Virus record (IMG/VR): IMGVR_UViG_3300042321_001441
Location: 1 to 30,052 of that record
Strand: one strand, 5' to 3'
Source: a virus
DNA: 30,052 nucleotides
The position numbers and the translations under genes were made by a program. The notes beneath the pieces are model-generated. The model saw only the letters and a program-made list of their open reading frames with translations. It did no database searches and had not been told where the DNA came from. Below, one piece after another: positions 1-30,052 of this stretch (the first letter of the stretch is position 1; the number at the start of each line of letters is the position of its first letter).

Positions 1-204
1 GAGCCTGAGGATGTGATCGCGCTGTACGTGGAATGGAACCGCCTGCTCGATGCCGGCAAGGTGGTGCTGGACACCGACCCGAGGAAGGTGAGCGCTGCAG
101 GCCTGACGCAGGTGCGGCCGATGGGTTCAGAACTGCCGCCTGCTGGTGAGCCACCGGATGAGGCAACACCGCCGCCGCAGGTGACGCCTGCTGGTGCGGC
201 TTAG
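1..204 (+). CDS. Phage portal protein, lambda family, C-terminal end (partial)
   Basis: The frame is open from the first base of the window, so this is the last 67 residues of a longer gene that begins upstream. The tail contains a helical stretch ending in the phrase VLDTDPRKVSAAG, followed by a Pro-rich end. From memory, lambda-family (GpB-like) portal proteins close with a similar LDxDPRxxSxxG phrase. The position directly before a protease/capsid fusion gene is also where this portal normally sits. The portal forms the dodecameric ring through which DNA enters the head. The identification rests on a short tail and on gene order, so it is a reasonable inference rather than a firm assignment. 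Confidence 0.6.
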   Translation, partial: EPEDVIALYVEWNRLLDAGKVVLDTDPRKVSAAGLTQVRPMGSELPPAGEPPDEATPPPQVTPAGAA

Positions 205-207
205 AAT
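202..207 (+). promoter_or_regulatory. Possible -10 element (TAGAAT) before the capsid gene
   Basis: TAGAAT overlaps the stop codon of the upstream gene and lies 27 bases before the capsid start codon. The seven-base string TAGAATC recurs before the sheath gene at 14451. No convincing -35 box is visible, and a six-base match in GC-rich DNA is weak evidence alone. Confidence 0.22.
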
Positions 208-228
208 CGAGACGCAATAGGAGCCGAC

Positions 229-2148
229 ATGAGCGAAGGTCTGCTACAGACCAGGGCGATGTTCGCCCCGGAGACGATCAACGTCGAGGAGCGAACGGTT
301 GAACTGGTGTGGACAACCGGTGCTCAGGTGCGCCGCGCGAGCTGGTCGCGTGGAGACTACATCGAGGAGCTGAGCTTGCAGCCTGGTGCTGTACGGCTCG
401 ACCGCCTGAACAAGGGTGGCCCGCTGCTTGATGCGCACGACTCCTATTCGCTGCGCAGCCAGATTGGTGTGGTGCAGCGAGCATGGCTGAATGGCACCGA
501 GGGCCGCGCCCTGGTGAAGTTCAGCCGGCGGGATGACGTCGAGCCCATCTTCCAAGATGTGATCGACGGCATCTACCGCAACGTGTCTGTGGGCTACAAG
601 GTCCACAAGACTGAGCGTAACGAGACCGGCGCAGTGCCGGTTGAGCGCGCAGTGGACTGGGAGCCCTATGAGCTCTCGCTGGTCCCGATCCCGGCTGATG
701 CCGGGGCCCAGGTGCGCTCCGAGGAGCCGCCTGCAACCCAACCTGAAAAGGAACGATCCATGACCCTTCCCGCTGATGGGGTGCAGGCTCCCGAGCCCAC
801 CCAGGACAACGAGACCCGAGCTGCTGCACCTGCTGCCGCTCCTGCCCCTGTGGCCCCTGCCGCCCCTGCGGTGAACGCCGATGAGGTGCGCGCTGGTGAG
901 CGCCGCCGGGTGAGCGACATTCTGGACGCCTGCCGCAAGGCTGGCCTGGACGGCAGCTTCGCCGAACAGCTGATCACCGACGGCACGCCGATCAACGATG
1001 CCCGGGCAATGATCATCGACAAGATGGCCGAGCGCCAGGCCAGCCAGCCGCAGACCATGCACGGCCGCGTCGAGGTTGTCACCGACCACGGCGAGAAGCG
1101 CGCCGAGGCGATGCTCCATGCCCTGGAGGCCCGCTCCGGCATGCGGAAGTGGGATGAAGGCGGCGCCCGCGAGTACCTTGGCACCACCCTGCTGGACATG
1201 GCGCGCGAGTGCGTGGAGCGCTCGGGCGTGAGCACCAAGGGGATGAGCAAGGAGGACCTGGCCGGCCGTGCCATGCACTCCACCACCGACTTCCCCCTGC
1301 TGCTGACCAGCATCCAGCGCGTGACGCTGAAGGGTGCCTACGAGGCGGAGCGCCAGACCTGGCGGCCGCTGGCGGAGCAGCGCAACCTGCCCGACTTCCG
1401 CGACATGAAGGAGATCGAGGTGGGCGGCCAGATGCTGCCTGAGGAGCTCAAGGAGCAGGGCGAGTACAAGTCCGGCACCGTGCAAGAGCAGGGCGGCAGC
1501 TGGAAGCTGACCGAGTACGGCAAGAAGGTGCTGGTCGGCCGCCGGCTGATCATCAACGACAACCTGGGCTACATCACCCGGATCATCCAGGTGCTGGGCC
1601 GCGGCGTCGCCACGTTCGAGGCCAACATGATGTGGGCCCTGATCACTAGCAACGCCAAGTGCACCAGCGACGGCAAGGCGCTGTTCCACGCTGACCACAA
1701 CAACACCGGCACCGGTGTGATCGGCGTGCCTGCAATCTCCGAAGCGCGTCAGAAGATGCGCAACCAGAAGGACTTCACTGGCAAGAACCCGCTGTATGTG
1801 GAGCCGCGGTACATCCTGCTGCCGACCGTGCTGGAGACCACCTTCGAGGTGTTCAACTCTCCCTTCACTCCGACTCAAACGAGCAACGCCAACCCGTTCA
1901 CCGGGAAGCTGACGCCGATCGTCGAGCCTCGCCTGGATGCGAGCAGCCTGCTCCAGTACTACATCGTGGGCGACTACCCCGGCGTGGACAAGCTGGTCTA
2001 TGGCTACCTGGAAGGCGAAGGCGGGCCCAGCATCGAGTCTGTGTCTGGCCGCGATCCTGACGGTGTGACCACCTACCTGCGCCACAGCTTCGGCGCTCAT
2101 GTGCCGCAGCACCAAGCCTTCTACCGCTCCAGCGGTGTGAACGCTTGA
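229..2148 (+). CDS. Prohead protease / major capsid protein fusion (Mu gpT-like capsid domain)
   Basis: This 639-residue protein joins two head functions. Residues ~15-165 look like an HK97-type prohead protease. Candidate catalytic residues are His70 (LLDAHDS), Ser120 in the RNVSVGY motif, and a Glu in the WEPYELSLVPIPAD stretch at 144-157. A Pro/Ala-rich linker (~165-220) follows. A charged segment (~220-300) may act as scaffold or delta domain. Residues ~330-639 resemble the Mu-like major head subunit gpT, including the ALFHADHNN motif. The protease would release the capsid part during head maturation. A GGAG ribosome site lies just upstream (aataggagccgacatg). The fused form is known in Mu/lambda-hybrid prophages. 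Long open frames on the opposite strand are codon-bias shadows. Confidence 0.9.
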   Translation: MSEGLLQTRAMFAPETINVEERTVELVWTTGAQVRRASWSRGDYIEELSLQPGAVRLDRLNKGGPLLDAHDSYSLRSQIGVVQRAWLNGTEGRALVKFSRRDDVEPIFQDVIDGIYRNVSVGYKVHKTERNETGAVPVERAVDWEPYELSLVPIPADAGAQVRSEEPPATQPEKERSMTLPADGVQAPEPTQDNETRAAAPAAAPAPVAPAAPAVNADEVRAGERRRVSDILDACRKAGLDGSFAEQLITDGTPINDARAMIIDKMAERQASQPQTMHGRVEVVTDHGEKRAEAMLHALEARSGMRKWDEGGAREYLGTTLLDMARECVERSGVSTKGMSKEDLAGRAMHSTTDFPLLLTSIQRVTLKGAYEAERQTWRPLAEQRNLPDFRDMKEIEVGGQMLPEELKEQGEYKSGTVQEQGGSWKLTEYGKKVLVGRRLIINDNLGYITRIIQVLGRGVATFEANMMWALITSNAKCTSDGKALFHADHNNTGTGVIGVPAISEARQKMRNQKDFTGKNPLYVEPRYILLPTVLETTFEVFNSPFTPTQTSNANPFTGKLTPIVEPRLDASSLLQYYIVGDYPGVDKLVYGYLEGEGGPSIESVSGRDPDGVTTYLRHSFGAHVPQHQAFYRSSGVNA

Positions 2149-2188
2149 TCTGAGCCGATCCAATCAACCACTGTCTGAGGACTGAATC

Positions 2189-2539
2189 ATGAAGGGTTAC
2201 GATCCGAGCACCGGTCTGGGGTTCATCCAGAACGGCCGCTATCTCGAAGTCACGCTGCCCTATGCCCGCACCGGCGGGCAGGGTGTGCTGGTGGGCACGC
2301 TGTTTGGCGTCTGCACCGTGGACGGTGCGCAGGGCGATGTGATCAACATCGACACCGAGGGCGTCTATGGGCTGGTGGCTGCGACTGGCAACGGCACTGA
2401 TGCGGTTCAGGGTGCTGTGGCGTATTGGGACGACACCAACAAGCGCATCACCCCGCAGCAATCGACTCACAACCCAGTGGGCAAGTTCATTGCCGCCAAA
2501 ACCACCAGCCAGGCCTTCGCTCACGTGAAGATCGGCTGA
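2189..2539 (+). CDS. DUF2190 family capsid decoration (cement) protein
   Basis: This 116-residue protein opens with an N-terminal phrase LGFIQNGRYLEVTLPY. Its middle carries alternating Gly/Val strands, with features such as GVLVGTLFGV, EGVYGL and VAYWDD, and it ends FAHVKIG. This pattern fits the DUF2190 family, small beta-rich proteins found directly after major capsid genes and thought to decorate the outer head surface. The position immediately after the protease/capsid fusion supports the call. A GAGGA site (tctgaggactgaatcatg) precedes the start. Its stop overlaps the next start codon in a TGATG, so the two genes are probably translationally coupled. Confidence 0.8.
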   Translation: MKGYDPSTGLGFIQNGRYLEVTLPYARTGGQGVLVGTLFGVCTVDGAQGDVINIDTEGVYGLVAATGNGTDAVQGAVAYWDDTNKRITPQQSTHNPVGKFIAAKTTSQAFAHVKIG

Positions 2540-2871
2540 TGAGAACCGACCTGGCGAGCATTGCTCTGCGCGCGGTGGTGCAGACCATGGGCGATCGTGA
2601 GCCCATGGAGTATCGCCGCGGCCAGGTCGTGCATGAGCTGCGCGGCGTCTTCCAGGCGTCGCACGTTGCGCTCGATCCAGAGACAGGAGTGCAGGTTCGG
2701 TCAACGCAACCTGTGCTCCTGATCAACGGCGCAGACCTCCCCCTGGAGCCGAAGCAGGGCGACACCGTGGTGGCGCGCAGCATCACCTACCGCGTGAGAG
2801 ACGCGCAGCCTGACGGCCACGGCGGCTGGCTGCTGATGCTGCATCGCTCTAACGCCGTGGTCGCGCCATGA
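2539..2871 (+). CDS. Probable head-tail attachment protein (lambda gpFII-like)
   Basis: This 110-residue protein starts at the ATG overlapping the upstream stop (TGATG). It has a helical N-terminus followed by beta strands: HELRGVFQASHVAL, VLLINGADLPLEPKQGDTVV, ITYRVRDAQPDGHGGWLLML. The small size and the pattern 'low-complexity start, then GD-V-V-xxxxYxVxxxxPDGxGxxxLxL' fit the Phage_attach / gpFII fold, which completes the head and forms the tail-docking ring. The position after the cement gene agrees. I recognise the fold pattern rather than a precise homologue. Its stop overlaps the next small gene (ATGA). Confidence 0.6.
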   Translation: MRTDLASIALRAVVQTMGDREPMEYRRGQVVHELRGVFQASHVALDPETGVQVRSTQPVLLINGADLPLEPKQGDTVVARSITYRVRDAQPDGHGGWLLMLHRSNAVVAP

Positions 2872-3017
2872 AGCGCGCCTTGCTGACCCTGCTGCTGATC
2901 GTCACCGCCCCGGCGGTCGTATCAGCCGTGGCTGCGGTTCTACAGTCCACGATCTGGCTCACTGCCGTGTTGCTGCTGCCGGTCTACGCCGTGCTGTTCG
3001 AGCTGATCCAGCCGTGA
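2868..3017 (+). CDS. Small membrane protein of 49 residues, function unknown
   Basis: This short frame fills the space between two head-tail genes. Its ATG overlaps the previous stop (ATGA) and its stop overlaps the next GTG start (GTGA), the coupling used throughout this operon. The product is almost entirely hydrophobic. After MKR come two likely membrane segments (residues ~4-25 and ~29-47) separated by a short QST turn, ending in ELIQP. A Lys-Arg start with a hydrophobic hairpin suggests an inner-membrane peptide, such as a holin-like or superinfection factor, but nothing identifies the function. The double coupling is the main reason to believe it is real. Confidence 0.55.
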   Translation: MKRALLTLLLIVTAPAVVSAVAAVLQSTIWLTAVLLLPVYAVLFELIQP

Positions 3018-3670
3018 CATCCCGCCGCCCCGAGCTTCGCGCTGCCTTCGTCGCCCGCCTGGGGCAGAACATCACCCCACCGCCCGCGCAAGGCCAGCAG
3101 CCTGGCCCGCCCACCTACCGCACGGCGGCCGAAGACCGAGTGCACACCGGCCGCCTGATGCCGGTCGAGGAACCCGAGCTGCCGGCCATCATCGTCCACA
3201 CCCGCGAAGCGGAGAAGATCCTCCGCCGCAGTTCCTCCGGCTGGAATGGATTTGAGGAGCGCCGCTGCATCGTCTCGATCGTTGTCGTCGCCCAGAGCTT
3301 CGATGACATCGACGCCGACCTCGACGTGATCGCTGCCCAGGTTGAGGCTGCCCTCCAGGCCTGGACCATCCCCGGCTTCGAGTCCTCCGATCCGTTCCTC
3401 GTCGACTCGGACATGGCCGACCCTGAGTTCGAGGGCAGCCTGGCCACCTCTGCCCTCACGCTGCGCTACAGCGTGGACTACATGACCCCCTACCGCTCCT
3501 GCAGCGACCCCTATGTGGATGCTGACGCCGCGGCTGGTGACGGCCCCCTGGAGCGCAGCGGGGCCTACCCTGGGGGTCAAGTCATGCCGGGCTGCCCGGC
3601 TACCAACACCGGCGACGCCTGCCCCATCGGTGAGGCTGAGCTGTTCTCTCAAGAGGAGCCGATCAACTGA
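3014..3670 (+). CDS. Probable tail terminator / tail completion protein
   Basis: This 218-residue product starts at a GTG that overlaps the upstream TGA. An N-terminal helix (RPELRAAFVARLGQ) precedes a beta strand carrying PAIIVHTREAE. Then comes a strand-helix unit where an RCIVSIVVVAQ strand is followed by an acidic amphipathic helix with repeated Asp (DDIDADLDVIAAQVEAAL). This 'strand, then long helix, then LTLRYSVDY strand' plan matches lambda gpU/gpZ-like tail terminators. The last ~45 residues are a Cys- and Gly-containing extension (residues ~172-218) that I do not recognise. Such a protein caps the tail tube and docks to the head. Family level is plausible; exact class is uncertain. 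Confidence 0.5.
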   Translation: MTSRRPELRAAFVARLGQNITPPPAQGQQPGPPTYRTAAEDRVHTGRLMPVEEPELPAIIVHTREAEKILRRSSSGWNGFEERRCIVSIVVVAQSFDDIDADLDVIAAQVEAALQAWTIPGFESSDPFLVDSDMADPEFEGSLATSALTLRYSVDYMTPYRSCSDPYVDADAAAGDGPLERSGAYPGGQVMPGCPATNTGDACPIGEAELFSQEEPIN

Positions 3671-3999
3671 TGACCACCCGTCGCAAGAAGGCCCCTGACC
3701 CTGCTCCTGCCCCTGCTGCAGAACCGCCTGCCGTCAGCGCCGCCAGCCTGGCGGAGTTCATCGGCATCGACGGCGACCCTCACCGGCTGGAGCAGGCCAT
3801 CGCCCTCGCCAGTGCTGCAGCCGCTGCTGAGCTGGAAGTCCCCGCCCTGCCCGCCGAGCTCTCCCACCCCCTGGCCCAGGCCGTCAAGCTGCTGGCATCC
3901 AAGCTGCTGATCACCGACCAGCTGGAGCATCCACCGGCTGCAGCTGATCTCCCCCTGGTGGTGCGGTACTACCTGAAGGTCGCCCGTGCTCAGGGTTAA
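3670..3999 (+). CDS. Small head-tail connector-like protein
   Basis: This 109-residue product starts in a TGATG overlap with its neighbour. The first ~25 residues are a basic, then Ala/Pro-rich disordered leader. The rest is predicted helical, with a typical HPLAQAVKLLASKLLI helix and an end reading DLPLVVRYYLKVARAQG. Helical proteins of about 100 residues with this 'A-x-x-LLA' helix and a C-terminal YY pair resemble gp6-like connector proteins, which add a ring under the portal. The evidence is pattern and neighbourhood only. The reading frame ends 14 bases beyond the start of the baseplate gene V, so the two overlap. Confidence 0.42.
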   Translation: MTTRRKKAPDPAPAPAAEPPAVSAASLAEFIGIDGDPHRLEQAIALASAAAAAELEVPALPAELSHPLAQAVKLLASKLLITDQLEHPPAAADLPLVVRYYLKVARAQG

Positions 4000-4456
4000 T
4001 CGCGACACCCAGATCACCTCTGGCGTCGGTGCGTTCGAGCACACCGAGGCCAGCCGCCGCATCGCCAACGTCATCCGCTATGGCGTGGTCAAGGAGACCG
4101 ACTACGAGAAGGCGCTGATCCGCGTCGAGCTCCAGGACGGCGAGCTGCTTACCGACTGGATTCCGTGGGTCACCCTGCGGGCCGGCAATGACAAGTTCTG
4201 GTGGGCGCCGGAGGAAGGCGAGGTGATGCTCCTGCTGGCCCCGTCGGGGGAGCTGGCCAATGCCGTCGCCCTGCCCGCAGCGTTCAGCAACCAGAACCAG
4301 AACGCAGCCGAGCCGACCATCCAGCGGCAGACCTTCGAGGATGGCACCGTGATCGAGTACGACCGGGCGGCGCACCGCTACCTGATCGACGCGACTGCCA
4401 GCGACAGCGAGGTGATCGTCAAGGCTGGCATCATCCACCTCAACCCGACGAGCTGA
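3986..4456 (+). CDS. V: Baseplate assembly protein V (central spike)
   Basis: This 156-residue protein has the order expected for P2 gpV. An OB-fold-like start holds strands RIANVIRYGVV, ALIRVELQDGELLTDWIPWV and the motif WWAPEEGEVMLLLAPSGE. Next is a short loop, then a beta-helical C-terminus (FEDGTVIEYDRAAHRY, EVIVKAGIIHLNPTS). The trimer forms the spike that punctures the outer membrane. Family members are often ~200 residues; this one lacks the long apex, which agrees with a separate PAAR tip encoded next. The GTG start lies within the preceding gene and has GAAGG about 7 bases upstream. The stop overlaps the PAAR start. Confidence 0.88.
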   Translation: MLRVNRDTQITSGVGAFEHTEASRRIANVIRYGVVKETDYEKALIRVELQDGELLTDWIPWVTLRAGNDKFWWAPEEGEVMLLLAPSGELANAVALPAAFSNQNQNAAEPTIQRQTFEDGTVIEYDRAAHRYLIDATASDSEVIVKAGIIHLNPTS

Positions 4457-4713
4457 TGCCCCAGGTCGCGCGCGTGGGAGACGCCGGCAGCCACGGCGGC
4501 ACGATCATCACCGGCAGCGAGGACGTGCTGACCAACGATCGGGGCACCGCGAGGGTGGGCGACACCTACAACTGCCCCATCCACGGGCCCAACCCGATCG
4601 TGACCGGCAGCCCGGACATCACCGCGAACAGCCGGCCCGTGGCGCGCGTGGGGGATCAGACTGCATGCGGGGCAACCATCGTCGCGGGCAGCCCCGACAC
4701 GCTCGCCAACTGA
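4456..4713 (+). CDS. PAAR-domain spike tip protein
   Basis: The 85-residue product is essentially a bare PAAR domain with three Gly/Asp repeats (VARVGDAG, TARVGDTY, VARVGDQT). Likely metal ligands are His13 (SHGG), Cys and His in NCPIHG, and Cys in TACG. PAAR proteins form a zinc-bound cone that sharpens the end of the gpV/VgrG spike. Its gene begins inside the stop codon of V, so one spike and one tip are probably made together. In P2 the tip metal site lies inside gpV itself; here it is a separate polypeptide, as in several contractile injection systems. The call is firm. Confidence 0.92.
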   Translation: MPQVARVGDAGSHGGTIITGSEDVLTNDRGTARVGDTYNCPIHGPNPIVTGSPDITANSRPVARVGDQTACGATIVAGSPDTLAN

Positions 4714-4722
4714 GGAGGCACC

Positions 4723-5061
4723 ATGGCTGGAATGAGCAGGACAACGGGCGAGGCCCTGGGAGGATTCGACCACCTGCGCCAGTCCATCCAGGACATCCTC
4801 ACCACGCCGGTGGGCACCAGGGTGCACCGTCGAGACTATGGCAGCCGGCTGACGCAGCTGGTTGACCGGCCGGTGAATCAGTCCCTGGTGTCGGAGCTGG
4901 TGGCGGCAACTGCCGAGGCACTCGATCGGTGGGAGCCGCGGCTGAAGCTGGACGAGGTGCAGATCGATTCGGTGAGCGAGAATGGCCAGATCGAGCTGAG
5001 TCTTGTTGGCTACTATCTGGTCAACGGTCAGCGCATCACGCTTGAGGGGCTGGTGGTCTGA
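4723..5061 (+). CDS. W: Baseplate wedge protein W (gp25/lysozyme-like family)
   Basis: This 112-residue protein has the gpW/gp25 signature. A helix with HLRQSIQDILTTPVGTRV is followed by the conserved RRDYGSRLTQLVDRPVN stretch, a helix (ALDRWEPRLKLDEVQI) and a last beta hairpin. It is part of the inner baseplate ring and helps to trigger sheath assembly. A strong GAGGAGG site sits before ATG 4723. The length matches P2 gpW closely. It is coupled to J by a TGATG overlap. The related T4 protein is gp25; the lysozyme in the family name does not imply enzymatic activity. Confidence 0.93.
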   Translation: MAGMSRTTGEALGGFDHLRQSIQDILTTPVGTRVHRRDYGSRLTQLVDRPVNQSLVSELVAATAEALDRWEPRLKLDEVQIDSVSENGQIELSLVGYYLVNGQRITLEGLVV

Positions 5062-6032
5062 TGACGACGATCGACTTCAGCTCCATCCCGGCGCCGATCA
5101 TCATTGAGGAGCTGGACTACGAAGCGATCCTCGAGGAGATGATCGCCGACCTGCGCGCGCGCGATCCCAGCTACACGGAGATCCTCGAGTCAGACCCCGG
5201 GGTGAAGATCCTGGAGGTGGCAGCCGCCAGGGAGCTTACCCTGCGCCAGCGAGTGAACGATGCGCTGCGGGCGACGCTGCTGCGGTTCGCCATCGGCGCG
5301 GACATGGACAACCTGGCAGCGTTCTATGGCGTCACCCGACTGCTGAACGAGGAGGACGAGGCGCTGCGGCTGCGGACCATCGAGCGGATCATGGGCAGCA
5401 GCACCGCCGGCGGCGCGGCCTGGTATCGCTACCAGGCGCTGTCGGCGGATGACCGGGTAAAGGATGCAGCGGTGAGCAGCCCGGAGCCTGGCGAGGTGCT
5501 GGTGTCGATCCTGAGCGACGAGGCCTACGACGTCGAGACAGCGACGGGCGAAACCCTGGACGTGATTGGCGGCGACTTCGGGCTGCAGCGCAACACGGGC
5601 GAGACTGATGCGGCCTACCGCGCACGGATCCTGGCGTTCGTGGAGGCCAGCGGTGGCGCCGGCCTGGCCAGCCAAGCCCTTCTCGATGCCGTGAACGATC
5701 GCCTGCAGGCCGATAACGTGCGGGTGCTCACCGACACCGTGACGGTGGAAGGGGCGACGATCATCCCGGTCAACGTGACGGCTCAGGTGTGGCTGTATCC
5801 GGGGACCCATGAGGCGGTGTTCCAGGGCCTTGAGGCTGGCCTGCGGGACGCCTTCGCCGCCCAGGCTGGTCTGGGCTGGGACGTGACGACAAGCTGGCTG
5901 ATCGCCCAGCTGCACCCCGCCGGAGTACAGCGCGTGATCTTGACAGCACCAGCAGCGAACGTAGTCTGTTCGGCAAGTGATGCGCCGGCACTGGGCACCA
6001 TCACGCTCACCCTGGCGGGTCGTGATCGATGA
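5061..6032 (+). CDS. J: Baseplate assembly protein J
   Basis: This 323-residue product is close in length to P2 gpJ (about 300). Typical marks are the start IDFSSIPAPIIIEELDYEAI, the LESDPGVKILEVAAARE motif, the RLRTIERIMGSSTAGGAAWYR loop, and the Thr/Val-rich VTVEGATIIPVNVTAQVWL strand. J polymerises as the baseplate wedge with W and I (related to T4 gp6). It overlaps W by one base and tail gene I by four bases (ATGA), preserving the P2 order W-J-I. Nothing is truncated. Confidence 0.93.
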   Translation: MTTIDFSSIPAPIIIEELDYEAILEEMIADLRARDPSYTEILESDPGVKILEVAAARELTLRQRVNDALRATLLRFAIGADMDNLAAFYGVTRLLNEEDEALRLRTIERIMGSSTAGGAAWYRYQALSADDRVKDAAVSSPEPGEVLVSILSDEAYDVETATGETLDVIGGDFGLQRNTGETDAAYRARILAFVEASGGAGLASQALLDAVNDRLQADNVRVLTDTVTVEGATIIPVNVTAQVWLYPGTHEAVFQGLEAGLRDAFAAQAGLGWDVTTSWLIAQLHPAGVQRVILTAPAANVVCSASDAPALGTITLTLAGRDR

Positions 6033-6961
6033 GTCGATACGACCTGCTGCCGCCTAATGCGACGCAGCTGGAGCGCGACCTGTCGCGTGCGACCAGCTTC
6101 CTGGAGCGCGTCGGGCGGCCAGTGCCAACGATCCGCACCGCGAAGCGGGTCAACATCCCCGACGGCGTGGTGCCGTGGCTGGTGTTCGAGTACGGGCTGG
6201 GCGAGCTGCTGCCGTACCTGTCAGACCAGCGGCAAGCAATCGTCGAGGGTGTGCAGTGGCAGCGGATCCGGGGGACGCCGGCAGCGCTGCAGATTGCGCT
6301 GGGATGGATCGGCCTGGTTGCCACGCTGGAGGAGTCCGAGGCCGGGACCCTGCGGTGGGCTGAGTACCAGCTGGGGCTGGAGGCCGCGCCGGATGATCTG
6401 GGGCAGATCAGCCAGCTGGTGGGCATAGCGCGGATCAGCCAGCCAATCCGCAGCCGCCTGTTCAGGGTCTACGGCGGGTATGACGAGCGGCGGTTCCTGC
6501 TCGATGACCACCTGCTGGGCGAGGGCCTGCTGTGCGACCACAGCGGGGTCTATGACCTCGGACCAGGGTGGCCGCAGCTGAGCTTCGGCCGGCGGTTCAG
6601 CGCGGGGGTCGAGGCTGAGGCGACAGTGGGTGTCACCAGCTCGAAGCGGTTCGGCGCTTATGTCGAGTACCCAGACCGGTGGCTGCTGGACCGCGACCTG
6701 CTGAGCGACAGCTGGCATGTGCCCAACCATCCGCTGGTGCACACGTCGGTGAGCGACTCGCGGCTGACCTCGACGAGTGCGTCAAGCGAGATGAGCAGCT
6801 ACTGGGATGAGCGGACGTGGACCGAGGCGGCCGTGTGGCTGAATCCTGCGGGCGCGAGTGTGGGGCTGAGGATCAGCCGGTCTGGGGAAGGCTGGTGGGC
6901 GCCGTGGAATCAGAGCTGGTGGTGGGAGGTTAGCCTGTATGCAGACTCGATTGGGGACTGA
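6029..6961 (+). CDS. I: Tail protein I (baseplate wedge) with a C-terminal extension
   Basis: Residues ~1-190 fit P2 gpI: start YDLLPPNATQLERDLSRAT, the LLPYLSDQRQAIVEGVQW motif, then GTPAALQIALGWIG. P2 gpI is about 176 residues; this protein has 310. The extra ~120 C-terminal residues contain repeated RWLLDRDLL/RFLLDDHLLG phrases and a Trp-rich end (GEGWWAPWNQSWWWEVSLY), and may attach the nonstandard adsorption proteins encoded next. It acts in the baseplate wedge with J and W. The start codon overlaps the stop of J (ATGA). Confidence 0.88.
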   Translation: MSRYDLLPPNATQLERDLSRATSFLERVGRPVPTIRTAKRVNIPDGVVPWLVFEYGLGELLPYLSDQRQAIVEGVQWQRIRGTPAALQIALGWIGLVATLEESEAGTLRWAEYQLGLEAAPDDLGQISQLVGIARISQPIRSRLFRVYGGYDERRFLLDDHLLGEGLLCDHSGVYDLGPGWPQLSFGRRFSAGVEAEATVGVTSSKRFGAYVEYPDRWLLDRDLLSDSWHVPNHPLVHTSVSDSRLTSTSASSEMSSYWDERTWTEAAVWLNPAGASVGLRISRSGEGWWAPWNQSWWWEVSLYADSIGD

Positions 6962-6964
6962 TTG

Positions 6965-7333
6965 ATGGCGGCGCCAAACCTCAAGAGCCCGGAAACGATC
7001 ACGTCAGTCAACGCGAAGACCCAGCCGTATAGCTGTACGACGACGCTTGCCGCAGCGCTGTCCAACAGCGCGAACAGCAATCAAGTGCTGCTGGTAAGCA
7101 CGATTACGGCAGCGAATGTGGATGGCGTGGACCCGTTTAATGTAGACGTGGCGCTTCGCCGTGGTGGTGTGGACACCTACATGGCGAAGGCGTCGCCAGT
7201 GAAGGCAGGCGAGACGCTTGTGGTGCGAAGCCGCGAAGAAGTGCTGAACGTGGAAGAGGGTGATGCGATCGTTGCCCGCGCCAGCGGTGCAGGCAAGATC
7301 GACTTGCTCATTACTTACAACCGGATTTCCTGA
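6965..7333 (+). CDS. Small virion structural protein, cyanophage type
   Basis: I chose ATG 6965 rather than TTG 6962 because GGGGA lies about 8 bases before it. The 122-residue product is beta-rich. It has SVNAKTQ early, a strand VLLVSTITAANVDGVDPFNVDVAL, then ETLVVRSREEVLNVEEGDAIVARA and a final DLLITYNRIS. From memory, small proteins with this same order (xANVDGxxxxxVDVxL, then ETLVVxxxxxxLxLExGDxIxVxASxxxxxDxxxSYxEIS) are frequent structural components of cyanophages and other marine phages. The exact role is unknown; a baseplate or fibre accessory fits the context, next to tail gene I. Confidence 0.6.
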   Translation: MAAPNLKSPETITSVNAKTQPYSCTTTLAAALSNSANSNQVLLVSTITAANVDGVDPFNVDVALRRGGVDTYMAKASPVKAGETLVVRSREEVLNVEEGDAIVARASGAGKIDLLITYNRIS

Positions 7334-7335
7334 TC

Positions 7336-8331
7336 ATGGCCTGCACCAAAGAAACCTACACCGCTACAGCAACCTGGACTGCATCGCAACTGGCCAACCT
7401 GTTCCGCGATGCGTTCATCGATGCGGGGCTGATGACAGACTGGTTCGATTCGTTTTTGAGCGGCAGCATCGAGAATCGCGTACTGGAAGTGACGTATGAC
7501 GGGACCAAGGCATACGGCAAAACTTACTACTGGTTTATGTTTGCCACCACTGGCGTGTGGTTGCATGTGGCAACGGGATGGAATGCTGCAACGGATCAGC
7601 CAACTGGTACGCAGTATCTGGACTTCTTCGCCACCACGACAAACGCAACAACCAACCACTGGCAGATGTTCGCTGCTGCCACATCAAACACTGTGGAGCT
7701 GGTGCGTTACACATCTGGCGTGGATGCGGATCAAAGTTGGTTCACGATCAAGCGCAGCGGTGGGGTTGATCGGACGTTTACGATTATCAACGATGCGCTT
7801 ACGGTGCAGTCGTGGCTGGATTTGAGCAAGGGGTTTTTCAATGGGCTTGTGCATGTTGCGCCGACTATTGATAGCAATTCTGGGGTTATTCAGTTCGATC
7901 GTGGGCCTGCCCTTAGGCGGGAGATTGCAGTGGGGACTTATTTAATCGGCAGCGCCAATCAAAACGACTATGCTTCTGGCATTTTTAGCAGGACTTTATT
8001 GTCCTATGGAGTGGCAGGTAGGATGTCCAACAGCGGCACATCAAATTACGGCAGCACGGGATTCATCCCCCTCCCCACCGCCTCAGCCACCGCCAACCCC
8101 GCCTACACCGCCGACAGCAACCCCGTATTCCACAGCCTGCCATTCCACCCTTACATTGCTGAATCGCTGCCGTCCGATTTCGGTCTGACCTTCCATTTCG
8201 CCAGCAACGCCTTCGACCCTGGCGACACGCTGGTGGTCACTGCAGGCACTGAAGAATGGGAAGTGCTGGCTGAAACCCCAGGCACTGCCGGAACCGTTGC
8301 CACCCCCATGTTCCTCGCCCGCATGGTCTGA
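7336..8331 (+). CDS. Putative tail-fibre or receptor-associated structural protein
   Basis: This 331-residue protein begins two bases after the previous stop and overlaps the next gene (TGATG). It is rich in Thr, aromatic residues and short beta strands. The middle (residues ~120-230) has Trp and Asp-rich turns, and the last ~95 residues contain HSLPFHPYIAESLPSDFG and GDTLVVTAGTEEWEVLAE. I do not know the family. Position between tail protein I and the other adsorption genes points to a fibre or baseplate-side attachment protein. The first ~700 bases have a different base composition from the rest: more A/T third positions up to about 8040, then strongly C-ending codons. This suggests a recombination junction inside the gene. 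Confidence 0.5.
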   Translation: MACTKETYTATATWTASQLANLFRDAFIDAGLMTDWFDSFLSGSIENRVLEVTYDGTKAYGKTYYWFMFATTGVWLHVATGWNAATDQPTGTQYLDFFATTTNATTNHWQMFAAATSNTVELVRYTSGVDADQSWFTIKRSGGVDRTFTIINDALTVQSWLDLSKGFFNGLVHVAPTIDSNSGVIQFDRGPALRREIAVGTYLIGSANQNDYASGIFSRTLLSYGVAGRMSNSGTSNYGSTGFIPLPTASATANPAYTADSNPVFHSLPFHPYIAESLPSDFGLTFHFASNAFDPGDTLVVTAGTEEWEVLAETPGTAGTVATPMFLARMV

Positions 8332-8561
8332 TGGCTGTCATCAATCAGAGCCCCTCAGGGCAGACCAGCATTGCCATCTCTGGTATCAGCTTCGCCGGGC
8401 TAATGGTCGGCAGCGGCGATCCGTTCCGTGATCCTGCCGTGCGCGTGCAGGATGGTGGTCCCAGTGTTGCCGTCAGCTTCGGTGGGGGCACTGTCGCCCC
8501 TGCCGAGCCCCCGCCAAAGCCGCCTATCCGCAGCTTCCCTAAGCTCCGCGTTCGCTCCTGA
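8331..8561 (+). CDS. Short hypothetical protein, Pro-rich end
   Basis: This 76-residue product is translationally coupled to the preceding gene (TGATG). Residues 1-30 are beta-like and hydroxyl-rich (SGQTSIAISGISFAGL), residues 30-60 Gly-rich, and the end is a Pro run followed by a basic tail (PPPKPPIRSFPKLRVRS). It has no recognisable domain. The alternating strands and its place in the adsorption cluster make a small virion accessory plausible, but the sequence gives no direct evidence of function. Confidence 0.45.
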   Translation: MAVINQSPSGQTSIAISGISFAGLMVGSGDPFRDPAVRVQDGGPSVAVSFGGGTVAPAEPPPKPPIRSFPKLRVRS

Positions 8562-8564
8562 CCC

Positions 8565-8570
8565 TAAACT
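8565..8570 (+). promoter_or_regulatory. Possible -10-like element (TAAACT)
   Basis: TAAACT lies 27 bases before the start at 8592, in the string CCCTAAACTCAG. This resembles CCCTAGAATCAA before the sheath gene. It stands in one of the few true gaps of the operon. No -35 is clear. Confidence 0.15.
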
Positions 8571-8591
8571 CAGACTGATGGACTCCACGCG

Positions 8592-9074
8592 ATGGCGACT
8601 CTCGTAGACTCAGGCCGCACGGCCATCGCGGACACCATCCGCGGCAGCACCATTTTCATGGGCTGGGGCTCAGGACTTACCTCCTGGGACACCACCTTCG
8701 TCGTAGAGCAGCTGTCCAAGACCCAGCTCGTAACGCCAGTCGGCTATCGCAAGCTCACCGAGTCCGCCTACTGCACGCCAGACCCAGCCGGGACCATCGT
8801 GGTCCCCACTGGGTCCTTCCTCATCACCCAGACCCCCACCAAGCACCTCTACCTCCGCTTCACCTTCGACTACGAAGACGCACCCAACGCGCAGATCCGT
8901 GAAACCGCCGTCTTCCTCGGCACCACCACGCAGGCCGGCCTTCCGCTGGGTCAGATGTACTTCTCCCCAGCTCAGGTCACCAACCCTGGCACCATGCTGG
9001 TGGCGGAAAACATCGCCCGGCTAAACCGCAATCCCGCGACGCGCGAAACCTTCGAGTTCGTCGTCACCTTCTGA
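8592..9074 (+). CDS. Conserved-type phage tail/baseplate protein, unknown function
   Basis: This 160-residue product starts at ATG 8592 after a 30-base gap; no strong ribosome site is visible. The N-terminal half carries IRGSTIFMGWGSGLTSWD and strand pairs, the second half RFTFDYEDAPNAQIRETAVFLGT followed by LPLGQMYF and a final EFVVTF strand. The 'IRETAVFLG' phrase and compact beta fold occur in small baseplate or tail proteins near fibre genes in contractile phages, as far as I recall. It lies in the set that replaces P2 genes H and G and probably forms part of the adsorption apparatus. Confidence 0.5.
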   Translation: MATLVDSGRTAIADTIRGSTIFMGWGSGLTSWDTTFVVEQLSKTQLVTPVGYRKLTESAYCTPDPAGTIVVPTGSFLITQTPTKHLYLRFTFDYEDAPNAQIRETAVFLGTTTQAGLPLGQMYFSPAQVTNPGTMLVAENIARLNRNPATRETFEFVVTF

Positions 9075-9084
9075 GGCCTGAACC

Positions 9085-11016
9085 GTGACCCTGACTCAGT
9101 ACTACAACCGGTTCAACGCAGCCCAGGGTTACGACGAGCTCCTGTTCCGCGCTGCCAAGGGCCTCCAGTCCGCCGAGCTGAACGAGATCCAGTCGGCTCA
9201 GTTCGATCGCCTCAAGCGGATCGCGGATGTCCTCTTCAAGGATGGCGCGGTCATCCGCAACGCCCAGGCGATCATCGATCCCGTCACCGGCGTCACCCAG
9301 ATGGAGGCCGGCGCCATCTACGTCGTCGGTGCCGTCCGCGAGGTGGCAGCTGCCACCTTCACCATCCCAGTCTCCGGCGAGCTCCAGATCGGCGTTCGCA
9401 TCACCACCGTCCAGATCACCGAACTCGAGGACCCCACCCTCCGTGATCCGGCCGTCGGCACCCGCAACTACCAGGAGCCTGGTGCTGGCCGCCTCCGTCG
9501 CCTCGCCGCCTGGGGCTGGTCCGGCGATGGCCTCCCCGGCGACTTCTACCCGGTCTACACCGTCCGCGACGGGTCGCTGCTCACCCAGACCCAGCCGCCG
9601 GTCCTCGATCCGGTGCTCCAGCTCATCGCCCGTTACGACCGCGAGAGCAACGGCAACTACGCCGTCCGAGGGATGGACGTGCAGCCGGCCGGCCTGGTCT
9701 CCGGCAGCCAGGTGTTCACCGTCAACGATGGCGTCGCCAACGTCCTTGGCTTCAAGGTCGACAAGCTCACCTCCACCCGCCTCAGCTACGCCGAGGACCC
9801 GGACCTGGAGACGATCTCCAACGAGCCCAAGACCTCGGCATCTGCCTCGGCTCAGACCGTCACCCTGAACTACAAGCCTCTCTCGTCCATTCAGGACGTG
9901 GTGATCACAGCCGAGAAGACGGTGACCGTGAACCGGGGCGGGTTCTCTGGTGGCACCGACCTGCTGCCCGACACCGCGATCCTCAGCATCCAGTCGGTCA
10001 CCCAGGGCGGCACCACCTACACCGCCACCAACGACTATCTGCTCGTCGGTGACACCCTCAGCTGGTCGCCGGCCGGTGCAGAACCAGCACCTGGCAGCAC
10101 CTACTCCGTCACCTACCGCTATCTCACCAGCTCCACACCGACCAGCATCAACCTGGCGGCCGGCACCTTCTCAGTGACCGGGGCAGTGGCCGGCACCCTG
10201 ATCCTGGTCGACTACATCTGGAAGCTGCCCAGGACCGACATCCTGGCGGTGAACAGCACGGGCGAGTTCATCCGTATCAAGGGCGAGAGTTCCAGGTTCG
10301 GCAGCCCCAAGCCGTTCGTCCCCGATAACCTCCTGGCCCTGGCCACCATCACCAACGCCTGGGGGCAGACGGCGAAGGTGGACAACGACGCCATCCGCGT
10401 CACCGACATGGGCGAGCTGCGCAAGGTCCGCAACTCCATCGCCGAGCTGTTCGGCCTCATCGCCATCGAGCGGCTCAAGACCGACATCAGCAGCCGCGAG
10501 CCCACCAGCAAGTCGGGCGTCTTCGTCGATCCATTCTTCGATGATGACCTGCGCGACGGCGGCATCTCTCAGGACGCAGTGATCATCGACGGCGAGCTGC
10601 AGCTGCCGATCGCTTCCACCAACCTGGCCGCATCGCAGAACCACAAGGCCACTTGGCTGCTGCCATACGAGGATGACTTCCTGATCGTTCAGCGGCTGCG
10701 CACCGGCAGCATGAAGATCAACCCTTACCAGGCCTTTGCTGCCCCGCCGGCACTCGTCACCCTCAACCCATCGGTCGATCAGTGGACCGTCGTGCAGAAC
10801 ATGGTGACGGAGCAGACGCGGCGGTTCATCGATCCCACCCTCGCGGCCCGCACCGAGGAGCGCACGATAACCTTCACCAGGGAGCTCGTCGAAACGACCA
10901 GGACCGAAGTGGAGTTTCTGCGCCAGATCCCGGTTGAGTTCATCGTCGAAGGGTTTGGCGCTGGCGAGCAGCTCGTTCTGCTGCGCTTCGACGGCATCGA
11001 CATCACCCCCCTCTGA
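9085..11016 (+). CDS. DUF4815 family phage structural protein
   Basis: This 643-residue protein opens with TQYYNRFNAAQGYDELLFRA and then LQSAELNEIQ, the usual start of the DUF4815 family found in the tail or baseplate region of large myoviruses. The middle (~220-380) has Ser/Thr-rich strands suggesting Ig-like inserts (TTYTATNDYLLVGDTLSWSP, GSTYSVTYRYL). The C-terminal part has a DPFFDDDLRDGG loop and a charged strand set ending RFDGIDITPL. The GTG start has GAGG 8 bases upstream. Function is not experimentally known to me. It probably builds the upper fibre or baseplate collar together with the next gene. Confidence 0.8.
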   Translation: MTLTQYYNRFNAAQGYDELLFRAAKGLQSAELNEIQSAQFDRLKRIADVLFKDGAVIRNAQAIIDPVTGVTQMEAGAIYVVGAVREVAAATFTIPVSGELQIGVRITTVQITELEDPTLRDPAVGTRNYQEPGAGRLRRLAAWGWSGDGLPGDFYPVYTVRDGSLLTQTQPPVLDPVLQLIARYDRESNGNYAVRGMDVQPAGLVSGSQVFTVNDGVANVLGFKVDKLTSTRLSYAEDPDLETISNEPKTSASASAQTVTLNYKPLSSIQDVVITAEKTVTVNRGGFSGGTDLLPDTAILSIQSVTQGGTTYTATNDYLLVGDTLSWSPAGAEPAPGSTYSVTYRYLTSSTPTSINLAAGTFSVTGAVAGTLILVDYIWKLPRTDILAVNSTGEFIRIKGESSRFGSPKPFVPDNLLALATITNAWGQTAKVDNDAIRVTDMGELRKVRNSIAELFGLIAIERLKTDISSREPTSKSGVFVDPFFDDDLRDGGISQDAVIIDGELQLPIASTNLAASQNHKATWLLPYEDDFLIVQRLRTGSMKINPYQAFAAPPALVTLNPSVDQWTVVQNMVTEQTRRFIDPTLAARTEERTITFTRELVETTRTEVEFLRQIPVEFIVEGFGAGEQLVLLRFDGIDITPL

Positions 11017-11026
11017 GGCCTGAGCA

Positions 11027-12229
11027 ATGCCACTCTCAGCAAACAGCAACGGCATCCTGACGGGGCAGTTCACCATCCCGCCCAACGTCCCGGCCGGCAC
11101 CAAGCTGGTCGAGTTCACCGGCGGCGGTGGCACCTATGGCGCGGGTCAGTTCACCGGCCGCGGCGAGCTCCTGGTTCGCCGCATCGTCCGCACCAGGGCG
11201 ATCGGCCGCCCGATCGATCCCCTCGCCCAGACCTTCACCCTCACCCGGGGCCGGCACGTCACCGCCGTAGACATCACCTTCACCACCAAGGGCGGCAGCG
11301 CTCCGGTGCAGGTCGAGATCCGGGAAGTGGAGAACGGCATCCCCACCCAGACCGTGCTGGCCGACGCGCGCATCCGCGCGGCTGACATCGACGTGACCGC
11401 CAACTGGGTGCGGGCCACCTTCGACACACCCGTGTGGCTGGAGGGCAGCCGCGAGTACGCCCTGGTGCTGCTCACCAACGATGCAGACCACGCCGTCGCG
11501 GTGGCTGAGCTGGGCAAGTTCGACGCCAGCCAGCAGCAGTGGGTCACCTCGCAGCCTTACACCGTGGGTGTGCTGCTGAGCAGCAGCAACGCCAGCACCT
11601 GGACGCCGCACCAGGAGAAAGACCTGCGCTTCCGTCTCGTTGGCGCACGCTTCACCAGCAACGTCCGAGAGGTGGAGCTGGGCGGGGGCCCCGCCACCAA
11701 CATCTCCGACATCCTCGGGGTGGCGCCCTTCGACCGGCCGACCGCCGCAACCAGCCTGGCCCTGAAGTTCCGCCGTGGCGATGGCACCATCTACCGCGCG
11801 CAGCCTGGCCAGCCGATCCGGTTCGACACCAGGCAGACCGACACCTTCGACCTGGTGGCCCGGCTGACCGGCAACGAGTTCGAGTCGCCCGTGCTCTACC
11901 CCGGCGCGCAGCAGGTGCGCGGCGACCTCGATGAAAGCGCCATCTACGTCACCCGACAGATTCCCGTGGGCACCAGCAAGGTGATCAAGGTGATCTTCGA
12001 TGCCATCCTCCCCGGCAGCTCCGGTGTGGCAGCGGCCTACGAAACCGCCACGGCTGGCACCTTCCAGACCCTCAGCAATCCGGTAGCTGCCCAGCTGGGC
12101 GACGGCCTGGTTGAGTACGCCTACACCTCCAGCAGCGTGACGGTCGCCAATACCCGCGTCCGGCTGACGCTGACGGGCAACACGGCGAACCGGCCGCGAA
12201 TCCGCAATCTCCGCGTCGTGGTGGTGTGA
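11027..12229 (+). CDS. Baseplate/adhesin-type structural protein paired with DUF4815
   Basis: This 400-residue protein contains a recognisable module at ~65-215: DPLAQTFTLTRGRHVTAVDI, then VEIREVENGIPTQTVLADA, VWLEGSREYALVLL and a YTVGVLLSSSNASTWTPHQ segment. From memory, similar modules occur in large structural proteins of T4-like and cyanophage baseplates. Residues ~235-400 form a second beta-rich domain. The leader copies the one before the preceding gene (both read ctgaggcctga), so the two may have been acquired together. It likely forms an Ig/jelly-roll-type baseplate arm, not an enzyme. Confidence 0.6.
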   Translation: MPLSANSNGILTGQFTIPPNVPAGTKLVEFTGGGGTYGAGQFTGRGELLVRRIVRTRAIGRPIDPLAQTFTLTRGRHVTAVDITFTTKGGSAPVQVEIREVENGIPTQTVLADARIRAADIDVTANWVRATFDTPVWLEGSREYALVLLTNDADHAVAVAELGKFDASQQQWVTSQPYTVGVLLSSSNASTWTPHQEKDLRFRLVGARFTSNVREVELGGGPATNISDILGVAPFDRPTAATSLALKFRRGDGTIYRAQPGQPIRFDTRQTDTFDLVARLTGNEFESPVLYPGAQQVRGDLDESAIYVTRQIPVGTSKVIKVIFDAILPGSSGVAAAYETATAGTFQTLSNPVAAQLGDGLVEYAYTSSSVTVANTRVRLTLTGNTANRPRIRNLRVVVV

Positions 12230-12230
12230 C

Positions 12231-13760
12231 ATGACGATTCAGCAACTCACGGCCAACCGGTCGTATCCCAAGCCCAACGTCGCCAATCAGCTGGTTGTTG
12301 ACGTGGAGCGCCTGCGGCTGGCGCTCGATGCGATCGACACGGACATGGCCTCCAGGCCGACCGTGAGCGCGGTTGAGGCGCTGATCGCTGCGGCCATCGC
12401 CAACGTGATCGCCGGCGCCCCTGGGGCCCTCGACACCCTCGATGAGCTGGCGGCCGCGCTGGGCGACAACGCCAACTTCTCCGCCGTCGTCACCAACAGC
12501 CTGGCCCAGATCAACAGCGCGCTCGGTGAGCGCTACACCAAGGCCGAATCCGACGCCCGCTACGTTCAGGGCGCTGTGCAGGTAGAAACCCTGTTCACCG
12601 CCAGCAGCGGCCAGGTCGCCTTCGGCCTCACCTCTTCGATCATCAACAAGCCCTCGGCACTGGTGACCGTTGACGGGGTGGTGCAGCCGACCAGCGAGTA
12701 CAGCATCAGCCAGGACGGCTTGACCCTCACCCTCTCCGAGGCGCCGGGCACGGGCGCGAAGGTGCGGGTGCTGGCGCTGTCGGTTGCATCGGCCGGCGCC
12801 CCGGCGGATGACACCATCACCACGCCCAAGCTGCGCGACGATGCCGTCACCATCCCCAAGCTGGCATTCGAGGGCGGAGCGTTCTCCGGCTTCCGCAACG
12901 CGATCATCAACGGCAACTTCGACGTCTGGCAGCGACGGACATCGTTTAGCGGCAGCCAGAGCGGGTTCGCAGCTGATCGCTGGCAGACCGTGGTGATCGG
13001 CTCATCCCACAACACCAGCCGCCAGGACTTCACCCTCGGGCAGACGGCAGTGCCGGGCAACCCCCGCCACTTCTGCCGGGTGGTAGTGACCTCCGCCGCT
13101 GGCGCGAGCAACGGCTGCTACCTCCGCCAGGCGATCGAAGACGTCCGCACCTTCGCCGGCCAGACCGTCACGATCACCTTCGAGGCCAAGGCTGATGCGG
13201 CCAGGCCTATTGCTGTCGAGCTGATCCAGCAGTTCGGCACCCTCGTAACGCTGCTAGTGACTGGCATCGGCGTCACCAAGACCACGCTCAGCACCGACTG
13301 GCAGCTGGTGACCGTCACGGCTCAGGTTCCCTCGATCGCCAACAAGGCGCTGGGCAACGACAGCGACACCAGCCTGGAGCTGCTGATCTGGTTCGATGCC
13401 GGCTCTGCCTTCAACGCCCGCACCGCCAGCCTGGGGCAGCAGTCAGGGACGTTCGACATCGCCCAGGTGCAGGTTGCACCTGGGCCGGCACCGACGCCAT
13501 TCGAGCGCCGGCCGCTCGGCGTGGAGCTCGATCTCTGCCAGCGCTATTACGAGGAGACCCACTATGCGATCCCGGCCAGCGGCCTGCGGGTGATGGGCCA
13601 GTGGGCCACGAAGAAGCGCACCACCCCGGACATCCAGGTCGAGGAGGTGCTCGATGGCAGCGGTGGCACCATGATTGCTGTCGGCGTCAATGCCTTCAGG
13701 GTGGGCACCTATGCCACCACGGAGGCGCGCGTGCGCATCAGTGGCAGCGCTGAGATCTAA
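12231..13760 (+). CDS. Tail fibre protein with carbohydrate-binding-like C-terminal half
   Basis: In this 509-residue protein, residues ~1-120 form a helical/coiled N-terminus (LVVDVERLRLALDAI, LDTLDELAAALGDNANF, AEIRYTK-like repeats), common in phage fibre attachment domains. Residues ~120-200 form a short beta module. Residues ~215-445 begin NAIINGNFDVWQRRTSF and contain ADRWQ, a jelly-roll carbohydrate-binding-type region seen in many tail fibres. Then FERRPLGVELDLCQRYYEET begins the classic C-terminal module. It would bind cell-surface glycan. ATG 12231 lies one base past the upstream stop. Confidence 0.8.
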   Translation: MTIQQLTANRSYPKPNVANQLVVDVERLRLALDAIDTDMASRPTVSAVEALIAAAIANVIAGAPGALDTLDELAAALGDNANFSAVVTNSLAQINSALGERYTKAESDARYVQGAVQVETLFTASSGQVAFGLTSSIINKPSALVTVDGVVQPTSEYSISQDGLTLTLSEAPGTGAKVRVLALSVASAGAPADDTITTPKLRDDAVTIPKLAFEGGAFSGFRNAIINGNFDVWQRRTSFSGSQSGFAADRWQTVVIGSSHNTSRQDFTLGQTAVPGNPRHFCRVVVTSAAGASNGCYLRQAIEDVRTFAGQTVTITFEAKADAARPIAVELIQQFGTLVTLLVTGIGVTKTTLSTDWQLVTVTAQVPSIANKALGNDSDTSLELLIWFDAGSAFNARTASLGQQSGTFDIAQVQVAPGPAPTPFERRPLGVELDLCQRYYEETHYAIPASGLRVMGQWATKKRTTPDIQVEEVLDGSGGTMIAVGVNAFRVGTYATTEARVRISGSAEI

Positions 13761-13784
13761 CCCTGCCCCTCAACCCTTCCCGTC

Positions 13785-14438
13785 ATGCCACTGCAAAGGA
13801 TCACCGGTCAGATTGTTCAGGACGAAACACTCACAGGAGCCGACATCCAAGACGAGTCGATCACGCAGGACGACCTGCATCCGTCGCTGAGGTTCGCCCC
13901 GACCTGGGTGCACTTCAACGGCACGGCCGCGGCCAACCAGACCGCGACCTACAGCCAGTCCGGCACCACCATCACACTGACCCTGGCGAACCATGGTCTG
14001 CAGGTGGGCCACATTGTCAGCCTCGACTTCACCTCTGGCTCGGCGACCGACAACACCTTCATCGTCGCCACCGTGCCAACCACCGGCACCTTTACGGTCA
14101 CGGCCTCCAGCAGCGCGACAACCAGCGGCAGCGCGGTGCTGAAACGCTGCCCCGTGGGCGCTGGCAACAACGTCGCCAGCATTGCCGACTGCGGCGACGG
14201 CGACTACGGCATCAACTTCGCCACGCCCCTGGCTGATGAAAACTATGCCGCTGTGGGGATGGGCAACAGCGTCGCCACCAACAACCCCAAGACGGTGGTC
14301 AACATCCGCGCCGCCGGCAACCTGCTGGCACCGACCACCAAGACCGCCAATGCCCTGCGAATCCTGGTCGGCTCCACCAACCAAACTGCCCCGGCTGGGC
14401 ACGACTCGGCCAGCGTCAGCCTGCTGATCATCCGCTGA
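13785..14438 (+). CDS. Small tail-fibre / receptor-binding protein
   Basis: This 217-residue product lacks a clear ribosome site. It opens with an ITGQIVQDETLTGADIQDES stretch resembling trimeric fibre shafts. It continues with a Ser/Thr-rich beta domain that includes TITLTLANHGLQVGHIVSLDF and TFTVTASSS, similar to tail-fibre 'SGTTITVTxxxHGLxxGDxVxL' modules. A Cys pair (KRCPVGAG and ADCGDGDYG) precedes a C-terminal part with DENYAAVGM, typical of fibre tips ('NYxVxxTxxx'). It is probably a second, shorter fibre working with the preceding one. Confidence 0.65.
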   Translation: MPLQRITGQIVQDETLTGADIQDESITQDDLHPSLRFAPTWVHFNGTAAANQTATYSQSGTTITLTLANHGLQVGHIVSLDFTSGSATDNTFIVATVPTTGTFTVTASSSATTSGSAVLKRCPVGAGNNVASIADCGDGDYGINFATPLADENYAAVGMGNSVATNNPKTVVNIRAAGNLLAPTTKTANALRILVGSTNQTAPAGHDSASVSLLIIR

Positions 14439-14450
14439 ATCAGCTCACCC

Positions 14451-14456
14451 TAGAAT
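14451..14456 (+). promoter_or_regulatory. Possible -10 element (TAGAAT) before the sheath operon
   Basis: TAGAAT lies 31 bases before the sheath ATG in a 43-base gap that separates the fibre genes from FI. In P2 the FI operon has its own late promoter, so a promoter here is sensible. The same TAGAATC occurs before the capsid gene. No -35 is obvious. Confidence 0.28.
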
Positions 14457-14481
14457 CAACCCGACAGGAGGACCGCTCCGC

Positions 14482-15891
14482 ATGACCACCAATTTCCTTC
14501 ACGGCGTAGAGGTTCTCCAGATTGATACTGGGGCCCGGCCGATCCAGACCGTTCGATCTTCGGTGATCGGCGTGATCGGCACCGCTCCTGGCGCTGACGC
14601 CCAAGCGTTCCCGCTCAACACCCCGGTGCTCGTCACCCGCCGGTCGGAGATGGCCGGCATCGGTGAGACCGGCACTCTGCCCTCGGCGCTTGACCTGATC
14701 TACGACCAGGCCGGGGCTGTGGTCGTGGTGGTGCGCGTCGACGGTGCAGACGAGGGCGCGATCATCGACAACGTGGTGGGCGGCATCGATGGCACCACCG
14801 GCGCCTATGAGGGCGTGCACGCCTTCATGGCTGCTGAGAACGCCGTGGGCTTCGCCCCCCGGATCCTCTGCGCACCGGGCTACACCCACCAGCGCACCAG
14901 CAACGGCATCCTCTCGATCGTCGTCCAGACCCAGGGCTCGGGCTACACCACCGCCCCGGCCGTCACCATCACCGGCGGCGGCGGCTCCGGCGCCACGGCG
15001 GTTGCGGTGCTGGGCACCGGCGGCGATGCCGGCAAGGTGGTCAGCTTCACCATCACCAACCCGGGCAAGGGCTACGCCACCAACCCCACCGTCACGATCG
15101 CCGCGCCTCCCGCTGGCGGTGTGCAGGCCGTGGCTGGCACCGTCACCCGTGGCACCGTCCGCTCTCAGGTGCTGGCCGAGATGGTCGGCATCGCTCAGCG
15201 CCTGCGCGCGGTGATCATCGCTGACGGGCCCAACACCACCGACGCGGACGCCATCCAGATCGCCGACGACTTCGGCTCCGACCGCATCTACGTGGTGGAC
15301 CCCTGGGTGCTGCGCGATGGCTCCAGTGTTCCCGCCTCCCCCGCTGTCGCGGGCCTGATCAACAAGGTGGACAACGAGCGGGGCTTCTGGTGGTCCCCCT
15401 CGAACAACGAGATCAACGGCATCGAGGGCACCAGCCGGGCGATCGACTTCGCCCTGGGCGATTACACCTCTCGCGCCAACCTGCTCAACGAACAGAAGAT
15501 CGCCACGATCGTGCGCGAGCAGGGCTTCAGGCTGTGGGGCAACCGCACCCTGGCCAGCGATCCGAAGTACGCCTTCCTCTCCGTGCGGCGCACCGCCGAC
15601 ATGGTGAACGAGTCGATCCTCCGCAGCCACCTGTGGGCCGTCGACCGCTGCATCACCGCCACCTACCTGGAGGAGGTGCAGGAGAGCGTGCGCGAGTACC
15701 TGCGGAGCCTCAAGGCACGTGGCGCCATCCTCGGCGGCGACGTCTGGGTAGACCCTGAGCTGAACACCCCGGTGAGCATCAGCAACGGCCAGGTGTTCTT
15801 CGACTTCGACTTCACCCCGCCGTTCCCGGCTGAGCGGGTCACCTTCCGCTCCCACCTGGTGAACAGCTACGTCACCGACCTGTTCGTCTGA
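14482..15891 (+). CDS. FI: Contractile tail sheath protein FI, with an inserted Gly-rich domain
   Basis: The 469-residue product matches P2 gpFI at both ends: LHGVEVLQIDTGARPIQTVR and VIGVIGTAPGAD at the start, FAPRILCAPGYT near 124-134, LRAVIIADGPNTT, and a C-terminus with GAILGGDVWVDPELNTP and FDFDFTPPFPAERVTF. It polymerises around the tube and contracts. Between residues ~141 and ~222 lies an insertion containing two GxGYxTxPxVTI repeats (GSGYTTAPAVTITGGGGSG and GKGYATNPTVTI), which explains the size above the usual ~390-400. It would project from the sheath surface. An AGGAGG site sits about 10 bases before ATG. Confidence 0.95.
   Translation: MTTNFLHGVEVLQIDTGARPIQTVRSSVIGVIGTAPGADAQAFPLNTPVLVTRRSEMAGIGETGTLPSALDLIYDQAGAVVVVVRVDGADEGAIIDNVVGGIDGTTGAYEGVHAFMAAENAVGFAPRILCAPGYTHQRTSNGILSIVVQTQGSGYTTAPAVTITGGGGSGATAVAVLGTGGDAGKVVSFTITNPGKGYATNPTVTIAAPPAGGVQAVAGTVTRGTVRSQVLAEMVGIAQRLRAVIIADGPNTTDADAIQIADDFGSDRIYVVDPWVLRDGSSVPASPAVAGLINKVDNERGFWWSPSNNEINGIEGTSRAIDFALGDYTSRANLLNEQKIATIVREQGFRLWGNRTLASDPKYAFLSVRRTADMVNESILRSHLWAVDRCITATYLEEVQESVREYLRSLKARGAILGGDVWVDPELNTPVSISNGQVFFDFDFTPPFPAERVTFRSHLVNSYVTDLFV
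14902..15147 (+). other. Inserted surface domain within the sheath gene
   Basis: This segment (residues ~141-222 of the sheath) interrupts the conserved core between APGYT and LAEMVGIAQRLRAV. It encodes two related GYxTxPxVTI units in Gly/Ala-rich sequence, a pattern better known from fibre or decoration proteins. Confidence 0.6.
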
Positions 15892-15921
15892 TCCACCCAT
15901 CGCCCCATCGAGGACTGACCC

Positions 15922-16428
15922 ATGGCCCAGATCCCCCGCGTACTGAAGAACTTCAGCCTGTTCGTCGATGGCCAGGGCCTGGCCGGCACCATCGACACCC
16001 TCACCCTGCCCACCCTCACCACCAAGATGGAGGAGTTCCGCGGCGGCGGCATGGACGCCCCTGTGGAGCTCGACATGGGGATGGAGAAGCTGGAGGGCAC
16101 CTTCGTGCTGTTCGAGTACAACCCCGACGTCATCGCCCTCTACGGCCTGGCATCGGCCAACACGCAGATGACCGCACGCGGCGCCATGCGTCGTGATGGC
16201 GAGGCCGCTGTGCCTGCCGTGGTCAACATGACCGGCGTAGTAAAGCAGGTGGAGAAGGGTGACTGGAAGGCCGGCGATCAGTCGAGCCCCACGTTCACCT
16301 ACGCCCTGCGCTACTACAAGCTCACCGTCGGTGGCCGCGAGCTGGTGGAGATCGACAAGGTGAACATGATCCGCCGGATCAATGGCGTGGACCAGCTGGC
16401 CACCATCCGCCAAGCAATCGGGGTCTAA
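15922..16428 (+). CDS. FII: Tail tube protein FII
   Basis: This 168-residue product matches P2 gpFII in length (172) and plan. It starts QIPRVLKNFSLFVDGQGLAG, then TLPTLTTKMEEFRGGGMDAP and ELDMGMEKLEG, followed by beta strands, with an end LVEIDKVNMIRRINGVDQL. Hexameric rings of this protein form the inner tube through which DNA is ejected. A GAGGA site lies 8 bases before ATG. The sheath-tube order and short gap are as in P2. The call is firm. Confidence 0.95.
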   Translation: MAQIPRVLKNFSLFVDGQGLAGTIDTLTLPTLTTKMEEFRGGGMDAPVELDMGMEKLEGTFVLFEYNPDVIALYGLASANTQMTARGAMRRDGEAAVPAVVNMTGVVKQVEKGDWKAGDQSSPTFTYALRYYKLTVGGRELVEIDKVNMIRRINGVDQLATIRQAIGV

Positions 16429-16431
16429 TCG

Positions 16432-16707
16432 ATGAGCAGCAAGAAGCGTCCTGAGGGCACCGCCAAGGTGGTCTTCGACTTCCCCGAGATGATCGGTGGT
16501 GTCGAGGTCGACTTCCTGGTGATGCGCCGGCCGAAGGTCCGCGATCGCGTTGAGGCGGCCAAGGCCAGCACCAACGAAGGCGAGCAGGCTGTCCATCTCA
16601 TCGCCAACCTCTGCGAGGTGCCGGTCGACGAGATCATGCAGCTTGACGACGCCAGCTGGAGCAAGCTGGAGGCCCAGGTCGTGGCTTTCAGAACGGCCAG
16701 GTCGTAG
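16432..16707 (+). CDS. E: Tail assembly chaperone E
   Basis: This 91-residue product, the same length as I recall for P2 gpE, has a strand-rich start (TAKVVFDFPEMIGGVEVDFLVM), a helix (DRVEAAKASTNEGEQAVHLIANL) and an end DEIMQLDDASWSKLEAQVVAF. This is a Phage_TAC-type chaperone that coats the tape measure protein during tail assembly. It lies between the tube and tape-measure genes, as expected. A second frame (E') overlaps its 3' end in the -1 register, suggesting a frameshifted longer form. Stop TAG is at 16705-16707. Confidence 0.85.
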   Translation: MSSKKRPEGTAKVVFDFPEMIGGVEVDFLVMRRPKVRDRVEAAKASTNEGEQAVHLIANLCEVPVDEIMQLDDASWSKLEAQVVAFRTARS

Positions 16708-16862
16708 CAGTGGAGTCCCTTCGCCGGGCCGTTGTAATCCTGGCGAAGGCGACTGGCTGGGGCCTGGCCGAGATCCTGGACATGGAGCTGGCCGACTTCT
16801 GGGCCTGGCTCGCATCCGCCCAGTCCGTACAGAATGAGATCGCGGAGGCGATGGGGACATGA
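16689..16862 (+). CDS. E': E' extension, likely made by -1 frameshifting as E+E'
   Basis: In the -1 frame relative to E, an ORF open from 16647 runs to TGA 16860-16862. After the overlap it reads QVVAVESLRRAVVILAKATG, then helices GLAEILDMELADFWAWLASA. This is a typical E' helix pair. If ribosomes slip back one base near CTTTC (16685-16689), the fused product is about 143 residues; I recall about 142 for P2 E+E'. No classic XXXYYYZ heptamer is visible, so slip site and efficiency are uncertain. GTG 16710 could give an independent start. The stop overlaps the tape-measure ATG (ATGA). Confidence 0.65.
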   Translation, partial: QNGQVVAVESLRRAVVILAKATGWGLAEILDMELADFWAWLASAQSVQNEIAEAMGT

Positions 16863-19225
16863 TCGGCGGCGGCGCGCAGAAGATCACGGTCGAGATCGGC
16901 GGCAAGATCGCCGCCAGTCTCGGCGCCAGCCTGCGCACTGCTCAGATGCAGGTGAGCGGCTTCGGGCGGAACGTGAACCGCACGATGAACGACGCGGCAA
17001 CCGCCGGCCGCAAGGGCTTCAAGGGCATGTTCGACAACGCCCTCTGGCAGCAAGCCGCTGTCGGCGCGGCTGGCATTGGCGTGGCCCTTGGCGCCAGCAT
17101 CCGCCAGGCGGCATCCTTCGAGCTGATCCTGAGCGACATCGGCAAGACCGCCAACATCGGCCAGGGTGAGCTGAAGGCGCTGTCTGGCGAGCTGCTCCGG
17201 CTGAGCAGCCGCAACCTCACCAACCTGGCGCCGGAGAAGCTGGCGGCCGGCATCCAGGATCTGGTTGCCCAGGGCCTGGAGCTGAAGGATGCCGTCGCCT
17301 CGATGGAGTCGCTGGGCAAGGTGGCGACCGCCACCAACTCCGACCTGCTCGACGTCACCAAGACCGGCTTCCAGCTGCAGAACGCGCTGAAGATCCGCCC
17401 GACCGAGCTCAAGGCCACCTTTGATGCGCTGGCATTCGCCGGCAAGCAGGGCGCGTTCGAGCTGCGGGACATGGCGCAGTTCATGCCCACCATCGCCGCG
17501 GCCGCCGGCAGCCTCGGCATCCAGGGCCAGAAGGGCGCCGTGTCGCTGGCGGCCATGATGCAGATGGTGCGCAAGGATGCGCCCGACGCTGGCCAGGCTG
17601 CCACCCGCCTCACCGACGCCATGCTGAAGCTGACCGCACCCGATGCAGTCAAGCGCTTCTCCAAGTTCGGCGTCGACATCGAGAAGGTCCTGAACGACGC
17701 CAAGGCCAAGGGCATCAACCCGATGGAGGCTGCCCTCGACCAGCTGCAGAAGGTGACCGGCGGCGACGTCTTCAAGCTCAGCCAGATCTTCGGCGACAAG
17801 GAGGCCAAGCTGGCCCTGATGTCGCTAATGAAGTACCGCAAGGAGTACGAGAAGCTGAAGGCCGACGCTGGCGGCGCGGCCGCAGCCGGCACTGTCGACA
17901 AGGACTTCCAGCGCAGCCTGGCCACCTTCCAGGGCACGCTGACCAGCTTCCAGAACTCAGCCCAGCGTCTGGGCATCGCCGTCGGCAACGCCCTCCTACC
18001 GCCCCTCACCCGGATGGCGGAAGTGATCACGCCGATCGCGGAGGGGATCGCCTCCTGGGTCGCGGCCAACCCTGGCCTGGCCACCGGCATCACCGTCATC
18101 GGCGCCGGCCTGGCCGGCCTGGTCGTCGCCCTGCCCATCATCGCCGGGGTGGTCTCCGCCATCGGCACGATCGGCACGGCCCTCGGCGCAGCGGCTGCAG
18201 CCTTCCCCGCCCTGGCCGGCATCGGCACCGTGCTGGCGGTGGCCGCCGGGCCCATCGCCGCGATCGTCGCCGGCGTGATCGGCATCGGCGCTGCCTTCAC
18301 CTTCGCCTATCAGAAGGTGGACTGGTTCCGTGCTGGCGTCGACGCGGCACTGGCCGGCATCGGCGCCACCTTCGCCAGCTTCATCGGTGTGCTCAGGGGC
18401 GCCTGGAGCGTGCTGGTCGGCGTGTTCACCGGCGACACCCAGAAGATCCAGGCCGGCTTCGGCCAGATGATCGCTGGCGTCCAGGGCATGTTCAGCTCCT
18501 GGTACGGCTGGATGACCTCCCTGTTCCAGCGGCTGATCTCCCAGCTGATCCAAGGGTTCGCCCGCTTCGGCCCCGGCATCCTGGCGCTGATCTCTCCCAT
18601 CCCCGGGCAGATCATCAACCTGTTCACCAGCTCGGGCATCGGGCAGCGGATCATCGGCACGATCCTCGACGGCCTCAAGGCCAGGGCCGGCGCCCTGTTC
18701 TCCTGGGTCGGCGGCGCGATCTCCCGCATCGGCTCGATGGTCGGCGGTGGCGGGGGCGGCGAGAGCTCCGGCGGCGGGGCAGCGGCCACCCCACCCGGCC
18801 GGGCGATGGGCGGGCCCGTGCGCGCGGGCTTCCCCTACATCGTCGGGGAGCGCCGCCGGGAGCTGTTCGTGCCCGGCTTCGATGGGGCGATCATCCCCCG
18901 CATCGCCCGGCCGATTACAGCCGGCGCCATGGCAGCCATCATGGCGACCGGCCAGCCGGCCATGGCCGCGCCCTCGGCCGCGCAGCAGGCCTTCACCCCA
19001 GCGCCCATCCAGGCGCCCTCGGCCGCGCAGCAGGCCTTCACCCCAGCGCCCATCCAGGCGCCCTCGGCCCGCCGCGCTGCGGCACCGATCACCGTCCATG
19101 CCCCCGTCACCATCAACGTGGGCGCGACGGCCGATGCAATGGAGATCAGCCGCCAGGTGCAGCTCGCCTTCGTCGACATCCAGCGCGAGATTGAATCCGC
19201 TCACCGGGTGCTGCTGAATGACTAG
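16859..19225 (+). CDS. T: Tail tape measure protein T
   Basis: This 788-residue protein starts at the ATG overlapping the E' stop. Residues ~60-390 form the TP901-type core (LILSDIGKTANIGQGELKAL, MQMVRKDAPDAGQAATRLTD, KGINPMEAALDQLQKVTGG). Residues ~400-490 are long hydrophobic Gly/Ala segments (GLATGITVIGAGLAGLVV, GIGTVLAVAAGPIAAIVAG), probably for membrane passage. A Gly/Ser-rich linker leads to the typical C-terminal MGGPVRAGFPYIVGERRREL motif. Two 15-residue repeats occur at 705-734. It sets tail length and is ejected with the DNA. It overlaps U by 8 bases. Confidence 0.93.
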   Translation: MIGGGAQKITVEIGGKIAASLGASLRTAQMQVSGFGRNVNRTMNDAATAGRKGFKGMFDNALWQQAAVGAAGIGVALGASIRQAASFELILSDIGKTANIGQGELKALSGELLRLSSRNLTNLAPEKLAAGIQDLVAQGLELKDAVASMESLGKVATATNSDLLDVTKTGFQLQNALKIRPTELKATFDALAFAGKQGAFELRDMAQFMPTIAAAAGSLGIQGQKGAVSLAAMMQMVRKDAPDAGQAATRLTDAMLKLTAPDAVKRFSKFGVDIEKVLNDAKAKGINPMEAALDQLQKVTGGDVFKLSQIFGDKEAKLALMSLMKYRKEYEKLKADAGGAAAAGTVDKDFQRSLATFQGTLTSFQNSAQRLGIAVGNALLPPLTRMAEVITPIAEGIASWVAANPGLATGITVIGAGLAGLVVALPIIAGVVSAIGTIGTALGAAAAAFPALAGIGTVLAVAAGPIAAIVAGVIGIGAAFTFAYQKVDWFRAGVDAALAGIGATFASFIGVLRGAWSVLVGVFTGDTQKIQAGFGQMIAGVQGMFSSWYGWMTSLFQRLISQLIQGFARFGPGILALISPIPGQIINLFTSSGIGQRIIGTILDGLKARAGALFSWVGGAISRIGSMVGGGGGGESSGGGAAATPPGRAMGGPVRAGFPYIVGERRRELFVPGFDGAIIPRIARPITAGAMAAIMATGQPAMAAPSAAQQAFTPAPIQAPSAAQQAFTPAPIQAPSARRAAAPITVHAPVTINVGATADAMEISRQVQLAFVDIQREIESAHRVLLND
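18971..19060 (+). repeat. Perfect 45-bp tandem repeat inside the tape measure gene
   Basis: Two identical 45-bp units (18971-19015 and 19016-19060) encode PSAAQQAFTPAPIQA twice, followed by the first 9 bases of a third copy. The reading frame is kept, so copy number could change without breaking the protein. Confidence 0.95.
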
Positions 19226-20189
19226 CCTCCCGCTCTATCAGCTGGGCTCGTTCCAGTTCAACCTGCCGAACGGCTCACCCCAGACCGTCGATCGCAACGA
19301 CGCCTACCGCTGGGAGCAGCAGGACCGCCTGCTGCGCGAACCAGCCAACCAGTGGCTGGGCCCCGGCACCAAGGAGATCACCCTCGATGGCGTGCTCTAC
19401 CCCGGGTTCTCCGGCCGCCAGGGCACGATGCAAACCCTGCGCGATATGGCCGAGCGCGGCGAGCCCTACATGCTGAACGACGGCCGCGGCCGGGTGCTTG
19501 GACGGTGGTGCATCGTCTCGATCCGCGAGGGCCGGTCGCTGTTCGTTGCTGGTGGTGACGCCCGCCAGATCGACTTCTCCATCCGCCTGGTGCGCTACGG
19601 CGAGGACAACCCAGGCGCCAAGGGTTCGCCGCTCAGCGTCACCGCCCTGGTCAAGGCCGCGGCCACACCCACCACCAACTTCACCGCAGCAGGGTCAGCC
19701 TTCAACTCGCTCGACTGGGCGCAGAGCTTCCAGTGGCAGGGCCTCACCCAGCAGGCGACGCAGCAGGCCGGCTTCAACCTGGGCCAGCTGGCGGCGATCG
19801 GCGGCACCGGCACCACCCCCGGCAGCCAGGTGAACACCGTGCTGCGCACCTTCGGGCTGAATGGCTTTACCCCGCAGGCGGCGATCGGCTGGGAGTCGCT
19901 CGGCTTCGATCCGGTCAACATCGCTCAGGCATTCGCAACCGGCCGTGGCGCTGCAGCGATGGCGGCAGTGCTGGAGCCGCTTCGTGTCCTCGGAATCGAC
20001 AGCCTGACAGCGGCTGGAGTTGTGCCGCCGCAGGACGCCAACGCTATGCGCTCCCTGCTTCAGCGTGCGGCTACACTGGGTTCGATCCTCGACATCGATC
20101 CAGCTGTTACTAACGTCGTGCGTGAACTTGCGACGCTACGAGCACCTTTTGTCGATGATCTTTTCGATCCTGGAGTGTTCTTCGAATGA
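19218..20189 (+). CDS. U: Tail protein U with a long C-terminal extension
   Basis: Residues ~1-140 match P2 gpU: LYQLGSFQFNLPNGSPQTVD, the WEQQDRLLREPANQWLGPGT stretch, EITLDGVLYPGFSGR, RGRVLGRWCIVSI and the ending DARQIDFSIRLVRYGED. P2 gpU is about 159 residues; this protein has 323. Residues ~150-323 are an extra, mostly helical region with two related FGLNGFTPQAAIGWESLGF/LGIDSLTAAGVVPPQDA segments. gpU sits at the baseplate-proximal tail end. The extension may bind the large tailspike whose gene overlaps it by four bases (ATGA). Confidence 0.85.
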   Translation: MTSLPLYQLGSFQFNLPNGSPQTVDRNDAYRWEQQDRLLREPANQWLGPGTKEITLDGVLYPGFSGRQGTMQTLRDMAERGEPYMLNDGRGRVLGRWCIVSIREGRSLFVAGGDARQIDFSIRLVRYGEDNPGAKGSPLSVTALVKAAATPTTNFTAAGSAFNSLDWAQSFQWQGLTQQATQQAGFNLGQLAAIGGTGTTPGSQVNTVLRTFGLNGFTPQAAIGWESLGFDPVNIAQAFATGRGAAAMAAVLEPLRVLGIDSLTAAGVVPPQDANAMRSLLQRAATLGSILDIDPAVTNVVRELATLRAPFVDDLFDPGVFFE

Positions 20190-23100
20190 ATCTGAATCTG
20201 ATTCGGCGATCAACAAAAGGATCGCGCCTTACCGCTGCCGACTACGACACCAACCTCGACAAGATCGAGCAGGCGATAGGCGATGTTGAGCAGCAGCCGG
20301 GGCCCCCTGGCGACCCAGGTGAGCCCGGCCCCCCTGGTCGGGACATCGAGCTGCGCAACAGCATCACGCACATCCAGTGGCGCTACGTCGGAGACGCCAC
20401 CTGGACCAACCTCGTCGCGCTCAGCTCGCTCATTGGCCCTGAAGGTAACCCTGGCCAGCAAGGGGCGCCCGGCCGGGACATCCAGCTGCAGGCTGGCGCC
20501 ACCCACATCCAATGGCGCTACGTGGGCGACACCACCTGGCTGAACCTGGTGGCCTTGAGTGCGATCACTGGCCCTCCAGGCCCCGCACCGGCGGTGCTGC
20601 GGTTCACCTCCGCCGTGACCGGGCGATCGCTTCAGCCGGGCCAAGTCAGTGAGGTTGTGATTCCAGCAGCTGGCGTCGCCCTGGCTGATTTCGTCGACCG
20701 GGCCTCCTACTCGGCGCTGCTGCCCACTGCCGTCAAGGTCGCCTATCAGTGCCTCATTGATCAGGTGCTGGTCTCGTTCCGCAACGTGAGCTCAGTGGTC
20801 ACCTTCGTGCCAGCTGGTGTGGTCACCGTCGAGGTGGTCGAGAACACTGGCACGCTTCCCGAGCCTCCTGTAGAGCCCGAGGAGCCGGAGGAGCCGGAGG
20901 AACCCGAGGAGCCTGAGGAGCCTGAGGAGCCGGAGCCCGAAGCCGAGCCTGACACCAGCATCGTGGAGCCGTTCACCACTCAGCAGTCCGCGACCGACAA
21001 CGGCTGGACAGGAGTTGGCAATGCCGCGACCGGTCACTCGTTCGGGTGGCAGAACTCCAGCGCGGTCAGCGGCACGGCCGGCGCTGCAGGTGGTGTGTTC
21101 GCGCGCAGCTCCGCCTTCGCCTATTACGCCGACACCAACATCGCTGCCGTCACCCGCGCCAACACCCTGCGGCTGGCGGGCAGCTTCCGCCTCTCGAACG
21201 TGGACTTCGATGGGTCGTTCTACCTGGGCTACTTCAACCCAGCCACGCTCGTCTCCGGCTCACCCCCGACCCAGTTCCTGGGCATCGAGTTCGCTGAGCC
21301 CAGCGGCGGCGCATCCAACCCATTCCGCGGCATCGTCAAGGTGCTCGGCACTGGTGGCATAGCAGGCCCTGTGATCAACCTGGCCCAGAACACCACGCAC
21401 AGCGTTGACCTGCTCTGGACCGGCCGAGCTGATGGCTCAGGCACCCTGGTCGGCACACTCGCCGGCCAGGCCGTCAACCTGTCGATCGCTGCCGGCGCTG
21501 CCACCTTCACCGCCTTTGGCCTGCTGGTCGGCGGCATGGGCACGGCCAACGCTGGGGTGCAGACCGGCACCTGTCTGTTCGATGACCTCCGGTATCGCAA
21601 CGGCTCTGAGGGTGTGACGCCTCCGCCTCCTCCGCCGGCAGTGGGAGCAATCCCGCTGCCCGATGCCATCGTCCCCTCCCAGGTGTTCGACGCTAAGGCC
21701 TACGGCGCAGTGGGCAATGGCGTCACGAACGACACCAAGGCGGTGCAGGATTGCATCAATGCTGCACGGGCCGCCGGCAATGGCGCCCTCGCTTACTTCC
21801 CGAAGGGCAACTATCTCGTCACCCAAACCATTCTGGCCCTTTCTGGGAATTACTCGATTGGTGGCGCTGGCGCGTACCTGTCAAGCATTCAAGGGTCTGG
21901 CGAGAATCTCAGCCCAGTGCTGCTCATCACTGATCCTCAGAATGTTCGAGTCGAGTTCATCGACATCAGGCACAAGAGTAATCAGCTGTCCCTTGCTGTG
22001 CGCCAGGAGAGCAGTAACGGCACCACCCCTTCGCGCATTCACTACGACACTGTGCTGTTCAACGGGTGGGGCAGCGAGTTCGTCAACGCCTCAGACAACA
22101 CCACCTATGGCTTTACTGGCACCCGTGGCATGGCATTCGAGGCCAGGAACCTCAACGCCAGCTCAGTGCTGACGGCCACCTACTTGCTAACTCAGACCAA
22201 GGGGGCGAGCTTCGACAACTGCTCCAACGCCCGGATCCTGCTGACCACGCACGGTCAACAGGGATGGGGCGCCGTGCGGGTCCGGGGCCAGCAGGCCTGG
22301 CGCAATGGTTTCTTCGGGATGATCAACGGCTACACCACCCTGCGGGTGGAGGACAATCACTCCGTCGTCGTCAGCGACGGTTACATCGAGCAGTTGCGGA
22401 CGGCCAACACCAGCGACGACAAGCGCCTCTCTACCCCCTACCTGGTGCTGTCTGGCTCGTCTGCGTTGCCCGAGGGGCGCGTCACCGTCAGCGCCTGCCG
22501 TGTTGATGGCGCCGGAACGGACAGCGGCAAAACCACCACGTCGACGCCGCCTTACGAGACCTACATCACGACGAACAACTATCGCGGCACCCTCGCGCAT
22601 GTGCTCTCGAAGTACAACATCCCCAACCCGAACGGCGACCCGAACGGCGACCCGAACAAGACCGCCTATAAGACGGTCTGCTCAGGCACCACGCCGATCA
22701 ACGTGCTGCTCATGGGCAACACCTACACGCAGGGTGATCAGGCCGCCAAACCCGTGATCGAAGGCGGCGCCAACGTCTCGCGCCACATGCTGGCGAACTG
22801 GAATCCAGGCGCTACGGTTGCGGCCAGCAAGGTTGTCCCCGATGTCACCAATGGTGACACCCTCACGCTGGCAGCGCGGGCCCTCAATGATTTCCGCGAG
22901 CTGGGCCGCCTCGATCTGCTGCTGAACAAGAACATCGAGGCCAACACCTTTCCGCTGCCCACTAGCCAGCAGCTCATCACCCCGACGACACCAGCGGCCA
23001 TGCTGCCGGTGCTGGCGTGGCAGCCGCGCTCCGACTGGCTCAACGTCAAGAACCTGCCCTCCAGCGTGAATGGAGGCGTGGATGCGGTCGGCGATGGGGT

Positions 23101-24109
23101 TGCGGATGACACCGCGGCGATCCTGGCCGCCTGCAATGCCGTGAGGGAGGCGAGCTCGCAGTGGAGCACCGTCTACTTCCCGCCCGGCACCTACAAGATC
23201 ACCAGCACCATCCATCCCACCCAAGGCCTCAGCACAACTGTCCCCACAAGGGTCAACATCCGTGGCCACGGGGCAGACACCATCATTGAGTGGCACGGCA
23301 GCGGTGGCGGGACCATGTTCCGCTCCAACTCCAACGGCGTCAGCTCGTCCATCGGAATCATCTGGAACGGCCGGAACGTTGCCGCACGCGGCTTCATCCA
23401 TCACACCGAGAACGGCCGCGCTGAGTCGAAGTTCCTCCATATGTACGAGGCCTTCATCAACTGCACCGCAGAAGGCAGCGGCACGGTTCAGAACAGGGCC
23501 AACGATGCCATGCACCTGGAATCCTCCGCCTATCGCAACTGCGTCTTCATCAACGCTGGCAACGCACTGGTGGTCTGGCGGTCCAACGACTTCATGATCA
23601 ACGTCGATGGCTGCCTCTTCTATGACAACACCGTGGGCGTCTACACCCGCCTGGGCCAGGCGCTGATCCGCAACTGCCGCTTCTTCCGCAGCAGCGAGCT
23701 CGACATCAAGGAAGATGAGACCGGGCCCAACCAGTCCATCCGCCGCTGCAGTTCCGTCGGCTCCGGGGCGTTCTACCTGCGCAACGCCGCAGAGCTGACC
23801 CGCCCCAGGGGCCGGAACATCACCATCCAGGACGTCTACGTCTCCGGCTGGACCAACACCGGCTGGGCTATCCGCAGCACGGCAGTCAACGCCCAGAGCT
23901 ACGACCCGATGCTCATCTTCGATGCAGTGTTCGTCAACGGCCCATCGGCCACGCCACCCATCCTGCTCAACCGTCCTGTCCAGGCCCTGCACTCCAACAA
24001 CAGCTGGACCCACAACGGGGTCACCAAGACGGGCGCCGACCTGTTCAACAGCACAGACGGCTTCACGACCAATCTCGTCGCTATCCCGGTCATTGCACCT
24101 GGCACCTGA
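20186..24109 (+). CDS. Large tailspike / fibre with collagen-like stalk and two beta-helix (pectate lyase-like) domains
   Basis: The 1307-residue product begins with a basic anchor (NLIRRSTKGSRLTAADYD). Two collagen-like Gly-Pro blocks follow (~38-52 and ~84-97). Each is followed by a THIQWRYVGDxTWxNLVALS repeat common in fibres. A PEE repeat stalk lies at 230-251. A LamG/concanavalin-like domain spans ~255-475. Two domains of Pectate_lyase_3 type follow: the first at ~495-940 starts FDAKAYGAVGNGVTNDTKAV, the second at ~953-1300 starts near GVDAVGDGVADDTAAILAA and contains STVYFPPGTYKITSTI. It probably binds or cleaves capsule or LPS glycan, but catalytic residues cannot be named. Placement between U and X is unusual. 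Confidence 0.85.
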   Translation: MNLNLIRRSTKGSRLTAADYDTNLDKIEQAIGDVEQQPGPPGDPGEPGPPGRDIELRNSITHIQWRYVGDATWTNLVALSSLIGPEGNPGQQGAPGRDIQLQAGATHIQWRYVGDTTWLNLVALSAITGPPGPAPAVLRFTSAVTGRSLQPGQVSEVVIPAAGVALADFVDRASYSALLPTAVKVAYQCLIDQVLVSFRNVSSVVTFVPAGVVTVEVVENTGTLPEPPVEPEEPEEPEEPEEPEEPEEPEPEAEPDTSIVEPFTTQQSATDNGWTGVGNAATGHSFGWQNSSAVSGTAGAAGGVFARSSAFAYYADTNIAAVTRANTLRLAGSFRLSNVDFDGSFYLGYFNPATLVSGSPPTQFLGIEFAEPSGGASNPFRGIVKVLGTGGIAGPVINLAQNTTHSVDLLWTGRADGSGTLVGTLAGQAVNLSIAAGAATFTAFGLLVGGMGTANAGVQTGTCLFDDLRYRNGSEGVTPPPPPPAVGAIPLPDAIVPSQVFDAKAYGAVGNGVTNDTKAVQDCINAARAAGNGALAYFPKGNYLVTQTILALSGNYSIGGAGAYLSSIQGSGENLSPVLLITDPQNVRVEFIDIRHKSNQLSLAVRQESSNGTTPSRIHYDTVLFNGWGSEFVNASDNTTYGFTGTRGMAFEARNLNASSVLTATYLLTQTKGASFDNCSNARILLTTHGQQGWGAVRVRGQQAWRNGFFGMINGYTTLRVEDNHSVVVSDGYIEQLRTANTSDDKRLSTPYLVLSGSSALPEGRVTVSACRVDGAGTDSGKTTTSTPPYETYITTNNYRGTLAHVLSKYNIPNPNGDPNGDPNKTAYKTVCSGTTPINVLLMGNTYTQGDQAAKPVIEGGANVSRHMLANWNPGATVAASKVVPDVTNGDTLTLAARALNDFRELGRLDLLLNKNIEANTFPLPTSQQLITPTTPAAMLPVLAWQPRSDWLNVKNLPSSVNGGVDAVGDGVADDTAAILAACNAVREASSQWSTVYFPPGTYKITSTIHPTQGLSTTVPTRVNIRGHGADTIIEWHGSGGGTMFRSNSNGVSSSIGIIWNGRNVAARGFIHHTENGRAESKFLHMYEAFINCTAEGSGTVQNRANDAMHLESSAYRNCVFINAGNALVVWRSNDFMINVDGCLFYDNTVGVYTRLGQALIRNCRFFRSSELDIKEDETGPNQSIRRCSSVGSGAFYLRNAAELTRPRGRNITIQDVYVSGWTNTGWAIRSTAVNAQSYDPMLIFDAVFVNGPSATPPILLNRPVQALHSNNSWTHNGVTKTGADLFNSTDGFTTNLVAIPVIAPGT
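20873..20938 (+). repeat. Pro-Glu-Glu codon repeat in the tailspike stalk
   Basis: About seven near-identical GAGGAGCC(G/T) units encode a PEE run (residues ~230-251). The synonymous changes between units suggest the run is old enough to have drifted, or is kept at the protein level. It forms a stiff acidic spacer between the collagen-like part and the LamG-like domain. Confidence 0.85.
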
Positions 24110-24321
24110 TGAGCCAGCTCTACGTCACCCGCCAGTTCGATGAGCTCGACCTGATCTGCTGGCGGTATTACGGCCGGACCCAGCAGACCGTCGAGGCGGT
24201 AATGGTGGCCAACCCCAACCTGGCGGACCTGATGCCGGTGCTGCCCGAGGGGCTGACCATCCAGCTGCCTGATCTGCCCGACCCCGAGACCACCACCACC
24301 CTCAGGATCTGGGATCCATGA
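24109..24321 (+). CDS. X: Tail protein X (LysM-like)
   Basis: This 70-residue product matches P2 gpX in size (67) and pattern: YVTRQFDELDLICWRYYG, then VEAVMVANPNLADLMPVLPE and the strand GLTIQLPDLP. The LysM-like fold is thought to connect hub proteins and help baseplate assembly. It is coupled to the tailspike (TGATG) and to D (ATGA). The conserved 'D-LDxICWRYYG' opening makes the call firm, although it stands behind a large inserted gene. Confidence 0.93.
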   Translation: MSQLYVTRQFDELDLICWRYYGRTQQTVEAVMVANPNLADLMPVLPEGLTIQLPDLPDPETTTTLRIWDP

Positions 24322-26144
24322 GCACCCCCGCCTTCCGCCTGGAGGCTGATGGCGCAGACCTCACAGGGATCATTGCCGATCGCCTCCTGTCCATCCGCAT
24401 TACCGACCAGGCCGGGCAGCAATCCGACAGCCTGGAGGTGACGCTCGACGATCGCGCTGCTCAGGTGCCAGTGCCCCGCTCTGGCGCCTGGCTGAAGGTG
24501 TGGCTGGGCTATCGCGGCGAGGGCCTGGCACCGGTCTACATGGGCAGCTATGCCGTCGATGAGGTGGACCTGAGCAACGGCCCCCGGTCCATGGTGATCA
24601 AGGCCACTGCTGCTCAGACCGCACCCGAGCTGGTGAAGGAGCAGCGCTCCCAGAGCTGGCATGACACCACCCTGGGGAAGATCGCCGAGGAGATCGCCAA
24701 GCGCAACGGCCTGCAGCTGGTGCTCAAGGGCAAGCTGGGCGACGTGAAGGTGAAGCATGAGGATCAGACCAGCGAGTCCGACCAGAGCTTCCTCACCCGC
24801 CTGGCGGAGAAGTACGGCGCGACGATCAAACCGGCTGACGGCACCCTGATCGTGGCCCCCAGGGGCAAGGGCAGCGCCAGCCCGGTGCCAAACATCTCCG
24901 GCCGGATCAGCGCCGGCCAGGCCGTTGCCCTCGCGCGTCAGGCAGGCTTCACCGGCAACGACGCCATCACCATGGGCGCCATCGCCATGGCGGAATCCGG
25001 TGGCAAGGTGCGGGCGCTGAACAGCAAGCCGCCCGACCTCAGCTATGGCCTGTGGCAGATCAACATGATCGGCGGCCTGGGGCCCGAGCGTCGCCGCCAG
25101 CTGGGTCTGTCGGGCAATGAGCAGCTCTACGACCCGGCGACCAACGCCAGGGCAGCACGGGCGATCTACCAGCAGCAGGGCTTCGGCGCCTGGTCGGTCT
25201 ACCGCTCCGGTGCATACCGCCGCTATCTGGACGCCGCGCGCGCGGGCGCCAACACCACCCTCGGCGGTGTCCCCAGCGGCACGCGCGGGAGCTTCAGCAT
25301 CAAGGCCACCGAAGCAACCGAATGGCGGGCCACGCTCAAGAACCGTGGGGCCTATGACGCGGTGAAGGTCAAGTACCTGGACCGGGAGACCAACAAGGAG
25401 AAGGTGCACACCTCAGGGCAGAGGGGCCCCCTGCCGGTGTTCGAGGAGAAGCAGCTGTTCCGCAACGAGGAGGAAGCGAAGCAGGCTGCAGACAGCAAGC
25501 TCGAGGCGCTCAAGTCCGGCGAGGTGCGCATCAGCGTGACGACGCCCGGCCGGCCGGAGTTGAATGCCGACGGCGACATCACCCTCTCCGGCTTCCGCGC
25601 TGAGGTGGACGGCACCTGGCTAATCAAGGAGGTGGTGCATGAGCTGGCCGGCGGAGGGTTCACCACCCGGGTCGAGTGCGGCACCCAGGGTGAGGAGAAC
25701 ACGGATTGGGCCAGCGGGGAGGGAGCGAACAACGGCAAGCCGGCGACCGAGAAGGCTGCGTTGCTGGCGAAGGCCGCGGCCGGCGCCAGGGGGATGAACA
25801 CCAGGGGCGGGCCAGACGGCGGCAACAACGCTTGCGTCTATGCCGTCAACAAGGTACTAAGGGGCGCAGGAATTACTCCGCCGTGGGGCAATAGCAACTA
25901 CGTCCCCACCGTGCGCAGCACGCTGGCGGGCGGCGCCGGCACCCTGCTATCAGGGCCCGAGCCTGGCGCCATCGCTATCATGCGCGACAACGGCAACCCG
26001 CCCTATCCCCACATCGGCATCGTGCAGAACGATGGATCGATCATCAGCAACAGCTCCAGCAAGGGGACCTTCAGCTGGGTTGCACGGCCGAGTGGCTACA
26101 CCAGCTACTACGGGCGCACTCCTGAATACTGGCGGCTGAAGTAA
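24318..26144 (+). CDS. D: Tail hub protein D with inserted lytic transglycosylase and C-terminal CHAP/NlpC-like peptidase domain
   Basis: The hub fold (P2 gpD) is split. Residues ~1-192 carry LEADGADLTGIIADRLLSIR and SESDQSFLTRLAEKYGATI; residues ~325-455 carry RGAYDAVKVKYLD, EEAKQAADSKLEALKSGEV and TLSGFRAEVDGTWLIKEVVH. Between them (~197-310) is an SLT-type lytic transglycosylase with candidate catalytic Glu226 (AMAESGG) and GLWQIN at 244-249. After a linker, residues ~490-608 form a papain-like amidase/peptidase with candidate Cys506 (NNACVYAV) and His565 (YPHIGIV). The 608-residue length exceeds P2 gpD (~387). It would open peptidoglycan as the tail penetrates. It overlaps X (ATGA). Confidence 0.9.
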   Translation: MSTPAFRLEADGADLTGIIADRLLSIRITDQAGQQSDSLEVTLDDRAAQVPVPRSGAWLKVWLGYRGEGLAPVYMGSYAVDEVDLSNGPRSMVIKATAAQTAPELVKEQRSQSWHDTTLGKIAEEIAKRNGLQLVLKGKLGDVKVKHEDQTSESDQSFLTRLAEKYGATIKPADGTLIVAPRGKGSASPVPNISGRISAGQAVALARQAGFTGNDAITMGAIAMAESGGKVRALNSKPPDLSYGLWQINMIGGLGPERRRQLGLSGNEQLYDPATNARAARAIYQQQGFGAWSVYRSGAYRRYLDAARAGANTTLGGVPSGTRGSFSIKATEATEWRATLKNRGAYDAVKVKYLDRETNKEKVHTSGQRGPLPVFEEKQLFRNEEEAKQAADSKLEALKSGEVRISVTTPGRPELNADGDITLSGFRAEVDGTWLIKEVVHELAGGGFTTRVECGTQGEENTDWASGEGANNGKPATEKAALLAKAAAGARGMNTRGGPDGGNNACVYAVNKVLRGAGITPPWGNSNYVPTVRSTLAGGAGTLLSGPEPGAIAIMRDNGNPPYPHIGIVQNDGSIISNSSSKGTFSWVARPSGYTSYYGRTPEYWRLK

Positions 26145-26167
26145 CCTGCATGGATCGGGGTCCCACT

Positions 26168-26455
26168 ATGCCGGAGCACGAGGTCTCGCACGGAGACATC
26201 TACCACAAGCTCGGCGCCCTGGAGGGGAAGCTCGATGCTGTCATGGTGTCCGTTGCGGAGAAGCGAACAGACCTGGCCGATGCGTTCAAGCGGCTGGTCG
26301 AGGTAGAGAAGCGCGTGGCCCAGGGCGTCATCCTGGCGGTGGTGATCAGCCTGATTGCACCGGTGCTGTGGTCGGCAGTTGGGGCCCGGCTACACTTCGG
26401 TGGACCACCGGCTGAGGCCAGCAGCCATGACTCAAGAACCGGGGCTGCTCCCTGA
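26168..26455 (+). CDS. Small one-pass membrane protein of the lysis cassette
   Basis: I prefer ATG 26168 over ATG 26150, since the longer form adds only MDRGPT and has no ribosome site; neither is strong. The 95-residue product has a charged helical N-terminus (YHKLGALEGKLDAVMVSVAE, LADAFKRLVEVEKRVAQG), then a single membrane segment (about residues 56-75, VILAVVISLIAPVLWSAVGA) and a short polar tail. Coiled N-terminus with one C-terminal membrane helix recalls small phage-lysis membrane factors, but the orientation differs from a standard holin. The function is unknown. Its last 29 bases overlap the C39-like peptidase gene. Confidence 0.55.
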   Translation: MPEHEVSHGDIYHKLGALEGKLDAVMVSVAEKRTDLADAFKRLVEVEKRVAQGVILAVVISLIAPVLWSAVGARLHFGGPPAEASSHDSRTGAAP

Positions 26456-27176
26456 CATCGTTCCGTTCTTCGAGCACTGGAAAGGCCTCCCTCATCAACG
26501 GGCCGGTGCTCAGCAGTTCTGGGAGGCGGTGCCGGCCAGCCTGAAGCGCCGCGACGCCAGCTGGTATCAGACCTGGCAGGGGGCGGGGAAGCAGGAGCAG
26601 CCGCGCACGCTCAGCAACCCGCTGCAGGTGCCCTACTACAGCCAGCGCGACTCGGCCACCGCGCACGCGCTCAGGATGTGCTTCAGCTCCAGCTGCGCCA
26701 TGCTCCTGGAGACCCTCAAGCCGGGGACGCTCAAGGGCCCGAACGGCGACGACACCTACCTGGGTCGGGTGCTGCGCTATGGCGACACCACCGAGGCCCC
26801 GAACCAGATCAAGGCGCTGGCGCACTATGGCGTAACCGCCCACCTGGACCAGACCTGTGGGATCGATGACGTCAAGGCGCAGATCGACAAGGGGATCCCG
26901 GTGCCCCTCGGCTGCATCCACAAGGGCGGCCTCGGCAACCTCTACGGCGACGGCCACTGGCTGATCGCCATCGGCTACGACGCCACCAACTTCATCGTCC
27001 ACGACCCGTTTGGCGAGATGGACGTGCTGAGCGGCGGTTACATCAACAACTGGGGCGCCAGGCTGCGCTACTCGTTCAAGAACTTCTGCCGCCGGTGGGA
27101 GGTGGTGCCATCAGGCAACAGCTACCGGTACGCGCCCGGCAACGGCTGGGCCATCATTGCTCAACCCATCACCTGA
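26427..27176 (+). CDS. C39-like cysteine peptidase
   Basis: I start it at ATG 26427 (MTQEPG), although an in-frame GTG lies at 26355 within the previous gene. The 249-residue product has the C39/papain-like plan: LQVPYYSQRDS at 66-76, the nucleophile region MCFSSSCAMLL with likely catalytic Cys85, GHWLIAIGYD with His177, and VHDPFG with Asp193. There is no signal peptide. From memory, proteins with the RMCFSSSCAML motif are frequent in cyanobacteria and cyanophages. It may cut peptide cross-links in the wall during lysis, next to the lysozyme, or may process a virion protein. The substrate is inferred only from its neighbours. Confidence 0.75.
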   Translation: MTQEPGLLPDIVPFFEHWKGLPHQRAGAQQFWEAVPASLKRRDASWYQTWQGAGKQEQPRTLSNPLQVPYYSQRDSATAHALRMCFSSSCAMLLETLKPGTLKGPNGDDTYLGRVLRYGDTTEAPNQIKALAHYGVTAHLDQTCGIDDVKAQIDKGIPVPLGCIHKGGLGNLYGDGHWLIAIGYDATNFIVHDPFGEMDVLSGGYINNWGARLRYSFKNFCRRWEVVPSGNSYRYAPGNGWAIIAQPIT

Positions 27177-27186
27177 GGAGGTCACC

Positions 27187-27351
27187 ATGCAACTGGATTC
27201 TGCGCACGTTGAGGTGCTGATCGGCTTCGGCCTGTTCTTCCTGTCGGAGGGCCTGTCGCTGGCTCCCAAGGTCAAGTCGAACGGTGTGCTCCAGCTGCTG
27301 CTGAGTGCCGCTCGTCGGGCCTACCCCTACTCGCCCAAGGGTCGCCGCTGA
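27187..27351 (+). CDS. Small membrane protein, possible holin
   Basis: This 54-residue product has a strong GAGGAGGT site before ATG 27187, arguing for high expression. Residues ~8-24 (VEVLIGFGLFFLSEGLSL) form one membrane segment, followed by a Lys-containing loop (PKVKSNGVLQLLLSAARRAY) and a very basic tail (SPKGRR). Directly before an unleadered lysozyme and coupled to it (TGATG), a holin role is natural. The single membrane helix with a basic C-tail would be class III-like. The annotation as holin is inference from place and shape. Confidence 0.6.
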   Translation: MQLDSAHVEVLIGFGLFFLSEGLSLAPKVKSNGVLQLLLSAARRAYPYSPKGRR

Positions 27352-27794
27352 TGGCGCTGATCGATCACAACCGCCTGATCCGTCAGCTGCGGCTGCACGA
27401 GGGCGAGCGGCTCAAGCCGTACCGGTGCACCGCCGGCAAACTGACGATCGGCGTCGGCCGCAACCTCGAGGACCGCGGCATCACGGCGCAGGAGTCGGCC
27501 TACCTGCTCAGCAACGACATCAGCTCCACCCAGGCGGCGCTGCTGAAGGCGCTGCCATGGGCGGGGAACCTCGATGACGTGCGGCAGCGGGTGCTGATCG
27601 ACATGGCGTTCAACATGGGCCTGGGCACGCTGCTGACGTTCAAGCGGACGCTGGCGGCAGTGCAGGCCGGGCAGTATCAGCAGGCGGCGGTGATGATGCT
27701 CGACTCGCGCTGGGCCGGCCAGGTTGGGCAGCGCGCGAAGCGGCTGAGTCAGATGATGGCGACAGGACAGGATCCGCGCGAGCTGCTCGCCTAG
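27351..27794 (+). CDS. Endolysin: T4-type lysozyme (GH24 muramidase)
   Basis: This 147-residue protein carries the complete GH24 catalytic triad in the E-x8-[DC]-x5-T form: Glu17 (RLHEGE), Cys26 and Thr32 (CTAGKLTIGVGRN). The rest has the expected helical lobe (LIDMAFNMGLGTLLTFKRTL, SRWAGQVGQRAKRL). It cuts the MurNAc-GlcNAc bond of peptidoglycan. There is no signal peptide, so it needs a holin to reach the wall. It is coupled to the small membrane gene before it, and the operon ends 20 bases after it with a strong terminator. Family and activity are clear. Confidence 0.93.
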   Translation: MALIDHNRLIRQLRLHEGERLKPYRCTAGKLTIGVGRNLEDRGITAQESAYLLSNDISSTQAALLKALPWAGNLDDVRQRVLIDMAFNMGLGTLLTFKRTLAAVQAGQYQQAAVMMLDSRWAGQVGQRAKRLSQMMATGQDPRELLA

Positions 27795-27813
27795 CCTGAG
27801 GCAGGGACTGCTG

Positions 27814-27845
27814 AGCCCCCGGAACTGGTGGACCGGGGGCTTTTC
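27814..27845 (+). terminator. Rho-independent terminator of the late operon
   Basis: The stem AGCCCCCGG (27814-27822) pairs perfectly with CCGGGGGCT (27833-27841) around a 10-base loop and is followed by TTTTCC. It closes the plus-strand structural and lysis genes. No T-run exists for the opposite strand. Confidence 0.9.
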
Positions 27846-27855
27846 CTTGCGGCGG

Positions 27856-28044
27856 TCAAGCCGCCAACAGCCGGCGCACCGTGCTGCGGGAACAGCCGAG
27901 GCGATCGGCGATGGCCTGCTGGGTGAGGCCGTCGCGGCGCCACCGGCGGGCGCGTTGCTGGCGGGACTCGGTGGCCCAGAAGAGGACCACCAGGGGGAGC
28001 AGGACGAGGGCGAGGGCCCAGGCGGCGATGCAGGTGATGGACAT
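27856..28044 (-). CDS. Small membrane-anchored helix-turn-helix protein
   Basis: The 62-residue product joins a hydrophobic segment (~residues 4-23, CIAAWALALVLLPLVVLF) to a basic linker (SRQQRARRWRRDG) and a helix-turn-helix of the resolvase/Hin type (LTQQAIADRLGCSRSTVRRL, residues 40-59). It could be a membrane-tethered DNA binder or a degraded transposase or invertase fragment. No ribosome site precedes ATG 28044 (a CCCCCC run lies there). It faces the late operon tail to tail, with only the terminator between. I cannot assign a target; expression is uncertain. Confidence 0.55.
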   Translation of the reverse strand: MSITCIAAWALALVLLPLVVLFWATESRQQRARRWRRDGLTQQAIADRLGCSRSTVRRLLAA

Positions 28045-28157
28045 GGGGGGAACCGGCCAATGCCGGGCGATGGGGTGGGTCGGCGGCGCGCTCGGCCTGC
28101 CGATGGGCCCAAGGTAGAGGCGCGGCTAACCCACCGCCCCGCACTCGCAACAATCCG

Positions 28158-28559
28158 TCACACTCCCAGGTCGTCGCTCACCCGCGCCGCCGCCGCGCGC
28201 CCTGCGTTCTCGACCAGGTGCGCATACCGCCGCGTGCTCTGCAGGCTGGTGTGCCCCAGCAGCTGGCCCACCACGTCCAGGCCATGCCCCGCGCTCAGCC
28301 CGTAGCTGGCGAACGTGTGCCGCAGGTCGTGCGGCCGGCAGTCCACCAGACCCACCTCATCCCGCAGCTCCTTCCACAGCGAGTGGTAGCCACCCAGCGG
28401 CTGCCCCGGCCGGCCGCCAGCGATCACCCACTCCCCGCCATCCGGGGGCTGCTGCGCACGCAGCTCCTCGAGGATCTCCATCGCCCTGGGCACCAGCAGC
28501 ACCCGCCGGGCACGGCCCGTCCGCCGGCTCCGGCTGGGCCAGGGCAACGATCTGATCAT
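28158..28559 (-). pseudogene. Tyrosine integrase, C-terminal catalytic half only
   Basis: The reading gives a 133-residue product that begins just before the beta-hairpin (RSRRTGRARRVLLVPRAMEI). It contains the C-terminal catalytic set of tyrosine recombinases: HDLRH with His77 and Arg80, LLGH with His103, and RYAHL with the likely nucleophile Tyr112. The N-terminal core-binding domain and the first catalytic Arg are absent; a stop lies immediately upstream of the first Met. Full-length phage integrases are ~330-400 residues. It cannot act alone as a recombinase. The missing part was probably removed when the upstream sequence was joined at the break near 28560. Confidence 0.85.
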
Positions 28560-28791
28560 TCACCGGCTGACCCTCCAGCTCGGCGGCGATGCGCTCCAGG
28601 AAATTCGATGCTGCTTCGATGCCTTCCATGTACTTCGGATGGCAGATGTCGCCGATTAGGCTCATCGTTCTATCCGCAGCAACGCGGAGAGCGGCAGCGG
28701 CCAACGGTGATGCAATAGGGCGCCTATCGGCATCCCACTGTTCAATCACCCCATCCAGCACCGCTTGAGCGGCGAGAGAGAGTTCAGTCAT
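28357..28791 (-). CDS. Chimeric ORF: cyanobacterial-type small protein running out of frame into the integrase
   Basis: Residues 1-75 (28567-28791) look like a complete small protein: MTELSLAAQAVLDGVIEQW, then AAAALRVAADRTMSL and the end FLERIAAELEGQ. I recall a family of ~75-100-residue cyanobacterial proteins that begin MxELSxAAQAVLDA and end IAAELEGQ. Here no stop follows GQ. The frame runs on to 28357 through the integrase region in the wrong frame, giving a low-complexity Gly/Ala tail of 69 residues that is probably not native. This fits a deletion fusing the small gene to the integrase. No ribosome site is clear. Confidence 0.5.
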   Translation of the reverse strand: MTELSLAAQAVLDGVIEQWDADRRPIASPLAAAALRVAADRTMSLIGDICHPKYMEGIEAASNFLERIAAELEGQPVNDQIVALAQPEPADGPCPAGAAGAQGDGDPRGAACAAAPGWRGVGDRWRPAGAAAGWLPLAVEGAAG

Positions 28792-28817
28792 GCGTTAGAT
28801 GAGAAATGGTGGTGGTA

Positions 28818-28954
28818 AGAGCCCCGATCCGTTCCCACACCGGTCCCACGAATCGCTCTGATCGTGGAGAACGAATCAGGAAAACCGGGGGTTGAATCGG
28901 TCAAAAACGACAGGAAAATCAATGGTTTAGACACTTTGAATTAACCAAGATTAA
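28818..28954. repeat. 137-bp direct repeat, copy 1
   Basis: Identical to 29791-29927 except for one base (C at 28830, T at 29803), with no gaps. Inside are TCCCAC at 28833 and 28844 (11 bp apart), a 6-bp inverted repeat CCACGA/TCGTGG (28846-28851 and 28862-28867), and three GAATC words spaced 23 and 21 bp. It lies next to the broken integrase gene, so an attachment or arm-site role is plausible. Confidence 0.95.
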
Positions 28955-29011
28955 ATAGAACTGCTCAAAATCCCTTTTGATTTCAACAACTTAGCGACCC
29001 TCCAAACTTCT

Positions 29012-29037
29012 GTTCCCACGCAGTTCCCACGCTCAGC
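29012..29037. other. Paired TCCCAC motif (possible recombinase arm site)
   Basis: GTTCCCAC occurs twice (TCCCAC at 29014-29019 and 29025-29030), 11 bp apart, followed by GCTCAGC. Nearly the same arrangement, GTTCTCAC then GTTCCCAC then AGCTCAGC, occurs at 29987-30013. One helical turn spacing fits protein-binding half sites. Confidence 0.5.
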
Positions 29038-29044
29038 GCAACTA

Positions 29045-29061
29045 TTGCGGGTGATCCGCAA
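29045..29061. other. Small inverted repeat
   Basis: TTGCGG (29045-29050) and CCGCAA (29056-29061) form a perfect 6-bp palindrome around GTGAT. It could be an operator or binding site in the gap. There is no T-run for a terminator. Confidence 0.35.
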
Positions 29062-29147
29062 GTATTGGGAGTGATGGCTGATGATGATTTACCGCTGCGA
29101 CACGGTAGACAACTCAGCCATTGAGCCAATGGGCGTTAGCGCGGTGA

Positions 29148-29684
29148 TTAGGAGTTAATAAAAACAGGACGCTCGCAGTTTTCGACCGCCCATCGCAGCC
29201 AATAGGCAAGCCATTCGCCACGTTTGAGGTTGGAATCGTAGATAGGATCGTCTGAAACATCCTCTTCCCTGTAAAAATCGGAGCCCTTTAACAATGGCTT
29301 GGCGTCGGGCTTCGGCGGTGGGTATTGGGCGATGTGATCCGGATGTTTGGCCTTGTAGGCGGCAAGACAGGCTTCGACCTCTTCGACATGTTCAATGGTG
29401 ATCGGCGCGGCCCCGGGGTGGTTAGGTATCAACGGATAGCGTTCTTCCCCGTTGCGCTCAAACCAGCCAGGGGCTCCACTCCGTTCATCGAACATGACAT
29501 GTTTGAGCCCCAAGGCGCTTATTGAGTCGTGCCATGCCGTGTAGGAGGGCCACCGCTGGCTTTGGTGATCGGTTGGTTCACCAAAAGCAGGTGCGTGATC
29601 GAGGCGTTCGACTTTGCAGTCAACCTGAACAAAGTCAGTGCTCCAAGACAGCACTGCTTCTCCGATTTTCAGCGTGTATCCCAT
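29148..29684 (-). CDS. Hypothetical protein between the direct repeats
   Basis: I start it at ATG 29684 (MGYTLKIGEAVLSW), which resembles the usual opening of a phage-associated hypothetical family I recall (GYxLxIGEA, later APAFGEPTDHxxxRWPSYTAW). ATG 29744 would add 20 poorly coding residues. The 178-residue product has conserved-looking motifs APAFGEPTD and RWPSYTAWHD, and an ending RWAVENCERPVFINS. There is no signal peptide or membrane segment. It is the only gene between the two 137-bp repeats and is less GC-rich than its neighbours, which suggests a late arrival. The function is unknown to me. Confidence 0.75.
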   Translation of the reverse strand: MGYTLKIGEAVLSWSTDFVQVDCKVERLDHAPAFGEPTDHQSQRWPSYTAWHDSISALGLKHVMFDERSGAPGWFERNGEERYPLIPNHPGAAPITIEHVEEVEACLAAYKAKHPDHIAQYPPPKPDAKPLLKGSDFYREEDVSDDPIYDSNLKRGEWLAYWLRWAVENCERPVFINS

Positions 29685-29790
29685 GGTCGATGAATTGCGT
29701 TGGTTGGTGGTGGCGGGGCATCCCTGCCCTCGTGAGCCAATCATCCCTCCGACGGGGCCGCTCCGGCAGGGGTTCGTAACAATCCTTCAC

Positions 29791-29927
29791 AGAGCCCCGA
29801 TCTGTTCCCACACCGGTCCCACGAATCGCTCTGATCGTGGAGAACGAATCAGGAAAACCGGGGGTTGAATCGGTCAAAAACGACAGGAAAATCAATGGTT
29901 TAGACACTTTGAATTAACCAAGATTAA
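29791..29927. repeat. 137-bp direct repeat, copy 2
   Basis: A direct copy of 28818-28954 (136 of 137 bases identical), 973 bases away. TCCCAC words lie at 29806 and 29817. Beyond 29927 the sequences diverge, but about 60 bases later both copies again share a TCCCAC pair followed by GCTCAGC. Confidence 0.95.
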
Positions 29928-29986
29928 GTGATGCGCAGGCGTAAAGCCTAGTCGTTCCAACGGGTTACGGGGATCAGCTCAGATCC

Positions 29987-30013
29987 GTTCTCACGTAGTT
30001 CCCACAGCTCAGC
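29987..30013. other. Second paired TCCCAC-type motif
   Basis: TCTCAC at 29989-29994 and TCCCAC at 30000-30005 are 11 bp apart and preceded by GATCC. The order GATCC-GTTCTCAC-GTA-GTTCCCAC resembles the start of the 137-bp repeat. It overlaps the end of a possible minus-strand gene, so a coding explanation for part of it is possible. Confidence 0.45.
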
Positions 30014-30052
30014 CATCGGGCAGGGCCTTCAGCTCGTTCACGATGTCGAGCA
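30009..30052 (-). CDS. Possible C-terminus of a minus-strand gene (partial)
   Basis: At the right edge the minus strand reads LDIVNELKALPDG followed by TGA (30009-30011). The codon choice and amphipathic helix look coding, and the gene would continue outside the window. Only 14 codons are visible, so the product cannot be named. It may be host DNA or more prophage. Confidence 0.3.
   Translation of the reverse strand, partial: LDIVNELKALPDG

Follow-up and report, generated by a model that had tools for sequence, protein, structure and literature searches.

Apparent acquisition of single genes at the integration site of a group of cyanobacterial viruses

Phage genomes are mosaic, and the turnover of their small accessory genes is usually ascribed to illegitimate or homologous recombination. 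The moron and defence hotspots of P2 and P4 are variable accessory loci beside the integrase gene (int), and a 3' tRNA fragment between arms is a common form of phage attachment site (attP). CIMEs, which are seen in the chromosome and belong with site-specific accretion of the ICESt1 type (reviewed in PMC5704250), are integrase-less segments bounded by chimeric attL/attR-type sites that are compatible with those of a neighbour, and they stand in tandem with an integrase-bearing element that has the same attachment site. In the attP of HE-PICIs the crossover is flanked by doubled, co-oriented arm motifs at distances of 81 bp on the upstream and 132 bp on the downstream side (PMC10111431). Integron cassettes are single genes with common recombination ends that lie beside a tyrosine recombinase gene, and attC arrays are also known from phages (PMC9892861). 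Tycheposons, picocyanobacterial elements first described in Prochlorococcus, have a tyrosine recombinase and exchangeable cargo; PMC10872708 describes them as chromosomal, tRNA-borne elements of 4–200 kb with their own recombinase. A limited search of the open-licence literature brought up no account of a single gene enclosed by complete attP-type sites within the attP of a phage, which is a weak negative.

The window analysed here is the whole of an IMG/VR virus record, 30,052 bp long. Two 137-nt direct repeats (28818–28954 and 29791–29927, + strand) are spaced 973 bp start to start and differ only at one position (C at 28830, T at 29803). These figures confirm an earlier sequence-only reading, which had also described a single A/T-richer gene between the copies and a broken integrase gene beside them: the ORF in the interval (29148–29744) has 54.8% GC versus 65.2% for the window, and homology of the integrase gene to its intact relatives breaks off at 28526, leaving the C-terminal third. 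The repeats are very probably the left half, here called X, plus the core of two attP-like sites that surround a 973-bp cassette (28943–29915 from core to core, + strand), which would have been inserted site-specifically at the core of the phage attachment site.

Judged by its sequence structure, the most fitting name for the unit is a minimal, phage-borne cassette of the CIME-like (accretion) type. It shares with CIMEs the absence of an integrase, the tandem arrangement and the chimeric boundary sites, which have core and arm motifs in common; unlike CIMEs, it lies inside a phage genome, is about 1 kb long with one gene, and forms a tandem that is now part of the phage attP region. The doubled, co-oriented arms recall those of the HE-PICI attP, here at 112–127 and 69–71 bp from the core start, but the motif differs, there are two sites per genome and the cassette has no satellite genes. 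In contrast to phage satellites (PICI, P4 and PICMI), the 973-bp unit has no integrase, regulator or replication genes of its own. Exchangeable cargo and tyrosine recombination are shared with tycheposons, whereas the window unit is 973 bp long, lacks a recombinase and has a core that is not a tRNA. As in the P2/P4 hotspots, a variable accessory gene lies beside int and attP; in the window, however, the boundaries are recombination cores, giving a mechanism.

The repeats belong to two larger att-like sites with unlike right halves (28831–29030 and 29804–30005). Each site has a 12-bp core, AACCAAGATYAA, with a doubled arm motif, GTTCCCACnnnGTTCCCAC, on either side. In site 1 the core (AACCAAGATTAA, 28943–28954), which reads TKIK-stop with the next 4 nt, lies between doubled motifs at 28831–28849 and 29012–29030; in site 2 the core (29916–29927) lies between doubled motifs at 29804–29822 and 29987–30005 (all + strand). 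The doubled motif was found four times in the window and the core twice, every match at the repeats, and neither occurred in 100 shuffles. The distance from left arm to core is 112 or 127 bp and from core to right arm 69 or 71 bp, each constant for its type of half. In three relatives (L013, L014 and L016), the doubled motif (GTTCTCAC in L016) lies 2 bp from the start of int and the core begins 127 bp after the start of the doubled motif; in sites whose right half is of the type called Z below, a second doubled motif begins 71 bp after the core. The relatives' site adjoins an int gene that encodes an arm-binding domain, as is usual for the attP of a tyrosine integrase; in the window this gene is truncated. 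Diverged versions of the same arm and core layout are present in L018, L024 and L061, and an extended core search returned mostly chance matches, apart from L061 and the sites already known.

In eleven related phages (L025, L027, L029, L030, L034, L035, L037, L041, L042, L044 and L046), doubled GTTCCCAC arms enclose 3' tRNA fragments, most of them Met-like, with single Lys-like and Arg-like cases (assigned by eye and with ARAGORN). Because the same doubled arms flank 3' tRNA fragments in related phages, the window sites are read as attP; they are attP-like in that arm-type repeats flank a short core. No tRNA was found in the window core, no Rfam RNA element matched the repeat, and terminal inverted repeats are absent. 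Two side observations concern related sites. An att-like site in L036 (752–1046) has a tRNA-Met-like core broken after the anticodon region, and after it come an arm pair and an entire tRNA-Met gene; this may be another chimera. On the reverse strand of L011 (6621–7447), about 830 bp with extra ORFs separate the start of int from the left half of the site, so int and attP are separable also without att duplication.

The relatives used for comparison all come from a viral-contig collection without annotation. Their sites are mosaics of two left halves, W and X, and two right halves, Y and Z, written here with a dot for the core. L011, L013, L016 and L043 have a single site, W·Z; L014 and L017 (two records, identical over 10,134 bp) have the arrangement W·Y-gene-X·Z; the window and L003, a separate IMG/VR record, have X·Y-gene-X·Z. 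All four left/right combinations thus occur, and the partners swap exactly at the core. The 137-bp repeat occurs in two copies since X is the left half of both window sites, and it ends where it does because their right halves differ: site 1 continues into Y (28955–29089, + strand, including the cassette 3' end; 96% identical to L014/L017 over 135 nt) and site 2 into Z (29928–30010, + strand; 96–98% identical to the single-site relatives L011, L013, L016 and L043). W and X are about 34% identical, and Y and Z about 27%. When 110 nt to the left and 69 nt to the right of the core were compared, sites with a common half were 93–100% identical on that side and 26–35%, near random, on the other (X·Y versus X·Z, left 97–100%, right 27.5–29%; W·Y versus W·Z, left 97–99%, right 26–28%; X·Y versus W·Y, left 34.5%, right 97.1%; X·Z versus W·Z, left 33–35%, right 93–97%). 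Such a swap of half-sites at the core is the trace expected when an element with one gene and the site X·Y is inserted site-specifically: a circle carrying X·Y that recombined into W·Z would give exactly W·Y-gene-X·Z. The suggestion that the repeats represent a duplicated attachment region is supported by these chimeric half-sites and by the four relatives with an empty site, W·Z; such evidence weighs much more than two nearly identical copies do. One position of the core is T or C and follows the right half (T with Y, C with Z), except in window site 2, where Z is accompanied by T at 29925. This would fit mismatch resolution within the strand-exchange region; mutation or an assembly slip would also fit.

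Between the window cores there is one plausible gene, and no integrase or transfer genes. The cargo gene encodes 178 aa on the - strand (29148–29684; likely start ATG at 29682–29684, with the ORF opening at 29744). The protein matched nothing in Pfam, PHROG, PADLOC or NCBIfam, and its AlphaFold model was of moderate quality (pLDDT 71) and gave no fold match. By tblastn, homologues of 30–59% identity were found in other viral contigs (L005–L009, 25–80 kb), in which no integrase was detected. Among known phage and plasmid records there was neither similar DNA nor a cargo homologue. L014 has a cassette of 1161 bp with a gene of 277 aa. Its ends are 95–96% identical to those of the window cassette (X over 125 nt, Y over 135 nt), and the two genes have no similarity. 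The L014 cargo model was poor (pLDDT 48), and this type of cargo had a marginal match to a PHROG of unknown function. The proposal that a small mobile cassette makes use of the phage site is supported by the relatives with an empty site and by this second cassette with a different gene and the same ends. A partial case accompanies a tRNA-type core: on the reverse strand of L028 (6287–8272), cargo genes lie between a core-less left arm and a complete left half with the tRNA-type core, and one of them, of 286 aa, has 49% identity with the L014 cargo. One gene family thus occurs at this position with two different cores. Recurrence amounts to two clear cassette lineages with the window core and this one partial case with a tRNA core. 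A free circle or empty junction for the window lineage was not seen.

Upstream of the cargo gene is a short motif, CGTAACAATCCTTCAC (29775–29790, + strand), which is weak on its own (0.49 occurrences expected) and also lies beside other phage genes. Versions around AACAATCC(G/T)TCAC stand upstream of - strand genes at 28146–28161 and 29775–29790 in the window and at 8429–8455 in L003; this recurrent motif may be a phage promoter or operator.

In a tblastn search with the endolysin, all 107 of the 107 records matched in the phage collection were cyanophages (by name, Synechococcus 92, 'Cyanophage' 13, Leptolyngbya 1 and Arthronema 1), so a picocyanobacterial host is likely. In each of the 11 sites, the core together with the bases that follow has the form ACC AAG ATY AAR TRR, which encodes Thr-Lys-Ile-Lys-stop, and the core changes among these sites are synonymous or stop-to-stop only; the 11 sites are related and the pattern was noticed after the fact. 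A TKIK-stop in every site is expected if all right halves, Y and Z as well as the diverged types, supply the end of a host gene after integration. The pattern suggests the 3' end of a protein-coding host gene as attB, a strong hint rather than proof.

Site-specific recombination by a tyrosine recombinase at the core of the phage attachment site is thus proposed to have brought in the cassette. The cassette would be non-autonomous, and its own site, X·Y, would be the attP of an element that targets the same host gene end. Two routes may be envisaged: a free cassette circle with X·Y could have recombined directly into the phage attP, or phage and element could have integrated in tandem at one attB and then been excised jointly, the accretion route described for CIMEs (PMC5704250; also PMC3146451). 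Both routes give the same joints.

An alternative account of the insert is that another phage, which had X·Y as its attP and used the same attB, was integrated in tandem, co-excised and then deleted almost completely, leaving one gene. This concerns the origin of the insert and not the att reading, since the joints and the recombination are the same and only a cassette system would be missing; we regard it as a plausible contender that falls somewhat short of probable. Because Y brings its own TKIK-stop, X·Y resembles a true attP, belonging to an element with the same host gene as its target; X and Y are also AT-richer (47–50% GC) than the phage, and CIMEs are as a rule explained by tandem accretion and later decay (PMC5704250). 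However, two lineages keep ends of equal extent (about 135 nt of Y and about 125 nt of X) around different single genes, which is hard to obtain by repeated independent deletions, and the viral collection yielded no autonomous phage or element of the form int-X·Y.

It is very improbable that illegitimate or homologous recombination simply duplicated a segment with an intergenic or promoter region. Such a duplication would account for 137 nt with one mismatch and for the position of both copies 5' of - strand ORFs, but it leaves unexplained why the unrelated right halves have similarly spaced arm motifs and why X-Z and W-Y are joined exactly at the core in the relatives; an identity of about 34% between W and X is too low for homologous exchange at a 12-bp core. 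As the sole explanation, segmental duplication is refuted by the four-way mosaic.

Collapse or expansion of the repeat during assembly deserves even less credence. The window is a metagenomic contig and the repeat is presumably about as long as one short read, but L003 has both 137-nt copies at the identical spacing, with one difference from the window in 7089 nt, and L014 and L017 show the sister structure with other half-site combinations. The single difference (T at window 29925, C at L003 6962) falls within the att core of site 2. L003 runs about 4 kb further to the right of the repeats; this part has mostly - strand ORFs and ends in an incomplete long ORF. The repeats are thus internal to the phage genome, not at a prophage end; the idea of a third copy at the far prophage end is therefore not supported. 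Nor does the repeat behave as a common dispersed element in the viral collection, where seeds from the X half matched only the window phage and one relative.

The chance that the unit is an integron gene cassette from an attC array on a phage is negligible: one gene per cassette in the same orientation, common recombination sites and a tyrosine recombinase give an outward likeness, but neither site has the R''/R' box pair (RYYYAAC...GTTRRRY) of attC, the relatives' integrase is of the phage type with an arm-binding domain (PF13356) and not IntI, the sites are double-stranded, attP-like and two-armed with direct-repeat arms, every cassette brings a complete site of this kind, and the repeat folded no better than its shuffles (z-scores -0.7 and -0.4).

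The insertion of a cassette at the attachment-site core, the reading we prefer, probably has a further history in the window lineage. The integrase remnant (28158–28559, - strand; PF00589, E = 8e-14 over 13–116; PHROG integrase) is the C-terminal third of a gene that is intact, with 388 aa, in L011, L013, L014 and L016. Its homology to intact relatives, traced by blastn against L011–L017, ends at 28526; a search of the genome contig collection for an intact integrase gave only relatives of 25–36% identity. The L013 integrase has a PF13356 arm-binding domain and a PF00589 catalytic domain. Because the window integrase is without the arm-binding domain and the first catalytic arginine (in the TGCRLRE motif of the relatives), it should be inactive, judging from the known catalytic residues of the family. 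Beyond the breakpoint is a small phage gene (28527–28791, - strand; MTELSLAAQAV...) with its 3' end fused to the remnant. A stretch of it (28573–28782) is 97.6% identical to part of L013, where the small gene sits elsewhere, so a deletion probably fused the gene and int. The small gene is possibly the remains of a first cassette. As X lies beside this displaced gene in the window, two cassettes were probably once in line, and most of the first cassette, together with the W half and the N-terminal portion of int, would have been lost in a later deletion.

Either site-specific or homologous recombination could remove this unit of exactly 973 bp. With a truncated integrase, excision would need help, and release would depend on a helper integrase or on RecA acting on the 137-bp repeats. 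Present-day activity in the window phage is unlikely.

The locus shows a one-gene insertion with both edges at exact recombination cores, and the site without an insert, the half-sites of the donor and a further insertion can all be seen as well. These cyanobacterial viruses thus seem to acquire single genes at their own integration site, a concrete route by which a temperate phage could do so. Further cases could be sought as phage genes that lie between two attP-like sites of unlike halves. It is possible, although doubtful, that the locus represents an integron-like gene-exchange site built on an ordinary integrase, with attP as the landing site for circular single-gene cassettes that each carry a two-armed attP-type site and are stacked, swapped and lost. 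If this were true, phage accessory genes would turn over by site-specific recombination.
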